This document shows, one piece after another, positions 1 to 64,000 of a DNA stretch of 64,000 bases; position 1 is the stretch's first letter, and each line of letters begins with the position of its first letter. The DNA lies in the NCBI RefSeq assembly GCF_004343705.1, contig NZ_SKFH01000003.1, positions 124,001-188,000 of the forward strand. The letters run 5' to 3'. The stretch comes from Flaviaesturariibacter aridisoli (GTDB lineage: Bacteria; Bacteroidota; Bacteroidia; Chitinophagales; Chitinophagaceae). The position numbers and the translations under genes are program-made. The notes below the pieces were generated by a model. That model made no database searches. It worked only from the letters and a program-made list of their open reading frames with translations, and was not told the DNA's origin.

Positions 1-537
1 CCGCTGTACTTCGATCTGAAGCAAAACAAGGACGCCGGCAACCGCGATTCGGTGCTGCAGGCCATCGCCCAATTCAAGGAGCAACGCCAGTACTGGACGC
101 CCGGCGCCGACGATACCCTGGTAGCCGTAAATGTGCAGCAGCGGCCCGTGGTCAACTACGTGGTCAGCAACGAATTCACGAAACGCAGCAGCGAGCTGGT
201 GGAGACCATCGAGGTGGATGCCGATTCGGTGAGCGTGGACTTTTACGACAACGGCGAGATCGACGGCGATTCGATCTCGGTTTTTTACAACCAGCAACTC
301 CTCACCTTCAACCGCCTGCTCAGCACGCGGGCCATTCATTTCACCGTCGGTCTCGACCCGACGCGCGACTACAACGAGGTGAGCATGTTTGCCAACAACC
401 TCGGTCGCTACCCGCCCAACACCGCGCTAATGACGGTTTGGGACGGCAGGCAGCGCCACGAAGTGCGCCTGTCGAGCAACCTCGAAAAGAACGCCATGGT
501 GCGGATCCGGCGAAAGAAGCCGAAACCCAATCCCTGA
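1..537 (+). CDS. C-terminal part of an unidentified, probably secreted protein
   Basis: The reading frame is open from the first base, so the 5' end lies outside the window; 178 residues are visible. The piece is rich in alternating hydrophobic/polar stretches and looks all-beta. It contains a segment VDFYDNGEIDGDSISVFYN, then a strand-rich region ending in the basic tail RIRRKKPKPNP. I recall similar C-terminal domains at the end of secreted Bacteroidota proteins, but I cannot name a function. An intrinsic terminator follows the stop, so this is the last gene of its transcript. Confidence 0.75.
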   Translation, partial: PLYFDLKQNKDAGNRDSVLQAIAQFKEQRQYWTPGADDTLVAVNVQQRPVVNYVVSNEFTKRSSELVETIEVDADSVSVDFYDNGEIDGDSISVFYNQQLLTFNRLLSTRAIHFTVGLDPTRDYNEVSMFANNLGRYPPNTALMTVWDGRQRHEVRLSSNLEKNAMVRIRRKKPKPNP

Positions 538-544
538 TCGTGCA

Positions 545-567
545 AAAGGCCCCAAGGGCCTTTTTTT
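545..567 (+). terminator. Intrinsic terminator after the first gene
   Basis: An 8-bp stem AAAGGCCC/GGGCCTTT with loop CAA runs straight into a T tract on the plus strand. It sits just after the stop at 537 and before the converging cupin gene. Confidence 0.8.
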
Positions 568-588
568 ATTCTATGAAAACGAACCGGT

Positions 589-1257
589 TTACACACCGGC
601 CATCGCCCCCTCCCGGACCGCCGGCTTCGGATCGAGTTCGGGGTAATAACTCTTGTATCCCAGCATACGCGCCAGAGGTAGCAGCAGGAAGCCAGTGAGC
701 TTCTGTATCAATGCCGGCGGTCCTTCCACGATGGTGGCGTTGAAGCCACCAGCCTGCAGCAGCGCCATCTGCAGGGCCATCCGCGGTGAATGAGCCAGCG
801 CGGGATCGCGGTCGATGATGCCGTAGATCTGGCACAGGTTGAACGCAAATTTTTCCGGGAAGGCAACAAGGCCTTTTACTTCGATGCGCTCACCGGTTTC
901 GTTGAATGGCTTGTGGGGCACACCGCGCGGAATCAGTACTTCCTGCCCGGGCCGGATTTTTTTCACCTGCCCGTCGATCCACAGACTCAGCTCACCGTTG
1001 GCAACGGCGAAGGTCTCTTCGAAGTCAGGATGCACGTGCTTCGGCGGGCCGGGTGCATAGGGTTCGATTTGGGCAGCGCAGTAAACGATCCCGTTCTCCT
1101 GGTGATGTACCGTTTGGATGGCGCCCTCCGCTTCGCTGCGAAAGACCTGCCCGGGTTTGAAATAACGGGAGATGTCCGGGCGCTTTTCCGGGAACAATAC
1201 ATAGTGACCCAGATAGCCGAGAATGAGGTAGCTGCCGAGGCAATAAAGGATGATCAT
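589..1257 (-). CDS. Membrane-anchored cupin-domain protein
   Basis: 222 residues. The N-terminus (about residues 1-22, MIILYCLGSYLILGYLGHYV) is hydrophobic and probably a membrane anchor. Residues about 45-135 form one cupin barrel: the first metal motif is seen in HVHPDFEETFAVANGELSLW, the second in PRGVPHKPFNE. The C-terminal 80 residues contain a second hydrophobic stretch (LTGFLLLPLARMLGY). Cupins of this kind bind a metal and small ligands; the substrate cannot be read from the sequence. It starts 67 nt downstream of the AraC regulator gene on the same strand, so the two are probably co-transcribed and the regulator may control it. Confidence 0.85.
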   Translation of the reverse strand: MIILYCLGSYLILGYLGHYVLFPEKRPDISRYFKPGQVFRSEAEGAIQTVHHQENGIVYCAAQIEPYAPGPPKHVHPDFEETFAVANGELSLWIDGQVKKIRPGQEVLIPRGVPHKPFNETGERIEVKGLVAFPEKFAFNLCQIYGIIDRDPALAHSPRMALQMALLQAGGFNATIVEGPPALIQKLTGFLLLPLARMLGYKSYYPELDPKPAVREGAMAGV

Positions 1258-1324
1258 GGTTTCGAATTTCCAGCAAAGCTCCCGCGCCGGGCCGGCTGAA
1301 AATTGTACGTATCGGACATGTTGC

Positions 1325-2122
1325 TTAAAAGAGATGGAAGGGCAGCGCGCTGCGACGCCGGCTGTACTCCAGTGGCGTCATTCCCGAATAGGATTTGAAG
1401 ACCCGGCACCAATGCGCCTGGTCGCAAAAGCCGGCTTCGTAGGCCACGCCGGCAAGCGACCGGTGCGGCCGGTGGAGTGCCCGCACCGACTCCACGAATT
1501 TCTTGTAGCCGGTGAGCGTCTCGGCCGGAAGCCCGAACAGTTGCTTGCTCAGCCGCCCCAGTTGCCTGGTGGAATAGCATACTTCGCGCGACAGCGCATC
1601 CACGCTCTGGAACGACGACACGTCGCCTTCGGTAAGCAGCCGCGCCAGTTCGGCCGTGCGCGGACTGTCCGATGCCGGCAACACGGGCAGGTCGGTCTGC
1701 AGGATGGCGAGGCGTGCTTCGAAATGAGGGGCTTCGGCAAGCCGCTCCCAAAGGGCCCGGAAGCGTGGCTGTACGAGTGTGAGGTCGGTGGCGCAATCGA
1801 GAAATTCGGAAGGCCAGTAGCCAAGCAACGCGCGCACGCGGTGTGCCTGCAGCTGCAGGCCCATCAGGTGTTGCCGGCCGGGGTAATAGCCGCGGATGGG
1901 ATTGGTGTTGAGGCCCTGGATAAAGCAGCGCGGAATGACCACGGCTTCGTCGCGGTGCGGCAGGTACCCCTCCAATGGCTCATCAAACTGGAAGATGATC
2001 TCCACGATGCCGCGCGGAAGAATGGTTTCCCGCACACCGGCAGGCGCGTTCACTTCCCAGATGAGAGAAATATATTCGGCCAGGGGCCCCGTTTGCGGAA
2101 TATGGAAGCGCGGTTCGGTCAT
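1325..2122 (-). CDS. AraC family transcriptional regulator
   Basis: 265 residues. The N-terminal part (about 1-150) begins TEPRFHIPQTGPLAEYISLIW and resembles the ligand-sensing domain often found in Bacteroidota AraC proteins (DUF6597 type). The C-terminal 100 residues carry the two helix-turn-helix units; the typical second-helix signature is visible as AGFCDQAHWCRVFKSYSGMTPLEYS. It should bind DNA as a one-component regulator. It is followed on the same strand by the cupin gene 67 nt away and preceded by a secreted hypothetical 84 nt away. The effector is unknown. Confidence 0.92.
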   Translation of the reverse strand: MTEPRFHIPQTGPLAEYISLIWEVNAPAGVRETILPRGIVEIIFQFDEPLEGYLPHRDEAVVIPRCFIQGLNTNPIRGYYPGRQHLMGLQLQAHRVRALLGYWPSEFLDCATDLTLVQPRFRALWERLAEAPHFEARLAILQTDLPVLPASDSPRTAELARLLTEGDVSSFQSVDALSREVCYSTRQLGRLSKQLFGLPAETLTGYKKFVESVRALHRPHRSLAGVAYEAGFCDQAHWCRVFKSYSGMTPLEYSRRRSALPFHLF

Positions 2123-2206
2123 GCGGTTCGAAAGTAGCCGACAGCGCCGGCCTGCGTGCCGGGAAAAAGCGTCAACTGTTTTTAGTCCCGCATGGATTGT
2201 GCCCGA

Positions 2207-2743
2207 TCAACGGGCAGGGACTTCGTCGAGCCACAAAAGACGCAGGTCTTTGCTGAGTTGCAGGATGTAGCGATGTGCGCCCGCGTCGGCAATGAGCAAC
2301 GGCTCCTCGATGTCGAAGTTGATCACCGACCAATAGTAGTCGAGCTCCTGGTACGTGGCCTTGCGCAAGGTGTAGGGCTGGTCTTTCACCTCGGCGCGTA
2401 CCTGGTTCCACACTTTCAAAAAACCATCCTTGTCTTGCGTCATCTTGCCGCTCAGCTTCTCGCCGTCGAAGAGGATCGTCATATTTCCGCCGGGAATGGC
2501 CGCAAGCGCCGCAATGCGGCCATAGCGTTGCCAGAGGCCGGGGCCGATGAAGAGCACGCCTTCGGCCAGGCTGTAGTCGGCCGTACCGGACAACTCGCGG
2601 CGCAGCTTCGCCTTGGCCTGCTCCACCAGTGCGGGCGCCGAATATTTATACACGACGCGGGCGGGCACCTGGATGCTGTCTATGGCCTGGGCACCGCCGG
2701 CAAACGGGAGCGCCAGCGCGAGCAGGAAAAGGACATTTTTCAT
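2207..2743 (-). CDS. Secreted hypothetical protein
   Basis: 178 residues from the ATG at 2743; in-frame GTT and TTG codons upstream are less likely starts. Residues 1-20 (MKNVLFLLALALPFAGGAQA) form a Sec signal peptide. The mature part has no motif I recognise. It contains a stretch around ADYSLAEGVLFIGPGLWQRY and a C-terminal beta-rich region ending LRLLWLDEVPAR. Length and composition suggest a small periplasmic or surface protein. It lies upstream of the AraC gene on the same strand, and its own upstream region carries the 21-bp repeat array. Confidence 0.7.
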   Translation of the reverse strand: MKNVLFLLALALPFAGGAQAIDSIQVPARVVYKYSAPALVEQAKAKLRRELSGTADYSLAEGVLFIGPGLWQRYGRIAALAAIPGGNMTILFDGEKLSGKMTQDKDGFLKVWNQVRAEVKDQPYTLRKATYQELDYYWSVINFDIEEPLLIADAGAHRYILQLSKDLRLLWLDEVPAR

Positions 2744-2778
2744 AACCAAATCTATTCAAAATGACGTGCCAGCCCCGC

Positions 2779-3063
2779 TAAAGCAAAACGTCAGCGGGGA
2801 TCTGCAGACTGTTTGTGCCGTTTGGCGGAATGTACGCGCTCTTCAGCAGACCGTCAGCGGCGTTTGGCAGAATGTACGCGGCATTTGTCAGAATGTACGC
2901 GGCGTTTGGCAGAATGTACGCGGCGTTTGGCAGACTGTCTGCGGCGTTCAGCAGGATGTCTGCACCGTTCAGCAGACTGTCTGCGGCGTTCTGCAGGATG
3001 TAAGCGGCGTTCTGCAGGATGTCTGCGGCGTTCAGCAGACTGTCTGCGGCGTTCTGCAAAGGG
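2779..3063. repeat. 21-bp tandem repeat array, about 13 units
   Basis: Units of 21 bp follow one another without spacers, for example TTTGGCAGAATGTACGCGGCG and TTCAGCAGACTGTCTGCGGCG. Two sub-types alternate in blocks (TTTGGC..TAC first, TTCAGC..TCT later), which points to growth by duplication. Three units contain the palindrome GCAGACTGTCTGC (2930-2942, 2972-2984, 3035-3047), spaced 42 and 63 bp apart. Because 21 is a multiple of 3 and the unit has no stop, several frames stay open across it. The array fills most of the 430-bp gap between divergent genes (2743 and 3174). It is not a CRISPR array because there are no unique spacers. Confidence 0.9.
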
Positions 3064-3173
3064 TAAATTATCGGTCCAAACAATTGATAATCAACCTGCA
3101 AATGTTGTTCGACAGGACCCAAACCTGCCGACGACGCCCGTTAGCGACGTGGGTAGTCTTACCTTGCAGCCCT

Positions 3174-4157
3174 ATGGCATTCCTGGAGGCATTGGAGCTC
3201 CGCAAGCGGGTGAGCGCAGACTTTGAATTACAGCCCCTCAGCCTGGCGTTGGAGCCGGGCGAAAAGTGGGTGGTAGCCGGATCTACGGGGTCGGGAAAGA
3301 GTACGTTGCTGAAAATGATGGCGGGCCTGGAGCAGCCCGACGGCGGCGAGGTGCGCTTTGAAGGCAAGCGCGTCAAGGGGCCGGCCGAGCGCCTCATTCC
3401 CGGGCATGAAAAGATCGCCTACCTGTCGCAGCACTTCGAGTTGCGGCACCATTACCGGGTCGAAGAGTTGCTCGACCGCGTCAATGCCCTCCCCTACCGC
3501 GAGGCCCTCTGGATCTACGACCTGTGCCGCATCGCCCCGCTGCTGCACCGCAAGGAGCACGAGCTTTCGGGCGGCGAGCGGCAACGCGTGGCCACGGCCC
3601 GCCTGCTGGTGCAACGCCCTTCGGTGCTGCTGCTCGACGAGCCCTTTTCGAACCTCGACCGCCACCACAAAACGATCATGCAAGCCGTCATCGCCGACAT
3701 CGGCGCCGAGCTGGCCATCACCTGCCTGCTCGTGACCCACGACCCGCTCGACGCGCTTTCCTGGGCCGACCGCATCCTGGTGCTCCGCGCTGGGCAGGAG
3801 GTGCAGCGGGGACGGCCCGAAACGCTCTACCGCCAGCCGGGCTCGGAGTATGTGGCGGGTCTTTTTGGTCCGTACAACCTGCTTACCGCCGCTCAGGTGG
3901 CGGCTTTTTCCGACAGCATGGCCTTCCGCGTGGGGCGCCACGACATCGGTGTGCGTCCCGAAGGCCTGCGGCTGGCGCCGCCTGCCGAGGTCGGCGCCCG
4001 GGGCACTGTGTCGGCGCTGTATTTCTACGGGAGCCACTACGAGGCCGATGTACGTGTGGCCGGCGACCCCGTGCGGGTGCGGATCCACGGCGACACGGCC
4101 GCCCCGGGCCAGGAGGTCAGCGTGCAGGTCGACCCGGCGCAGGTGTGGTACGTGTAA
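3174..4157 (+). CDS. ABC transporter ATP-binding protein with TOBE-like tail
   Basis: 327 residues from the ATG at 3174. The nucleotide-binding domain occupies about 1-230: Walker A GSTGSGKST, signature LSGGERQRVATARLL, Walker B VLLLDEPFSNLD, and H-loop LLVTHD. The C-terminal 90 residues look like a regulatory TOBE-type domain (DIGVRPEGLRL, then a beta-rich end), as in ATPases of the PotA/CysA/ModC importer class. No permease or binding protein is adjacent, so the partner and substrate are unknown. The open frame continues upstream through the repeat array, but no good start is seen there. It converges with the DUF6814 gene, with 3 bp between the two stops. Confidence 0.9.
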   Translation: MAFLEALELRKRVSADFELQPLSLALEPGEKWVVAGSTGSGKSTLLKMMAGLEQPDGGEVRFEGKRVKGPAERLIPGHEKIAYLSQHFELRHHYRVEELLDRVNALPYREALWIYDLCRIAPLLHRKEHELSGGERQRVATARLLVQRPSVLLLDEPFSNLDRHHKTIMQAVIADIGAELAITCLLVTHDPLDALSWADRILVLRAGQEVQRGRPETLYRQPGSEYVAGLFGPYNLLTAAQVAAFSDSMAFRVGRHDIGVRPEGLRLAPPAEVGARGTVSALYFYGSHYEADVRVAGDPVRVRIHGDTAAPGQEVSVQVDPAQVWYV

Positions 4158-4160
4158 GCG

Positions 4161-4421
4161 TCAGCGCGCGCTTCCTCCGGTTGGCGGCACTTCTTCCGGC
4201 AGCCGGTCATAATCCCCCTTCCAGGCATACCACCCGAAAATGGCCAGCCCGATGGCGATGGGCGTAAACACCGCGATGATGATGATCCAGGGCACCGGCT
4301 TGTTGATATCCTTGCTTCCCGTTACATCGATATGCGTCACCGCGCCCGACAGCAGCAGGAGTAGCAACGCCGGCGCCAGCAGCAGCCAAAGCAATCCGAA
4401 GTATCTTTTGACCGTATTCAT
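4161..4421 (-). CDS. Small membrane protein, DUF6814-like
   Basis: 86 residues from the ATG at 4421 (MNTVKRYFG). Two hydrophobic segments are clear: LLWLLLAPALLLLLLSGAV and WIIIIAVFTPIAIGLAIFG, followed by a cytoplasmic-looking tail DYDRLPEEVPPTGGSAR. Small two-helix proteins of this type are commonly encoded next to an MHS-type MFS transporter in Bacteroidota, as here (transporter upstream at 4522-6069, same strand reading toward it). It may be an accessory subunit of that transporter; this is inference from context. Confidence 0.7.
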   Translation of the reverse strand: MNTVKRYFGLLWLLLAPALLLLLLSGAVTHIDVTGSKDINKPVPWIIIIAVFTPIAIGLAIFGWYAWKGDYDRLPEEVPPTGGSAR

Positions 4422-4462
4422 GGTTGATTGGTTAATTCGTTTATTGGTTAACTGGTAACCTG
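4422..4462 (-). repeat. Octamer tandem repeat (CAATNAAC type) in the leader of the DUF6814 gene
   Basis: On the minus strand the bases directly before the ATG read as 8-bp units CAGTTAAC, CAATAAAC, GAATTAAC, CAATCAAC. The same octamer family precedes parC (11219-11262) and the gene starting at 50660. The unit TTAACCAA-like core makes a purine/A-rich leader without a clear Shine-Dalgarno. Confidence 0.7.
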
Positions 4463-4476
4463 TTCGGCGCAAACCT

Positions 4477-4524
4477 TACTCATTACTCATTATTCATTAC
4501 TCATTACTCATTACTCATTATTCA
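4477..4524 (-). repeat. Heptamer tandem repeat (TAATGAG type) directly after the transporter stop
   Basis: Read on the minus strand, the TGA stop of the MFS gene is followed by about six copies of TAATGAG/TAATGAA. Since the unit is 7 bp and holds TAA and TGA, it places stops in all frames. Related short runs follow the stops at 50750, 58506 and 58599. Confidence 0.8.
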
Positions 4525-6069
4525 TTTCCTGGGCAGGTACAACGCGCCGACCAGGAAGCAAAGGGCGGCAACGCCGATGGGATACCAGAGCCCTACCAGC
4601 GGGTCGGACGGGTACGACGCACTGAGCAGCAGGCCGATAAAAGGCACGAGTCCGCCGAAGATCCCGTTGCCGATATGGTAGGGCAGCGACATGGACGTGT
4701 AGCGGATCCGCGTGGGAAACAATTCCACCAGGAAAGCCGCGATGGGACCGTACACCATCGTTACAAACAGCACCTGTAGAAATACAAGGAAGATGAACAG
4801 CCGGTGCGTAGCGGGCGGCAATACCTTGTCCTTATAGGTTGCCCGGGCATAGTGCGCCAAAATGGGGGTCGGATGAAAAGCCGTATCGGAAAGCACGCGC
4901 ACGCAGCTCAAGCCACTGCCCAGGCGGAGGGTATCGATGGTACTGCGCACGGTACCGCGACCGCCGCTCAACTCCTCTATGTGCGTAACCGCGGCGCTTT
5001 GCCGGGCGATGCCTTCTGCGGCGATGCGCCCGGGGCTGACGGCCGCCTCGCGCACCAGCGTATTGTAGATGCCCCACTGCTTGATGCCGGGCAGGTCGCG
5101 GTAGCACAGCACCCCCAGCAGCATCCCCGTCAGCATGATCCACTTGCGGCCGATACGGTCGCTGAGCCAGCCGAAAACCACGAAGAAGGGCGTAGCGAAG
5201 GCGATGGCCCACAGCAGGATGCTCCGGCTCTCGAGGAAGCCGAGCCGCACGTTGGTTTCCAGGAACGACTGTGCGTAAAACTGGCCGGTGTACCAGATCA
5301 CCCCCTGCCCCATCACGGCGCCGAACAGCGCCAGCAGCACCATCTTGAAGTTAACGCGATGGCCGAAGCTTTCCTTCAGCGGGTTTTTCGAAGTAGTGCC
5401 TTCACTTTTCAGTTGGGCAAACAGCGGCGATTCGGCCATCCGCATCCGTATAAATACGGACACCGCCACGAGCAGCGCCGAGAGCCAGAAGGGATAGCGC
5501 CAGCCGCCCCATTCGGCATTGAAGGCCGCATCGCTGCTGCCGCTCTTCACCGCCATGATCACACCCAGCGCTAAAAAGAGGCCGAGGGTGGCCGTCGTCT
5601 GGATCCAGCTGGTGAAGTACCCGCGCCGCCCCGGCGGCGCGTGTTCGGCCACATAGGTCGCCGCACCACCGTACTCCCCGCCGAGGGCAAGTCCCTGCAA
5701 CAGGCGCAACAACAGCACGAGCAAGGGCGCCGCGAGGCCTATGGTCTTGTACCCGGGCACCAGGCCGATGAGAAAGGTGGCGCCGCCCATCAACACGAGC
5801 GTGAGCAGGAAGGTATGCTTGCGTCCTACGCGGTCGCCGAGGCGGCCAAAGACGAGGGCGCCGAAGGGACGAACGAGGAAGCCGGCGGCGAAGATGGCCA
5901 GCGTGCTCAGCAGCGCCGCCGTTTCGTTGCCCTCGGGAAAGAACTGCGTGGCGATGGTTTTGGCCAGCATGCCGAAGATGTAAAAGTCGTACCATTCGAT
6001 CATCGTGCCTACCGACGAGGCGGCGATCACGGTAACGAGGGTACGGCCCGAAGCGTTGTTGGGGGTCAT
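4522..6069 (-). CDS. MFS transporter, metabolite:H+ symporter (MHS) type
   Basis: 515 residues with about 12 hydrophobic segments. The start TLVTVIAASSVGTMIEWYDF is the classic opening of the MHS group (proline/betaine, alpha-ketoglutarate, citrate permeases), and the loop motif GRLGDRVGRKHTFL lies between helices 2 and 3, with GWLSDRIGRKW in the second half. Between the second-half helices there is an unusually long hydrophilic loop of about 85 residues (from DLPGIKQWGIYN to PPATHRLF), absent from short MHS proteins. The neighbour acs, 63 bp away and divergent, suggests transport of a small carboxylate, but this is only context. The 3' end abuts a heptamer repeat. Confidence 0.88.
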   Translation of the reverse strand: MTPNNASGRTLVTVIAASSVGTMIEWYDFYIFGMLAKTIATQFFPEGNETAALLSTLAIFAAGFLVRPFGALVFGRLGDRVGRKHTFLLTLVLMGGATFLIGLVPGYKTIGLAAPLLVLLLRLLQGLALGGEYGGAATYVAEHAPPGRRGYFTSWIQTTATLGLFLALGVIMAVKSGSSDAAFNAEWGGWRYPFWLSALLVAVSVFIRMRMAESPLFAQLKSEGTTSKNPLKESFGHRVNFKMVLLALFGAVMGQGVIWYTGQFYAQSFLETNVRLGFLESRSILLWAIAFATPFFVVFGWLSDRIGRKWIMLTGMLLGVLCYRDLPGIKQWGIYNTLVREAAVSPGRIAAEGIARQSAAVTHIEELSGGRGTVRSTIDTLRLGSGLSCVRVLSDTAFHPTPILAHYARATYKDKVLPPATHRLFIFLVFLQVLFVTMVYGPIAAFLVELFPTRIRYTSMSLPYHIGNGIFGGLVPFIGLLLSASYPSDPLVGLWYPIGVAALCFLVGALYLPRK

Positions 6070-6132
6070 GTGTGGAAATTAGGGAAAATAGCGAGCACTC
6101 CATTTCATTAACTTGGAGCCTCAATCGACCTT

Positions 6133-8058
6133 ATGGCTTATCCCTACCAGATCACCTCATTGGAACAATACCACAACGACTACCGCCGCAGCGTCGAAGA
6201 CCCGGAAGGATTCTGGGGAGGCATTGCGGAAAATTTTACGTGGCGCCGCAAATGGGACCGCGTGCTGGAGTGGAACTTCCGGGAGCCGCGCGTGGAATGG
6301 TTTGCCGGCGGGCGCCTCAACATCACCGAGAATTGTATCGATCGCCACCTAAAAGACAAAGGGGAACAGGCCGCCTTTATCTGGGAGCCCAACAACCCCG
6401 AGGAGCGGGTGCGCGTGGTGACGTACAACCGCCTGCACAAGCGGGTGTGCCAGGTGGCGCAGATGCTGACCAACCTCGGCGTAAAAAAGGGCGACCGCGT
6501 GTGTATCTATATGGGCATGGTCCCCGAACTCGCCTACGCGGTGCTCGGCTGCGCGCGCATCGGCGCCATCCATTCGGTCATCTTCGGGGGCTTTTCGGCC
6601 CAAAGCATTTCCGATCGCCTCGACGATGCGGGGGCTGAATTCATCATCACCTGCGACGGCGCCTTCCGCGGCGACAAAGTGATCCCCCTCAAAAGCGTGA
6701 TCGACGACGCGCTTGTTGGCAACAAGACCGTTAAAAAAGTAGTGGTCTATACCCGCACGCGTACCGCCGTGTCGATGCTCAAGGGCCGCGATGTGTGGTG
6801 GGAAGACGAAATGGAGTTCGCCGAAGGCCAGGTGGAAAAGGATGGCGTCGTGCACTTCCCCGCTACCGAGCTCGATGCCGAAGACCCGCTGTTCATTCTC
6901 TACACCTCCGGGTCCACGGGTAAGCCTAAGGGCGTGGTGCACACGGTGGCCGGTTATATGCTGTGGACGAATTACACCTTCATCAATGTATTTCAATACC
7001 GGCCCGGGCAGGTGCATTTTTGCACGGCCGACATCGGCTGGATCACGGGGCACAGCTACATTGTGTACGGCCCGCTCAGCGCCGGCGCCACCTCACTGAT
7101 GTTCGAAGGCATTCCCACCTGGCCCGACGCCGGCCGCTTTTGGGAGATCGTGCAGAAACACAAGGTCAATATTCTTTATACCGCACCGACCGCCATCCGG
7201 TCGCTTATGGGCTTCGGCACCAAACCGCTGGAGGGCAAAGACCTCAGCTCGCTGGAATTGCTCGGCACCGTGGGTGAGCCGATCAACGAAGAAGCCTGGC
7301 ACTGGTACGACGAGCACATCGGCGGCAAGCGCTGCCCAATCATCGACACCTGGTGGCAGACCGAAACCGGCGGCACCCTCATCTCCAACCTGGCAGGCGT
7401 CACCCCCGCGAAGCCCGGCTGGGCCACCCTGCCCATGCCCGGCGTGCAGCCGCTGCTGGTAGACGAGAACGGGCAGGAAGTGACGGGCAACCCCGCATCG
7501 GGCAACCTGTGCATCCGGGCGCCGTGGCCCGGGATCCTGCGCACCACCTGGGGCGACCACGAGCGCTGCCGAACCACCTACTTTGCCACCTACGAGAACC
7601 TGTACTTCACCGGCGACGGCGCCCTGCGCGACGAGCAGGGCAACTACCGCATTACGGGCCGTGTAGACGATGTGCTTAACGTAAGCGGCCACCGCATCGG
7701 CACCGCCGAAGTGGAGAACGCCATCAACATGCACAGCGACGTGGTGGAAAGCGCCGTGGTGGGCTACCCGCACGACATCAAGGGGCAGGGCATCTACGCT
7801 TATGTGATCTGTCCCCACTTCCACGGCAGCGAAGAAGAAACCCGCCGCAACATCATCCAAACCGTATCGCGCATCATCGGCCCCATTGCCAAACCCGACA
7901 AGATCCAGTTCGTGACGGGCCTGCCAAAGACGCGCTCCGGCAAGATCATGCGCCGCATCCTGCGGAAGATCGCCGAAGGCGAAACGGCCAACCTCGGCGA
8001 CACGACCACGCTGCTGGACCCCGCCGTTGTGGAAGACATCAAAAACGGACGACTGTAA
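6133..8058 (+). CDS. acs: Acetate--CoA ligase (acetyl-CoA synthetase)
   Basis: 641 residues, the usual length. It activates acetate with ATP to acetyl-AMP and then acetyl-CoA, in the cytoplasm. Visible family motifs: TSGSTGKPKG (P-loop-like, 258-267), DTWWQTETGG (from 405), YFTGDGALRDEQGNYRITGR, and the catalytic lysine K604 in TRSGKIMRR, the residue that protein acetyltransferases modify in other bacteria. The N-terminal signature for acetate-type enzymes (ENCIDRHL..) is present. It is divergent from the MHS transporter and is followed by trmO after 35 nt. Confidence 0.97.
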   Translation: MAYPYQITSLEQYHNDYRRSVEDPEGFWGGIAENFTWRRKWDRVLEWNFREPRVEWFAGGRLNITENCIDRHLKDKGEQAAFIWEPNNPEERVRVVTYNRLHKRVCQVAQMLTNLGVKKGDRVCIYMGMVPELAYAVLGCARIGAIHSVIFGGFSAQSISDRLDDAGAEFIITCDGAFRGDKVIPLKSVIDDALVGNKTVKKVVVYTRTRTAVSMLKGRDVWWEDEMEFAEGQVEKDGVVHFPATELDAEDPLFILYTSGSTGKPKGVVHTVAGYMLWTNYTFINVFQYRPGQVHFCTADIGWITGHSYIVYGPLSAGATSLMFEGIPTWPDAGRFWEIVQKHKVNILYTAPTAIRSLMGFGTKPLEGKDLSSLELLGTVGEPINEEAWHWYDEHIGGKRCPIIDTWWQTETGGTLISNLAGVTPAKPGWATLPMPGVQPLLVDENGQEVTGNPASGNLCIRAPWPGILRTTWGDHERCRTTYFATYENLYFTGDGALRDEQGNYRITGRVDDVLNVSGHRIGTAEVENAINMHSDVVESAVVGYPHDIKGQGIYAYVICPHFHGSEEETRRNIIQTVSRIIGPIAKPDKIQFVTGLPKTRSGKIMRRILRKIAEGETANLGDTTTLLDPAVVEDIKNGRL

Positions 8059-8093
8059 ATGGATATCGGAGGGCAGGTTGAAAATGTACGCTT

Positions 8094-8552
8094 ATGACCA
8101 TAGAAATGAAGCCGGTGGCCTGGGTACGCAACCGGCGCGAAAGACCGGAGGATGATTATTGGGGCGAAATCATTTCGGAGATCGAGCTTGCGGAAGGGAT
8201 ACCCGAAGCAGCATTCGACGGCATCGACAGCTTTTCGCACCTCGAGATCATTTATTGTTTCAACCAGGTGAACGCTACTGAATTCCCTTTTACCCGTCAC
8301 CCGCGTGGCAATAAGGACTGGCCGCTTGCAGGCATCTTCGCCCAGCGCAACAAGGACCGGCCCAACCGTATCGGGCTGGCCACCGTAGAACTACGGGAGC
8401 GCCGTGGACGCAGCTTGCTGGTCAGTCGCCTCGACGCCATCGATGGTACACCCGTTCTGGATATCAAGCCCGTATTCCGCCAGTTTGGGCCGCAGGGAGC
8501 CGTTAAGCAGCCCGAATGGGTGGATGAACTCCTTGAGGATTACTGGAAGTGA
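8094..8552 (+). CDS. trmO: TrmO family tRNA N6-methyltransferase
   Basis: 152 residues, a single TrmO/TsaA-like (UPF0066) beta-barrel domain. Signatures: HPRGNKDWPLAGIFAQRNKDRPN, which forms the S-adenosylmethionine pocket, and RLDAIDGTPVLDIKPV near the C-terminus. The family methylates N6 of threonylcarbamoyladenosine at position 37 of tRNA-Thr(GGU) in E. coli. This copy lacks the C-terminal extension of the E. coli enzyme, so substrate identity is inferred. The ATG at 8094 is used; an internal ATG at 8106 is possible. It lies 35 nt after acs and ends before a strong terminator. Confidence 0.82.
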   Translation: MTIEMKPVAWVRNRRERPEDDYWGEIISEIELAEGIPEAAFDGIDSFSHLEIIYCFNQVNATEFPFTRHPRGNKDWPLAGIFAQRNKDRPNRIGLATVELRERRGRSLLVSRLDAIDGTPVLDIKPVFRQFGPQGAVKQPEWVDELLEDYWK

Positions 8553-8634
8553 AAGGCGGAGGGTTCGCTTTGCGTGCCCTCCGCCAGTGCGAGCGCAGCA
8601 TCCCGAAGCCCCCGGGGCGCTGCGCTCGCAAAAA

Positions 8635-8665
8635 CAAAAGCCCTTCGCGATGCGAAGGGCTTTTG
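8635..8665. terminator. Bidirectional terminator between trmO and parC
   Basis: A perfect 14-bp stem (CAAAAGCCCTTCGC with its complement, loop GAT) carries A tracts on the left arm and T tracts on the right, so it can end transcripts from both converging genes. A further GC-rich palindrome lies just before it at about 8588-8630. Confidence 0.9.
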
Positions 8666-8688
8666 TATCCATCGGAAACCTGAGCAGA

Positions 8689-11193
8689 TTAAAACAGGTC
8701 TGCCTGCTTTGCTTCTTCCTTTACTTCCCAGGCAAGCTCGGTGCTCTTGGCGAAGTCGATGAGCTTGGCGCCTACGGCCTTCCAGCCCATAACCTCCACC
8801 AGGTTTCCTACTTTAAACCGGGCTGCGCGCTGCTGGGTGCCCTTGCCGGTATTGACCAGCAGGATCGGGTCGGGCTCGGTGGAAACCGCTTCCAGCTTGT
8901 TGTTCTTGCCTTCCTTGATGAAAGTGAACTTGGTCTTCAGCGTTTGCGTTTCGATCCGGAAGCGCTTTACGTTGAACTGCGCCTTGTCGGCATCAAGGTA
9001 GACGGCGGTGATGATGCGCTGGGGCTCGAATTTTTCAACCAGCCACACTTCCTCGGGGTTGAAGCGTTGCGTCAGCTCCTGGTCGGTGATCTCGTAGGAG
9101 CCGTCGGCATAGATCACGAGAATGCGGTCGTCCGCGTCGAAGTCGCCGAGGTCGATGCCCTTGCCCTCGTGGTTGAGGCGACCGAACTTATCGTCGAACC
9201 AAAGGCGGATCGATCCCAGCGTGGCGACGCCGGCCTCTTTGAAGCGCACCTGGCGCACCGGGTATTTCGTTACGATGTTGCCCATCGAACCGCGGCTCTT
9301 GATCTCGATCTCCTCGAAGAAGAAGTCCAGCTCTTTCTTTTTGGCTGTGCAGTTGGGGCTCAGCACCACGCGCACCACCTCGGCTTCACCGTTGGGGTTC
9401 ACGGAAAAGTAGTGCACCTTGCTCTTATCGTGGCCTTTTGTCAGGTCGTATTCCTTGTCGCGGGTGATGCCCGTTACGTTGAAGCGCTTGGCATAAGTGG
9501 TACCGCTGTCGCCATCCGTGTACACCATATTGTAGGTGGTGCGCTCGTCGCCCTTGCGGAAAACGGCGGCGTGAATGATGTCTTTACCGATGAACACCTT
9601 GTCCTGCACCTTCACCACTTTCATGATACCGCGCTTCGTGAACGCGATGATGTCGTCGAGGTCGGAACACTCCACGAGAAACTCGTCCTTTTTCAGCGAC
9701 GTACCAATAAAGCCTTCGGCGCGGTTCAGGAAGATGCGGGTGTTGGCGATGGCCACGTGCTTGGCCTCGATCACCTCGAACACCTTGAGCTCGGTCTTTC
9801 GCTCGCGGCCCTTGCCGAACTTCTTCAGCAGGTTCTCGTAGTAGGCGATGGCGTATTCGTTGAGGTGCGCCAGGTCGTGGTTCACCTGCTTGATCTCGGC
9901 CTCGAGGCCGCGGATCTGCTCTTTCAATTCGTCCACATCCAGCTTATAGATGCGGCGCACGGGCTTCTCGGTCAGCTTCAGGATATCCTCGCGGGTAATG
10001 GCGCGGCGAAGCTGCTTTACAAAAGGCTGGAAAGCCTTATCGATGGCGAGAATCACCTTATCCCAGGTCTCGTGCTTCTTCTCGAGCTCTTTATAGATCT
10101 GCTCCTCAAAGAAGATCTTTTCCAGCGAGGTGTAGTGCCATTTTTCCTGGAGCTCGCCGAGGCGGATCTCCAGCTCTTTCTGCAGCAGGTCTTTGGTGCG
10201 GTCCACCGAAATACGGAGCAGCTCCTGCACACCGATGAACACCGGCTTCTGGTCCACGATCACGCAGGCGTTGGTGGCTACCGACACTTCGCAGTCGGTG
10301 AATTTGTACAGCGCATCGATGGTGATGTCGGGCGAAATGCCGGGCGCCAGGTCGATCTGGATCTCCACTTCGGCAGCCGTGTTGTCGGTCACCTTCTTGA
10401 TCTTGATCTTGCCGGCGTCGTTGGCCTTCACGATCGAGTCCATGAGCGAAGAGGTGGTCACGCCAAAGGGCACGCTCCTGACCGCCAGCGTTTTCTTGTC
10501 GATCTCCTCGATGTGGGCACGCACTTTCACGCGACCGCCGCGGAGGCCCTGGTTGTAGTCGGTCACGTCGGCCATGGCGCCGGTGAGGAAGTCGGGGTAC
10601 AGGTCAAACTTGCGCCCCTTGAGGTATTTAATTGCCGCCTCGCAGAGTTCGCAGAAGTTGTGCGGAAGGATCTTCGTGGCCAGGCCCACCGCGATGCCTT
10701 CGGCGCCGTGCGCCAGCAGCAGCGGGAACTTGACGGGCAGGGTCACCGGCTCGTTTTTGCGGCCGTCGTAGGAAAGCTGCCAGTTGGTGGTTTTGGGGTT
10801 GAAGACGATCTCGTGGGCCAGCTTGGAAAGGCGTGCCTCGATGTATCGGGAAGCGGCGGCATCGTCGCCGGTGCGCACATCGCCCCAGTTGCCCTGGGTA
10901 TCGATCAGCAGGCCTTTCTGCCCCATGTTTACCAGCGCGTCGCCGATGGAGGCATCACCGTGGGGATGGTACTGCATCGACTGCCCGATGATGTTGGCCA
11001 CCTTGTTGAAGCGCCCGTCGTCCATCTCTTTCATGGCGTGCAGAATGCGGCGCTGCACGGGCTTCAGCCCGTCTTCGACCGCCGGCACGGCGCGCTCCAG
11101 GATCACGTACGAAGCGTAGTCCAGGAACCAGCTCTTATACTGGCCGTTGATACCGTGGTCGGTCTGAACGTGTTCAAAATTCTTGTTCTTCAT
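8689..11193 (-). CDS. parC: DNA topoisomerase IV subunit A (GyrA/ParC family)
   Basis: 834 residues. The breakage-reunion domain spans about 1-480: the catalytic tyrosine is Y117 in AASRYIEARL, preceded by the loop QYHPHGDASIGDAL. A coiled-coil segment follows (KLDVDELKEQIRGLEAEIKQ). The C-terminal half is a divergent beta-pinwheel without a canonical GyrA box, which fits the ParC-like paralogue of Bacteroidota rather than gyrase A. Position 81 (the residue aligned with Ser83 of E. coli GyrA) is alanine. The partner gene parE is on the same strand upstream at 13320-15236, with two unrelated genes between. An octamer repeat sits in its leader. Confidence 0.93.
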   Translation of the reverse strand: MKNKNFEHVQTDHGINGQYKSWFLDYASYVILERAVPAVEDGLKPVQRRILHAMKEMDDGRFNKVANIIGQSMQYHPHGDASIGDALVNMGQKGLLIDTQGNWGDVRTGDDAAASRYIEARLSKLAHEIVFNPKTTNWQLSYDGRKNEPVTLPVKFPLLLAHGAEGIAVGLATKILPHNFCELCEAAIKYLKGRKFDLYPDFLTGAMADVTDYNQGLRGGRVKVRAHIEEIDKKTLAVRSVPFGVTTSSLMDSIVKANDAGKIKIKKVTDNTAAEVEIQIDLAPGISPDITIDALYKFTDCEVSVATNACVIVDQKPVFIGVQELLRISVDRTKDLLQKELEIRLGELQEKWHYTSLEKIFFEEQIYKELEKKHETWDKVILAIDKAFQPFVKQLRRAITREDILKLTEKPVRRIYKLDVDELKEQIRGLEAEIKQVNHDLAHLNEYAIAYYENLLKKFGKGRERKTELKVFEVIEAKHVAIANTRIFLNRAEGFIGTSLKKDEFLVECSDLDDIIAFTKRGIMKVVKVQDKVFIGKDIIHAAVFRKGDERTTYNMVYTDGDSGTTYAKRFNVTGITRDKEYDLTKGHDKSKVHYFSVNPNGEAEVVRVVLSPNCTAKKKELDFFFEEIEIKSRGSMGNIVTKYPVRQVRFKEAGVATLGSIRLWFDDKFGRLNHEGKGIDLGDFDADDRILVIYADGSYEITDQELTQRFNPEEVWLVEKFEPQRIITAVYLDADKAQFNVKRFRIETQTLKTKFTFIKEGKNNKLEAVSTEPDPILLVNTGKGTQQRAARFKVGNLVEVMGWKAVGAKLIDFAKSTELAWEVKEEAKQADLF

Positions 11194-11218
11194 AGTATGC
11201 GTAGTGCTCGTTAAAAAC

Positions 11219-11262
11219 GTTTATTGGTCTATTGGTTAATTGGTTTATTGGTAACCTGTTAC
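11219..11262 (-). repeat. Octamer tandem repeat (CAATNAAC type) upstream of parC
   Basis: On the minus strand: GTTACCAATAAACCAATTAA and onward, with 8-bp units CAATAAAC, CAATTAAC, CAATAGAC, CAATAAAC. It ends 25 nt before the parC ATG. It shares the flanking CAGGTTAC with the copy at 4422-4462. Confidence 0.75.
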
Positions 11263-11270
11263 CTACCACC

Positions 11271-11298
11271 GTCCGCCGTAGCTTTAGCGAAGGCGGAC
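11271..11298. repeat. Short palindromic element, copy 1
   Basis: The 24-bp core (11273-11296) is CCGCC, a 2-bp spacer, AGCTTTAGCG, a 2-bp spacer, GGCGG; 7-bp arms GTCCGCC/GGCGGAC flank it. A second copy with the identical 10-bp centre lies at 38525-38548. Confidence 0.75.
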
Positions 11299-11299
11299 A

Positions 11300-11350
11300 A
11301 CCTTAAAAACCCTAAGAACCTTAAGAACCCTGGGAACCCTCCGAACCGGT
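11300..11350. repeat. 9-bp tandem repeat at the end of the DUF1835 gene
   Basis: About five degenerate 9-bp units (AAAAACCCT, AAGAACCTT, AAGAACCCT, GGGAACCCT, CCGAACCGG). The array runs into the 3' end of the gene at 11321 and encodes its last residues (GSEGSQGS). Confidence 0.7.
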
Positions 11351-12217
11351 CCCCGGCTCCTGGGCTACGCCCTCGGCATGGTCCCCTTCGGCTGCAAAAG
11401 GCAATCCTCCCCCCGGCAGCCGCACGTCGAATTCTTTCCAGCCCTTCGCCGGGTCGCCGTTCAGATCGAGGGCGCCTTGCCCGGCCAGCGTGCGCATGCG
11501 CCAGAGCAGGAACAGGTCGCCGGTCTTGATCTTCATTTTACCGAGGATCGTACTCATGGCCTTGTTGCCCTTTTGGGGGTCCTTCGTCAGGTTTTTGAGT
11601 ATGTCGTCGTCGTAGAAGTCGTCGCCCTTGCTGGCGATCTTCTTGCCGCCTTCGAGAATGCGCACCAGCGCGTTTTCGGAAACAAGCCGCTTCCACTCGT
11701 CGGGGTCCACTTCCAGCTCGCTCAGCGTCACCTTGCGGCAAAGTTTCTTGGCCTTGCGAAACTCGGGCGCCGGGATCTCGAAAAGGTATTGCGGGTAAAA
11801 GATCCCACCCTTTTCGTTGATGAAGGGCAGGTTGTTCATATACAGCACAAAAACGCGGCCCTGGTAGTCCTGCAGCTGCGAAATGAGCCAGTAGTAGCCG
11901 CACACGTCGTGGGCGTTCTGTCCCATCCAGATCCAGAGCTCTTCTTTCGGCTCTTCGTCGAGGCTGCGCTTCAGCCCGTGCACGGTCATCTTGTCGTCCA
12001 CCATCGGCAGGGTCTCTGCGGCGCCGTAGGGCGATGCTTCCCAGAGGCCTTTCCACCAGTCGCGGCGTGCCTGCCAGCTTTCCTCGTCGTTGCCATACAG
12101 CGGCCCGACGGCGTAGTCGTCTTTTATTTCGACGATCGACCCTTGCAGGCTTTCGTCGAGTTCCATAGCCTTCTGCAGGATGGCTGCATCGGCGGGCTGA
12201 AATACTAAATGCGTCAT
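11321..12217 (-). CDS. DUF1835/DUF3658-type protein
   Basis: 298 residues from the ATG at 12217 (MTHLVFQPADAAILQKAMEL). The N-terminal half has the DUF1835 pattern: LVFQPADAAILQKA, then DDYAVGPLYG, and WIWMGQNAHDVCGYYWLISQ; the C-terminal part (about 180-260) corresponds to the DUF3658 region with helical content. The biochemical role of this family is unknown to me. The extreme C-terminus (GSEGSQGS) is encoded by a 9-bp repeat and is probably a late extension. No signal peptide is seen, so it is cytoplasmic. Confidence 0.8.
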   Translation of the reverse strand: MTHLVFQPADAAILQKAMELDESLQGSIVEIKDDYAVGPLYGNDEESWQARRDWWKGLWEASPYGAAETLPMVDDKMTVHGLKRSLDEEPKEELWIWMGQNAHDVCGYYWLISQLQDYQGRVFVLYMNNLPFINEKGGIFYPQYLFEIPAPEFRKAKKLCRKVTLSELEVDPDEWKRLVSENALVRILEGGKKIASKGDDFYDDDILKNLTKDPQKGNKAMSTILGKMKIKTGDLFLLWRMRTLAGQGALDLNGDPAKGWKEFDVRLPGGGLPFAAEGDHAEGVAQEPGTGSEGSQGS

Positions 12218-12244
12218 AATCGTATGTCCGTTTGCTATAAAAAA

Positions 12245-12273
12245 ACGACCCTGAAGCGAGGCATCAGGGTCGT
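12245..12273 (-). terminator. Terminator of the PKD/DNRLRE lipoprotein gene
   Basis: A 10-bp stem ACGACCCTGA/TCAGGGTCGT; on the minus strand it is followed by a run of seven T. It lies 25 nt beyond the stop at 12298. Confidence 0.85.
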
Positions 12274-12297
12274 CCAAATATCCTAAAAAAATCTGCC

Positions 12298-13242
12298 TTA
12301 CTGGTATTCGATCACCAGCTTGGGGCGAAGCGACGCGTTGGCGTGTGCGGAAGAGGCGAACAGGCGGCTTCTCAGCGGGGTTTCGTCCTCAAGCTTCAGG
12401 AAGAAGCCGTAGTTGCCGCTTTGCAGCATATCCGACACGAGCGCGGTTACGTTGGCGTCGATGGTGAGGCGCGACAGGGACGTGTGCGGTACTACCGTGC
12501 GGTTCACCGTCGTGGTGGCGGGCTGATTGCTCCAGTTGGCGCCGGTTGCCGACCAGGGCGCGGTGATGCGCAGGATGGAAAACGCGTTGTTCCAACCATA
12601 GTTTGCATCGGCCAGGTTGCCGTTGTTGGGCGTCGGGGCCGAGTACAAATACAAAACAGCGCTGCGCACCGTGGCGCCGGCCGGGATGCTGCTCATGTCG
12701 AACCGGAGGGCCGAGCGGCTCTTGAAGTCTTCCCCTCCCGAGGTCCAGGCAGCCACAATGTTCTCCGGCGACGAAGAGGTGCTCAGGTCGGTGTAGCCGA
12801 GGATGCTGATCTGGCGCTCCAAAACCGGCGTAAGCGTTACCGAAGGATAAGCCGGGGCCGGGGCGGGCAGTACGCGCATAGTTACCGTATCGACACCTGT
12901 CGCGCCCTTGTTATCGGTTACCGACAGGCGGAACAGGTAGTTGCCCTGCACGAGGCCCGTAACCGGGGTCGTCGGATCGGCCGCGTTGTCGAAATGAGCG
13001 TTGTTCGGACCCGACACCTGCGACCAGGCAAAGGTGGCGACATCGCCATCTACGTCCCAGCCGTTGCCTTGCAGCACCAGCTGGTTGGCGGGCAGGGTAA
13101 TGGTTTGCGATGGGCCGGCTTCGGCTACCGGAGCCTGGTTGAGCGCCTCCTCATTCTTCTTGCTGCAACTCCAGGCAGCTGCGGTGAAGGCAGTGATGAC
13201 AAAGAACTTTTGGGTGGTCGAAGCGATGCTGCGTGTTTTCAT
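12298..13242 (-). CDS. PKD-like and DNRLRE domain lipoprotein
   Basis: 314 residues from the ATG at 13242. The N-terminus MKTRSIASTTQKFFVITAFT leads to AAAWSCSKK, a lipoprotein signal with Cys as the modified residue. Residues about 40-125 form a PKD/Ig-like module (PVAEAGPSQTITLPANQL ... WSQVSGP ... LSVTDNKGATGVDTV). Residues about 145-314 match the DNRLRE pattern (RSALRFDMSSIPAGATVRSA, VLYLY, then NWSNQPA), a beta-sandwich found in adhesive or polysaccharide-associated surface proteins. It is thus probably a surface lipoprotein. It lies between parE and DUF1835, has its own terminator and no obvious link to them. Confidence 0.87.
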   Translation of the reverse strand: MKTRSIASTTQKFFVITAFTAAAWSCSKKNEEALNQAPVAEAGPSQTITLPANQLVLQGNGWDVDGDVATFAWSQVSGPNNAHFDNAADPTTPVTGLVQGNYLFRLSVTDNKGATGVDTVTMRVLPAPAPAYPSVTLTPVLERQISILGYTDLSTSSSPENIVAAWTSGGEDFKSRSALRFDMSSIPAGATVRSAVLYLYSAPTPNNGNLADANYGWNNAFSILRITAPWSATGANWSNQPATTTVNRTVVPHTSLSRLTIDANVTALVSDMLQSGNYGFFLKLEDETPLRSRLFASSAHANASLRPKLVIEYQ

Positions 13243-13319
13243 GGGCGCGAATATATAAGTCACTACCTATATATAACCCATTGGAAACTTGCTATTTCAG
13301 CGATCTACCCCGAAAATAC

Positions 13320-15236
13320 CTAACCAGCAGCCACGGCCTCTTCATCGACCGTATCGAGCTCCACACGCAGGTTGTTGATGATAAATTCCTGTCGTTCCTG
13401 GGTGTTTTTGCCCATGTAGTATTCGAGCAGGTGGTTGATATGGTCGCCGTGCTCGAGGATCACCGGGTCGAGACGCATCTCCTCTCCGATAAAGCGTCCG
13501 AACTCGTCGGGCGAGATCTCACCGAGGCCTTTGAAGCGGGTGATCTCGGGCTTGTTGCCCAACTTTTTCACGGCCTTCTGCTTCTCGGATTCCGAGTAGC
13601 AATAAATCGTCTCCTGCTTGTTGCGCACGCGGAACAGCGGCGTCTGCAGGATGTATACGTGGTTATTCTTTACGAGGTCGGGGAAGAACTGGAGGAAGAA
13701 GGTCATGATCAGCAGGCGGATGTGCATCCCGTCCACGTCGGCGTCGGTGGCAATCACGATGCGGTTGTAGCGCAGGCCGTCCATCCCTTCCTCGATGTTG
13801 AGGGCGTGCTGCAGCAGGTTGAGCTCTTCGTTTTCGTATACGATCTTCTTGCTCATGCCGAAGCAGTTGAGCGGCTTGCCGCGCAGCGAGAAAACGGCCT
13901 GCGTATCCACGTTGCGAGCCTTGGTAATAGAGCCCGAAGCCGAGTCACCTTCCGTAATAAAGATGGTGGTGTTTGCCTTCGTGGTGAAGTATTCGGGCTT
14001 CGCCTTCGGCGGTGTTTCCTCGTTGAGGTGCACCTTACAGTCGCGCAGCTTTTTGTTGTGCAGGTTGGCCTTCTTGGCCCGTTCGTTGGCGAGCTTCTTA
14101 ATGCCGGCCAGGTCCTTGCGCTCGCGCTCGCTCTGCTCGATCCGCTTCTTCATGGCCTCGGCCACGGCGGGGTTCTTGTGCAGGAAGTTGTCGAGCTCGC
14201 GGCCCAGGAAATCGTTGATGAACTGGCGCATCGACGGGCCACCTTCGTCTACGTTGAGCGAGCCCAGCTTTGTTTTCGTTTGCGATTCGAACACCGGTTC
14301 CACCACGCGCACCGACACGGCGGCGACGATGGACTGGCGGATGTCGGAGGCATCGTAATCCTTCTTGAAGAATTCGCGGATCGCCTTCACGAAGGCCTCG
14401 CGGAAGGCCGCCTGGTGCGTACCGCCCTGGGTGGTATGCTGGCCGTTGACGAAGCTGTAATAGTCCTCGCCATAGTCGTTGTTGTGGGTAATAGCCACTT
14501 CAATATCCTCGCCCTTCAGGTGGATGATGGGGTAGCGCAGCTCGTCGGCGTTGGTATTGCGTTCGAGCAGGTCGAGCAGGCCGTTCTTGCTTACGTAGTT
14601 CTTGCCGTTGAAGTTGATGCGCATACCCGCGTTGAGGAAGCAATAGTTCCAGATCTGCTTCTCCAGGTATTCGGGAATGAAGTGGTAGTTCTTGAAGATG
14701 GTCTCGTCGGGGGTAAAGGTGACAAAGGTGCCGTTGGCCTCGGAGGAGGCGGCTTCTTTGTGCTCTTTCACCAGGTTGCCGCGCTCGAATTCAGCGGTCT
14801 TCTGGCGGCCGTCGCGAAAAGCGGTGACCTTAAAGTAGTTGGACAGGGCGTTGACAGCCTTCGTACCCACCCCGTTGAGGCCCACCGATTTCTGGAAGGC
14901 TTTGGAGTCGTACTTGGCGCCGGTGTTGATCTTGCTTACCACGTCCACGACCTTTCCCAGCGGAATGCCGCGGCCATAGTCGCGCACGGTCACGATCTTG
15001 TCGGAGATGCTTACCTCCACCGACTTGCCGTAGCCCATCGTGTATTCGTCGATACAGTTGTCGATCACTTCTTTCACCAGCACATAGATACCATCGTCGG
15101 GGCTGGAGCCGTCGCCCAGTTTGCCGATATACATGCCCGGGCGGAGGCGGATGTGTTCTTTCCAGTCCAGGCTCCGGATACTGTCTTCGGTGTATTCGGC
15201 GCCGTTTTTCTTAGGATCTGCCATCAGTTCGTCCAT
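13320..15236 (-). CDS. parE: DNA topoisomerase IV subunit B (GyrB/ParE family)
   Basis: 638 residues, the short form typical of ParE. The GHKL ATPase domain has [15 protein letters not shown], the DYGRGIP loop and [14 protein letters not shown]. The transducer domain follows, and the TOPRIM domain has EGDSASG with the Mg-binding [12 protein letters not shown]. The N-terminal signature [20 protein letters not shown] is typical of the Bacteroidota ParE form. It supplies ATP hydrolysis for the ParC subunit in decatenation. Alternative start at the second Met (MADPKK). A likely -7 box lies about 180 nt upstream. Confidence 0.94.
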
Positions 15237-15414
15237 TCACTTTTTTGGTAAAAATAATGGTTACGGACAGGATTGACCCGGCTCAGTGGCAGCAGCGGCC
15301 TCCTGGAGGCCCTACCCCTCGTTCGTAACCGCCTGAGGGTTAGTGCAAAGGAGCTTGAAAAGGGAGCAAAAAGATGCGCCTACGAGGGGCAAAACGGTCC
15401 GTAAACTCAGCGGT

Positions 15415-15422
15415 CAAATATA
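15415..15422 (-). promoter_or_regulatory. Candidate -7 box for parE
   Basis: The minus strand reads TATATTTG, matching the Bacteroidota TAnnTTTG consensus. No good TTTG is found 19 bp upstream, so only the -7 part is supported. Confidence 0.4.
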
Positions 15423-15581
15423 CGGTGATTTTTCCGGATATGTGCTAAATATTTTAGTTTTCTAATATGTTCCGCAGGCCGACAAGGGCTTTGTAACTAT
15501 TTGTTAATCAATTTGTTACAAATAAACACCGGATAAAACAAATTTTTAGTAATTCAAAATTTATTTCGAACCAAAAGCCCC

Positions 15582-15589
15582 TAATTTTG
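15582..15589 (+). promoter_or_regulatory. Candidate -7 box for the gene at 15697
   Basis: TAATTTTG matches TAnnTTTG and lies 107 bp upstream of the start, in an AT-rich stretch. The -33 element is weak. Confidence 0.4.
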
Positions 15590-15696
15590 ACCCGTGAAAG
15601 GCCCCTGACCCAGGCTTTCACAAACCCACCCCATTAGATTCGGAAGTTCACTTACTGACCCATACATCGTGTAGATTTTAAAAAGAGGAGTTGCGT

Positions 15697-15975
15697 ATGT
15701 ATTCGTATGGATTACTGGAACCCGGCTGTTATTACCTGATCCAGGAGAAAAAAGAAGATTCGATCCGGCTGATCCGTGTCGCCAGCGAGACGGACCATTG
15801 CCTGTATGTATTTTATTACGACGACCAGCTGGCCACCGGCTGGCGCCGGAAGTCCGATGCCATCCACGACATCGTGGAATGCCTGAGCGATGCCCAGGTA
15901 GCGGACTGGGACAAGCAGTACAATGACACCAGTTCCACGCAGGAGCAGGACTCGTATCATGAAGACGAGGAGTAA
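15697..15975 (+). CDS. Small acidic hypothetical protein
   Basis: 92 residues from the ATG at 15697, preceded by a good GAGGAG ribosome-binding site at 15685-15690; a TTG at 15691 is unlikely. The protein starts MYSYGLLEPGCYYLIQEKKE and ends in an acidic tail (TQEQDSYHEDEE). Central pattern CLYVFYYDDQLATGWRRKSDAI suggests a small beta-rich fold. No signal peptide or membrane segment. I do not recognise the family. The stop codon is followed at once by a palindromic repeat. Confidence 0.7.
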   Translation: MYSYGLLEPGCYYLIQEKKEDSIRLIRVASETDHCLYVFYYDDQLATGWRRKSDAIHDIVECLSDAQVADWDKQYNDTSSTQEQDSYHEDEE

Positions 15976-16006
15976 GCCCCCTGTCCCCCCAAAAGGGGCA
16001 CTTAGG
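15973..16006 (+). repeat. Palindromic GCCCCCTGTCCCCC element at a stop codon, copy 1
   Basis: Starts at the TAA of the preceding gene: GCCCCCTGTCCCCC, CAAAA, GGGGCACTTAG. A related copy in the opposite orientation overlaps the 3' end of the converging gene (16134-16160). Confidence 0.7.
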
Positions 16007-16047
16007 CGGGAGTAACTTCTGTATCATCAATAGGTCGTAGCCGGATT

Positions 16048-16087
16048 AAGCGGCCCGGATCGCCATGTGATCCGGGCCGCTTTCTTG
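16048..16087 (+). terminator. Terminator after the small acidic protein gene
   Basis: A 14-bp stem (AAGCGGCCCGGATC and its complement, loop GCCATGT) followed by TTTCTTGTT on the plus strand. Confidence 0.85.
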
Positions 16088-16133
16088 TTCGCTCAACCAG
16101 TACAGGCCGGCCCCAGGGATGCTGTTCGATCTA

Positions 16134-16160
16134 AATGCCCCCTTAGGGGGACAGGGGGCC
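16134..16160 (-). repeat. Palindromic GCCCCCTGTCCCCC element, copy 2
   Basis: On the minus strand it reads GGCCCCCTGTCCCCCTAAGG and continues GGGCATTTAG. It supplies the last codons (GPLSP) and the TAA of the binding-protein gene, the same placement relative to the gene as copy 1. Confidence 0.75.
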
Positions 16161-17768
16161 TTTTCGAACTCTTCTCAACTCCAGCAGGTTCAAGGCGTTG
16201 GCCGGCAACCCCTGCACAGCGGGCTGCACGAGGTGCACCACCATGTCGTACCACAACGGCACCACGGGCGCATCGGCGAGCATAAGGGCGTCGGCCTGCC
16301 GGTAGAGGCGGAAGCGCGCCGCCTCGTCGGGCTCGGCCAGGGCCGCCTCGAACAGCGCGTCGAAGGCGGCGCTGCGGTACCGTGTATAGTTCGGCGGCGC
16401 GGGATTCTTTGAATAAAAAACGGAAAGATAGTTTTCCGCATCCGGGTAATCGGCGATCCAGGAGCCCCGGAAAAAGAGGGCCTTTCCATTCGCCGTCATG
16501 TCGAGGAGCAGCGACTTCTGCACCACGTCCACCTGCACCGGGATGCCTACTTCCTCCAGCTGCCGCGCCACGTAGTTGCCGATCTCCGCGTAGGCAGGGA
16601 TCGTCTCGAGACGGATCTTCGGCAGCGGCTTGTTGGCAAAGCCCGCTTCGGCCAGCAGCCGCCGCGCCCGCGCCGGGTCATAGCCATAGCCTTTTACGGC
16701 CTCCGCATCGAACGATGGCATGCCCACCGGCACGAATCCGCTCTCCGCGGGCGTGCCCAGCGAGTTGCGCAGGTAGCGTACCAGCCCCCGCCGGTCGATG
16801 GACCAGTTGATGGCCTGACGCACCAGCCGCTGCGCCGTCGGCGAGCCGTGGAGCACAGTGCTCGCTGTATCCATCAGCAATCCCAGGTATTCGATATTGA
16901 GATAAGGCTGCTTGTCCAGCCGCACCCGCCCGGCCCACTCCGGCCGCAGCTCGCCCTTGCGCGACAGCACTTCGTCCTTGAACGAGGCGTCGATGTCGTT
17001 GAGAAAATCGAGCTTGCCCTGCCGGAACAACAGGAACTCCGTGGCCTTGTTGTCGGCAAAGGAAACCCGCACGCCGTCGAGGTAGGGCAGCGGGGACCCC
17101 TGTGCGTCTCTTTCGAAATAGCGGGGATGCTTTTTCAGAATGAGGGCCTGCCCTTCGTCCCAGGCCACGAAGCGGAAGGGCCCGGTGCCCACGGGATGTT
17201 TGCGAAATGTGGTTCCGTAGTGCGCCACCGCCTCCTTCGGCACGATAGAGCAATATTGCATGGAAAGGATGCCCAGCACCGGCCCGTAGGGCTTTTTGAG
17301 TCGGAGCTGAAAGGTGCTGTCGTTCACCGCCGTAAACGGCTGCAGCGAATCGACCTTGTCCTGGAAGATCCAGGCGCCCGGCGAAGCCACGGAGGAATCG
17401 AGCAGGCGCCTGAAGCTGTAGGCCACATCGGCGGCTCGCAACAGGCGCCCCTGGCCGCCGGGGAAGCAGGCATCATCGTGGAAATACACATCGTTCCGTA
17501 AATGAAAGGTGTAGAGAGTCCGGTCTGCGGACAGCTCCCAGGTTCGCGCCAGCGACGGCGCGAGGTGGAGGGCTGAATCGGTTTCCACGAGTGTGTTGTA
17601 CAACTGGTGCACCGCCCACATAATGCTCTGGTTCTTGGCGAAGGCAGGGTCGAGGGAGGCGATGCCCGTAGCCTCGTTGTAGCGGAACACGTTCGCCGCC
17701 TCTTTGCCGCCGGAGTAGCAGCCGGCGCAGAAGAAGAGAATTAGCCAATATTTATGCAAACGGTTCAT
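16143..17768 (-). CDS. ABC transporter substrate-binding lipoprotein, family 5 (peptide/oligopeptide type)
   Basis: 541 residues. The N-terminus MNRLHKYWLILFFCAGC is a lipoprotein signal (lipobox around AGC). The family-5 signature is clear: NTLVETDSALHLAPSLARTW, HLRNDVYFHDD, ADVAYSFRRLLD, HPVGTGPFRF, and later PDAENYLSVFYSKNPAPPNYTRY. Such proteins (DppA/OppA class) capture peptides or other solutes for an ABC importer. No permease or ATPase gene is adjacent, so it is an orphan or works with components encoded elsewhere. The stop codon lies in a palindromic repeat. Confidence 0.9.
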   Translation of the reverse strand: MNRLHKYWLILFFCAGCYSGGKEAANVFRYNEATGIASLDPAFAKNQSIMWAVHQLYNTLVETDSALHLAPSLARTWELSADRTLYTFHLRNDVYFHDDACFPGGQGRLLRAADVAYSFRRLLDSSVASPGAWIFQDKVDSLQPFTAVNDSTFQLRLKKPYGPVLGILSMQYCSIVPKEAVAHYGTTFRKHPVGTGPFRFVAWDEGQALILKKHPRYFERDAQGSPLPYLDGVRVSFADNKATEFLLFRQGKLDFLNDIDASFKDEVLSRKGELRPEWAGRVRLDKQPYLNIEYLGLLMDTASTVLHGSPTAQRLVRQAINWSIDRRGLVRYLRNSLGTPAESGFVPVGMPSFDAEAVKGYGYDPARARRLLAEAGFANKPLPKIRLETIPAYAEIGNYVARQLEEVGIPVQVDVVQKSLLLDMTANGKALFFRGSWIADYPDAENYLSVFYSKNPAPPNYTRYRSAAFDALFEAALAEPDEAARFRLYRQADALMLADAPVVPLWYDMVVHLVQPAVQGLPANALNLLELRRVRKGPLSP

Positions 17769-17824
17769 GGGGAAGCCAAAAGGAGTCTAATTTAGGCGCA
17801 GAAGCCCGAAAACAGGCATACTGC

Positions 17825-19486
17825 ATGAAACTATTCACAAAGCTTTTTTGCGCCGCCCTCCTTACCGGCAGCGCCGCCGGCGCCCAGCCGCTCCACGGTC
17901 AACGCGAATTCACGCACCAGGATACGCTCCGCGGCACCCTCAACCCCTACCGCACCTGGTGGGATGTACAGCGCTACGAGATCGAAGTCACACCCGACTT
18001 TGACAAGCGCAGCATCGCGGGCGTGGTAACGATCGACTTCACGCGGAGTGGCACCAACCCGGGCACGATGCAGATCGACCTGCAGGACCCGATGACAATC
18101 GACCGGATCACGGCGTCCAATGCCGGGAGCAAGGTGGTGAACCTTACCTACCAGCACCATGGCAATGCGTGGCTGGTCAATACGGAAGGGTTATCGCCCG
18201 AAGCCGGAAGACTGCGGATTGAATACCACGGCATCCCCCGGCCGGCCGTCAACCCGCCCTGGGACGGTGGTTGGATTTGGAAAAAAGACAAGCAGGGCCG
18301 CCCCTGGATGACGGTAGCCTGCCAGGGCCTCGGCGCCTCGGTGTGGTATCCCTGCAAAGACCACCAGAGCGACGAGCCCGAAGGCGGCGCCCGCCTGACG
18401 ATGGTGGTGCCCGACACGCTCGTAGCGGTTGGCAACGGCCGGCAGGTAATGGTCAAGCGGGAGGCCCGCCCCGAATGGGCCGGCAAGCGCGTATTCGACT
18501 GGGAGGTCAAAAACCCGATCAACAACTACACGATCATTCCCTACATCGGCAAGTACGTCAACTTCACCGACACGCTGATGGGCGCCGGCGGTAAGCTTGA
18601 TCTCTCCTACTGGGTGCTCGACTACGACCTCGATAAAGCGAAAAAGCAATTCGAGCAGGTAAAGCCGATGCTCCGCGCCTTCGAATACTGGTTTGGCCCC
18701 TACCCTTTCTACGACGATTCGTACAAGCTCGTGCAGGCCCCGCACCTGGGCATGGAGCACCAGAGCGCCGTGGCCTACGGCAACCAGTTCAAAAACGGCT
18801 ACCTCGGCTCGGATCTTTCCGGCTCGGGTTACGGGAAAACGTGGGACTACATCATCGTGCACGAAAGCGGCCACGAATGGTTCGCCAACAACATCACCAC
18901 CAAAGACATCGCCGACATGTGGGTGCACGAAGGCTTCACCACCTACTCGGAAGAACTCTTCGTGGAATACTACCAGGGCAAGGAAGCCGGCAATGCCTAT
19001 GTACAGGGCCTCCGCCGCAACGTGTCGAACGACAAGCCCATTATCGGTCCCTACGGCGTGAACCAGGAAGGCTCCGGCGACATGTATTTCAAGGGCGCCA
19101 ATATGATCCACACGATCCGCCAGGTGATCAACGACGACAAGCTGTTCCGCGAGATCCTGCAGGGTCTCAACCGCGACTTCGGCAAAAAGACCACCACGAG
19201 CGCCGAAGTAGAACAGTACATCATCCAAAAAAGCGGCAAGGACCTCTCGAAGATCTTCGATCAATACCTGCGCACAATAGACATCCCGGTGCTGGAGCTG
19301 AAGATCAAGGACGATAAAATGGAATGCCGCTGGACCAATTGCGTGAAAGGCTTCAACATGCCCGTGCGCCTGAGCAACGGGCAGTGGATCCAACCCAGCA
19401 CCGGCGAAACCAAGATCAAGACCGACGGCGGCAGCTTTGAAGGCGTTACCGTTGACAAGAACTTTTACATAACGGTGAGCAGGTAA
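17825..19486 (+). CDS. M1 family metallopeptidase
   Basis: 553 residues. A signal peptide (MKLFTKLFCAALLTGSAAGA) directs export. The N-terminal half is the beta-sandwich domain typical of M1 enzymes (from about 45 to 250). The zinc site is HESGH at 346-350 with the third ligand E369 in WVHEGFTTYSEE; the substrate-recognition motif appears as LGMEHQSAVAYG instead of GAMEN. The C-terminal ERAP-like helical domain is missing, so the protein is a short M1 form, common in Bacteroidota. It should trim N-terminal residues from peptides in the periplasm or outside the cell. A near-consensus box TAATTTAG lies just upstream. Confidence 0.93.
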   Translation: MKLFTKLFCAALLTGSAAGAQPLHGQREFTHQDTLRGTLNPYRTWWDVQRYEIEVTPDFDKRSIAGVVTIDFTRSGTNPGTMQIDLQDPMTIDRITASNAGSKVVNLTYQHHGNAWLVNTEGLSPEAGRLRIEYHGIPRPAVNPPWDGGWIWKKDKQGRPWMTVACQGLGASVWYPCKDHQSDEPEGGARLTMVVPDTLVAVGNGRQVMVKREARPEWAGKRVFDWEVKNPINNYTIIPYIGKYVNFTDTLMGAGGKLDLSYWVLDYDLDKAKKQFEQVKPMLRAFEYWFGPYPFYDDSYKLVQAPHLGMEHQSAVAYGNQFKNGYLGSDLSGSGYGKTWDYIIVHESGHEWFANNITTKDIADMWVHEGFTTYSEELFVEYYQGKEAGNAYVQGLRRNVSNDKPIIGPYGVNQEGSGDMYFKGANMIHTIRQVINDDKLFREILQGLNRDFGKKTTTSAEVEQYIIQKSGKDLSKIFDQYLRTIDIPVLELKIKDDKMECRWTNCVKGFNMPVRLSNGQWIQPSTGETKIKTDGGSFEGVTVDKNFYITVSR

Positions 19487-19500
19487 GGGAGCAGGTTCCT

Positions 19501-20358
19501 ATGAACATTCCTTTTCAAACCATCGACTGGTCGGCTATCGAAAAGACCGAGCTCCGGGGCGAGCGCGGCACATCGTGGTGGCAGACGCAGCAGTTCGGCG
19601 GGCTCCGGCTGCGCCTGGTGGAGTATTCAGCCGGCTACCTCGCCGACCACTGGTGCCGCAAAGGCCATATCGTGCACTGCCTGCAGGGCAGCTTCGTGAG
19701 CCAGCTGGAAGGCGGTGGCGAAGTACTGCTGACCGAGGGACAGACCTACGTGGTGAGCGACGAACTAAGCAGCCATCGCTCCCTGGCGGAAGCGGGCGTG
19801 CGCCTGCTCATCATCGACGGCGACTTCCTGCGCTGGCAAAGCCCCGGGCACCTCCCCGACTCCGTTGCTACGGCCCGCCTCCGACTCGATGTGCTGCAGA
19901 CGGCCGACAGCGCCTTCATCCACCGCCTGGTGAACACCGAAGGCTGGCTGCGCTTTATCGGCGACCGCGGCGTGCATTCCGAAACCGACGCGGTGGGTTA
20001 CATCCAGCGCCTGTTGCATAGCCCGGACGCCACGATTCACGTTATCCGGCTGCGCGACGGGAAAACGCCCATCGGGATCACCACCCTCCTCCAAAGACCT
20101 TACCTGCCCGCACCCGATATCGGCTTTGCGCTGCTTCCCGAATTTGAAGGCCAGGGCTATTCGCAGGAAGCGGCCGGCGCCCTCCTCGACGTGCTGGTTT
20201 CCGCAGGCACGCTCCCCGAAGTGCTGGCGATCACCCGGCCCGGCAACAACCGCTCCATCCGCCTGCTGGAGCGCCTCGGACTGCGGCAGGACCGCCGCGA
20301 AACGGTCAATGACGAGGAGCTGCTGGTCTTCCGCAGGCAATTAGAAAAAGAACGCTGA
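19501..20358 (+). CDS. DHCW-motif cupin fused to a GNAT acetyltransferase
   Basis: 285 residues with two parts. Residues 1-115 are a small cupin of the DHCW type: the hallmark appears as YLADHWCRKGHIVHCLQGSF, followed by VLLTEGQTYVVSDE and LLIIDGDFLRW. Residues about 125-285 are a GNAT domain of the ribosomal-protein-acetyltransferase kind: TARLRLDVLQTADSAFIHRL at its start, then IGFALLPEFEGQGYSQEAAG (acetyl-CoA loop) and ITRPGNNRSIRLLERLGLR. The two parts normally occur as separate proteins. The start is 14 nt after the aminopeptidase stop, so co-transcription is likely. Acceptor substrate unknown. Confidence 0.85.
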   Translation: MNIPFQTIDWSAIEKTELRGERGTSWWQTQQFGGLRLRLVEYSAGYLADHWCRKGHIVHCLQGSFVSQLEGGGEVLLTEGQTYVVSDELSSHRSLAEAGVRLLIIDGDFLRWQSPGHLPDSVATARLRLDVLQTADSAFIHRLVNTEGWLRFIGDRGVHSETDAVGYIQRLLHSPDATIHVIRLRDGKTPIGITTLLQRPYLPAPDIGFALLPEFEGQGYSQEAAGALLDVLVSAGTLPEVLAITRPGNNRSIRLLERLGLRQDRRETVNDEELLVFRRQLEKER

Positions 20359-20480
20359 TCCCGCAAGCGGGATACGCAGATGATTATGATTGCTTATGAT
20401 TTTGCTGACTTTAATAAATGAACACCTGCTTCCATCTTAATCATCATAAAAAATCCGCGTTCCTTCTCTCCCGTCGCTGG
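20357..20480. repeat. Imperfect inverted repeat between the GNAT fusion and the flippase
   Basis: Starts with the small hairpin ATCCCGCAAGCGGGAT, then ACGCAGATGATTATGATTGC on the left and TTAATCATCATAAAAAATCC GCG on the right, so the ends are imperfect complements. It resembles dispersed ATC-rich palindromes of Bacteroidota intergenic DNA. No gene is seen here. Confidence 0.45.
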
Positions 20481-20499
20481 CGACGCTATCTTCGCCGCC

Positions 20500-22011
20500 A
20501 TGAGCACCATCCGGAAGCAAAGCCTGATCTCGTCGGCCATCGTGTATGCCGGCTTTGCCCTGGGTTTTTTCAACACCTACCTGTTCACCCGCGAAGGCGG
20601 CTTCACCAAGGAGCAGTACGGCGTCACGCAAACCTTCCTGGCGGTGGCCGCCGTGCTGTACTCGATGGCCAGCCTCGGCTCCTCGGCCTACATCGGCAAG
20701 TTCTTTCCCTACTACGAAGCGCACCTCGAGCGGCGCCGCAACGACCAGCTCTCCTGGGCACTGCTGCTGCCGGTGATCGGCTTCGGCGTCGTCAGCATCC
20801 TGGGCCTGCTGTTCAAGGTGCCGGTGGCCAACCGGATGTTCAACAACTCGCCCGAGCTGCTCCGGTATTACTACTGGCTCTTCCCCTTCGGCTTCGGCTT
20901 TACGCTCTACCTGATCTTAGAATCCTACGCGTGGATGCTCGGCAAGTCGGTGCTGTCGAACCTGTTCAAGGAACTCATCTTCCGCCTCCTGTTCACCCTG
21001 CTTATCGCCCTCACCTACTTCGGGGTGATCCGCAACTTCGACACCTTCATCCACCTCTTTTCGTTCCTGTACCTCGTGCTGGCTCTGGGCCTGCTGATCG
21101 TGTTTTACCGGCAGGGACGCCTGAATTTCCACCTGCGCGCCAGCAAGGTCACACGAAGGCTGCGGCAGCGGATCCTGGCGCTGAGCGCCTACTTCTGGGG
21201 CAGCGGCATCCTGTCCAACATCGCGCAGCAGTGCGACAAGTTGATGATCGCCGCCATCCTGCCCAACGGGATGGCCATGGCCGGCATCTACTCATTGGGA
21301 GAGATCCTGTCGGGGCTGATCCAGGCGCCGCAACGCGCCGTGGTGTCGGCCTCGGTGTCGGCGCTGTCGCACGCCTGGCGCGACAAAGACCTGGAGCGCA
21401 TCAAACGCATCTACCACCGCTCGGCGCTGAACCAGCTCATTTTCGCGGTGTGCATGTTTGGAATCGTGTGGCTCAACTTCAAAGACGCGCTGCACACCTT
21501 TCACATCCAGAAAGATTTTTCGGCCTCGTTCACCGTCTTCTTTTTCCTGGGGCTGACCCGCATCGTCGATATGGGCACGGGTGTTTCGTCGCAGATCATC
21601 CTGACCTCCACGCGCTGGCGCTTTGAATTCAACAGCGGGATGCTCCTGCTCGTGGCGTCGCTGGGAATCAACTACCTGCTCACGAGCCGCCTGGGCATCC
21701 TCGGCCCGGCCCTGTCGAACCTGATCGCATTCACAGCCTACAATACGGTGCGCTTCGTGTTCCTGTGGCGCCGCTACGGCATGCAGCCCTTTTCGAAAGA
21801 ATCGCTGTATACCCTGCTGCTCGGCGCCGCCGCCTGCTGCGCGGCCTATTTCCCCTGTAAGGACCACACAGGCTTTGGCTGGCTGATCCTGCGCGGTATG
21901 CTGTTCTGTGCCGTGTTCGTTCCGGGCGTCGTTTTGCTGAAGCTCTCCCCCGACGTGGCTCCGATCTGGGCTACCGTGCGGAAGCGGATCGGGTTCGGGA
22001 ACCGGCAGTAA
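20500..22011 (+). CDS. Polysaccharide flippase / lipopolysaccharide biosynthesis membrane protein (Wzx-like, MATE superfamily)
   Basis: 503 residues with about 12-14 hydrophobic segments. The N-terminus MSTIRKQSLISSAIVYAGFALGF, with a basic segment and then helix 1, and the following FNTYLFTREGGFTKEQYGVTQ are typical of the Bacteroidota Wzx/RfbX group. A central segment PNGMAMAGIYSLGEILSGLIQAPQR matches the middle loop of the family. It would move lipid-linked sugar units across the inner membrane. No glycosyltransferases adjoin it, so the glycan is unknown. Confidence 0.85.
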   Translation: MSTIRKQSLISSAIVYAGFALGFFNTYLFTREGGFTKEQYGVTQTFLAVAAVLYSMASLGSSAYIGKFFPYYEAHLERRRNDQLSWALLLPVIGFGVVSILGLLFKVPVANRMFNNSPELLRYYYWLFPFGFGFTLYLILESYAWMLGKSVLSNLFKELIFRLLFTLLIALTYFGVIRNFDTFIHLFSFLYLVLALGLLIVFYRQGRLNFHLRASKVTRRLRQRILALSAYFWGSGILSNIAQQCDKLMIAAILPNGMAMAGIYSLGEILSGLIQAPQRAVVSASVSALSHAWRDKDLERIKRIYHRSALNQLIFAVCMFGIVWLNFKDALHTFHIQKDFSASFTVFFFLGLTRIVDMGTGVSSQIILTSTRWRFEFNSGMLLLVASLGINYLLTSRLGILGPALSNLIAFTAYNTVRFVFLWRRYGMQPFSKESLYTLLLGAAACCAAYFPCKDHTGFGWLILRGMLFCAVFVPGVVLLKLSPDVAPIWATVRKRIGFGNRQ

Positions 22012-22135
22012 ACAGCCAGGCGGCAGGCACCGGAAAGGGGATGGCAACGGGAAACGAGCACCCGCACGCGCAACTCATTGATTTTGACTGAAAAGAATGA
22101 TTTCGCTAAACGAGACACGCCAGCTTAGGGGGAGG

Positions 22136-22345
22136 CCAGGGTGTTCCGCCGGCCGCGACAGGATAGTTTAGGGGTAAGCCGGATGTTTCGCCGGCCGCGA
22201 CAGGGTAGTTTAGGGGTCAGCCAGGGTGTTCCGGGCAGCGCGGCAGGGTAGTTTACCGGAAAGCTACCTTGTTTCGGCAGGCGCGGCGGGGTAGCGTCCC
22301 GGCAAACTACCTTGTTTCGGTAAGCGTAGCGGGCCCCTGTCCCCG
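22136..22345. repeat. 42-43-bp direct repeats and related inverted copies
   Basis: Unit A (22136-22178, 22179-22220, partial 22221-22258) contains GCCGGCCGCGACAGG and TAGTTTAGGGGT. From 22259 the pattern changes to a second unit with CTACCTTGTTTCGG twice (22264 and 22307), partly the complement of the first (GTAGTTTACCGG/AAGCTACC). A GCCCCTGTCCCCGGAG piece at 22334 recalls the elements at 15973 and 16134. The gap 22012-22425 holds only these repeats; frames open across it look spurious. Confidence 0.8.
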
Positions 22346-22425
22346 GAGAAAGCGGCAGCGCCGCAGGCGATCGTCCACAGCAACGCCGCTTCGAGGCCCC
22401 CTCAAACGGTAAAAACCTCAATACC

Positions 22426-23124
22426 TTATTGCAGCCGTCCCGCCCCGGCAAAGCGCGCCTGCCAGTAGCGGTCGTTCAGGTCGGAGATGGTGACTCCCTC
22501 CGATGTGGAAGCGTGCACGAACTTATTGTTCTGCAGGTAAAAGCCGACGTGGGTGATGCTGGTGCCGGTGGTAAAGAATACGAGGTCGCCTTCGCGGAGG
22601 TCGGCGGGCTCGATGCTGCGCGTTGCCTGGAATTGCTCGCGGGCGGTGCGGGGTAATTGCGTTTGAAACAGGTTGTTGTACAACATGCAGGTAAAACCGG
22701 AACAGTCGACGCCGCTGCGGTCGTTGCCGCCGAGGCGGTAGCGGGTGCCCCACCAGTCGTCGATGAGCACCAGCAGCGGCAACTGCGGCACGCGCTCCAC
22801 TTCTACGTTGAGCAGCAGGGCGAACTTGAGGTGCAGGGTGCCGGCGTCTTCAATGGACAGGGTGGCGGCGTGCGGAGCGGGCGAGCCGGTGCGGACCGGT
22901 TCCGTGGCCCGGCTGACGGCGGGGGCCGTTGTTCCCTGGGCTGGGGCCGTGGTAATGACCGTTCCTGAAACGGCAGGACGTGCCTGCGGCGTTTCGAACC
23001 CGACTTCGATATGCTCGATAAAACGAACCGATGTAGCGGCGGGTGCCGTCTTGGGACCGCTCTGGGCGGCCGCTCCGGCGCCGGTGGCGGCAGCCGAGAG
23101 AAGCAGGAGCAAATTGCGGATCAT
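22426..23124 (-). CDS. Secreted NlpC/P60 (C40) family peptidase
   Basis: 232 residues from the ATG at 23124 (MIRNLLLLLSAAATGAGAAA, a signal peptide). A Pro/Thr/Ala-rich linker spans about 22-88. The NlpC/P60 domain fills about 115-232: catalytic C141 in GVDCSGFTC, H192 in ITHVGFYL, and H204 in KFVHAST, the usual Cys-His-His triad. The family hydrolyses D-gamma-glutamyl-meso-DAP bonds in peptidoglycan. It is probably a periplasmic or outer-membrane-associated wall hydrolase. It is divergent from dnaE and ends near a repeat cluster. Confidence 0.92.
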   Translation of the reverse strand: MIRNLLLLLSAAATGAGAAAQSGPKTAPAATSVRFIEHIEVGFETPQARPAVSGTVITTAPAQGTTAPAVSRATEPVRTGSPAPHAATLSIEDAGTLHLKFALLLNVEVERVPQLPLLVLIDDWWGTRYRLGGNDRSGVDCSGFTCMLYNNLFQTQLPRTAREQFQATRSIEPADLREGDLVFFTTGTSITHVGFYLQNNKFVHASTSEGVTISDLNDRYWQARFAGAGRLQ

Positions 23125-23277
23125 AGGACGCGTTTCGGTGGAAAACGAAAATAGGGATTTTTTGCACACCTGTGGATAACAAAGAGCCGGTTAAAGTGCC
23201 CCTTCATGCCGCCCGAAGGGTGTAAATTGCGAGCCGGCCCCGGCACTTGCTCCGGGAGCTTTATGGGACCAGACACT

Positions 23278-26200
23278 ATGAAATTTTCGCACCTACACGT
23301 TCACACGCAGTACTCGCTCCTTGATGGCGCCGCCTCCATCTCCTCGCTTTATAAAAAGGCGATCGCCGACGAAATGCCCGCCCTGGCCATCTCCGACCAC
23401 GGCAACATGTTCGGCGTCTTCGAATTCGTGGCGCAGGCCTACAAGCACACCGACGCGGACGGCAAGCCGAAAGTGAAACCCATCGTCGGCTGCGAATTCT
23501 ACCTCGTGGAGAACCGCTTCGCCAAAACCTTCACCAAGGAGGTCAAAGACCGCCGCTTTCACCAGATCCTGCTGGCCAAGAACGAAGAAGGCTACAAGAA
23601 CCTCGTGAAGCTCACCTCCCTCGGGTTCATCGAAGGGATGTACTCCAAGTACCCGCGAATCGACAAAGAGCTCATCTTAAAATACCACAAGGGCCTTATC
23701 GCCACTACCTGTTGCCTCGGCGCCTCGGTGCCCCAGGCAATCCTGAATAAAACGGAAGCCGAGGCAGAGACCGAATTCAAGTGGTGGCTCGACCTGTTCG
23801 GCGACGACTTCTACGTGGAGTTCCAGCGCCACGGCATGGCCGAGCAGGACAAGGTGAACAACGTCCTCGTGAAATTTGCCAAGAAGCACAATGTGAAGGT
23901 GATCGCCTCCAACGACTCGCACTACACCGACGTGGAAGACTTCAACGCCCACGACATCCTGTTGTGCATCAACACCGGCGAGAAGGTGGCTACGCCCGCC
24001 CTGCGCGAGTTCAACGACGACGACGTGAACACGAAGAACATGCGCTTCGCCTTCCCCAACGACCAGTTCTATTTCAAGAAGACGGAGGAGATGATCAAGG
24101 TGTTCCAGGACATTCCCGAGGCTATCGACAACACCAACGAGATCGTGGACAAGGTGGAGCTGCTCAACCTGAAGCGCGACATCCTCCTCCCCGCCTTCCC
24201 GCTGCCCAAGGAATTCCAGGTGCACGACGATTCGAACCTGAACCAGTGGGAATACCTGCATCACCTGACCTATGAAGGCGCCCGCGCGCGCTACTCGGAG
24301 ATCACCGAAGAAATACGGGAACGCCTCGACTTCGAGCTGTTCACCATCCGCACCATGGGCTTCGCCGGTTACTTCCTCATCGTGTCGGACTTCATCAAGG
24401 CCGGCCGCGACCTCGGCGTGTTCATCGGCCCCGGCCGCGGCTCCGCGGCGGGCTCGGCGGTGGCCTATTGCATCGGCATCACCAACATCGACCCGATCAA
24501 ATACAAGCTCCTGTTCGAACGCTTCCTGAACCCCGATCGTAAGTCGATGCCCGATATCGATACGGACTTCGACGACGAAGGCCGGCAGAAAGTGATCGAC
24601 TACGTGGTGCAGAAATACGGGCAGAACCAGGTGGCCCAGATCGTAACCTACGGTACCATGGCCGCCAAGTCGAGCATCAAGGATGTGGCCCGCGTGATGG
24701 ACCTGCCCCTCGCCGACTCCAACGCGCTGGCGAAGCTCATTCCGGAAAAACCCGGCACGAAGCTGTACCGCGTGCTCCACGCCCCCATCACTGCTAAGGA
24801 AGGCGACAAGCCCCTCGAAGACGAATACGGCCAGGACGATATCGAGAACATCCGCAAGGTGCGCGAGATCTACAACGGCAAAGACATGCCGGCCGACGTG
24901 CTGCGCATCGCCGAGAAGCTCGAAGGCTCCGTGCGCAACACGGGTATTCACGCAGCCGGTATCATCATCGCCCCGAAAGACCTGACGGAGCTCATTCCCG
25001 TATTTACGGCGAAAGACTCCGACCTGTTCATCACCCAGATCGAAGGCTCCATCATCGAAGACTCGGGCGTTATCAAGATGGACTTCCTGGGTCTGAAGAC
25101 CCTCTCCATCATCCGCGACGCCCTCCTTATGATCAAGGAGAACCACGGCGTGGACATCGTGATCGACGACGTGCCGCTGGACGATGAAAAGACCTACGAA
25201 CTGTACCAGCGCGGCGACACCATCGCCACGTTCCAGTTTGAAAGCCCCGGCATGCAGAAGTACCTCAAGGAACTGAAGCCTGACCAGTTTGCCGACCTCA
25301 TCGCCATGAACGCCCTCTACCGCCCGGGACCGATGGCCTACATCCCCCAATACGTGGACCGCAAGCACGGCCGCGAGGAAGTGGTGTACGACCTGCCCGA
25401 GATGGAGGAATACCTCGAAGAAACCTACGGCATTACGGTATATCAGGAACAGGTGATGCTGCTGGCGCAGAAGATCGCCGGCTTCTCTAAGGGCGACGCC
25501 GACGTGCTGCGCAAGGCCATGGGTAAAAAAGACCGGAAGACGCTCGACAAGATGAAGAGCAAGTTCGTCGACGGTGCCGTGGCCAAAGGGCACAATGCCA
25601 AAGTGCTCGACAAGGTGTGGACCGACTGGGAGGCCTTCGCCCAATACGCCTTCAACAAATCGCACTCTACCTGCTACGCTTTCGTGGCCTACCAGACCGC
25701 CTACCTCAAGGCCCACTACCCCGGAGAGTATATGTCGGCGGTGCTCAACCACGCCAACGCCCTCGACAAGCTGACGTTCTTCATGGAAGAATGCAAGCGG
25801 ATGGGCCTGAAGGTGCTTGGTCCCGATATCAACGAATCGAAGAAAGGCTTTGCCGTGAACGAGCAGGGTGATATCCGCTTCGGGCTCGGCGGCCTCAAAG
25901 GCGTGGGTGAGAATGCGGTGGAAAATATTATCGACGAGCGCAAAAAGGACGGCCGCTATGCCGATCCTTATGATTTCATTAAGCGCATCAACAGCCGCAC
26001 GGTAAACAAGCGCACGCTGGAATGCCTCGTGCAGGCCGGCGCCTTCGACTCCTTCCCGCAGCTCCACCGCGCCCAGTATTTCTGTGTGCCGGAAAATGAG
26101 ACGCAGAACGGACTGGAAAAGATCATCAAGTTCGGGCAGGTGGTGCAGGCCCAAAGCATCAACACGAGCAACACGCTCTTCGGCGACCTGCCTTCGGTGC

Positions 26201-26907
26201 TCGACATCAAGCCACCGCAGATACCCAATTGCCCGCCCTGGAGCCTCACCGAGCAACTCGAGCGCGAGAAGGAAGTGGCGGGCATCTACCTCAGCGGCCA
26301 CCCGCTGGATCACTACAAATTCGAAATGCGGCACTACGGCATTACTTCCGTGGCCGACTTCAACGACAGCAAGGATTCAAAGCTGCTGGCGGCGCAGGGC
26401 CGTTCCTTCAAGCTGCTTTGCCTCGTTACGAGCGCGCAGCAGCGGATCTCGCGGCAGGGCAACAAGTTCGGCTCCTACGTGATCGAGGATTATTCGGGCA
26501 AGACCGAGCTGGTGCTTTTCGGCGACGACTACATCCGCTTCAGCCCCTACCTGCAGCTCGGCGCGGCTGTGTTGCTGACGGGCTCCTTCCAGAAGCACCG
26601 CTTCCGCGACGAGTACGAGTTCAAGCCGGGCTCGATCAACCTCGCCGAGAACATCAAGCGGCAAATGACCCGGAGCCTGCAGCTCGAGCTCGACGTGCGC
26701 AACCTCGAGCCCGGGTTCATCGACTTCCTGGACGAGAACATTAAAAAGTTCCCGGGCAGCACGGGCCTCAAGATCCTGGTACGCGAGCCCAAGGAAGCGC
26801 TGAAGGCCGGCTTCTCCACGCTCGGCAGCGGCTTCGAGATGAACTGGGACCTCATCCAGTGGCTCGATGGCCGACCCGAGATCGATGTGAAAGTGCAGAC
26901 GGCCTGA
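23278..26907 (+). CDS. dnaE: DNA polymerase III subunit alpha
   Basis: 1209 residues from the ATG at 23278, chosen because MKFSHLHVHTQYSLLDGA is the canonical DnaE1 opening; an in-frame ATG at 23263 would add five residues. The PHP domain is at the N-terminus. The polymerase active site has PDIDTDFDD with catalytic D426 and D428. Other landmarks: GPGRGSAAGSAVAYCIGIT, RPGPMAYIPQYVDRKHG, and the helix-hairpin-helix and OB-fold domains in the C-terminal part (around LSGHPLDHYKFEMRHYG). No intein is seen. It is the replicative polymerase. Isolated transcription unit, followed by trxA. Confidence 0.97.
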   Translation: MKFSHLHVHTQYSLLDGAASISSLYKKAIADEMPALAISDHGNMFGVFEFVAQAYKHTDADGKPKVKPIVGCEFYLVENRFAKTFTKEVKDRRFHQILLAKNEEGYKNLVKLTSLGFIEGMYSKYPRIDKELILKYHKGLIATTCCLGASVPQAILNKTEAEAETEFKWWLDLFGDDFYVEFQRHGMAEQDKVNNVLVKFAKKHNVKVIASNDSHYTDVEDFNAHDILLCINTGEKVATPALREFNDDDVNTKNMRFAFPNDQFYFKKTEEMIKVFQDIPEAIDNTNEIVDKVELLNLKRDILLPAFPLPKEFQVHDDSNLNQWEYLHHLTYEGARARYSEITEEIRERLDFELFTIRTMGFAGYFLIVSDFIKAGRDLGVFIGPGRGSAAGSAVAYCIGITNIDPIKYKLLFERFLNPDRKSMPDIDTDFDDEGRQKVIDYVVQKYGQNQVAQIVTYGTMAAKSSIKDVARVMDLPLADSNALAKLIPEKPGTKLYRVLHAPITAKEGDKPLEDEYGQDDIENIRKVREIYNGKDMPADVLRIAEKLEGSVRNTGIHAAGIIIAPKDLTELIPVFTAKDSDLFITQIEGSIIEDSGVIKMDFLGLKTLSIIRDALLMIKENHGVDIVIDDVPLDDEKTYELYQRGDTIATFQFESPGMQKYLKELKPDQFADLIAMNALYRPGPMAYIPQYVDRKHGREEVVYDLPEMEEYLEETYGITVYQEQVMLLAQKIAGFSKGDADVLRKAMGKKDRKTLDKMKSKFVDGAVAKGHNAKVLDKVWTDWEAFAQYAFNKSHSTCYAFVAYQTAYLKAHYPGEYMSAVLNHANALDKLTFFMEECKRMGLKVLGPDINESKKGFAVNEQGDIRFGLGGLKGVGENAVENIIDERKKDGRYADPYDFIKRINSRTVNKRTLECLVQAGAFDSFPQLHRAQYFCVPENETQNGLEKIIKFGQVVQAQSINTSNTLFGDLPSVLDIKPPQIPNCPPWSLTEQLEREKEVAGIYLSGHPLDHYKFEMRHYGITSVADFNDSKDSKLLAAQGRSFKLLCLVTSAQQRISRQGNKFGSYVIEDYSGKTELVLFGDDYIRFSPYLQLGAAVLLTGSFQKHRFRDEYEFKPGSINLAENIKRQMTRSLQLELDVRNLEPGFIDFLDENIKKFPGSTGLKILVREPKEALKAGFSTLGSGFEMNWDLIQWLDGRPEIDVKVQTA

Positions 26908-27003
26908 CGGAGTAACCTGACCTTATCGACACTACCGATACAGCCATCAAATCTTTCAATAGCCGCGGCGGCTGACGGAATGGCCGGGTAATGGTTCCGG
27001 AAC

Positions 27004-27011
27004 TAAATTTG
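27004..27011 (+). promoter_or_regulatory. Candidate -7 box for trxA
   Basis: TAAATTTG matches TAnnTTTG and lies 33 bp before the trxA ATG. The -33 TTTG is not evident. Confidence 0.5.
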
Positions 27012-27044
27012 TTCTTTCAATCTGAAACTTTAAACAAACGAATC

Positions 27045-27362
27045 ATGGCACAAGCATTTACGGACGCGAACTTTCAGAACGACGTACTGAGCTCCGATAA
27101 ACTTACGGTAGTAGACTTTTGGGCAGAATGGTGCGGTCCCTGCCGCGCGATCGGTCCCGTCATCGACGAGCTGTCGAAAGACTATTCGGGCCGCGTCAAC
27201 ATCGGTAAGGTGAACGTGGATGAGAACCCCCAGGTGAGCATGAACTACGGTATTACATCGATTCCCGCCATCCTCTTCATCAAGAACGGCGAAGTGGTGG
27301 ACAAGCTCGTCGGCGCCCAGCCGAAGGCCAACTTCGTGAAGAAGATCGAAGCGCACATCTAA
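27045..27362 (+). CDS. trxA: Thioredoxin
   Basis: 105 residues from the ATG at 27045, the standard size. The active site is WCGPC with C30 and C33 ([19 protein letters not shown]), followed by the cis-proline region [15 protein letters not shown]. Residues fit a cytoplasmic thioredoxin that passes electrons from thioredoxin reductase to ribonucleotide reductase and other targets. No signal peptide. Ends before its own terminator. Confidence 0.96.
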
Positions 27363-27384
27363 CACAACAATGGACTATTTGAAT

Positions 27385-27412
27385 AAAGGCCTCCCGACCG
27401 GGCGGCCTTTTC
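27385..27412 (+). terminator. trxA terminator
   Basis: Stem AAAGGCC(T)CCC / GGG(C)GGCCTTT with loop GACC, followed by TTCCTTTG. Confidence 0.8.
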
Positions 27413-27446
27413 CTTTGTTGCGGAACCTGCATCCAGGCCTGGAACA

Positions 27447-27477
27447 AAAAACCCTCCCGCGCTGCGGGAGGGTTTTT
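27447..27477 (-). terminator. Terminator of the nucleoside-type permease gene
   Basis: A 14-bp stem with GC core CCCTCCCGC/GCGGGAGGG and A/T arms, loop GCT. It lies just beyond the stop at 27493 and has T tracts on both strands. Confidence 0.85.
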
Positions 27478-27492
27478 GTTTTGAAGCCCTGT

Positions 27493-28767
27493 TTAATGGG
27501 CCACCTGCATCACGGCCTTGGGATCGTGTTTGTGCCGGAAGAGCAGTACGAACAGGAGGGCCACCACGAGCGCATAGGCAGAAAAGGATAGCCAGATCTC
27601 GTGCCACTGCTTGTGACCGTCGACGGTGAAGAAGCGGTCGATGACGTAGCCACTCACCGTGCTGCCCAGCCAGGCGCCGGCGCCGTTGGTCATCATCATG
27701 AACAAGCCCTGCGCGCTGGACCGGATGCCGGGGTCGGTGGTCGTTTCCACAAACAGCGATCCGGAGATATTGAAGAAGTCGAAGGCCATGCCGTATACGA
27801 TACAGGAAAGAACGATCATCCACAGCCCATCGGCAGGGTTGCCGTAGGCGAAGAGCCCGAACCGCAGCACCCAGGCCAGCATCGAGAAGAGCATCACGTT
27901 CTTGATGCCGTAGCGGCGGAGGAAGAACGGAATCGTAATGATAAAGACCGTCTCGGAGATCTGCGAGATCGACATGATGATCGTAGAGTACTTCACCACG
28001 AAAGAATCGGGGCCGTACAGCGGGTTGTTCTTGAAGTCGTCAAGGAAGGTATCACCGTAGGCGTTGGTGAGCTGCAGCGCAGCGCCGAGCAGCATCGAGA
28101 ACAGGAAGAACAGGGCCATCTTATAATTACCGAACAGCTTGAAGGCCTTCAGTCCGAGTTGCTCAACGAGTGAGGCATCCTTGGCGATCGTGCGCTGGGG
28201 TGGGCACTTGGGAAGGGTAAAAGAGAACAGTCCCAGCAGCACCGCGGCAGCGCCGCCGATGAGAAACTGGTTGGTGTTGGCCTTGCTGCCGGTGAGGTTG
28301 GTGATCCACATCGCCACGATAAAGCCGATGGTGCCCCAAACGCGGATAGGCGGGAACACCTTCACCACGTCGTATCCTTCGCGTTTCAGGATCGAATAAG
28401 CGATGGAATTGGAAAGCGAGATCGTGGGCATGTAGCAGATCATGGCGCCCAGGATCGTGTAGTAAAGCTGGTCGGCGGTTTTGGCCTGCGGCACGAGGAA
28501 GAGGAAAGCGCCGTAGAGAATGTGCAGGATGCCGTAAAGCTTTTCAGCGTCCATCCATTTATCGGCAATAATGCCCGTGATGGCCGGCATGAAAAGGGAG
28601 GAAAGCGCGAGTGTTCCGAAGATAGCACCGAACTGCGCGCCGGCATTCGGGTTGTTGGCAACGAAGGCCGGGTTGTTGAAATAATAAGTGGCGATGGTGA
28701 TCAACCAGGCGCCCCACACGAAAAATTGCAGGAAGCTCATCACCGTCAGTCGCATTTTGATATTCAT
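27493..28767 (-). CDS. Nucleoside permease-like MFS transporter (NupG/XapB group)
   Basis: 424 residues from the ATG at 28767 (MNIKMRLTVMSFLQFFVWGAW); upstream CTG and TTG codons are unlikely starts. About 12 hydrophobic segments. The opening LTVMSFLQFFVWGAWLITI, GTLALSSLFMPAITGIIADKW and the later FFNISGSLFVETTTDPGIRSSAQGLF fit the nucleoside:H+ symporter group, also seen in many Bacteroidota MFS genes of sugar or nucleoside uptake. Exact substrate not deducible. Single-gene unit. Confidence 0.85.
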   Translation of the reverse strand: MNIKMRLTVMSFLQFFVWGAWLITIATYYFNNPAFVANNPNAGAQFGAIFGTLALSSLFMPAITGIIADKWMDAEKLYGILHILYGAFLFLVPQAKTADQLYYTILGAMICYMPTISLSNSIAYSILKREGYDVVKVFPPIRVWGTIGFIVAMWITNLTGSKANTNQFLIGGAAAVLLGLFSFTLPKCPPQRTIAKDASLVEQLGLKAFKLFGNYKMALFFLFSMLLGAALQLTNAYGDTFLDDFKNNPLYGPDSFVVKYSTIIMSISQISETVFIITIPFFLRRYGIKNVMLFSMLAWVLRFGLFAYGNPADGLWMIVLSCIVYGMAFDFFNISGSLFVETTTDPGIRSSAQGLFMMMTNGAGAWLGSTVSGYVIDRFFTVDGHKQWHEIWLSFSAYALVVALLFVLLFRHKHDPKAVMQVAH

Positions 28768-28972
28768 CAGCAAGTCATTTGGTTAGAGGCGGAAAGATAG
28801 CCTTTTTCGGCAACGCGCCAAGAAGGCAGGAGCTTGTTTACAGGGCCTGTGGGCAACCCGGAACAGGACGTTTGCGTATTTGAAAAGCGTCGGAAAAAAC
28901 ACTTAAATATTCTTCGGGTTTCGCTAATTTTAGGGGCCTATTCACTTTTTGATAACATAAAACTAAACTGCT

Positions 28973-31900
28973 TTGAAAAAATTTACCCTCCTGCTTTTAG
29001 GGTTAAGCTTTGTGGGCATTGCGCTGCATGCTCAAAAAACGGAGCCCTCAGCCGTAAAACCGATTCGTTGCGGAACCATGGAGGCCATTGAAGAACGCCT
29101 CCACGCAGACCCGGCTTTCCGGGCTGAGTGGGAACGTAACCAGCGCGCGGGCGTTGCTCCCGGAACGGCGCGCACCAACGCTACTCTACGCACGACGACC
29201 CTGACCGGACCGGTGACGATCCCGGTAGTGGTGCACGTGGTCCTTCCCGATCCCAACCAGATCACCGAAGCGCAGGTCGACTATTTCCTGGACCGTCTCA
29301 ACCTCGACTTTTCGGGTCTGAACCCGGACAGCGCGAATGCCGGTACGGCTTTCATGCCCCTCCGTGGTCACTCCCTGATCCGCTTTACCCGTGCCCGCCG
29401 CACCCCGTCGGGCCAGCTCACCAACGGCCTCGAGCGCCGCGTGGGCAGCGTGCAGATCGGCACCACCACCTACCAGGCCATCAAGCACGCCAGCGCAGGC
29501 GGTCTCGATCCCTGGGACGTGACGAAGTATTATAACCTCTGGGTAGGTATCGGTGCCGGTGGCCTGCTCGGCATCGCCCCCAATATCGGTCCCGGCAACG
29601 CCACTGAAACGACCGGATCCTCCATCGGTATCGATGGCGTTTGCGTGGACTACCGCGGCTTCTCCAACGGTTGCTTCTCCTTCCCCGAATTCAACCTCGC
29701 ACGGACGGCCGTACACGAGATCGGTCACAACTTCGGCCTCTACCACAGCTTCACCGGCTGTGCCGCAGGCGCCGACTTTGCCCAGATCACGCCGAACTTC
29801 GCCGACGCCAGCCTCTATGGCGCCGCCGCCGACGATACCCCGGGCCAGTCTACGGCTACCTCGGGTTGCCTCACCGGCATTGTCGCCTCCAACTGCGCCG
29901 GTGTACCCAACCCTCCGGGCAAAATGTACCAGAACTATATGGACTATACGGATGACCGCTGCTACTCGATGTTTACCATCGGACAGGTGCGCCGTATGCA
30001 CGCCGTTCTGGAGCTCATGCGCCCCGGTTACCTGACCACCGATGGCGCCACGCCGCCCGCCGGCACACTGGCGCTGGACGTTACGCCGACGGCGCTCATC
30101 GCTCCCGGTGGCTCGGAGTTCAACAACACTACATGCGCATCCACGACCTACCCGACGCCTACCTGCGCCGGAGCCGTGGTTCCCCGCGTAATGGTTACCA
30201 ACGCCGGTACGAGCACCATTACTTCGGTAACGGTAACGGTAAGCAACAACGGCGGCGCCCCTGTCAGCACAACTGTTACGGGCCTGAACATCCTGACGGG
30301 CTATGGTGCGTCGGTGGCCCTGCCCTCGATCAACCTCGTAACCGGCACCAACACGCTGGTATTTACGGTATCGAATCCCAATGGCAGCGCCGATCAGAAT
30401 GCGGCCAACAACACGTTCACCACGAGCGTTGTGATCAACGGCGGCTCTGCGCCCCCGCTGACGGAAAACTTCGTTTCGACGACGTTCCCGCCCGCCAACT
30501 GGACGATCTTCAACCCGAACGGCAACTTTACCTGGCAGCGTTCCGCCACCGGTAACGGCAATGCCGGGTCGATGTTCTTCGACAACTTTAACAACAGCGC
30601 CGGCGGCCAGATCGACGAGCTGCGCAGCATGCCTGTTTCGGTGGCTCCCACCGACCAGATCAGCGTTGCCTTCGACGTGGCCTACCGCCCCTACAGCCTC
30701 ACCACCAACCCCGACACGTTCGCCGTGCTCGTCTCGAACGACTGCGGTGTGAACTGGACCGAGATCTATAAGAAGTGGGGCGTTAACCTCGCCACGGTGG
30801 CCGGTACGATCACCGCCACGGGTTATGTGCCCACCGGTGCCGCCGACTGGCGCCGGGAGAACATCACGCTGTCGCCCGCCCTGCTCAACGGCGGCAACAT
30901 CCAGGTAGCGTTCCGCTCGCGCGGCCGCTTCGGCCAAAACGTATACGTAGACAACATCAACGTATCCAAAGTGGTCGCCCGCGACCTGGCGCTCACCACC
31001 CTGGTAGCTCCCGGCACGCAATCCTGCGGACGCACCATCACGCCGCAGATCACCGTGCGCAACAACGGTGTTGAAACCGTTACGGCATTCAACGTGAACT
31101 ACAGCATCGATGGCGGCACCCTCACAACCCAGACCATCACGGCACCCCTCGCTGCCGGCGCCAGCACCACGCTGACCTTTGCCACGCCCACTACGGTGGG
31201 AAGCACCGGCAACCACACGATCGCCGCTTACACCAGCGACCCGATCACGGCCGGCGGTATCGGCGACCTGACCCCTGCGAACGACACGGTACGCCGTACG
31301 TTCAACATCATCAATCTGGCTGCTACCCCGCTGGTGGAAGGCTTCGAAGGCGCTTCCTTCCCGCCTCCCGGCTGGACGATCAGCAACCCCAACGGCGACA
31401 TGACCTGGGAAGCCCGCTCCCCCGGCCGTAACAGCCTGAAGTCGATGTTCATCGACAACTGGAACAACACCGACGGCCGCCTCGATGAGATCCGCCTCCC
31501 GGCCCTCAACATCGCGGGCGCCGACTCCGTGGCCATCTCCTTCGACGTAGCTTACAAGGCCTACACCGGCTCACCCGACACGCTGGGTGTATACGCTTCG
31601 GCCGACTGCGGCAACAGTTTCACCGCTGTGTACAAGAAGCAAGGCACGACGCTGGCCACTGCCGGCACTGCTACCACCGAGTACACCGCACCGGCTTCCG
31701 GCGACTGGAGAAGAGAGCGCACGCTGATCAGCAGCCCCGCACAACTGGCCTCGGGCAACATGATCCTTTACTTCCGCAACACAAGCCGCTTCGGCAACAA
31801 CCTGTTCGTAGACAACGTCAACGTCGAGCCCTACTTCGGCCGTGACCTCTCGATCGTTTCGGCGCTCCCCGCCTTTACGATCTGCGAACCCGCCACGACA

Positions 31901-33010
31901 CCCTCTGTTGTGGTGCGCAACGAAGGCACGCAAACGATCACTTCCTTTAAAGTAGCCTACAGCATCAACAACGGTACGCCTTTGGTGCAGACGGTGAATA
32001 CCAACCTGGCGCCGAGCAGCACCATGACCGTGACCTTGGCCGGCGCCACCTTCCCGGCCGCAGCCACCACGCCCTTCAAGGTGTGGGTAGCCGACCCGGT
32101 TTCCGCCAGCGGCACCGGCGACGCCCGTCGCAGCAACGACACTTTGAACCGTACCGTAACCGTTGCTTCGAAAGTGAACGCACCGCTGGTTGAGAACTTC
32201 AGCGCCAGCAGCGCCACTTCCTTCCCGCCCTCCGGTTGGACCGTAGTGAACAGCGACAACGCAACCACCTGGACCTGGAGCGTAGCCGGTAACGGCAACG
32301 CCGGTTCGGCCTTGCTGAACTCGTTCAACTACACCGGAACCGGCCACGAAGACGGCCTGGTAACCCCCGTCGTTCAGTACAGCGGCGCTGACTCCGTCAC
32401 CCTCGCCTTCGACGTAGCCGCCGGCTCCCGCCTCTACCCGGGTTCCACGGTTCAGTCGCTCGACACCCTCGAAGTGCTGGCCACCGCAGACTGCGGCGCC
32501 ACCTACCAGAGCGTGTACAAGAAATGGGGCCAGGAACTCCAGACCGTTCTGGAGAACGCAGCCGCCAACTTCCCGCAGGGTACCGGCTTCGCACCGAATG
32601 CCACGCAGTGGCGCAGTGAGCGTGTTGACGTGAGTGGCTTCACCACGCAGCCGCAGGTACAGTTCCTGTTCCGTGCCCGTTCGAACAACGGCAACAACAT
32701 CTACATCGACAATGTTAACGTATCGGCCCGCACCCTTCCGGCCAACCTGAAGGCCAATGGCTACGTGATCACGCCGAACCCGACGTCCGGTAACACGTTC
32801 CGCATCTGGCACCTGCGCCAGCCGACGACGCTGCGTTATGTTAATGTTTACGATGCGAAAGGCGCCTTGGTATGGACGAAGTCGTACAGCAAGAACGCCG
32901 AAAATGTTATTACCGTAGATTTGTCGGGTAAACCGGCAGGCGTGTACATGGTCAGCCTTGGCTATGACGACGACTACCGTAATGTAACCGAACGCGTCAT
33001 CAAGCAATAA
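28973..33010 (+). CDS. Secreted M43-type zinc metalloprotease with repeated beta domains and a T9SS sorting domain
   Basis: 1345 residues with a TTG start giving MKKFTLLLLGLSFVGIALHA, a clear signal peptide; no ATG precedes it. The protease domain carries HEIGHNFGLYH (zinc ligands H248, H252, H258, catalytic E249) and the Met-turn region NYMDYTDDRCYSMFT, as in the pappalysin (M43) family. Then come alternating modules: three CARDB-like domains (each with V..NNG or V..NEGT strands) and three choice-of-anchor-J/MAM-like domains (each with FPP..W and DTL..). The last 85 residues (PNPTSGNTF, DAKGALVW, LSGKPAGVYMVSL) are a type-A sorting domain for type IX secretion. The stop overlaps the start of mqnE. 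Confidence 0.93.
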   Translation: MKKFTLLLLGLSFVGIALHAQKTEPSAVKPIRCGTMEAIEERLHADPAFRAEWERNQRAGVAPGTARTNATLRTTTLTGPVTIPVVVHVVLPDPNQITEAQVDYFLDRLNLDFSGLNPDSANAGTAFMPLRGHSLIRFTRARRTPSGQLTNGLERRVGSVQIGTTTYQAIKHASAGGLDPWDVTKYYNLWVGIGAGGLLGIAPNIGPGNATETTGSSIGIDGVCVDYRGFSNGCFSFPEFNLARTAVHEIGHNFGLYHSFTGCAAGADFAQITPNFADASLYGAAADDTPGQSTATSGCLTGIVASNCAGVPNPPGKMYQNYMDYTDDRCYSMFTIGQVRRMHAVLELMRPGYLTTDGATPPAGTLALDVTPTALIAPGGSEFNNTTCASTTYPTPTCAGAVVPRVMVTNAGTSTITSVTVTVSNNGGAPVSTTVTGLNILTGYGASVALPSINLVTGTNTLVFTVSNPNGSADQNAANNTFTTSVVINGGSAPPLTENFVSTTFPPANWTIFNPNGNFTWQRSATGNGNAGSMFFDNFNNSAGGQIDELRSMPVSVAPTDQISVAFDVAYRPYSLTTNPDTFAVLVSNDCGVNWTEIYKKWGVNLATVAGTITATGYVPTGAADWRRENITLSPALLNGGNIQVAFRSRGRFGQNVYVDNINVSKVVARDLALTTLVAPGTQSCGRTITPQITVRNNGVETVTAFNVNYSIDGGTLTTQTITAPLAAGASTTLTFATPTTVGSTGNHTIAAYTSDPITAGGIGDLTPANDTVRRTFNIINLAATPLVEGFEGASFPPPGWTISNPNGDMTWEARSPGRNSLKSMFIDNWNNTDGRLDEIRLPALNIAGADSVAISFDVAYKAYTGSPDTLGVYASADCGNSFTAVYKKQGTTLATAGTATTEYTAPASGDWRRERTLISSPAQLASGNMILYFRNTSRFGNNLFVDNVNVEPYFGRDLSIVSALPAFTICEPATTPSVVVRNEGTQTITSFKVAYSINNGTPLVQTVNTNLAPSSTMTVTLAGATFPAAATTPFKVWVADPVSASGTGDARRSNDTLNRTVTVASKVNAPLVENFSASSATSFPPSGWTVVNSDNATTWTWSVAGNGNAGSALLNSFNYTGTGHEDGLVTPVVQYSGADSVTLAFDVAAGSRLYPGSTVQSLDTLEVLATADCGATYQSVYKKWGQELQTVLENAAANFPQGTGFAPNATQWRSERVDVSGFTTQPQVQFLFRARSNNGNNIYIDNVNVSARTLPANLKANGYVITPNPTSGNTFRIWHLRQPTTLRYVNVYDAKGALVWTKSYSKNAENVITVDLSGKPAGVYMVSLGYDDDYRNVTERVIKQ

Positions 33011-34134
33011 TGAACACCACATCTGTCGAAAGATTAATTACCGAACAAACCCGTGAACTGAAAGAAATAGGCGAAAAAGTAATCAATCATACTCGGCTTA
33101 CAGATGAAGACGGACTGCTCCTTTTTGAAAGGGGCAGTCTTTCTTTTATCGGGGCCCTCGCCAACCACGTACGGGAAGAAAAACACGGCGACAACACGTA
33201 TTTCAACCGCAACTTCCACATTGAGCCGACGAACGTATGCGTGTTTTCCTGCCACTTCTGCTCCTACTCCCGCCTCTATGCGCACCGCGAGGAAGGCTGG
33301 GAGCTGAGCATGGACGACATGCTCCAAATTGTGAAGAAATACGACGGCCGACCGGAGACGGAAGTGCACATCGTAGGCGGCGTGCACCCGAAGATGAACC
33401 TGTATTTCTTCGTGGACCTGCTGAAGGCCATCAAGGCACATCGCCCCGACCTCCACATCAAAGGCTTTACGGCCGTGGAGCTCGATTATATGTTCCGCAA
33501 GGCCAAACTGTCGGTGGAAGAAGGCATGAAGGTGCTGCACGAAGCCGGCCTCGACTCGCTGCCCGGCGGCGGCGCCGAGATCTTCAATGAAGAAGTACGC
33601 CGGAAGATCTGTCCCGACAAGGTAGACGCCGATGGCTGGCTGCACATTCACGAAACGGCGCACAACCTGGGTATGCACAGCAACGCCACGATGCTCTACG
33701 GCCACGTGGAGACCTACGCCGACCGCATCGATCACATGAGTCGGCTGCGGGCCCTCCAGGACCGCACAGGCGGCTTTAATACATTCATCCCGCTGAAGTT
33801 CCGCAACGGTGGCAACGACATGAGCCACGTGCCCGAGTGCAGCCTTGTGGAGGATTTCAAGACCTACTCGGTAGCGCGCCTGTTCCTGGACAACTTCCCC
33901 CACCTGAAGGCTTACTGGCCGATGCTGGGCCGCAAGAATGCCCAGCTCTCCCTGGCCTTCGGCGTCAACGACATCGACGGCACCATCGACGATACCACCA
34001 AGATCTACTCGATGGCCGGCTCCGAGGAGCAAACCCCGGCGATGAGCACCGAAGAGATCGTGACCCTGATCAAACAGGTGCGCCGCAAACCGGTGGAGCG
34101 GGATACGCTGTACAACGTGATCACCGCGTACTAA
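33010..34134 (+). CDS. mqnE: Aminofutalosine synthase (radical SAM)
   Basis: 374 residues. The radical-SAM cluster motif CxxxCxxC is C77, C81, C84 in PTNVCVFSCHFCSYSR. The signature PGGGAEIFNEEVRRKICPDK separates MqnE from the paralogue MqnC. It joins the enolpyruvyl chorismate product and SAM to make 6-amino-6-deoxyfutalosine in the futalosine route to menaquinone. Other pathway genes are not in the window. The ATG shares its A with the TAA of the metalloprotease gene (33008-33010), so translation may be coupled. A strong terminator follows. Confidence 0.94.
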   Translation: MNTTSVERLITEQTRELKEIGEKVINHTRLTDEDGLLLFERGSLSFIGALANHVREEKHGDNTYFNRNFHIEPTNVCVFSCHFCSYSRLYAHREEGWELSMDDMLQIVKKYDGRPETEVHIVGGVHPKMNLYFFVDLLKAIKAHRPDLHIKGFTAVELDYMFRKAKLSVEEGMKVLHEAGLDSLPGGGAEIFNEEVRRKICPDKVDADGWLHIHETAHNLGMHSNATMLYGHVETYADRIDHMSRLRALQDRTGGFNTFIPLKFRNGGNDMSHVPECSLVEDFKTYSVARLFLDNFPHLKAYWPMLGRKNAQLSLAFGVNDIDGTIDDTTKIYSMAGSEEQTPAMSTEEIVTLIKQVRRKPVERDTLYNVITAY

Positions 34135-34164
34135 CAACCGGCCAACCGCTTAATACGGTCATAA

Positions 34165-34198
34165 TAGAAACGCCGCTCCTCCCGGGGCGGCGTTTCTA
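34165..34198. terminator. Terminator between mqnE and icd
   Basis: A 12-bp stem TAGAAACGCCGC/GCGGCGTTTCTA with a 10-nt loop. It lies between two converging genes and may act for both. Confidence 0.75.
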
Positions 34199-34233
34199 TG
34201 ATCAGGCCACTAACTTATTAACCGGTCAACCGG

Positions 34234-35466
34234 TTATTTCGCCATTTTGGCTTTCAGGTTCTCGTCGATCGCATCCAGGAACTCCTCGGTGTAGAGGTAG
34301 TCTTTGCCGTGCTCGGCCTTGCCCGGGTTGATGGTGAGGGCGAGGTCCTTGGTCATCTTGCCGCTTTCAACGGTTTCGATGCATACGGCTTCGAGGGCGT
34401 TGCAAAAGTCGATCAGCTCCTGGTTGCCATCGAGCTTGCCGCGGAAGGCGAGACCGCGCGTCCAGGCGAAGATGGAGGCGATGGGGTTGGTTGACGTCGG
34501 GCGACCCTTCTGGTGCTCACGGTAGTGACGCGTTACGGTGCCGTGGGCAGCCTCGGCTTCCATTGTCTGGCCGTCGGGCGTTACGAGTACCGAAGTCATC
34601 AGGCCCAGCGAGCCGAAGCCCTGGGCAACGGTATCGCTCTGCACGTCGCCGTCGTAGTTTTTACAAGCCCATACGAAGTTGCCGTTCCACTTGAGGGCGG
34701 AGGCCACCATGTCGTCGATGAGGCGGTGCTCGTAGGTGATACCGGCGGCTTCGAACTTCGACTTATAATCGGCCTGGTAGATCTCTTCAAAAATGTCTTT
34801 GAAGCGGCCGTCGTATTTCTTGAGAATGGTGTTCTTGGTCGAGAGGTACAGCGGCCAGCCTTTGCTCAGCGCCATGTTGAAGCAGCTGTGCGCAAAGCCG
34901 CGGATCGACTCGTCGGTGTTGTACATAGTGAGGGCTACACCGTCGCCACGGAAGTTGTACACCTCGTGCTCGATCACGGTGCCGTCTTCGCCTTCGAACT
35001 TCACTGTCAGCTTGCCTTTACCTTTCGTTACGAAATCCGTAGCGCGGTACTGATCGCCGAAAGCGTGGCGGCCAACGATGATGGGCGCATTCCAGTTGGT
35101 TACGAGGCGGGGGATGTTCTTGATCACGATCGGCTCGCGGAACACGGTGCCGTCAAGGATGTTGCGGATGGTGCCGTTGGGGCTCTTCCACATCTGCTTC
35201 AGCTTGAATTCCTCCACGCGTGCCTCGTCGGGGGTGATGGTGGCGCACTTGATGCCCACGCCGTATTGCTTAATGGCGTTGGCGGCGTCGATCGTCACCT
35301 GGTCGTTGGTCTGGTCGCGGTATTCCACGCCGAGGTCGTAATACTTGATATCCACTTCCACGTAGGGAAGGATGAGTTTATCCTTGATGAATTTCCAGAT
35401 GATCCGGGTCATTTCGTCGCCGTCCAGTTCTACCACCGGGTTGGCCACTTTGATCTTTTGGGTCAT
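34234..35466 (-). CDS. icd: NADP-dependent isocitrate dehydrogenase (eukaryote-like type)
   Basis: 410 residues from the ATG at 35466 ([24 protein letters not shown]). The opening and the length match the homodimeric eukaryote-like IDH found in mitochondria and in many Bacteroidota, not the E. coli type. Substrate and Mg residues lie in [16 protein letters not shown] and in [28 protein letters not shown]; the cofactor region is [22 protein letters not shown], and the catalytic region has NPIASIFAW. It oxidises isocitrate to 2-oxoglutarate and yields NADPH in the cytoplasm. Confidence 0.95.
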
Positions 35467-35546
35467 GAAGCAGGGATTTTTAGTCAAAAAATAGGCGCCG
35501 AAGGTACGCATTGAACCAATTCCGGCTTGGGAATTAGCGGGAACGT

Positions 35547-36037
35547 TTGCGCCTTCGCTGCGGTGATACGGACAGCCCCCGGCCCTTCGGCCCATTCCCG
35601 GCTTCCACTCCCGCTCCCGCCCCTGACTCCACGGCAGCCTGGAACGACTCCCTCTCCCGCTGCCTCTGGGCCCGCTTCACCTTCGACTCGGCGAACCTGC
35701 ACGATGTGAGCGGCCACAACCGTCACCTCCGCGGCTTCAACGGGATTGCGACGGGCAGCGACCGCAACGGCGCTGCCGGGAAGGCTCTCGCCTTCAACGG
35801 CGTGAACCAGTACGCCCTCCTGGACAGCGGCATCCATTTTCCCGCCGGCGATTTCACGCTGGCCTTCCAGATGAATTCGGAGCTGAACGGCGACCGCCGC
35901 ATCTTCAACAAGGCCGACATCAACTCGGCTCAAAGCCCCTCGCTTACCGTCGGCTTCAACTCCAACTATGCCAACCAGCTCTCCATGGCCATCGCCAGCC
36001 ATAACCTGTGCGGCGGCTACGGCGATTTCAACCCTGT
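35547..36037 (+). pseudogene. Truncated LamG/concanavalin-type gene remnant
   Basis: From about 35660 the frame encodes the first half of a LamG-like domain: [51 protein letters not shown] stop lies just upstream at 35535 and only a TTG (35547) could start it; no signal peptide or ribosome site is visible. On the 3' side the similarity stops around GGYGDF at about 36030, directly before the terminator of the converging gene, although the frame happens to stay open antisense to that gene. Both ends of a normal secreted LamG protein are missing, so I read it as a decayed fragment. Confidence 0.6.
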
Positions 36038-36061
36038 AAGGAAAAGCCGGAACATAAAAAA

Positions 36062-36081
36062 AGGACGCCCTTGGGCGTCCT
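36062..36081 (-). terminator. Terminator of the S9 peptidase gene
   Basis: A 9-bp stem AGGACGCCC/GGGCGTCCT with a two-base centre TT, followed on the minus strand by a run of T (36055-36061). It lies 24 nt beyond the stop at 36105. Confidence 0.85.
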
Positions 36082-36104
36082 ATTTTAAGTCGGTACCGCT
36101 ACCC

Positions 36105-38267
36105 TTAGAATTCCTTCTTCGGTGCGTTGATCGCGTTGCCCACATGGCCCTTATTCACCTGGTCGTTGCCCAGGTTGTCGAGGATCCAGTTGGTCATCTT
36201 GCTCCAGATATGGAAGGTGGTATTGTCGGCGCCACCGGAGATGCCGTGGTTCTTGTTGGGATAATACATCGTTTCGAAGTCCACGTTGGCCTTCACCAGC
36301 GCCGAGATCATCTGGGTGCTGTTCTGGAAGTGCACGTTGTCGTCGGCGGTGCCGTGGATGAGCAGGAACTTACCCTTGATGCGGTTCACGAAGTTGATGG
36401 GCGCATTGTCGTCGTAGCCCGATTTGTTTTCCTGGGGTGTACGCATGTAGCGCTCGGTGTAGATATTATCGTAAAAGCGCCAGGAGGTCACGGGCGCCAC
36501 GGCCACGGCCGCCGAGAAGGCGTCGTTGCCCTTGGTGATGGCCAGCGAGCTCATAAAGCCGCCGAAGCTCCAGCCCCAGTGCCCGATGTTCTTCGGGTCC
36601 ACGAACGACTGCTTCGCGAGGTATTTGGCCGCGTCGATCTGGTCTTCGATCTCAAACTTGCCGAGCTGCAGATAGGTCTTTTTCTTGAACTCTTCGCCGC
36701 GGAAGCCGGTGCCGGTATTGTCTACCGATACCACGATAAATCCTTTCTGGGCCAGCATCTGGTGCCACATCGAAACAGCACCGAATCGGTTGGCCACCTG
36801 CTGCGAACCGGGGCCGCCGTAGTTACAAAACAGCACCGGGTATTTTTTGTTCGGGTCAAAGTTGGCGGGCTTCAGCATCCAGCCATTGAGCGTGTCTCCC
36901 TTGCTGTTGGGGATGCGCATGAATTCAGCCTGGCCGATGCCATATTCTTTTATGGTTTGCTTCAGCTTGCTGTTTTCGCCAACCGGTTTAATGAAGGTCG
37001 CCTTGTCCTTTTTCAGGTTGTAGAGCGAAACCGTCTGCGGCGTATTGATGTTGGAGTAATAGTCCATGAACTGCGTGTAGCTATCGTTCAGCTCCACACG
37101 GTGCCAGCCGGTGCCCTGTGTCAGCTGCTTGGTGTTGCGGCCGTTGAGATCCGAAACAAACAGGTTGCGGTCCATCGGCGTGGGGTAGGCCAGCGTATAA
37201 TAAACGAGTCCGTTCTTTTCGTCTACACCGTTGATGTCGGCGATGTCGGCCTTCATCTTCGTAATCTGGATCTTTTTCTTTCCGTCGATGCTGTAGCGGT
37301 ACAGCTGCGTAAAGCCGTTCATCTCGGAGGTGAACAGGTAGCTCTTACCATCCTTCAAAAACTGCCAGTTGTCGTTGATCTCAACGAAGTATTTGTTCTG
37401 CTCGCGGTACAGCTCCGTAGCCGTGCCCGTAGCGGGGGCGGTCAGCAGAAGGCGCAGATCGTTCTGGTGGCGGTTGAGCCAGAACACCACGAGCTTCGGG
37501 TTCGCGTCGCGCGTCCACTTGATGCGGGGAATGTAAATGTCGCCCTGCTCGTACTGGGCCGCCACGTCGTTGCGGCTGGCTACGTCGTAGAGACGGATCT
37601 GCACCTTGGAATTGCTTTCGCCAGCCTTGGGATACTTGTAGCCATACTGGCGGTTGTAGGCGCTGTCGTACATCGTGAACTGGAATTCCTTAACCGCAGC
37701 CTCGTCGAACTTGTAGTAAGCGATGTACTTGCCGTCGGGGCTCCATTCAAAGGCGCGGCTGAATTCGAATTCTTCTTCATACACCCAGTCGCAGTTGCCG
37801 TTAATGACCTGGTTCCACTTACCGTCGGTGGTGACAGCGGTGGTGGCCGCCGAAGCGATATCGTAGATATACAGGTTATTGTCGAACACGTAGGCGATCT
37901 TGCTGCCGTCGGGCGAGAAGGTCGGGTGCAGCACCTTACCGTTGTTGAGGCGCACAGCTTTCTTACCGGCGAGGTCGTACACATAGGCCGTCGCCTTCGA
38001 GGAGCGGCGGTAGATAGGCTCGCGGCCGTTGAAGAACAGGACGCGCTTGCGGTCGGAAGAAACCTGGTAGTCGACGCTGCTGACCACCTTGCCGGTTTCG
38101 TCCTTTACGTCGGAGGGATTGAACAGCGAGTCGTCGGAAGTGCCGGCAAAGCCTGGAACGAATTCACTGCGGAAGGTGCCTTTCTTGTAAATGTCTTCCA
38201 TGGTGATCTGCTTCGTCTGGGCGACGGCCAGGAAGGGCAGAAACAGGAACAGAAATAGGATGCGCAT
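36105..38267 (-). CDS. S9 family peptidase, dipeptidyl-peptidase IV type
   Basis: 720 residues from the ATG at 38267; an ATG two codons upstream (38273) is equally possible. A signal peptide (MRILFLFLFLPFLAVAQ) precedes TKQITMEDIYKKGTFRSEF. The N-terminal beta-propeller domain (DPPIV N, about 60-480) contains the double-Glu motif WVYEEEFEF that anchors the substrate N-terminus. The hydrolase domain has the nucleophile S567 in GHWGWSFGGFMSSLA, with the acid in HGTADDNVHF and the His in NKNHGISG. It cleaves Xaa-Pro or related dipeptides in the periplasm or outside the cell. Confidence 0.95.
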   Translation of the reverse strand: MRILFLFLFLPFLAVAQTKQITMEDIYKKGTFRSEFVPGFAGTSDDSLFNPSDVKDETGKVVSSVDYQVSSDRKRVLFFNGREPIYRRSSKATAYVYDLAGKKAVRLNNGKVLHPTFSPDGSKIAYVFDNNLYIYDIASAATTAVTTDGKWNQVINGNCDWVYEEEFEFSRAFEWSPDGKYIAYYKFDEAAVKEFQFTMYDSAYNRQYGYKYPKAGESNSKVQIRLYDVASRNDVAAQYEQGDIYIPRIKWTRDANPKLVVFWLNRHQNDLRLLLTAPATGTATELYREQNKYFVEINDNWQFLKDGKSYLFTSEMNGFTQLYRYSIDGKKKIQITKMKADIADINGVDEKNGLVYYTLAYPTPMDRNLFVSDLNGRNTKQLTQGTGWHRVELNDSYTQFMDYYSNINTPQTVSLYNLKKDKATFIKPVGENSKLKQTIKEYGIGQAEFMRIPNSKGDTLNGWMLKPANFDPNKKYPVLFCNYGGPGSQQVANRFGAVSMWHQMLAQKGFIVVSVDNTGTGFRGEEFKKKTYLQLGKFEIEDQIDAAKYLAKQSFVDPKNIGHWGWSFGGFMSSLAITKGNDAFSAAVAVAPVTSWRFYDNIYTERYMRTPQENKSGYDDNAPINFVNRIKGKFLLIHGTADDNVHFQNSTQMISALVKANVDFETMYYPNKNHGISGGADNTTFHIWSKMTNWILDNLGNDQVNKGHVGNAINAPKKEF

Positions 38268-38454
38268 GTGCATTTTGAATTTGAGGGCTAAATATAATAT
38301 AGGAAAACTGCGCGGGGCGCGCCTTTTGAAGAGCGGCAAATACTTTAACGGAGCGGAAAGCGCTTCGGCTGCTCTCAGCGTGACAAGGAGGCTAAGGTGA
38401 AAAAGGTTTTTCACCGCTAAGAAAAGAAGGTGGTACGCAACAATGAAAAACAAA

Positions 38455-38479
38455 ATGGACCCGCTGAATGCGGGTCCAT
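38455..38479 (-). terminator. Terminator of the oxoamine synthase gene
   Basis: A 10-bp stem ATGGACCCGC/GCGGGTCCAT with loop TGAAT; TTTTGTTTTTC follows on the minus strand. Confidence 0.8.
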
Positions 38480-38524
38480 GTATTTTCTGCGCGAAACGCT
38501 TATTCTCTTTTTTTCTTTCTCCGA

Positions 38525-38548
38525 CCGCCAAAGCTTTAGCGTTGGCGG
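38525..38548. repeat. Short palindromic element, copy 2
   Basis: CCGCCAA, AGCTTTAGCG (centre, minus shared base), TTGGCGG. The centre AGCTTTAGCG and the CCGCC/GGCGG arms equal those of the element at 11273-11296 while the inner flanking dinucleotides differ (AA/TT versus GT/AA). Confidence 0.75.
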
Positions 38549-38578
38549 AGTGGTTCCGATGCTTTTTCCCTAACCTTC

Positions 38579-39841
38579 TTAAGCTTTCGCATCAGCCATG
38601 TCGGGGATGGCCTCTACCTTGTAGGCACCGGCGTCGAGCTTGGCCTTTGTTTCAGAGAAGGCGTTCAGCGTTGCCTCGATGTCGGCTTCGGTGTGCGAAG
38701 CAGTCGGAATGAGGCGGTAGATGATGTGGCCCTTCGGGATCACCGGGTATACCACGATCGAGCAGAAGATGCCGTAGTTTTCGCGAAGGTCCATCACCAT
38801 GGCGGTGGCTTCTTCCACGCCGCCCTTCATGTACACGGGCGTCACCATCGTATCGGTGTTGCCGATGTCGAAGCCGCGCTCCTTGAGGCCGGCCTGGAGT
38901 GTACGAGCGTTGTGCCACAGCTTCGCGCGCATTTCGGGCATGTTGCGCAGCATTTCCAGGCGCTTCAGGTTGCCGATCACGATGGGCATAGGCAGGCTCT
39001 TGGCGAAGATCTGCGAGCGGATGTTATAGCGGATGTAGTCTACGATCTGGCGGTCGCCGGCCACGAAGGCGCCGATGGAAGCCATCGACTTGGCGAAGGT
39101 GGAAAAATACAGGTCGATGCCGTCCTGTACGCCTTGCGCTTCGCCGGCACCAGCGCCGGTGTCGCCGAGGGTGCCGAAGCCGTGGGCATCGTCCACCAGC
39201 AGGCGGAAGGAATATTTTTGCTTCAGGTCAACGATCTCTTTAAGCTTGCCCTGGTCGCCGGCCATGCCGAACACGCCTTCGGTGATCACCAGGATACCGC
39301 CCTGCTTGTTTTTTTCCACCAGTGCGGTGGCGCGCTCCATCTGCTTTTCGAAGTCTTCCAGGTCGTTGTGCTTGAATACAAAGCGGTGGCCGGCATGAAG
39401 ACGGAGTCCGTCGATGATGCAGGCGTGGTCTTCGGCGTCGTAAACGATCACGTCGTGGCGGGAGCAAAGCACGTCGATGATGCTCACCATGCCCTGGTAA
39501 CCGAAGTTGAGTAGGGCGGCGTCTTCCTTACCCACGAACTCGGCGAGTTCGCGCTCGAGCTGCTCGTGGTAGTTGGAGTTGCCGCTCATCATACGGGCGC
39601 CCATGGGGTAGGCGAGGCCGAACTCCTCGGAGCCGTCGGCGTCAGCCTTGCGCACATCGGGGTGGTTGGCGAGGCCCAGGTAATTATTGAGGCTCCACAC
39701 GATCACGTCTTTGCCCCGGAATTTCATGCGGCTGCCGATCTCGCCTTCCAGCTTCGGAAACGCAAAATAGCCGTGGGCGCGCTCGCGGTGCTGACCGAGC
39801 GGGCCGTAATTTTTTACCAAACGCTCAAAAATATCTGCCAT
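38579..39841 (-). CDS. PLP-dependent alpha-oxoamine synthase family enzyme
   Basis: 420 residues of the family that includes 2-amino-3-ketobutyrate CoA ligase, 8-amino-7-oxononanoate synthase and serine palmitoyltransferase. Landmarks: SLNNYLGLANHP, FGYQGMVSIIDVLCSRHDVI, VDDAHGFGTLGDTGAG, and the PLP lysine in STFAKSMASIGAFVAG. The usual GTGxxGSR substrate loop is replaced by AYPMGARMMSGNS. Such enzymes condense an amino acid with an acyl-CoA and release CO2. In Bacteroidota this group is sometimes annotated as serine palmitoyltransferase-like for sphingolipids, but the assignment here is open because of the altered loop. Monocistronic. Confidence 0.85.
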   Translation of the reverse strand: MADIFERLVKNYGPLGQHRERAHGYFAFPKLEGEIGSRMKFRGKDVIVWSLNNYLGLANHPDVRKADADGSEEFGLAYPMGARMMSGNSNYHEQLERELAEFVGKEDAALLNFGYQGMVSIIDVLCSRHDVIVYDAEDHACIIDGLRLHAGHRFVFKHNDLEDFEKQMERATALVEKNKQGGILVITEGVFGMAGDQGKLKEIVDLKQKYSFRLLVDDAHGFGTLGDTGAGAGEAQGVQDGIDLYFSTFAKSMASIGAFVAGDRQIVDYIRYNIRSQIFAKSLPMPIVIGNLKRLEMLRNMPEMRAKLWHNARTLQAGLKERGFDIGNTDTMVTPVYMKGGVEEATAMVMDLRENYGIFCSIVVYPVIPKGHIIYRLIPTASHTEADIEATLNAFSETKAKLDAGAYKVEAIPDMADAKA

Positions 39842-39878
39842 GTAACGGAGGTTTTAAAATTCGCGCGAAGGTACGGAA

Positions 39879-40685
39879 TTATAAACGAAGCAGCACCACG
39901 GCGAGTCTCCAGCCACCGGGCTCGTGGCGCCACAGGCGCACGAACGGCTCGGGTTCGCCCTTGGCATTGGGCGTGGTGCCGTAAACCAGCGCCAGGTCGC
40001 CGGAGGGCGAAAGGAGCCGGCCCAGGGTCGTCGCCTCGATGTGCTGGGGCAGGGCTTTGAGCCACTTTTGCTGCTGACCCGGCGTGAGGGCGTACGATTG
40101 GCCGGTACGCAGGAGCACGCTGGTGACCGACAGGAAGCTGCGGTGTGCCGCACGGGCGTCGCTACGGAGCACTACCGTAAAGGCACTGTCGGCCAGCTGC
40201 AGCGAGGCTTCATCGCCGCGGGACTTGCTGGCCTGGAAGGGATAGAGCACCTGCAGCGGCTCGGGGCCCTCGTCGGTGCCGCAGTCGAAGAGGAACTTCC
40301 ACTGGTTATCGGCCTGCCGGTGCCAGATGGTAAAAAAGTGCCCGCGAGCCGACACCGAATCGGCTTCGGTGGAACGATAGGTCCAGGGGCCCGTGGAAAA
40401 GCCCCAGTCGCCGGAGTTGGCCAGCTCCGCCACCACGGGTTTCCAATGGAGCAAGCCAGGGCGCTTTTCCTTGGCCTGCCATTCGGCGTAGCTCTTTTGA
40501 AAGGCGTTCTTGCGGTACATCACAGCGGCCGTATCCATAAAGGCGAGGAAGGCGTCGCGGGTGTTTTCGCGCACCGACTGTGCGGCAAAGCGGTTTTCGG
40601 CGGCCACCATGTCCTGCAGCGCGGGCGGCTGCGCGTGGCACCAGCCCCCCGCAAGGAGCGCCGCCACGAGTAAAAGATGCTTCAT
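39879..40685 (-). CDS. Secreted protein with two NTF2/SnoaL-like (DUF4440-type) domains
   Basis: 268 residues from the ATG at 40685 (MKHLLLVAALLAGGWCHAQ, a signal peptide). The first half (about 25-140) has the NTF2-like pattern ENRFAAQSVRENTRDAFLAF ... WGFSTGPWTY ... FFTIWHRQADNQWKFLFDCG. The second half (about 150-268) repeats the fold more weakly: AHRSFLSVTSV ... GDLALVYGTTPN ... FVRLWRHEPGGWRLAVVLL. Such periplasmic proteins often bind small ligands; no catalytic residues can be assigned. It starts 88 bp from the divergent phosphatase gene. Confidence 0.75.
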   Translation of the reverse strand: MKHLLLVAALLAGGWCHAQPPALQDMVAAENRFAAQSVRENTRDAFLAFMDTAAVMYRKNAFQKSYAEWQAKEKRPGLLHWKPVVAELANSGDWGFSTGPWTYRSTEADSVSARGHFFTIWHRQADNQWKFLFDCGTDEGPEPLQVLYPFQASKSRGDEASLQLADSAFTVVLRSDARAAHRSFLSVTSVLLRTGQSYALTPGQQQKWLKALPQHIEATTLGRLLSPSGDLALVYGTTPNAKGEPEPFVRLWRHEPGGWRLAVVLLRL

Positions 40686-40743
40686 CGCCCCAAGATATAA
40701 TGCATTTTTAAAGAGGCGCTGCCGCCGGTCCTTTTTTGAGCCG

Positions 40744-40751
40744 TAATTTTG
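40744..40751 (+). promoter_or_regulatory. Candidate -7 box for the phosphatase gene
   Basis: TAATTTTG followed by CCGCC, 22 bp before the ATG at 40774. It matches TAnnTTTG; no TTTG is seen 19 bp further upstream. Confidence 0.45.
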
Positions 40752-40773
40752 CCGCCTTAACCCCGATCCGGAT

Positions 40774-42396
40774 ATGAAGCGTTTGGTTTTTGCCTTGTTC
40801 TTTTTCAGTTTCCTCATCCCCGCCGGCGCCCAGATGCCCGAGCGGCCCAAGCTGGTGGTAGGCCTTGTGGTGGACCAGATGCGTTGGGACTACCTTTATC
40901 GCTACGCCGACCGCTACGGCAAGGACGGCTTCCGCCGCCTGCTGCGCGAGGGCTTTTCCTGCGAGAATACCTTTATCCCCTACACGCCGACTTATACGGC
41001 GCCCGGCCACACCTGTATTTATACGGGCAGTGTGCCCTCGCTGCACGGCATCATTTCCAACACCTGGTGGGACCGGCGCACCGACACCACGATGTACTGC
41101 ACCGAAGACAAGTCGGTAAGCGGCGTCGGCAGCAACAGCGTCTGGGGGCAAATGTCGCCGCGCAACCTCTGGGCCAACACGATCACCGACGAACTGCGGC
41201 TCGCCACCAACTTCCGCAACAAGACCATAGCCATCGCCCTCAAGGACCGCGGGGCGATTCTGCCGGGAGGCCACACGGCCAACGGTGCTTTCTGGTTCGA
41301 CAACGCCTCGCACGGCTGGATCACGAGCACCTATTACGGCAACAGCCTGCCGGGCTGGGTACAGGCGTTCAATGCCAGGGCCCTTCCTGATGCGTACCTG
41401 AAACAAAACTGGAACACCCTCTACCCCATCGCCACCTATGCCCAGAGCAGCCCTGACGCGCAGCGCTGGGAGGGCGTTTTGCCGGGCGGCACCAATACCT
41501 TTCCACACCGCACCGACACACTGCGCGGCGATGTGGCCATGAACGCCTTCCGTACCTCGCCCTGGGGCAATGCCTATACGTTGGAATTCGCCAAGTCGGC
41601 CATTGCCAACGAGCGCCTCGGCAAGACCGCGTTTACCGACTTCCTTGCCGTGTCACTCTCTTCAACTGACTATATTGGCCACACTTTCGGTCCCAATTCG
41701 ATCGAAGCCGAAGACTGCTTCCTGCGGCTCGACCAGCAGCTGGCCTCCTTCCTCAAATACCTCGACGAGCAGGTGGGCAAGGGCAATTACCTGTTGTTTC
41801 TCACCGCCGACCACGGCGCCGCACACACCCCGGGCTTTACTGCCGACCAGAAGATCCCTTCCGGCCGCGTGGACGACCGGGCCCTTCAGGACAGCCTCAA
41901 TGCCGCCGTGTCGCGTGCCTTCGGGTTCCCGCGCGTGGTGCGCTCCCTGATCAACTACCAGGTGTACCTCGACAACGAGGCCATTCGCCGCGCCGGCGCC
42001 GACCGCGTGGCCGTCAAGAACTTCGTAATGGCCGAGCTGATGCGTCACCCGGGCGTGTCGAAGGTGGTGGACCTCGAAAACCTCACCGGGGCCACGCTGC
42101 CGCCGCGGATCAAGGATATGGTCATTAACGGCTACAACCAGCAGCGCAGCGGCGATATCCAGTTCGTGTTTCGCCCGCAGTGGTTCGACTGGGGCGGCAA
42201 TACGGGCACCACCCACGGCGCCCCCTACCCCTACGACGCACATATCCCGCTGCTGTGGTTTGGCTGGAAGCAGAAGCCCGGACGTCTCGTACGCGAAGTG
42301 TACATGACCGACATCGCCGCCACGCTGGCCGCCCTCCTGCATATCCAGATGCCCAATGCCAGCCTGGGCAAGCCCATCGAAGAGGTGGTCCGCTAG
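40774..42396 (+). CDS. Alkaline phosphatase superfamily protein, PafA-like
   Basis: 540 residues with a signal peptide (MKRLVFALFFFSFLIPAGA). KLVVGLVVDQMRWDYLYRY carries the first metal-binding Asp, and PTYTAPGHTCIYTG holds the probable nucleophile T75. Further metal ligands are in SSTDYIGHTFGP and LTADHGAAHTPGF, with the last His in TTHGAPYPYDAHIPLLWFG. The pattern is that of PafA, the phosphate-insensitive periplasmic alkaline phosphatase of Bacteroidota, which frees phosphate from organic monoesters. I see no Pho-type control site. Divergent from the NTF2-like gene. Confidence 0.92.
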   Translation: MKRLVFALFFFSFLIPAGAQMPERPKLVVGLVVDQMRWDYLYRYADRYGKDGFRRLLREGFSCENTFIPYTPTYTAPGHTCIYTGSVPSLHGIISNTWWDRRTDTTMYCTEDKSVSGVGSNSVWGQMSPRNLWANTITDELRLATNFRNKTIAIALKDRGAILPGGHTANGAFWFDNASHGWITSTYYGNSLPGWVQAFNARALPDAYLKQNWNTLYPIATYAQSSPDAQRWEGVLPGGTNTFPHRTDTLRGDVAMNAFRTSPWGNAYTLEFAKSAIANERLGKTAFTDFLAVSLSSTDYIGHTFGPNSIEAEDCFLRLDQQLASFLKYLDEQVGKGNYLLFLTADHGAAHTPGFTADQKIPSGRVDDRALQDSLNAAVSRAFGFPRVVRSLINYQVYLDNEAIRRAGADRVAVKNFVMAELMRHPGVSKVVDLENLTGATLPPRIKDMVINGYNQQRSGDIQFVFRPQWFDWGGNTGTTHGAPYPYDAHIPLLWFGWKQKPGRLVREVYMTDIAATLAALLHIQMPNASLGKPIEEVVR

Positions 42397-42468
42397 GGAT
42401 GGTTTGTATTTTGGGTTTGTGGTTGAAAGTCGGCTATCATCCGGATAATTCACCCGTCTGCCGATTAT

Positions 42469-42494
42469 CCCATCAGCCCATCACCCCATCAGCA
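42469..42494. repeat. Octamer tandem repeat (CCCATCAG)
   Basis: Three 8-bp units CCCATCAG, CCCATCAC, CCCATCAG in the 169-bp gap between the phosphatase and glmS genes. Confidence 0.6.
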
Positions 42495-42565
42495 CATTCG
42501 CTCTTTGGCAGTCTGCCCGTTTTTCCGGAATTTCGCGTACTTTATTTAACTACATCTACCCTCAT

Positions 42566-44401
42566 ATGTGCGGAATCGTCGCTTACATCGGCCCTCGCGA
42601 AGCCTACCCCGTTATTCTGAAAGGTCTCAAAAGGCTGGAGTACCGCGGCTATGACAGCGCCGGCGTGGCTTTGCTGGACAAGGGCCTGAACGTATATAAG
42701 AAGAAAGGCAAGGTTGCCGAACTCGAGGAAAGCCTCGTGGGCAAGAACCTGCACTCCCATATCGGCATCGGCCACACCCGGTGGGCTACCCACGGCGAGC
42801 CGAACGACCGCAACGCACACCCCCACCTGTCGGCCTCCGGCCGGCTGGCGATGATCCACAACGGCATCATCGAGAACTATGCCCAGCTGAAGGAAGACCT
42901 TGCCCGCAAAGGCTACACCTTCAAGAGCGATACCGACACCGAGGTGCTGCTCAACTTCATTGAAGACATCCAGAACAACCTCGGCTGCCCGCTGGAAGAA
43001 GCGGTGCGCGTGGCCCTCAAGCGCGTCGTTGGCGCCTACGTGATCGTGCTTATGGACCAGGACAACCCCGACACCATCATCACGGCCCGCAAAGGCTCGC
43101 CGCTGGTGATCGGCATCGGCAAGAACGAGCACTTCCTCGCCTCCGACGCCTCCCCCATCATTGAGTATACGAAGGAAGTGGTCTATGTGAACGACTACGA
43201 GCTCGCCATCATCAAGGCCGATGAGCTCATTCTGAAGAACCTGGGCAACGAGCGCCAGACGCCGTTTATCCAGAAGCTCGACATGGAGCTCGCCGCCATC
43301 GAAAAGGGCGGTTTCGATCACTTCATGCTGAAAGAGATTTTTGAGCAGCCCCAGACCATTAAAGACTGCCTCCGCGGCCGCCTCGACGCCGAAAACGGCA
43401 CCATCACCATGAGCGGCATCTCCAAGTACGCCGAGCAGCTGATGAACGCCAACCGCATCGTAATGGTCGCCTGCGGCACGAGCTGGCACGCAGGCCTCGT
43501 GGCGGAATACATTTTCGAAGAACTGTGCCGCATCAACGTGGAAGTGGAGTACGCCTCCGAGTTCCGCTATCGCAACCCGGTGATCCAGCCCGGCGACGTG
43601 ATCCTCGCCATATCGCAGAGCGGTGAGACCGCCGACACGCTGGTGGCCATCGAAAACGCCAAGAAGCAGGGTGCCATCATCATGGGCATCGTGAACGTGG
43701 TCGGCTCTTCCATTGCCCGCCTGTCGGATACCGGCGCCTACACCCACGCCGGCCCCGAGATCGGCGTAGCTTCCACAAAAGCCTTCACCGGCCAGCTCGC
43801 CGTGCTCACCATGGTAGCGCTGAAGGTGGCCCTCGAAAAGGGCACCATCACCCACGAGCGCTTCCTGCAGTTGGTGCGGGAGCTCGACGCCATCCCGGAA
43901 AAAGTGGCTAAGATCCTCGAGCAGGACGACGCCATCAAGGCCCTCGCCGAGAAATACAAGGACGCGTCCAACTGCCTCTACCTCGGCCGCGGATACAACT
44001 TCCCCGTGGCCCTCGAAGGCGCGCTGAAGCTGAAAGAGATCTCTTACATCCACGCAGAAGGCTACCCCGCCGCTGAAATGAAGCACGGCCCGATCGCGCT
44101 GGTGGATGCCAACCTGCCGGTTATTTTCATCGCCACGAAGGATTCCTACCACGAAAAGGTCATCTCCAACATGCAGGAGATCAAGGCCCGCAAAGGCCGC
44201 GTGGTGGCCATCATCAACGAAGGCGACACGCAAAGCACGACGCTGGCCGACGATGTGATCGTGGTGCCCGAAACCGACGAGATCCTTGCGCCGATGCTGA
44301 ACTGCATTCCCCTGCAGTTGCTGGCCTACCACATCGGTGTGGCCAAAGGCTTCGACGTGGATAAGCCGCGCAACCTGGCGAAGAGCGTGACCGTGGAATA
44401 A
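42566..44401 (+). CDS. glmS: Glutamine--fructose-6-phosphate aminotransferase (isomerizing)
   Basis: 611 residues, full length. The N-terminal glutaminase domain starts MCGIVAYIG with catalytic Cys2 (exposed after Met removal) and has LEYRGYDSAGVAL and HTRWATHGEPNDRNAHPH. Two SIS sugar-isomerase domains follow (ACGTSWHAGLVAEY, AISQSGETADTLVAI, EVASTKAFTGQ-like region GVASTKAFTGQLAVL), ending in the conserved DKPRNLAKSVTVE. It makes glucosamine-6-phosphate for peptidoglycan and lipopolysaccharide. The leader shows no glmS ribozyme. DUF4954 follows after a terminator. Confidence 0.97.
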   Translation: MCGIVAYIGPREAYPVILKGLKRLEYRGYDSAGVALLDKGLNVYKKKGKVAELEESLVGKNLHSHIGIGHTRWATHGEPNDRNAHPHLSASGRLAMIHNGIIENYAQLKEDLARKGYTFKSDTDTEVLLNFIEDIQNNLGCPLEEAVRVALKRVVGAYVIVLMDQDNPDTIITARKGSPLVIGIGKNEHFLASDASPIIEYTKEVVYVNDYELAIIKADELILKNLGNERQTPFIQKLDMELAAIEKGGFDHFMLKEIFEQPQTIKDCLRGRLDAENGTITMSGISKYAEQLMNANRIVMVACGTSWHAGLVAEYIFEELCRINVEVEYASEFRYRNPVIQPGDVILAISQSGETADTLVAIENAKKQGAIIMGIVNVVGSSIARLSDTGAYTHAGPEIGVASTKAFTGQLAVLTMVALKVALEKGTITHERFLQLVRELDAIPEKVAKILEQDDAIKALAEKYKDASNCLYLGRGYNFPVALEGALKLKEISYIHAEGYPAAEMKHGPIALVDANLPVIFIATKDSYHEKVISNMQEIKARKGRVVAIINEGDTQSTTLADDVIVVPETDEILAPMLNCIPLQLLAYHIGVAKGFDVDKPRNLAKSVTVE

Positions 44402-44430
44402 ACCCGCACGCCGATAAACACCTATAAAAG

Positions 44431-44457
44431 AATACCCGTCGCCCAGCGACGGGTATT
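44431..44457 (+). terminator. glmS terminator
   Basis: A 12-bp stem AATACCCGTCGC/GCGACGGGTATT, loop CCA, then TTTTG. Confidence 0.85.
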
Positions 44458-44559
44458 TTGCTAAAAAAAGGCATACCTGCGCCATCCGCGCGCTCTGCCT
44501 GCCCCGCCCGGTGGGCGTTCGGCGTTCGTTATTAACCCGACACTCGCTAATTTCGTCAG

Positions 44560-46773
44560 ATGAACGACATCCGGAAGATCGCGCTGCCTTCGATCGGCTA
44601 CGGCTTTGTAGACCCGAAGTACCTGCCCGAGGGCGCGGACGAATACTACCTCCGCAATATGCAGAACCGCAGCGGCATTGAGTACCGCAACCTGACGGCC
44701 TACGAGATCGAGGTGCTCGTGCGCAACAACAACCGGTCCGACGACTGGAACAAGATCCAGGTCTCGGATGCCTTCAACGCCGACCTCGTGCGCAACTGCA
44801 AGTTTTTCGGGCTGGTGCGCATCGGCAAACTGGAAAGCGTGGCCCTGCGCCACCACAACGTGACCCACCCCGTGGGCCTCTACAACAGCACCATCATCTC
44901 CTGCGACTTTGGCGACAACGTTGTTGTCGACAACGTGAAATACCTGGCCAACTACATTACGGGCAACGAAGTAATGCTGCTCAATATCGACGAGCTGCAC
45001 ACCACGCAGGCCGCCAAGTTCGGCAACGGCATCCTGAAAGACGGCGAAGACGAAAGCATCCGCGTGTGGCTGGAAGTATGCAATGAGAACGCCGGCCGCA
45101 AGATCATTCCCTTCAACGGGATGTTGCCCGGCGATGCCTGGCTCTGGGCCAAGTACCGCGCCGACGGCGTTCTCATGGAGCGCCTCAAGGAGCTGACGCA
45201 GCTGCGCTACGACGCCCGCCGGGGCTATTATGGCAAGATCGGCGACCGTACCGTGATCAAGAACACCAGCATCGTCAAGGACGTGTGGGTGGGCTCGGAC
45301 GCGTATATCAAAGGCGCCAACAAGCTGAAAAACCTGACCATCAACTCCGCCCCCGACGCGATGTCGCAGGTGGGCGAAGGCTGTGAGCTGGTGAACGGCA
45401 TCGTGGGCTACGGCTGCCGCATCTTTTACGGGGTAAAGGCCGTGCGTTTTGTAACGGCTTCGCATTCACAACTCAAATACGGCGCGCGCCTCATCAACTC
45501 GTACCTGGGCAACAATGCTACGATCTCCTGTTGCGAAGTGCTCAACTCGCTCATCTTTCCCGCGCACGAGCAACACCACAACAACTCCTTCCTGTGCGCT
45601 GCGCTGGTAATGGGCCAAAGCAATATGGCTGCCGGCGCCACCGTGGGCTCCAACCACAACAGCCGCGCCGCCGATGGCGAGATCGTGGCCGGCCGCGGCT
45701 TCTGGCCCGGCCTCTGCGTGAGCCTGAAGCACAATTCCAAATTCGCCTCCTTCGCCCTGATCGCCAAAGGCGACTACACGAGCGAGCTCAACATCCCGAT
45801 ACCCTTCAGCCTGATCTCGAACGACGAAAGCAACAACCGCCTGCAGGTGATGCCCGCCTACTGGTTCCAGTACAACATGTACGCGCTGGCCCGCAACGCC
45901 TTCAAATACGTGGACCGCGACAAGCGTACGCGCCGCAGCCAGTATATCGAATACGACTACCTCGCACCGGATAGTGTGAACGAGATCTTTACGGCCCTGC
46001 GGCTGCTGGAACGCTTTGCGGCCCTGCACACGCGCGGCGGCGACGCGGGCGGCCTTTCGGAAGAAGCGCTCGAGGCCGAAGGCAGCCAGCTGCTCCAGGA
46101 GGGCAAGCTCGATGCGAAGGCCGGTATCCGCGCCTATGGCTTTGAGAACAACGCCCGGCAAACGATCCTTACCAAAGTGCCTGAATCCTGGCGCATCTTC
46201 CGGCAGCTGATTCACTATTACGCCGGCATTCAGCTGCTCCAATGGTGGGAGGAAAAAGGATTCCGCTCCTTCGCCGACCTAAAGGCCACCCTTCCAGAAA
46301 CCGTGGTGCGCGGCGACTGGCACAATGCCGGCGGCCAGCTGATGCCCGACACCTCCGTGCAAACGCTCATTGAAGGCGTCAAGAGCGGCGACTTCCGCAG
46401 CTGGAGCGAGGTGCATTCCTATTATGAATTGAACAGCGCATTATATCCCGAACAAAAGCGCAACCACGCGCTGGCGTCTTATTTCGAGCTGTGCGGCATC
46501 GACCGCGAAGGATTCGGGGAAACCGAGTTCCGGGAACTGCTCGGGCAGACGCTCGCCGTAAAGGAATGGATGGTCGCCGGCATTCGTAATGCGCGTGCGA
46601 AGGACTACGAGAACCCGTTCCGGAAAATGGTCTATGAAAGTGAAGCGGAAATGAACGAGGTTGTGGGCAAGCTCGAAGAAAACAGCTTTATCCGCCAGCA
46701 GGGCGAAGAGCTCTTGGCGCTGCGCCAGCAGGTTGCGCGCATCGTGAAGGAAGGCACCCTCGCAACAGCCTGA
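44560..46773 (+). CDS. DUF4954 family protein (left-handed beta-helix)
   Basis: 737 residues, the size of the DUF4954 family of Bacteroidota and spirochaetes. N-terminal signature NDIRKIALPSIGYGFVDPKYLP, then YRNLTAYEIEVLVRNNN. The middle (about 80-470) has many short hexapeptide-like strands (VGLYNSTIISCDFGDNVVVD, IKNTSIVKDVWVGSDAYIKG, GCELVNGIVGYGCRIFYGVK), as in acyltransferase or sugar-nucleotidyltransferase beta-helices. The C-terminal 250 residues are helical. Function unknown; the fold and the glmS neighbour allow a guess of sugar-nucleotide or acyl transfer, but no catalytic residue can be assigned. No signal peptide. Confidence 0.85.
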   Translation: MNDIRKIALPSIGYGFVDPKYLPEGADEYYLRNMQNRSGIEYRNLTAYEIEVLVRNNNRSDDWNKIQVSDAFNADLVRNCKFFGLVRIGKLESVALRHHNVTHPVGLYNSTIISCDFGDNVVVDNVKYLANYITGNEVMLLNIDELHTTQAAKFGNGILKDGEDESIRVWLEVCNENAGRKIIPFNGMLPGDAWLWAKYRADGVLMERLKELTQLRYDARRGYYGKIGDRTVIKNTSIVKDVWVGSDAYIKGANKLKNLTINSAPDAMSQVGEGCELVNGIVGYGCRIFYGVKAVRFVTASHSQLKYGARLINSYLGNNATISCCEVLNSLIFPAHEQHHNNSFLCAALVMGQSNMAAGATVGSNHNSRAADGEIVAGRGFWPGLCVSLKHNSKFASFALIAKGDYTSELNIPIPFSLISNDESNNRLQVMPAYWFQYNMYALARNAFKYVDRDKRTRRSQYIEYDYLAPDSVNEIFTALRLLERFAALHTRGGDAGGLSEEALEAEGSQLLQEGKLDAKAGIRAYGFENNARQTILTKVPESWRIFRQLIHYYAGIQLLQWWEEKGFRSFADLKATLPETVVRGDWHNAGGQLMPDTSVQTLIEGVKSGDFRSWSEVHSYYELNSALYPEQKRNHALASYFELCGIDREGFGETEFRELLGQTLAVKEWMVAGIRNARAKDYENPFRKMVYESEAEMNEVVGKLEENSFIRQQGEELLALRQQVARIVKEGTLATA

Positions 46774-46792
46774 TCCCGGACCTATATAAATG

Positions 46793-46822
46793 GAAAAGAG
46801 CCCTTCGTAAAGGGCTCTTTTC
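46793..46822. terminator. Terminator after the DUF4954 gene
   Basis: A 13-bp stem GAAAAGAGCCCTT/AAGGGCTCTTTTC with loop CGTA, between converging genes and usable in both directions. Confidence 0.85.
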
Positions 46823-46842
46823 GTATCGTCAACCAACGAGAA

Positions 46843-47085
46843 TTAGTGCTTCTCGGTAGAGGTCGTCGTCGTCGTCGAAGTGGTCTTCGTCGTGTCAACA
46901 CCAGCTTTCATAGCGGTGTCGCCGGTTACGGGAGCAGCCATAGCCGTGTCGGGCGTTACGGGGGCAGTAGTAACGGTGGTCGTGTCAGCGTGTACAGTCG
47001 TGTCAGCGGTCGTCTTGTTTTCCGAGCTGCTGTTGCAAGCTACCAGGGTAGCGGCGATGGCGATAACGCCAAATACTTTTTTCAT
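46843..47085 (-). CDS. Small Thr-rich lipoprotein
   Basis: 80 residues. The signal MKKVFGVIAIAATLVAC ends in a lipobox with Cys17 as the modified residue. The mature part is low-complexity: Asp-Thr pairs and poly-Thr (TADTTVHADTTTVTTAPVTP, TTKTTSTTTTTSTEKH), no fold expected. Small Thr-rich lipoproteins of this type are common in Chitinophagaceae and may be surface-exposed or a structural spacer; the role is unknown. It has the best promoter of the window at 47119-47149, suggesting strong expression. Confidence 0.8.
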   Translation of the reverse strand: MKKVFGVIAIAATLVACNSSSENKTTADTTVHADTTTVTTAPVTPDTAMAAPVTGDTAMKAGVDTTKTTSTTTTTSTEKH

Positions 47086-47118
47086 TTTGCGTAGCGGTTT
47101 TTAGTTAACTAATGGGCG

Positions 47119-47149
47119 CAAAGGTAATCGTCCGGGCGGATCTACCAAA
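47119..47149 (-). promoter_or_regulatory. Bacteroidota-type promoter of the Thr-rich lipoprotein gene
   Basis: On the minus strand: TTTG (47146-47149), a 19-bp spacer, and TACCTTTG (47119-47126). This fits TTTG-N19-TAnnTTTG exactly and ends 33 bp before the ATG. Confidence 0.8.
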
Positions 47150-47175
47150 TGCGCGCCGCACTAATTTTTCCACAG

Positions 47176-48483
47176 CTATTTTTTGCGGAAGAAAATGCGT
47201 ACCGGGACACCTGTGAAATCAAAATTCGAGCGCAGCTGATTCTCCAGGTAATTCTTGTACGGCATTTTTACTTCTTCGGGGAAGTTGCAGAAGAAGGCGA
47301 AAGAAGGAACAACCGTGGGCAGCTGCGTTACGTACTTGATGCGCAGCGTATGCCCGCGGATCACCGGGGCGTGGTAGGCCTCCACCGCCTTGAGCATCAC
47401 GTCGTTAAGTTTAGACGTAGCGACCCGACGTTGGCGGTTTTCGTACACTTTCAGCGCCATCTCGATTGCCTGGTAGATGCGTACTTTATCCTTGGCCGAA
47501 ATGAACAGAATGGGCACGTCGTTGAACGGTGCCAGGCGCTGCTTCAGCACTTTCTCGTAATCGCGGGCCGTATTGGTTTGCTTTTCAAGAAGGTCCCACT
47601 TATTGACCAGGACCACAAGGCCTTTACCCTTGCGGGCGGCGAGGCTGTAGATGTTGAGGTCCTGGGCAGCGATGCCTTTTTCAGCGTCGAGCAGCAGGAG
47701 GCACACGTCGGCTTCATCCACCGCCTTGATGGCGCGGATCACCGAGTAAAATTCGAGGTCCTCGTGCACCTTTGTTTTGCGGCGGATGCCCGCCGTATCG
47801 ATCAGCACGAAATCTTTTTGGAAAAGGTTGTAGCGGGTGTGGATGGTATCGCGGGTGGTGCCGGCAATTTCGCTGACGATGGTGCGTTCGGCGCCCACCA
47901 GTGCGTTGAGCAGCGACGACTTGCCTACGTTGGGCTGACCGATGATGGCGAACTTGGGCACGGCGTCTTCTTCGACGTTTTCCTCTTCAGCGGGGATCAG
48001 CGCGGTCAGGTCATCGAGCAGGTCGCCGGTACCGGAGCCGCTGATGGCGGAAATGAAGTGCATACGCTCGAAGCCGAGGCTGTAGAACTCGGAGGCCTCC
48101 AGCATGCGGGCGTTGTTGTCTACCTTGTTCACTACCATTAACACGGGCTTCGTGCTGCGGCGCAGCAGGTCGGCCATCGACTCGTCGAGGTCGGTAGTGC
48201 CGGTGGCGGCATCCACCACAAAGAGGATAGCGTTGGCTTCGTCTACGGCGATGCCCACCTGCTTGCGGATCTCGCGCTCGAAGACGTCTTGGGAGTCGGG
48301 CACAAAGCCGCCCGTATCGATCACGTTAAATGTCTTGCCGTTCCATTCGGCGACCCCGTACTGGCGGTCGCGCGTCACACCGGGAATGTCTTCCACGATG
48401 GCTTTGCGCTGCTCAAGCAGGCGGTTGAAGAAGGTGCTCTTACCGACATTCGGCCGGCCTACGATTGCTACTGTAAAACCCAT
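47176..48483 (-). CDS. der: Ribosome biogenesis GTPase Der (EngA)
   Basis: 435 residues with two tandem G domains: first P-loop GRPNVGKS (9-16) with DTGG and NKVD, second P-loop GQPNVGKS (182-189) with DTAGIRRK and NKWD, then a KH-like C-terminal domain. Der binds the 50S subunit and helps its maturation. It lies 72 nt downstream of era on the same strand, with a heptamer repeat between, so the pair probably forms an operon. An assembly-factor pairing of this sort is common in the phylum. Confidence 0.96.
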   Translation of the reverse strand: MGFTVAIVGRPNVGKSTFFNRLLEQRKAIVEDIPGVTRDRQYGVAEWNGKTFNVIDTGGFVPDSQDVFEREIRKQVGIAVDEANAILFVVDAATGTTDLDESMADLLRRSTKPVLMVVNKVDNNARMLEASEFYSLGFERMHFISAISGSGTGDLLDDLTALIPAEEENVEEDAVPKFAIIGQPNVGKSSLLNALVGAERTIVSEIAGTTRDTIHTRYNLFQKDFVLIDTAGIRRKTKVHEDLEFYSVIRAIKAVDEADVCLLLLDAEKGIAAQDLNIYSLAARKGKGLVVLVNKWDLLEKQTNTARDYEKVLKQRLAPFNDVPILFISAKDKVRIYQAIEMALKVYENRQRRVATSKLNDVMLKAVEAYHAPVIRGHTLRIKYVTQLPTVVPSFAFFCNFPEEVKMPYKNYLENQLRSNFDFTGVPVRIFFRKK

Positions 48484-48486
48484 AAC

Positions 48487-48530
48487 TCAATTTCAGATTT
48501 CAGATTCCAGATTCCAGATTCAATCTTAAA
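48487..48530 (-). repeat. Heptamer tandem repeat (AATCTGA type) in the era-der gap
   Basis: On the minus strand: AATCTGG, AATCTGG, AATCTGA, AATCTGA, AATTGAG, ending four bases before the der ATG. Related degenerate copies (TCAGATTTCGGATGTCGGAT) fill the rest of the 72-bp gap. Confidence 0.8.
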
Positions 48531-48555
48531 TCCGACATCCGAAATCTGACATGTT

Positions 48556-49425
48556 TTAGTATCCGTATTCTTTTAACAACAAATCGTTCTCGCGCCACTT
48601 GGGCCGCACTTTTACGAAGAGCTCGAGGAAGATCTTCGACTGGAGAAACTTCTCAATCTCCGTGCGCGCCTCCGAGCCGATCCGCTTGATCATCTTGCCA
48701 CCCTCGCCGAGAATGATGGCCTTCTGCGATTCGCGCTGTACCACGATGATGGCGCCGATCTTAATCAGCGTGCTCTTGTGCTTGAACTCCTGCACCAGCA
48801 CGGTGGCCTCGTAGGGAATCTCGTCCTGCAGGTACTGGAAGATCTTTTCGCGCACCATTTCGGCCACGAAGAACTTCTCCGGCAGGTCGGTCATTTCATC
48901 TTCTGCATAGAAGGCCTCCCCTTCGGGCAGCAGCTCCGTGATGGCATCGAGCAGTGTAGGCACACCGTTGTGGGTGAGCGCCGACAGGGTTACGATCCGC
49001 TTCGCGTAGGGCTTGTCCTTGAAAAAGGCCAGGGCCTCCTCGAGCTTTTCCTTCTTCGCCTTGTCCACCTTGTTGAGCACAAGCACACAGGGCACCCGCA
49101 GGCGGAGGGCGGAAAAAAGAACGTCGTTCTCCTCGAGGTTGTCCTGCACGTCTACGAGCAGCACGGCCACGTCGGCGTCTTCAAGGGCACTTTTCACGGC
49201 ACCCATCATCCGATCGTGAAGCTTATAGCGGGTTTCGCTGATAATGCCCGGCGTATCCGAGAAGATGATCTGGTAGGCGTCGGTGGTCAGGATGCCCTTG
49301 ATGCGGTGGCGGGTGGTCTGCACTTTGGGCGACACAATGGCCAGCTTCTCGCCGATCAGGGCGTTCAGCAGGGTACTTTTACCCGCGTTGGGCTTCCCGA
49401 AAATGTTGACAAAACCGGCTTTCAT
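48556..49425 (-). CDS. era: GTPase Era
   Basis: 289 residues. The G domain is N-terminal: P-loop GKPNAGKST, switch region QTTRHRIKGI, DTPG (SDTPGII), and NKVD (LNKVDKAKK). The C-terminal KH domain has VLVQEFKHKSTLIKIGAIIVV and LGEGGKMIKRIGSEARTEIE. Era binds the 3' end of 16S rRNA and assists 30S assembly. It is the first gene of an era-der pair; a -7 box lies immediately upstream of its ATG. Confidence 0.96.
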   Translation of the reverse strand: MKAGFVNIFGKPNAGKSTLLNALIGEKLAIVSPKVQTTRHRIKGILTTDAYQIIFSDTPGIISETRYKLHDRMMGAVKSALEDADVAVLLVDVQDNLEENDVLFSALRLRVPCVLVLNKVDKAKKEKLEEALAFFKDKPYAKRIVTLSALTHNGVPTLLDAITELLPEGEAFYAEDEMTDLPEKFFVAEMVREKIFQYLQDEIPYEATVLVQEFKHKSTLIKIGAIIVVQRESQKAIILGEGGKMIKRIGSEARTEIEKFLQSKIFLELFVKVRPKWRENDLLLKEYGY

Positions 49426-49430
49426 CGGCG

Positions 49431-49438
49431 CAAAGGTA
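49431..49438 (-). promoter_or_regulatory. Candidate -7 box for era
   Basis: The minus strand has TACCTTTGCGCC, a TAnnTTTG match only 5 bp before the ATG, so the transcript would be nearly leaderless if used. The -33 element is not clear. Confidence 0.45.
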
Positions 49439-49556
49439 AGGCCATCGGCGCGGACGGTCCGTTAAAATGCCCTGCCGGCCGCAGTTGACGGCCCCATTCC
49501 GGCAGTTGGCGCAGGCTGCCGGGGTCATGTCCCGGCCACCGGGAGACCTTTACACC

Positions 49557-50048
49557 ATGATCCAGCCAGACAACCTCCTACCCTATGCGCATCCCTCCGT
49601 TCCCGGCGGCATCCAGCAGCCGGGCACCCACGACTTCCAGGAGATCCTGGACGTGTGGGAAAACTCGGTGCGGGCCACCCACTACTTTTTAAAGGAAGCG
49701 GACATTTTGCTCTTCCGGGCGCTTATCCCCCAATACCTGGAGCTCGTTGACCTCTATTGTACCCGCGATGCCACGGGGGCCATTAGCGGCTTCCTGGGCG
49801 TCGCCGCCGCCAAGATCGAGATGCTCTTTATTCGCCCCGACCAGCGGGGCCTCGGCATCGGCGGTACGCTCCTGTCTTTTGCCCTACACCGGTTGGGCCT
49901 CCGCCGCGTTGACGTGAACGAACAGAACACGCAGGCCTGTGCCTTTTACCGGCATGCCGGGTTTACCGAGACAGGCCGCTCGGACAAGGACGGTATGGGC
50001 ATGCCCTACCCCCTGCTGCACTTTACCTACGACGCCGGCACTGCCTGA
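49557..50048 (+). CDS. GNAT family N-acetyltransferase (YjaB-like)
   Basis: 163 residues from the ATG at 49557. The start of the domain, DFQEILDVWENSVRATHYFL, is typical of the YjaB group. The acetyl-CoA loop appears as IEMLFIRPDQRGLGIGGTLL, and the last strand/helix as VDVNEQNTQACAFYRHAGF. It should transfer an acetyl group from acetyl-CoA to a small or protein substrate, unknown here. Divergent from era by about 130 bp. An in-frame ATG at 49527 is a weaker alternative start. Confidence 0.85.
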   Translation: MIQPDNLLPYAHPSVPGGIQQPGTHDFQEILDVWENSVRATHYFLKEADILLFRALIPQYLELVDLYCTRDATGAISGFLGVAAAKIEMLFIRPDQRGLGIGGTLLSFALHRLGLRRVDVNEQNTQACAFYRHAGFTETGRSDKDGMGMPYPLLHFTYDAGTA

Positions 50049-50086
50049 ACAGCGCAGTTGCAGGTGGATATAGTGCTCCTACGGAA

Positions 50087-50119
50087 AAAAGAAAGGCGCC
50101 CATTGGGCGCCTTTCTTTT
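50087..50119. terminator. Bidirectional terminator after the GNAT gene
   Basis: Stem AAAAGAAAGGCGCCC/GGGCGCCTTTCTTTT with loop ATT, between converging genes. Confidence 0.85.
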
Positions 50120-50129
50120 GGATGGTTGT

Positions 50130-50660
50130 TTACACGAGGCTTTTCTTTTTCTTGTCGCCCGACAGCAGCCAGGCTACGACACCTACTACGGCCAGGGTGG
50201 TAGCCACTTTGCGTACCAGGTGCCAGGGGGCGTGCTTCCACTCGGCCTTCCAGCCGTGCTCGGCGAAGATGTTGGGAATAATCCCTTTGCTGAAATCGTC
50301 GAGGTAGCCCTCGATGACGTTCACTCGGTCGGCGAAGATGAGCGGCAGCCAATGGCCAAAAGACCCTTCGCTGTACTTGAACGCATAGCGGCGGATGGCG
50401 CCGCTGAGGCCCGAAGGCGGCGTAGAGGTGCCGAAGACCGCTGTCACGTTGGGTCGCTCGTTTGACTTCAGTACTTCTACGGAAAGCGGCTGCAGCGTAG
50501 GCCGGTCGTAATGGATCCGCTGGTGATCATCACCCGTATAGTGCTTCATCGGGTACGTCGGCTCATTCTCGGGGTCGGCGTCGATGCCCCAGCCGTTGAT
50601 GTGCTTGTATTTTTCACGCAGGCTTTCGATGTCCTCTGCTGTTTTATGTACGTGTTCCAT
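50130..50660 (-). CDS. Hypothetical protein with C-terminal membrane segment
   Basis: 176 residues. The N-terminus MEHVHKTAEDIESLREKYKH is charged and helical; the middle (about 30-125) is soluble and holds PTYPMKHYTGDDHQRIHYDR and EGSFGHWLPLIFADRVNVIE. Residues about 149-168 (VRKVATTLAVVGVVAWLLSG) form one transmembrane helix followed by a basic end DKKKKSLV, suggesting a tail-anchored protein facing the cytoplasm. I do not recognise the family. It starts 8 bp from an octamer repeat; the Zn-dehydrogenase gene lies upstream on the same strand. Confidence 0.7.
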   Translation of the reverse strand: MEHVHKTAEDIESLREKYKHINGWGIDADPENEPTYPMKHYTGDDHQRIHYDRPTLQPLSVEVLKSNERPNVTAVFGTSTPPSGLSGAIRRYAFKYSEGSFGHWLPLIFADRVNVIEGYLDDFSKGIIPNIFAEHGWKAEWKHAPWHLVRKVATTLAVVGVVAWLLSGDKKKKSLV

Positions 50661-50668
50661 ATGGAAAA

Positions 50669-50713
50669 GTTTATTGGTTTTTTGGTCTGTTGGTTTATTG
50701 GCAACCAGTACCT
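50669..50713 (-). repeat. Octamer tandem repeat (CAATNAAC type) upstream of the hypothetical gene
   Basis: On the minus strand: GCCAATAAAC, CAACAGAC, CAAAAAAC, CAATAAAC, ending 8 nt before the ATG at 50660. Third copy of the family found at 4422 and 11219. Confidence 0.7.
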
Positions 50714-50734
50714 GCCAGCCAATAACCCAAACGG

Positions 50735-50752
50735 ATTACTCACTATTCATTA
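50735..50752 (-). repeat. TAATGAG-type heptamers at the stop of the Zn-dehydrogenase gene
   Basis: The TAA stop continues as TAATGAATAGTGAGTAATCC on the minus strand, the same heptamer family as at 4477-4524. Confidence 0.7.
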
Positions 50753-51901
50753 CGCAGCCGACGGGATGAGAATCGGCTTGATACAGTTGTCGCGCTTGGC
50801 CGAGAAGATGTGGTAGGCATCCGACACCTCCGCGAGCGGCACGCGGTGCGTGATAATCTCTTTGGGGTTGAGCCGCCCGGCCATCACGTGCTCGATCAGG
50901 CGCGGCAGGAGGCGTTTCACCGAAGCCTGGTTGGCACGGATCGTGAGGCCCTTGTTGACCACGTTGCCGATGGGCACCATGTTGAACGTAGGACCGTATA
51001 CGCCTACAATGGAGATGATGCCGCCTTTCTTCACCGAGTTGATCGCCCACTGGAGCGCCGTGGCCGAACCCGCCTGCAGCATGCCTTTGCGACCCGTAAG
51101 CGTTTGCAACATGGAGCCGGCGGCCTCGCAGCCTACCGCGTCGATGCAGACATCGGCGCCGAAATAATCCGTGGTTTTTTTGATGAACAAGACGGGGTCA
51201 GCGATCGACTCAAAGTTGTACGCTTCGCACTGGGCATAGCGTCGCACGAAGTCTAGGCGATACTCCAGATGGTCGATGACGATCACGCGGCCGGCACCGA
51301 AGAGCCAGGAGCATTTGGCGGCCATGATTCCGATAGGGCCGGCGCCGAACACCACAACGGTGTCGCCGGGCTTGATGCCGGCCATCTCGGCAGCCTGGTA
51401 GCCCGTGGGCACCACGTCGGTCAGCAGCACGGCGTCGTCGAGGTCCATGCCCTCGGGAATAATAGTGGGGCCTACGTTCGCATAGGGCACCCGCACATAC
51501 TCTGCTTGTCCGCCGTCATAGCCGCCCGCGGTGTGCGAATAGCCGAAGATGCCGCCGACCGCCGTGGCCTGCGTGTTCGATTCGTGGCAGTTGCCGAAGA
51601 GCTCCTGCTTACAGAAGGGACAGCTGCCACAGGCGATGTTGAACGGCACCAGCACCTGGTCGCCGACTTTGATGTGCGTTACTTCCGGTCCTACTTCTTC
51701 CACGACGCCGGTAAACTCGTGGCCGAAGGTCATGCCGACACGGGTATCGGGCACGAGGCCATGGTACAGGTGCAGGTCGGAGCCGCAGATGCAGGAGCGG
51801 GTGACGCGGATGATGGCGTCCTGCGGGTGAAGGATCTCGGGCATGGGCTTGTTGCGATCGGCGCGCACGCGGAAGGGCCCGCGAAAGTTCATTGCTAGCA
51901 T
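50750..51901 (-). CDS. Zinc-dependent alcohol dehydrogenase family protein
   Basis: 383 residues of the medium-chain dehydrogenase/reductase family. The catalytic zinc site is CICGSDLHLYHG and GHEFTGVVEEVG; the structural zinc site has CGSCPFC and GNCHESN. The Rossmann motif is VVVFGAGPIGIMAAKC. Extra length and the HESNTQ region resemble glutathione-independent formaldehyde dehydrogenase-like enzymes, but the substrate is not fixed. It is divergent from an orphan sensor kinase over a 225-bp gap. Confidence 0.87.
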   Translation of the reverse strand: MLAMNFRGPFRVRADRNKPMPEILHPQDAIIRVTRSCICGSDLHLYHGLVPDTRVGMTFGHEFTGVVEEVGPEVTHIKVGDQVLVPFNIACGSCPFCKQELFGNCHESNTQATAVGGIFGYSHTAGGYDGGQAEYVRVPYANVGPTIIPEGMDLDDAVLLTDVVPTGYQAAEMAGIKPGDTVVVFGAGPIGIMAAKCSWLFGAGRVIVIDHLEYRLDFVRRYAQCEAYNFESIADPVLFIKKTTDYFGADVCIDAVGCEAAGSMLQTLTGRKGMLQAGSATALQWAINSVKKGGIISIVGVYGPTFNMVPIGNVVNKGLTIRANQASVKRLLPRLIEHVMAGRLNPKEIITHRVPLAEVSDAYHIFSAKRDNCIKPILIPSAA

Positions 51902-52126
51902 GACAGATTTTGTTTTGTTATGAAATCACTCTTTGCGCGTGATGGAGCAGGCGGTTATTTCCGGTAAAAAGCATGCCAGTTAACTGGCATCCCTACGCGC
52001 AGATGCAGGCGGGAAGCCCATCCGCGCTGATTTCTTATTCCATGGCCACCACTAAGCACAATTGCTTAACGGCCCGAAAATCCGTGTGGATAGTAAAAAA
52101 AAGAGGGTACCTTTTCCTACGACTAA

Positions 52127-54181
52127 ATGCAGCCCGCTGCCACTGCCATGAGTCTCCTGCTAAACCAGCCAACGCCTCCTGCCCAGGTACCCGACGGGTC
52201 GGCCGCCCCGCTACCCGCCTCATCCTATTATTATGCCCTAGAGCGCCTCGAGCGACGCCTCTTCGAGATGAATGCCGAAGGCACCCATGCCCTGCATGAA
52301 CTGCTGCAGGCCTACATCTGCGGCATCGAAGAGATGCACCCCGGCATTCATTGCGTGCTGCTCCTGCGGCGCGGCCAGAAGCTGTACCCTTTTGCCTGCG
52401 GCAGCATAGCGTCGGGTTTTATGGACAGCCTCGCCGATGGGGTCGACATTGCCGACAACACCGGCACCTGCGGCACGGCCGCCTACCTGCGCCGCATGGT
52501 AGTGACCACCGACATCAGCAAGGACGCACGCTGGGACGCCTGGCGCGACCACGCGCTGGCCCACCAACTCCGCGCCTGCTGGTCCACCCCGATCCTCGAT
52601 AACACCGGCGAAGTGGTGGCCACCTTCGGTATGTATTACCACGACGTTAAAGCACCCTCCTCGCTCGAAGAAAATACGATCCTCCGCGCCGTGCACCTGC
52701 TCCAGGTGCTCCTCGACAACCAGCGCCGCGCCGAGCAGCTCCACCTCTCGCATATGCGCTATGAGCTCCTCTCGCAGGCCACCCATGACGCCGTGTGGGA
52801 CTGGGATATCGCCAGCGACAACTGCGATTACAACTCCGCCTTCGAAACCCTGTTCGGCTACGGCCGAGATCGTACGAAAAACGTCTGGTCGGACAACCTG
52901 CACGCCGACGACCGCGACCGCGTGCTTGGCGGCTTATTCCGGGCCCGTCAGGACCCGGCGGTCTTCACCTGGGAAATGCAGTACCGTTTTCACCGCGCCG
53001 ACGGCCGCATCGCCAACGTGCTCGACCGCGCCTCGATCGTGCGCGACGGATCGGGGCAGGCAATCCGCATGGTGGGGGCGATGCAGGACATCACGCCCAT
53101 CAAGGAAGCAGAGCTGGAACTGCAACATCTCTCGCTTATTGCCAAGGAGACGGTCAACGGCGTGATCATGACCGACGCGGAGGAGCGCATCACCTGGGTC
53201 AACAAGGCCTTTACCGACATAACGGGCTATACCTCCGCCGAGGTGCTGGGCCGGAAGCCCGGCGATGTGCTGCAGGGACCACAAACAAGGCCACATGACC
53301 GGCGCTGCGTGCGAAAGAGCCTCGCCGCCCGCGAGTCTTTTACCTGTGAAATGCTCAACTACAACCGGAGCGGCGCTCCCTATTGGGTGGAGATCAAGGG
53401 GCAGCCCGTGCGCAACCAGCGGGGTGAGCTGGAGTACTACTTCGCCATTCTTACCGACATCACTGAAAAGAAAAAGCTGGAGCAGCTGGTGATCGAAGAG
53501 AAGATCGAAGCGCAGAAGGAGATCGCCAAAGCCATCATCAACACCCAGGAGCTGGAGCGCAGCGAGATCGGCAAGGAACTGCACGATAATGTCAACCAGA
53601 TCCTGACCACGGCAAAGCTGTACGTGGAGAACATCTCCTATTACCCCGCACAGGGCGCTGAATTCGTAGCGCGCAGCTGTGCGCTGCTGCAGCGCTCCAT
53701 CAACGAGATCCGCTACCTCGCACGCCAGCTGGTGACACCGGTGCTGAACGATATCGGCTTTCGCGCCACCATCGACGAGCTGATTGCTCATTACCTGTCG
53801 CTGGGCACCTTTCATGTGGACTTCCGTTACAGCCTCGGTGAGCGCAAACTGCCGCGGGAGCTGCAACTTACCTTGTACCGAATAGTGCAGGAGCAGCTCA
53901 ACAACATTGTCAAGCACGCCGACGCCACCAGCGTGGAGCTGACGATCGGGATTGATTCCGGTCACCTGCGGCTCGCCATCAGCGACAACGGCAAGGGTTT
54001 CGACCCGGGAAAGACGGCACGCGGCGTTGGCCTGAAAAACATCCGCAACCGTGCCGACGTCTACCATGGGCAGCTGCGCCTGCAGTCGGCGCCCGGTTCA
54101 GGTTGCCACCTCACCGTGGATTTTCCCGTTCCGCAAAAGGCGCGGGCGCAGCCTTCGCTGCGCTTCCCGGATAGCGACTAA
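52127..54181 (+). CDS. GAF-PAS-PAS sensor histidine kinase, NarX/DegS type
   Basis: 684 residues. A GAF domain spans about 40-195 (GTCGTAAYLRRMV core), PAS domains about 205-325 and 330-450, then a HisKA_3 dimerisation helix with phospho-acceptor H486 in ELERSEIGKELHDNVNQ, and a HATPase domain with DNGKGFDPG and GVGLKNIRNRAD. No membrane segment or signal peptide, so it is a soluble sensor. The second PAS has GRKPGDVLQGPQT but no LOV-type Cys. No response regulator gene is next to it. Start at 52127; the ATG at 52148 is also possible. Confidence 0.92.
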   Translation: MQPAATAMSLLLNQPTPPAQVPDGSAAPLPASSYYYALERLERRLFEMNAEGTHALHELLQAYICGIEEMHPGIHCVLLLRRGQKLYPFACGSIASGFMDSLADGVDIADNTGTCGTAAYLRRMVVTTDISKDARWDAWRDHALAHQLRACWSTPILDNTGEVVATFGMYYHDVKAPSSLEENTILRAVHLLQVLLDNQRRAEQLHLSHMRYELLSQATHDAVWDWDIASDNCDYNSAFETLFGYGRDRTKNVWSDNLHADDRDRVLGGLFRARQDPAVFTWEMQYRFHRADGRIANVLDRASIVRDGSGQAIRMVGAMQDITPIKEAELELQHLSLIAKETVNGVIMTDAEERITWVNKAFTDITGYTSAEVLGRKPGDVLQGPQTRPHDRRCVRKSLAARESFTCEMLNYNRSGAPYWVEIKGQPVRNQRGELEYYFAILTDITEKKKLEQLVIEEKIEAQKEIAKAIINTQELERSEIGKELHDNVNQILTTAKLYVENISYYPAQGAEFVARSCALLQRSINEIRYLARQLVTPVLNDIGFRATIDELIAHYLSLGTFHVDFRYSLGERKLPRELQLTLYRIVQEQLNNIVKHADATSVELTIGIDSGHLRLAISDNGKGFDPGKTARGVGLKNIRNRADVYHGQLRLQSAPGSGCHLTVDFPVPQKARAQPSLRFPDSD

Positions 54182-54219
54182 GGCCACGGCACTGAAATTG
54201 AAGCGTCCGTAGTTCTACA

Positions 54220-54999
54220 ATGCCTTCCATGCTCTTATTTTCCTTCGCTCCCTGGCTGGGCGCACTGTTCTGGGGTCTTCTGTCGGGATCGGCGCTGCTG
54301 CTGGGCGCGCTGGCCGGCTACTTCCGCAACGTACCGAAGCGCAGCATCGGGCTCATCATGGCCTTTGGAAGCGGTGTGCTCATTTCGGCACTGGCCTTCG
54401 AGCTGATGGATGAAGCCTACCGCAACGGTGGCTTCATTGCCGCCGCCTCCGGTTTCCTTGGTGGGGCGCTGCTTTATTCGGGGGCCAACTGGGTGTTGAG
54501 TCACCGCGGCGCGCGGCACCGCAAGCGCTCGGGGCCCCTGCAGCCCAATGAATCGCAACACCCCGGCAGTGGCACGGCCATCGCCATCGGCGCCCTCATC
54601 GACGGCATTCCCGAGTCGGTGGCCATCGGGCTCACGATGACCCATGGCGGTAGTGTGAGTATGGCCGCGGTGATCGCCATTTTCCTGAGCAACATTCCGG
54701 AGTCGCTGTCAAGCTCGTCGGGGATGAAAAAAGCGGGGCGATCGGCCCGGTACATCTTCACCATCTGGGGTGCCATCACGCTGCTCTCCGGGCTGGCCGC
54801 GGTTGCGGGCTATAGTTTTTTCAGCCAGCTTTCCCCGGGCTGGACGGCTTCTCTCATCGCTATGGCCGCCGGCGGCATTCTGGCCATGCTGAGCAGCACC
54901 ATGATCCCCGAGGCCTACGAGGAAGCGCACGATTTCATCGGCATCGTTACGGTAATGGGATTCCTGGCGGCATTCTTCCTGAGTAAAATGGGCGGATAA
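54220..54999 (+). CDS. ZIP family metal transporter
   Basis: 259 residues with about 8 hydrophobic segments. The metal-binding helix pair shows ALIDGIPESVAIGLTM and IFLSNIPESLSSS, where DGIPES and NIPES match the conserved motifs of helices 4 and 5 in ZIP proteins. A short Ser/His-containing loop (SHRGARHRKRSGPLQPNESQ) lies between helices 3 and 4. It should import a divalent cation such as zinc or manganese; the ion is not determined. No metal-responsive operator was recognised. Starts 38 nt after the kinase gene. Confidence 0.88.
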   Translation: MPSMLLFSFAPWLGALFWGLLSGSALLLGALAGYFRNVPKRSIGLIMAFGSGVLISALAFELMDEAYRNGGFIAAASGFLGGALLYSGANWVLSHRGARHRKRSGPLQPNESQHPGSGTAIAIGALIDGIPESVAIGLTMTHGGSVSMAAVIAIFLSNIPESLSSSSGMKKAGRSARYIFTIWGAITLLSGLAAVAGYSFFSQLSPGWTASLIAMAAGGILAMLSSTMIPEAYEEAHDFIGIVTVMGFLAAFFLSKMGG

Positions 55000-55040
55000 T
55001 CGTTGAACCGGCTGATAAAAACCCGGCGATCATGAAATGA

Positions 55041-55067
55041 GAAAAGCCTCCAAGAAGGAGGCTTTTC
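55041..55067 (-). terminator. Terminator after the tRNA gene
   Basis: An 11-bp stem GAAAAGCCTCC/GGAGGCTTTTC with loop AAGAA. It lies 6 nt past the tRNA 3' end on the minus strand and may also stop ZIP transcription from the other side. Confidence 0.75.
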
Positions 55068-55073
55068 AGGTAG

Positions 55074-55145
<72 letters not shown>

Positions 55146-55183
55146 TTGCAAATATAGGAGCCTTTTCATTCCCACCAAAAAAA

Positions 55184-55207
55184 AGTCCTGTCTTTTTTGA
55201 CAGGACT
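55184..55207 (-). terminator. Terminator of the GIN-domain gene
   Basis: A 9-bp stem AGTCCTGTC/GACAGGACT with a 6-T loop; a run of T follows on the minus strand (55177-55183). Confidence 0.8.
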
Positions 55208-55302
55208 AAAAATTCTTTGAAACAAGAGGAACCCGACAGGTCGCGCAAGCATGGGCGGCGGGACAAAACGCAAAGCCCAAAACTCCAAACCGCAAACTGT
55301 TT

Positions 55303-56019
55303 TTACCCTCGCTTCTTGATGTCCGAACCGCCCGACTTGTGGCTTTCGGCCAGGGTGGCGCTGCCGCGGTAATAAACATCGGAGCCGCCGGAGGCAGAAG
55401 CCCGGATCTCGCGGTTGACGGTCACATCCACATCCGAGCCGCCGGAAGCGTCGGCCGTGCAGGAGTCTACGGTCAGATCGCCGCCATTGAAATCGGATCC
55501 GCCCGAGGCAGACACCTTCAGCACGGTTGCTGTGCCTTTGATGTCGACATCGGAGCCGCCGGAAATGCCGGCTTCAAGCGTGCCCTGCACTGCAACGGAG
55601 CCTTTGAAGTCGGCGCCGCCCGAAAGGTCGAGCCGCAGCGAAGGGCTGTGCAGCGTGCCGTCCACGAAGACGTCGGAGCCGCCCGAGGCGCTCAGCTGGT
55701 CGATCATTTTGGCGGAAACATAGGCCTTGAGGTTTTTGTTGTTGCCCCAGACCATACCCTTGTTGTCGTTCCATTCATACCAGATGCGGAGGACGCCGTT
55801 CTCGACCGTGGTGCGGATGCGGTCGCGGAGCTCGATCGAGCGGGCCGATACGGCAACGGCCTCGTCGCCTTCACTGAGGTAGAGATCGATGCCGGCCGAC
55901 ACACGGACACCGTGAAAAGCCGCAACGGTGCGCAACTGCGCCATGTCGTCGTGGATGGTCTTTTGCGCGGAGGCGCCGAGCGAGAGGGTCAGCAGGGCGC
56001 CGAAAAGGAGTTGTTTCAT
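55303..56019 (-). CDS. Secreted head-GIN domain protein (DUF2807)
   Basis: 238 residues from the ATG at 56019 (MKQLLFGALLTLSLGASAQ, signal peptide); an ATG four codons upstream is also possible. The mature part is a right-handed beta-helix-like GIN domain with repeated Gly-Ser-Asp turns: ASGGSDVFVDG, SGGADFKGS, SGGSDVDIKG, SASGGSDFNGG, ASGGSDVDVT, SASGGSDVYYRG. Such proteins are frequent in Bacteroidota periplasm or surface and may bind glycans; no activity is known to me. Monocistronic, divergent from the TonB receptor unit. Confidence 0.85.
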   Translation of the reverse strand: MKQLLFGALLTLSLGASAQKTIHDDMAQLRTVAAFHGVRVSAGIDLYLSEGDEAVAVSARSIELRDRIRTTVENGVLRIWYEWNDNKGMVWGNNKNLKAYVSAKMIDQLSASGGSDVFVDGTLHSPSLRLDLSGGADFKGSVAVQGTLEAGISGGSDVDIKGTATVLKVSASGGSDFNGGDLTVDSCTADASGGSDVDVTVNREIRASASGGSDVYYRGSATLAESHKSGGSDIKKRG

Positions 56020-56092
56020 ATTGGAATGCATTGTTTTCTGTGGATGAGACGAACGGGGTTAAAAAATGTTACAGCCGTTGGAGCGGCCGGTG

Positions 56093-56100
56093 TAAATTTG
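56093..56100 (+). promoter_or_regulatory. Candidate -7 box for the TPP-controlled unit
   Basis: TAAATTTG followed by CGCC, immediately before the riboswitch. A TTTG at the -33 place is not seen. Confidence 0.55.
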
Positions 56101-56106
56101 CGCCGA

Positions 56107-56200
56107 CATCCTCGGGGTGCCTCCCCTCGCCGCGGCGAAGGGAAGCTGAGATCATACCCGTCGAACCTGATCAGGGTAATGCCTGCGCAGGGAAGGCTGA
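56107..56200 (+). promoter_or_regulatory. TPP riboswitch (thi box)
   Basis: The conserved segments are all present in order: CTCGGGGTGC, GCTGAGATCATACCCG, ACCTGATCAGGGTAATGCC, GCGCAGGGA. These match the thi-box aptamer that binds thiamine pyrophosphate. It lies between the -7 box at 56093 and the receptor start at 56266. The downstream control could be at transcription or translation; a possible expression platform is in 56200-56260 but was not resolved. Confidence 0.93.
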
Positions 56201-56265
56201 ACACTTCCTGTTCCCCCCTCTCCTATTCGCACCCGCATTTCCCTTTCATTTAAAACCCGTTTCAA

Positions 56266-58506
56266 ATGAAAAGGACTGCCATTTTTCTTCTCCTCCTGCC
56301 CGCCGCCGCCGGCGCCCAGGATCGGCCGGCCCCGCCGGCCGACACGCTCGAACTGCTGCCCGTAGAAGTACGGAGCACGCGTGCCTCGCAAAAAGCGCCC
56401 TTTGCCCGCACCGAACTGGGCCGCGCTGCTATTGAACGACAGAACCTGGGCCAGGACCTGCCCTACCTGCTGGCGCAAACCCCCTCCACGGTGGTCTCTT
56501 CCGACGCCGGCACAGGCATCGGCTACACCGGACTCCGCATCCGCGGCACCGACCTCACCCGGATCAACGTCACGCTGAACGGGATCCCCTACAACGACCC
56601 CGAGTCTCAGGGCGTGTTCTTTGTCGACCTCCCCGACTTCGCCTCCTCGCTCGGCTCCGTGCAGGTGCAGCGCGGCGTGGGCACCTCCTCCAACGGCCCC
56701 GGCGCCTTCGGCGCCAGCATCAACCTGAGCACCAACGAAGTGCGCAAGACCGCCTACGCGGAAGTATTCAACACCTTCGGGTCGTTCAACACCTGGCGCA
56801 ACACCGTGAAGGCCGGCACCGGCCTGCTGAAAGATCACTTCACCGTAGACGCCCGCCTGTCGCGCATTTCCAGCGACGGCTTTATCGACCGCGGGAGCAG
56901 CGACCTCAAGTCCTACTACCTCTCCGGTGCCTGGCTCGGCACGCGCAGCAGCCTCCGGTTCAACGCGTTTTCAGGCAACGAAAAAACGTACCAGGCCTGG
57001 AACGGCATTCCCGAATACAAGCTCTTTTACAATGCCGACAGCCTGCTGACGCATTACTACAACAACCTGGGCTCGCTGTACTTCACGCCCGCCGATTCGG
57101 CCAACCTGTTCGGCGCCGACCCGCGCCGTTATAACGGGTACCTCTACGCGAACCAGACCGACAACTTCAAGCAGAACCATTACCAGCTCTTTTTAAACCA
57201 TCGCCTCAACAGCGGCCTGGCACTCGGGGCAGCGCTCTTCCTGACGCACGGCGAAGGGTATTACGAGGAGTATAAATACGGTCAAAAATACAGCAGCTAC
57301 GGGCTGCCTAATTACACGCTCGGCGGCAACACGCTTACCCGCACCGACCTCGTGCGCCAGCTGTGGCTAAAGAACGACCTCTATGGGGCAACTTTTTCTG
57401 CCGAATGGAAGCGCCGCAGCCTCGAGCTCACCTTCGGTGGCTCCTGGACGCGCTTCGACGGCCAGCATTTCGGCACGATCATCTGGGCGCAGCAAGGCGT
57501 GGACAAAGACCACGAATGGTACCGCTACCCGGCGCGAAAAGACGACGCCAACGTATACGGCAAGCTGGGTTATACGATCGCTAAAAACCTTTCTGCCCTT
57601 GTGGACCTGCAATACCGGAGTGTGAATCACCTGGTGCGCGGCACGCGGAAGTTTCCCGGGCTGCTGGTGAACCGGAGCTGGAATTTCTTCAACCCGAAGG
57701 CGGGTTTGCGCTATGAAGGCCGCGGCTGGAGCGCGTTTGCGTCGTATGCCGTGGGTCAGAAAGAACCCAACCGCACCGACTTTGAAACCGGCGCCGGCAT
57801 CACCGATCCGCGCCCCGAAAAGCTCCATGATTTTGAGTTGGGCGCCGAACACCGGGGGGAGAAAGCGCAGTACGGCGTCAACGGGTATTATATGCGGTAC
57901 AAAGACCAGCTGGTGCTTACGGGCAAACTCAACGACGTGGGCGACGCTATCCGCGTAAACGTACCGAAAAGCTACCGCCTCGGCATCGAGGCCTGGGGCG
58001 GCGGGCGCATCAACCGCTGGCTGTCGCTGCAGGGCAACATCACCCTCAGCCGGAACCGCCTCTCGACCTTTACCGACTACGTGGCGCGCTACGATGCCGC
58101 CTTCGACTTCACCGGCTACGACACACTGAACTTTTCGAATACGCCCATCGCCTTCTCGCCCGATCTCACGAGTGCCGCCACCGTGGTGCTGACGCCTGGC
58201 AAAGGACTCGAGTTTTCGCTTGTCAGCAAAAGCGTGAGCCGGCAATACCTCGACAACACCGGCAGCGAGCGCAAGCAACTGCGCGGTTATTTTGTACAGG
58301 ACGCCGAGCTGCGCTACACCTTGCCCCTGCGCAAGGCTTCGCGGAGCGTCGAGCTGTTTGCCCGCGTCAACAACCTCTGGAACAGGAAATACGAATCGAA
58401 TGGCTATACCTATTCGTATGTATACGACAACAACCTCGTTCGCGAAAACTTCTATTACCCGATGGCGGGAACGAATGTGCTTACGGGGCTGAACATCCGG
58501 CTATAA
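56266..58506 (+). CDS. TonB-dependent receptor, probable thiamine(-derivative) uptake
   Basis: 746 residues with a signal peptide (MKRTAIFLLLLPAAAGAQ). The plug domain (about 40-155) has LLPVEVRSTRASQKAPFART, QTPSTVVSSDAG and GLRIRGTDLTRINVTLNGIP; the rest is the 22-strand barrel, ending in NIRL. No N-terminal carboxypeptidase-like (CarboxypepD) domain, so it is not a SusC. The TPP riboswitch directly upstream indicates thiamine or a phosphorylated form as the ligand; this is inference from regulation. No inner-membrane partner is adjacent. Confidence 0.92.
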   Translation: MKRTAIFLLLLPAAAGAQDRPAPPADTLELLPVEVRSTRASQKAPFARTELGRAAIERQNLGQDLPYLLAQTPSTVVSSDAGTGIGYTGLRIRGTDLTRINVTLNGIPYNDPESQGVFFVDLPDFASSLGSVQVQRGVGTSSNGPGAFGASINLSTNEVRKTAYAEVFNTFGSFNTWRNTVKAGTGLLKDHFTVDARLSRISSDGFIDRGSSDLKSYYLSGAWLGTRSSLRFNAFSGNEKTYQAWNGIPEYKLFYNADSLLTHYYNNLGSLYFTPADSANLFGADPRRYNGYLYANQTDNFKQNHYQLFLNHRLNSGLALGAALFLTHGEGYYEEYKYGQKYSSYGLPNYTLGGNTLTRTDLVRQLWLKNDLYGATFSAEWKRRSLELTFGGSWTRFDGQHFGTIIWAQQGVDKDHEWYRYPARKDDANVYGKLGYTIAKNLSALVDLQYRSVNHLVRGTRKFPGLLVNRSWNFFNPKAGLRYEGRGWSAFASYAVGQKEPNRTDFETGAGITDPRPEKLHDFELGAEHRGEKAQYGVNGYYMRYKDQLVLTGKLNDVGDAIRVNVPKSYRLGIEAWGGGRINRWLSLQGNITLSRNRLSTFTDYVARYDAAFDFTGYDTLNFSNTPIAFSPDLTSAATVVLTPGKGLEFSLVSKSVSRQYLDNTGSERKQLRGYFVQDAELRYTLPLRKASRSVELFARVNNLWNRKYESNGYTYSYVYDNNLVRENFYYPMAGTNVLTGLNIRL

Positions 58507-58521
58507 GTAATAAGTAATGAG
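58504..58521 (+). repeat. TAATGAG-type heptamers at the receptor stop
   Basis: The TAA stop is part of TAAGTAATAAGTAATGAG, the same family as at 4477-4524. Confidence 0.65.
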
Positions 58522-58539
58522 TGCTTACGCCCGGTTACG

Positions 58540-58570
58540 ACAAAGCCCCCGCCGTTGGCAGGGGCTTTGT
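58540..58570. terminator. Terminator after the receptor gene
   Basis: A 10-bp stem ACAAAGCCCC/GGGGCTTTGT with an inner GCC/GGC pair, followed by TCTTTA on the plus strand; AAAGC arms could also serve the converging gene. Confidence 0.8.
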
Positions 58571-58572
58571 TC

Positions 58573-58601
58573 TTTACTCATTCCTGATTACTTATGGCTC
58601 A
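58573..58601 (-). repeat. TAATGAG-type heptamers at the rhodanese stop
   Basis: On the minus strand the TGA stop continues TGAGCCATAAGTAATCAGGA, then ATGAGTAA; degenerate members of the family. Confidence 0.5.
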
Positions 58602-58916
58602 TTTCTGCACCGGGTACTTTTCCTGCCAGGCCAGGATACCGCCCACCAGGTTGTAGGTATGCTTGAATCCCAGCTGATCGAGCACCATGCAGGCCATCAT
58701 GGAGCGGTGGCCGCTGCGGCACTGGATGATCACTTCCTCGTCCTTGAGGTCTTCGAGCTCGTCCACCTGCATCGTTTGGATCTTGCCCAGCGGGTACAGG
58801 CGGCTGCCGGCGATATTGCCTTCGGCGTACTCGTGGGGCTCGCGCACATCGATCAGGTTGATCTTTTCGCCGCGGTCCATTTTGGCCTTGAGCTCGTCTA
58901 CGGTCATATTGTTCAT
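58599..58916 (-). CDS. Rhodanese-like domain protein
   Basis: 105 residues, a single rhodanese domain. It has LIDVREPHEYAEGNIAGSRL and the active-site loop with C66 in QCRSGHRS. Single-domain rhodaneses transfer sulfur from persulfides or thiosulfate; the acceptor is unknown. It is the last gene of the ddl-PASTA-rhodanese group, 12 nt after the PASTA gene stop. The loop length (CRSGHR) fits a sulfurtransferase rather than an arsenate-reductase-like protein. Confidence 0.9.
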   Translation of the reverse strand: MNNMTVDELKAKMDRGEKINLIDVREPHEYAEGNIAGSRLYPLGKIQTMQVDELEDLKDEEVIIQCRSGHRSMMACMVLDQLGFKHTYNLVGGILAWQEKYPVQK

Positions 58917-58928
58917 ATCAAAACGGGT

Positions 58929-59774
58929 TTATTGGGGTTGTTGATCGACCGGAGCGGCCGGCGGCGGCGCTGCCGACGTAGTGTCGATGCGTACCGGCGG
59001 GTTCGCATCGAGCCAGAGGTCTACCATCTGGCCCGGGCGGATGCGGAAGGCGCGGCCCTTGCTGTCGCGCACTTCAGGGCTTTGGCGCACCACGTAGGCA
59101 GCCAGGGAGTCGCGCACACCGGTAGCCACCACCGATCCGAGAATATAACCTTCGCTCTGAATGAGCGCACGGGCCTGCTCGTAGGTCATTCCCACAAACT
59201 GCGGCACCTCCTTGGCATCCATCCCTACGCCCGAGCCCACCACCAGGTCGATGGTGCTGCCCACGCGGATCTTACTGCCGGGGCTGATGGGATTGCCGTT
59301 GACGGTCTGCTCCAGCACGGTTCCCTTGGCAAAATCCGGACGCGAAGTGGTATCGCCAAGGCGCAGGCCCAAGTTGCGCAGCAGCATTTCGGCGTTGCGC
59401 AGGTTGTAGCCGCGCAGGTTGGGCATATCCACGTCGGGCGGGATCACGCGGTTGACGGTCAGGTACACGGTGCGGTTCACCTTCACCACCGCATCGGCCT
59501 CGGGCACCTGCTTGATGACGGCTGAAGGCGCTAGGGAATCATAGTACACCGAGTCCTGGATCACGTAGTCGAAACCGCCGGTTTCCAGCAGCTTTTCCGC
59601 TTCGGCGAGGGTCTTACCGGTAACGGCGGGCACGTTGCGCGCCACCCCATGACGGGTGATGCCGTTGAGCGATAGCACGAAAATGAGCAGCAGCAAGAGC
59701 ACCAGCGCCAGCGCCCACAGCAGGTTTACCCAAAGGGGGCGGCCGGTGATATTGCGGTGAATGAATTGTTTCAA
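58929..59774 (-). CDS. Membrane-anchored PASTA domain protein
   Basis: 281 residues from the TTG at 59774, chosen because MKQFIHRNITGRPLWVNLLW and the following hydrophobic helix (ALALVLLLLLIFVLSL) look like a proper N-terminus; no ATG is available, and a GTG at 59831 would overlap ddl. After the helix come three PASTA repeats (about 45-110, 112-185, 186-255; NVPAVTGKTLAEAEKLLETG, MPNLRGYNLRNAEMLLRNLG, VPQFVGMTYEQARALIQSEG) and a Pro-rich tail. PASTA modules bind peptidoglycan fragments, but here no kinase domain is attached. Co-transcription with ddl (38-nt gap) fits a wall role. Confidence 0.88.
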   Translation of the reverse strand: MKQFIHRNITGRPLWVNLLWALALVLLLLLIFVLSLNGITRHGVARNVPAVTGKTLAEAEKLLETGGFDYVIQDSVYYDSLAPSAVIKQVPEADAVVKVNRTVYLTVNRVIPPDVDMPNLRGYNLRNAEMLLRNLGLRLGDTTSRPDFAKGTVLEQTVNGNPISPGSKIRVGSTIDLVVGSGVGMDAKEVPQFVGMTYEQARALIQSEGYILGSVVATGVRDSLAAYVVRQSPEVRDSKGRAFRIRPGQMVDLWLDANPPVRIDTTSAAPPPAAPVDQQPQ

Positions 59775-59812
59775 GACCGGGTTGGATTTGAGGGTGCAAG
59801 ATAAGGATTCGC

Positions 59813-60796
59813 TTACGAGCGGCTCAGGCACTCCTCCAGCAGGCTGCCGTAAAAATCGGTAAGCGTCATCCCGGCGGCCCGCACCTGCTGCGGGATTACC
59901 GAAGCCTCGCTCTGCCCGGGCACGGTGTTGATCTCGAGCATATGGGGACCGGTTTCGTTATCGTAGATAAAGTCGATCCGCACCACGCCGCTGCAGTTGA
60001 ACACCTCGTAAATACGGCGGGCGGCGTCTTCCAGCGCCTCCTTCCAGGCCGCATCGATGTCGGCGGGCGTCACCTCGGACGACTTCCCTTCGTACTTCGC
60101 CTCGAAGTCGAAGAACTCGTTGTGGGCAATAATCTCGGTGATGGGGAGCACGCGGATGGCGCCACCGGCCTTATAAACGCCGACGGTGAATTCGCGCCCG
60201 CTGATCATTTCCTCCACCAGCACCTGGTCGTCTTCGCGAAACGCCTTATCGAGTGCCGCTGCCAGCTGCGTGCCTTCCGACACCTTGCTCATGCCGATGC
60301 TGGAGCCACCGTTGTTGGGTTTTACAAATACGGGCAGCTGCAGCCGGCCAAGGATCTTGTTCACATCGTAGGGGGTGTGCTTGAACAGGTGCACCGACTT
60401 CGCCACCTGGATGCCGCCCATCGCGGCAACGGCCACCGTATAGCGCTTGTTGAAGGTGAGCGCCGATGTAGCGGCATTGCAGGACGTATAAGGCAGGCCG
60501 ATCATATCGAAGTAGCCTTGCAGCTTGCCGTCCTCGCCGGGTGTGCCGTGCAGGCCCACGAAAACCGCATCGAACTGCACCAGCTCGGCGCCCAGCGTGA
60601 GGGTGAAGTTCTCGCGGTTCACCAGGGTCTTCTGGCCGTCTTCGTGCTCGAAGTACCAGCCGTTCGGGTTGATATCAATGGTATAGACGTCATATTTCGC
60701 TTTATCGAGGTGGTTGTAGATGGTGCGGGCCGACTTATAGGAAATCACGGCTTCGCCCGAATAACCGCCGGTGATCAGTGCGATCTTCTTCTTCAT
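59813..60796 (-). CDS. ddl: D-alanine--D-alanine ligase
   Basis: 327 residues of the ATP-grasp fold. MKKKIALITGGYSGEAVISYKS opens the D-Ala pocket domain, FVGLHGTPGEDGKLQGYFDM is the HGxxGEDG signature, PVFVKPNNGGSSIGMSKV the ATP loop, and HMLEINTVPGQSEASVIPQQ the Mg-binding end. It joins two D-Ala for the peptidoglycan precursor. Start at 60796. It is followed on the same strand by a PASTA protein and a rhodanese, consistent with an envelope-linked operon. Confidence 0.96.
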   Translation of the reverse strand: MKKKIALITGGYSGEAVISYKSARTIYNHLDKAKYDVYTIDINPNGWYFEHEDGQKTLVNRENFTLTLGAELVQFDAVFVGLHGTPGEDGKLQGYFDMIGLPYTSCNAATSALTFNKRYTVAVAAMGGIQVAKSVHLFKHTPYDVNKILGRLQLPVFVKPNNGGSSIGMSKVSEGTQLAAALDKAFREDDQVLVEEMISGREFTVGVYKAGGAIRVLPITEIIAHNEFFDFEAKYEGKSSEVTPADIDAAWKEALEDAARRIYEVFNCSGVVRIDFIYDNETGPHMLEINTVPGQSEASVIPQQVRAAGMTLTDFYGSLLEECLSRS

Positions 60797-60822
60797 GCTT
60801 TCAAAACTAGGGAGAAAATGGC

Positions 60823-60911
60823 ACGCAGATCGCGCGGATCACGGCGGATCAAAACAAAAGGCATCGCGTTGCGATGCCTTTCTCTTTCTGCGTGATCCGC
60901 GCGATCTGCGT
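60823..60911. repeat. 21-bp inverted repeat enclosing a terminator hairpin
   Basis: The left arm ACGCAGATCGCGCGGATCACG (60823-60843) is the exact complement of the right arm at 60891-60911. Between them is an 11-bp stem AAAGGCATCGC/GCGATGCCTTT (60857-60867 / 60871-60881) with loop GTT, a terminator for the ferredoxin gene that ends at 60915. The nested arrangement resembles a small mobile palindrome. Confidence 0.8.
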
Positions 60912-60914
60912 TCG

Positions 60915-61262
60915 TTACAGATGGAGGCGTTCTTTTTTCTCCATCAGCTGCGCCACGGTTTCCTGGTACATTTCGTCGGGCACGCAGCAATCTACCGGGC
61001 AAACGGCCGCGCACTGGGGCTCTTCGTGGAAGCCCTGGCACTCGGTGCACTTGCTCGGAACGATGTAATAGGTATCGTTGGCGATGGGCGCGTTGCGCTG
61101 GCCGGCGTCGACGGTGCTGCCGTCCACGAGGATATAGATACCTTTCACGGAGGTGCCGTCGGAGATCGACCATTCGACGCCGCCTTCGTAAATCGCATTA
61201 TTGGGGCACTCGGGCTCGCAGGCTCCGCAGTTGATACATTCGTCCGTTATCTTGATCGCCAT
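60915..61262 (-). CDS. 2[4Fe-4S] ferredoxin (Alvin type)
   Basis: 115 residues. The first cluster motif is [12 protein letters not shown] at the N-terminus, the second is [18 protein letters not shown], with the long eight-residue spacing between the second and third Cys that marks the Alvin/Chromatium type. Between the clusters there is an insert of about 45 residues ([14 protein letters not shown]). It carries low-potential electrons. It is divergent from an acyl-CoA reductase, a pairing often seen in Bacteroidota. Start at 61262. Confidence 0.93.
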
Positions 61263-61278
61263 AAAGTCGGTTTGAAGT

Positions 61279-61286
61279 TACTTTTG
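61279..61286 (+). promoter_or_regulatory. Candidate -7 box for the acyl-CoA reductase gene
   Basis: TACTTTTG matches TAnnTTTG and lies 23 bp before the ATG at 61310. Confidence 0.5.
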
Positions 61287-61291
61287 TGCGA

Positions 61292-61322
61292 CAAAAATAA
61301 AGGGTGCTCATGAATTTGCAAG
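61292..61322 (-). promoter_or_regulatory. Candidate promoter of the ferredoxin gene
   Basis: The minus strand has CTTG (61319-61322), a 19-bp spacer, and TATTTTTG (61292-61299), close to TTTG-N19-TAnnTTTG. It overlaps the start of the divergent reductase gene. Confidence 0.5.
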
Positions 61323-62308
61323 AACGGATTGACGGGCTCGTACGCCTCGGCGAGTATATGGGCAGCGACGATCCCCGGTGGGAAGCGGCAAAGCGCAAGG
61401 CGTATCTCGACAACAACTGGTTTACTGAAGACTACATCAATCTCTCCGTAAACAACATCCGCTCCGCCTTTCTCCGCCGCGAGGCCCTCGAAGCCCTGGC
61501 GGAGCGCTACGCCATTCCGCACCTCCAGCCCCATCCCAAAAAGGTCGGCCTCGTGTTGGCCGGCAACCTCCCGCTGGTGGGCTTCCACGACGTGCTCTGC
61601 ACCTTTCTTTCCGGGCACAAAGCCTATATCAAGCTTTCCTCCAAAGACGCCGTACTCCTGCCGGCATTGCTTGCACAGGCGGTGGAAGAGGCGCCGGCGA
61701 CCGCTGAGTTTCTCGTGCCCAGCGAGCGCCTGACCGGCTGCGACGCCTACATCGCCACCGGCAGCAACAACACGGCCCGCTACTTCGAACACTATTTCGG
61801 CAAACACCCGCACATCATCCGCCGCAACCGGACCTCCGTGGCCCTGCTTACGGGCGACGAAACCCCGGGCGAACTGGAAAAACTGGCAGATGACATTTGC
61901 CAATATTTCGGTCTGGGCTGCCGAAATGTTACCCAGCTCTGGGTTCCGAAAGATTACGACTTTAAACCGTTGTTAACGGCGCTCGACAAATACAAGGAGC
62001 TGGAGCACCACAATAAGTTCCGCAACAACTACGATTACAACCTGGCCGTACATATTCTCAACAACCATTTTTATATGACCAACGGGACGGTATTGCTGGT
62101 CGAAGCCGCGAGCCCCTTTGCCCCTATCAGCCAGGTGCATTACCAGCACTACGAAGACCGCGCGGCGGCCGCAGAAGCGCTCGGGGCGCGGGAAGACATC
62201 CAGTGTATCGTTGGTGCGGGCCATACACCTTTCGGCGGGGCCCAGTGCCCGGCGCTGGACACGTTTGCGGATGGGGTGGACACGATGCAATTCCTGCTTT
62301 CGCTGTAG
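61310..62308 (+). CDS. Acyl-CoA reductase, LuxC-like family
   Basis: 332 residues from the ATG at 61310; a GTG two codons upstream is less likely. The LuxC-type Rossmann/aldehyde-dehydrogenase fold is suggested by VGLVLAGNLPLVGFHDVLCT, GHKAYIKLSSKDAVLLPAL, YIATGSNNTARYFEHYFGKH and the active-site region FGLGCRNVTQLWVPKDY, where the Cys in GLGCRN is the likely catalytic residue. The family reduces acyl-CoA to an aldehyde. Beside the ferredoxin gene, as often in this phylum; the physiological substrate is not known. Confidence 0.85.
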   Translation: MNLQERIDGLVRLGEYMGSDDPRWEAAKRKAYLDNNWFTEDYINLSVNNIRSAFLRREALEALAERYAIPHLQPHPKKVGLVLAGNLPLVGFHDVLCTFLSGHKAYIKLSSKDAVLLPALLAQAVEEAPATAEFLVPSERLTGCDAYIATGSNNTARYFEHYFGKHPHIIRRNRTSVALLTGDETPGELEKLADDICQYFGLGCRNVTQLWVPKDYDFKPLLTALDKYKELEHHNKFRNNYDYNLAVHILNNHFYMTNGTVLLVEAASPFAPISQVHYQHYEDRAAAAEALGAREDIQCIVGAGHTPFGGAQCPALDTFADGVDTMQFLLSL

Positions 62309-62448
62309 CCCGAAAGAACTACGAAGGTCTTAGTAAATGTTTGTTAAACTGAACAGTCGGTATCGGAAAACGCGCCTCCCTATTGTTATTTTGTTGGGCA
62401 GAGGCATGCATTTTGACAGTAATTGATAACCCTATTCAATAGCACACT

Positions 62449-63963
62449 ATGAAATGGAAGCAAGTATTGATGATCGTTGCGATTAGTGCTGCGACCACTT
62501 TCGGCAGCATCTTCGCGTACCAGAAGTTCCTGTCGCCGGAGCGTTACAACATCGGCTCGGCGGAAAAAGGACTTCCCGCCAACTACGCGGGCTTTTTCAA
62601 TGGCAGCCCCGGCGGCGCCGAGCCCATCGACCTCACCAGGGCGGCCAACGCCGGCGTTCCGGCCGTGGTGCACATTAAGACCAAGATCCCCGCGAAAAAG
62701 GTCTCCAACAACATCCAGCGGCCCCGCCAGGGCAGCGGCTTCTTCGACGACTGGTTCGACGACCTCTTCGGCCAGGGCCCCAACGTGATCCCCGAGCAGC
62801 GCGCTTCCGGGTCGGGCGTCATCATTTCTGAAGACGGCTATATCGTGACCAACAACCACGTTATTTCCAACGGCTCCGACGGCATCGCCGACGAGATCAC
62901 CGTGACCCTCCACAACCGCAAAACCTACAAGGCCCGCCTCATCGGCCGCGACCCGAGCTCGGACCTCGCCGTGCTGAAGATCGACGGCAACAAGTTTCCC
63001 TTCCTCGTTTACGGCAACTCCAACAACGTGCAGCTCGGCCAGTGGGTACTCGCCATCGGCTACCCGCTGACGCTCGAAACGACCGTTACGGCCGGTATCG
63101 TGTCGGCAACAGGCCGCTCCATCAACATCAACCGCCGCCAGAGCGAAACGCCGGTAGAGTCGTTCATCCAGACCGACGCCGCCGTTAACCAGGGCAACAG
63201 CGGTGGTGCGCTCGTGAATACCAACGGTGAGCTCATCGGCATCAACTCGGCGATTCTAGCCCCAACGGGTACCTACGCCGGTTACTCCTTCGCCATCCCC
63301 GTGCAGATCGTCAAAAAGATCGTGGATGATATCGTGCGCTTCGGCGACGTGCAGCGCGGCTACCTCGGCATCACTTACATTGCCACCGACGACCTGAGCG
63401 AAGAGCAGATGAAGGCCCAGGGCCTGCAGGTCAACCAGGACGGCGTACTGGTGTCGGGCGTTTCGTCTGATGGCGGCGCCTTTGCCGCCGGCATCCGCAA
63501 GGGTGATATCATTACGAAGGTGAACGGCGCGGGCGTCAACTCGGGCATCCAGATGAGTGCCCAGATTGCTTCCTTCCGCCCCGGCGACCAGGTGGCCGTT
63601 ACCTACCTGCGCAACAACAAGGAGATGACCACGCAGGTAACGCTCAAGAAAAAAGGCGACGTGGTGACGCAGAATATCGGCAACCGCCTCGGCGCCGACC
63701 TCGCCACGCTCGACAAGACGAAGGCCCGCCAGTACGGCATTACCGGCGGCGTGGTGGTGGAAAAGATCACCGACGGCGGTGCGATCAGCAACACGCGCAT
63801 GCAGCCCGGCTTCGTGATCACTTCGGTCAACGGCCAGGAAGTAGCCTCGGTGGAGCAACTGTCGCAGGTCATCGCTACCCTCAGCGACCCGCGAATCCGC
63901 ATCGAAGGCATCTATCCCGGCTATGACGGGTCGTATACCTACCCGATGACGCTGGATCAGTAA
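62449..63963 (+). CDS. HtrA/DegP family serine protease (Do type)
   Basis: 504 residues. An uncleaved signal or anchor helix lies at about 5-25. The trypsin-like domain has the triad H137 (NNHVIS), D172 (SSDLAVLK) and S251 (NQGNSGGAL). Two PDZ domains follow (about 300-400: GYLGITYIATDDLSEEQ and GDIITKVNGAGVNS; and about 410-500: VVVEKITDGG and GFVITSVNGQEV). It degrades or refolds damaged envelope proteins in the periplasm. The protein is complete and ends 37 bp before the window edge. The 140-bp upstream gap shows no sigma-E-like site that I can support. Confidence 0.95.
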   Translation: MKWKQVLMIVAISAATTFGSIFAYQKFLSPERYNIGSAEKGLPANYAGFFNGSPGGAEPIDLTRAANAGVPAVVHIKTKIPAKKVSNNIQRPRQGSGFFDDWFDDLFGQGPNVIPEQRASGSGVIISEDGYIVTNNHVISNGSDGIADEITVTLHNRKTYKARLIGRDPSSDLAVLKIDGNKFPFLVYGNSNNVQLGQWVLAIGYPLTLETTVTAGIVSATGRSININRRQSETPVESFIQTDAAVNQGNSGGALVNTNGELIGINSAILAPTGTYAGYSFAIPVQIVKKIVDDIVRFGDVQRGYLGITYIATDDLSEEQMKAQGLQVNQDGVLVSGVSSDGGAFAAGIRKGDIITKVNGAGVNSGIQMSAQIASFRPGDQVAVTYLRNNKEMTTQVTLKKKGDVVTQNIGNRLGADLATLDKTKARQYGITGGVVVEKITDGGAISNTRMQPGFVITSVNGQEVASVEQLSQVIATLSDPRIRIEGIYPGYDGSYTYPMTLDQ

Positions 63964-64000
63964 AACAGTCGAACAAGGAATAGTGAATTTCGAAGGGAAG

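What the first reader, a model, noticed from the sequence alone, without database searches (positions are those of the whole stretch)
2779..3063. Helically phased 21-bp tandem array in a divergent promoter region
About 13 spacer-free 21-bp units occupy most of the gap between a secreted-protein gene and an ABC ATPase gene. Twenty-one bp is two turns of B-DNA, so every copy would present the same face, and three units contain the exact palindrome GCAGACTGTCTGC. This fits a cooperative protein-binding array or a structural element. On the other hand the period is also seven codons and both strands stay open, so a heptapeptide-repeat gene cannot be excluded.
Basis: partly seen in the sequence, partly recalled or inferred. 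Interest (0 to 1): 0.6.

Follow-up and report, generated by a model that had tools for sequence, protein, structure and literature searches.

The report
Dispersed 21-base repeat array in bacteria
This stretch is one of many short repeated DNA blocks, each unit about two turns of the double helix long, scattered between genes of this bacterium; such blocks are known in other bacteria but their purpose is not, so it is real but not unique.

Summary
In detail: 12 full 21-bp units plus a partial one, with no indel, lie at 2796-3058 in a 430-bp divergent gap. The interpretation needs widening: the array is not special to this promoter. A related array lies elsewhere in the same genome. In 858 kb sampled (about 20% of the genome), repeats at lags of 21, 42-43 and 63 bp dominate intergenic DNA, mostly with unrelated unit sequences. 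They occur in divergent, convergent and tandem gaps (7 of 20 divergent over three genomes, p=0.30). A sister species and another genus of the family have them too; another genome of the genus shows none in 400 kb. One array family sits at non-orthologous sites in two species. No frame of array 1 shows significant purifying selection, and three sibling arrays closed in all six frames keep the register (264 substitutions, 2 indels). RNA folding is ordinary once periodicity is controlled. This matches the published 'constant repeat size, variable sequence' 20-21-nt tandem repeats of Subirana and Messeguer. Best guess: a protein lattice on one face of the helix, spread by copying; a functionless satellite is a close rival. 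A core TTGGCNNNATGTA shared with arrays of other Bacteroidota is suggestive only.

The parts
2796..3058 (.). Tandem array: 12 full 21-bp units and an 11-bp partial unit, no spacers, no indel (array 1)
2930..2942 (.). Exact palindrome GCAGACTGTCTGC in one unit
2972..2984 (.). Exact palindrome GCAGACTGTCTGC in one unit
3035..3047 (.). Exact palindrome GCAGACTGTCTGC in one unit
2773..2799 (.). Inverted repeat CCCCGCT / AGCGGGG (7-bp arms, 13-bp loop) at the low end of the array; role unknown
   Evidence: read; it appears as a hairpin in the minus-strand fold
2207..2743 (-). Flanking gene: 178-aa protein with signal-peptide-like start, no Pfam match; found in 1 of 18 genomes of the genus
3174..4157 (+). 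Flanking gene: ABC ATPase with TOBE domain

Best explanation
Array 1 is one of a genome-wide, dispersed set of mostly non-coding tandem arrays whose units are locked to whole pairs of helical turns (21 bp, or 42-43 bp as double units), while their sequences differ from array to array and species to species. SHOWN: the array; a paralogue; the common lattice in arrays of mostly unrelated sequence in three genomes; no significant promoter bias; register kept in arrays closed in all frames; one array family at non-orthologous sites of two species. INFERRED: an oligomeric DNA-binding (nucleoid-type) protein contacts one face of the helix every two turns, so that indels which break register are removed while substitutions are tolerated, and arrays spread by copying of units and of whole arrays to new intergenic sites. 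Any effect on the two genes beside array 1 would be incidental.
For: Lag spectrum of intergenic DNA peaks at 21/42/63 in the own genome, G010 and G286, with nothing at lag 20, and it persists in the own genome after heptamer loci and arrays 1 and 2 are removed. Array list and contexts. Register: 704 substitutions against 13 indels over 16 arrays; 264 against 2 in the three arrays of that set closed in all six frames. Paralogue. Dispersed families: L156, L141 in this genome and in G010. Published class with the same traits and the same proposed mechanism (PMC8161180).
Against: No protein was identified and no binding shown. TRF favours gap-poor arrays, and copied substitutions count more than once (L221b is mainly a 126-bp higher-order repeat, and its 21-bp row scores low). 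The few indels in array 2 and L132 are single-base and may be alignment artefacts. Shared short words between arrays, expected for a sequence-reading protein, are inconclusive: in the own genome 38 five-letter words in 3 or more arrays against 16.6 in a null that does not keep dinucleotides, in G286 no excess. Units show no general dyad symmetry. G003, of the same genus, shows no lattice in 400 kb.
Confidence: 0.45

Rival explanations
1. Functionless satellite: a copying mechanism (slippage, unequal exchange, or copying around a DNA-wrapping protein) tends to make 21-bp units, and the lattice persists because units are renewed from one another; nothing selects for it.
For: Sequence families are species-specific or shared only with a sister species, sit at non-orthologous sites, and are absent from 400 kb of another genome of the genus. 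Higher-order repeats (42, 63, 126 bp) show units copied in blocks.
Against: Arrays with units only 68-78% like their consensus still have no indel (L156, L181, L221b), which is hard for old, unconstrained DNA (inference; no neutral ratio was measured here).
Confidence: 0.33
2. Promoter-specific binding array controlling the secreted-protein gene and the ABC gene.
For: Position in a divergent gap; exact palindromes in three units, rare under column permutation.
Against: Same kind of array in convergent and tandem gaps; nearest orthologous loci, in G010 and G016, have no array; no general dyad symmetry.
Confidence: 0.1
3. A short gene or extension encoding heptapeptide repeats (for example the minus-strand ORF 2778-3122).
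For: Three frames are open; two frames have pN/pS about 0.55; my simple gene caller picked 2778-3059 on the minus strand with score 21.
Against: Those ratios are reached by 12-14% of column-permuted controls; only a TTG start covers the array on the minus strand; only a sub-cut-off Pfam match (Nro1_C, 17.9 against 27 bits); sibling arrays are closed in all frames.
Confidence: 0.06
4. A structured RNA transcribed from the array.
For: Against dinucleotide shuffles the plus strand has z -4.9 and the minus strand z -2.65.
Against: Against shuffles that keep the periodicity z is -1.34 and -0.95 (22 and 37 of 200 controls fold at least as well). No Rfam match up to E=1 over 2100-3400.
Confidence: 0.05

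Closest known systems
Constant-size 20-21-nt bacterial tandem repeats (Subirana and Messeguer; PMC8161180, of which I saw the first two of five parts, section 4.1 and passages; their J Bacteriol 2020 paper e00229-20 was not held under its DOI)
   Same: Fixed 21-bp unit, several families per genome with the same size and different sequence, species-specific, mostly non-coding, absent from many species.
   Different: Here Chitinophagaceae; 42-43-bp double units are as common as 21-bp ones; some families occur at non-orthologous sites of two species.
Plasmid iterons (recalled, no call)
   Same: Direct repeats of about two helical turns that bind a protein on one face.
   Different: The two flanking genes and the three other proteins scanned at this locus are not replication initiators, and the arrays are scattered over the chromosome in many sequences.
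CRISPR arrays (recalled, no call)
   Same: Direct repeats with constant and variable positions.
   Different: No spacers and a much shorter period.

Membership tests
20-21-nt constant-size tandem repeats | Unit of 20-21 nt, at least 4 repeats, regular length | tested here: met
20-21-nt constant-size tandem repeats | Several families of the same unit size but different sequence in one genome | tested here: met
   (about 20% of the genome sampled)
20-21-nt constant-size tandem repeats | Species-specific sequence | tested here: met
   Array 1 matches 1 of 38 genomes, its own; L156 1 of 18; but the L141 family 2 of 18 and the G010 array L181 2 of 18, one weak
20-21-nt constant-size tandem repeats | Non-coding | tested here: inconclusive
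   No significant purifying selection in any frame of array 1, but 3 frames open; sibling arrays closed in all frames
20-21-nt constant-size tandem repeats | A characteristic short word in most arrays of the species | tested here: inconclusive
   excess in the own genome against a weak null, none in G286
Promoter regulatory binding array | Preferential place in promoter regions | tested here: not met
   7 of 20 arrays divergent, 24% expected, p=0.30
Promoter regulatory binding array | Bound by a regulator that alters the flanking promoters | not testable with these tools
   needs footprinting and expression data
Heptapeptide-repeat gene | Purifying selection in one frame | tested here: not met
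   lowest ratios reached by 12-14% of controls
Plasmid iterons | Adjacent replication initiator gene | tested here: not met
   Pfam of five ORFs at this locus, including both flanking genes

The most novel reading that the evidence does not exclude
Bacteroidota carry a common protein lattice that reads helical register more than sequence, nucleated by mobile 21-bp arrays; a core TTGGCNNNATGTA, seen in arrays of this genome, another genus of its family, a Tannerella and a Prevotellaceae genome, would be one conserved recognition site for it.
Probability: 0.12. Interest if true: 0.7.

Novelty: new member of a known kind. Interest (0 to 1): 0.36.

Why it matters
Bacterial tandem repeats of fixed 20-21-nt size and free sequence are described in print as enigmatic, without a known function (PMC8161180). 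Here arrays of mostly unrelated sequence share one helical lattice and keep it even where all six frames carry stops, which makes 'selected register' against 'birth mechanism' directly testable with strain genomes and footprinting in this family.

Tried and rejected
Conserved-core search. TGGCANNNTGT twice at 21-bp spacing, 1 mismatch, hit 112 of 394 family genomes. I fetched 15 loci from 10 of those genomes and ran TRF: G286 has a clear 21-bp array, G110 has 10/11/21-bp arrays, G276 has a 14/42-bp and a 7-bp array away from the core, and the rest at most short rows. A stricter exact pattern found 3 loci in the species genomes (84,980 held, by the tool's description), all Bacteroidota and all 21-bp arrays, one of them G286 itself; none in viral contigs. 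With 2 mismatches 29 of 395 phylum genomes match, our own included, against 21 by my count for the reversed control; outside our own they are one or two isolated places per genome, judged from the listing and not fetched. A 21-bp array offers 42 phases to match, so the two Bacteroidales hits could be chance convergence.

Dyad symmetry of units in general: not supported (19 units of 20-22 bp, combined p 0.08; 26 units scored in all). RNA structure: not supported after a periodicity-preserving control. Divergent-promoter enrichment: not significant. Shared flanks between arrays 1 and 2: no significant match (best E 0.03). Common short words: inconclusive.

Rows dropped. L205 was left out of the indel totals because TRF's consensus for it was 20 long, which gives artificial insertions; with it the totals are 741 substitutions and 30 indels over 17 arrays. 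L205 and the 43-bp window array 22125 are also closed in all frames but are not in the 264/2 figure. In the context count 21 arrays were given and L215 fell out for want of a left-hand gene; L060, found by motif, was not given. One search removed 24 loci as heptamer-type, which also removed two genuine arrays (L141 at 13365, L147). Of the 12 non-own ABC loci, three were run through TRF and all were searched for the secreted protein. Literature searches for such repeats in Bacteroidetes gave nothing on point.

Full report
What is there. In the 430-bp gap between a 178-aa secreted-type protein (2207-2743, minus; no Pfam match) and an ABC ATPase with a TOBE domain (3174-4157, plus) lies an array of 12 full 21-bp units and a partial one, 2796-3058, without spacers and without an indel. 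Autocorrelation is 0.74-0.75 at lags 21, 42 and 63. The units vary mostly at positions 7-8, 13-14 and 18-19. The palindrome GCAGACTGTCTGC is exact in three units.

Where it is from. G286, of the same family, holds an array on a contig of 396,866 bases, which matches JAEUVB010000015.1, a Chitinophagaceae MAG. So the window is most likely from Chitinophagaceae (inference).

It is not a one-off. A related, more diverged array lies at C1 about 214.9-215.2 kb of the same genome beside other genes. Array 1 DNA matches 1 of 38 genomes, its own. I sampled 858,025 bp of this genome (window plus 40 stretches), 376 kb of G010 and 400 kb of G003 (same genus), and 396 kb of G286 (another genus), ran TRF and a simple codon-usage gene caller, and measured the lag spectrum of intergenic DNA. 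Positions at lags 21/42/63: own 415/621/281, G010 89/173/59, G286 1210/1313/997, G003 none; lag 20 is empty in all four. G286's figures include the array that brought it in. Heptamer arrays add to these lags in the own genome; with heptamer-type loci removed they are 280/426/230, and without arrays 1 and 2 as well 103/230/24, beside 166 at lag 43, 100 at lag 41, 56 at lag 40 and, from one locus, 208 at lag 34 and 174 at lag 68. Unit sequences differ from array to array. What is constant is the lattice, not the sequence.

Not a promoter device. Of 20 lattice arrays with assignable context, 7 lie in divergent, 5 in convergent and 8 in tandem gaps; 24% of intergenic bases are divergent (p=0.30). 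The caller puts array 2 in a tandem gap; by eye a small minus-strand ORF (about 44 aa) lies between it and the upstream gene, which would make it divergent. In G010 the ABC orthologue (73% identity) has the AraC-type gene nearby but a different gene between, and no array; the 14 bases TTACCTTGCAGCCC are the same and end one base (here) or two bases (G010) before the start codon. In G016 (71%) an AraC-type gene ends about 50 bp before the ABC start and there is no array. The secreted-protein gene is found in 1 of 18 genomes of the genus.

Not obviously coding. pN/pS between units in the six frames is 0.55-1.14; the two lowest are reached by 12-14% of column-permuted controls. Three frames are open in array 1, and my gene caller did pick a minus ORF there (score 21), so coding is not strictly excluded. 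Over 16 arrays there are 704 substitutions and 13 indels against the consensus; three of these arrays that are closed in all six frames (L060, L215, L221b) have 264 and 2 (L205 dropped, see Tried and rejected). Caveats: TRF favours gap-poor arrays, substitutions copied between units count more than once, and L221b is mainly a 126-bp higher-order repeat.

Not an evident RNA. The plus strand folds far better than dinucleotide shuffles (z -4.9), but against controls that keep the periodicity z is -1.3. Rfam: nothing up to E=1 over 2100-3400.

Spread. The 42-bp family of L141 matches at C1, C37 and C15 of this genome and at two places of G010. Between the C1 copy and the best G010 copy the nucleotide similarity is confined to the arrays, so the loci are not orthologous (the many tblastx matches outside are short and weak, and I take them for noise). 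L156 has a second copy at C35. In G286 two arrays share an identical stretch of about 80 bp at one end, with a 46-bp near-palindrome (42 of 46 matching). So arrays, sometimes with one end, appear to be copied to new intergenic sites; how is not known.

Shared core. Arrays of this genome, G286, a Prevotellaceae genome (L092) and a Tannerella genome (L094) align on TTGGCNNNATGTA. The latter two were found by searching with nearly that pattern, so the core proves little by itself; outside the pattern L092 and L094 resemble each other, while their likeness to G286 is not striking (by eye).

Comparison with what is known. Subirana and Messeguer describe bacterial tandem repeats of constant size, 20-21 or 52 nt, variable and species-specific in sequence, the 20-21-nt ones in general not coding for amino-acid repeats, and discuss protein polymerisation on DNA or small RNAs (PMC8161180; seen as the first two of five parts, section 4.1 and passages). 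Their 2020 paper was not held under its DOI. Of PMC8625621 I saw passages, of PMC6749651 the outline and abstract. Array 1 meets the size, multiplicity and species-specificity features; non-coding nature and a common short word stay inconclusive.

Verdict. Real and helically phased, but one member of a genome-wide class of a kind already described in bacteria. I put the face-of-helix protein lattice at 0.45 and the functionless satellite at 0.33.

Noticed in passing
window 22125-22343: A 42-43-bp array in a convergent gap, with one half inverted relative to the other by eye, closed in all six frames.
   Followed up: partly
window 4476-4526, 11219-11252, 11299-11340, 48490-48521, 50669-50701: Short 7-9-bp tandem repeats (TTACTCA, GTTTATTG at two places, AACCCTAAG, ATTCCAG).
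   Followed up: no
L125 1-1411 (G000:C1:1-1411): A 172-bp unit repeated 8.2 times at 99% match at the end of a contig.
   Followed up: no
L135 9976-10224: A 34-bp unit repeated 7.3 times at 94% match in a convergent gap, off the 21-bp lattice.
   Followed up: no
L091 3190-3400 (G286:C23): The array ends directly beside what reads by eye like the C-terminal end of a tyrosine recombinase, upstream of a DNA methyltransferase-like gene (function names from recall).
   Followed up: no
L061-L064 (G110): Intergenic-looking arrays of 10, 11, 21 and 22-bp period built on TGCAC/GGCAC words, about one helical turn per unit.
   Followed up: no
G003: 400 kb of a same-genus genome contain no intergenic array of 55 bp or more, against 23 in 858 kb of the own genome by the same caller: an unexplained difference between related species.
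   Followed up: no
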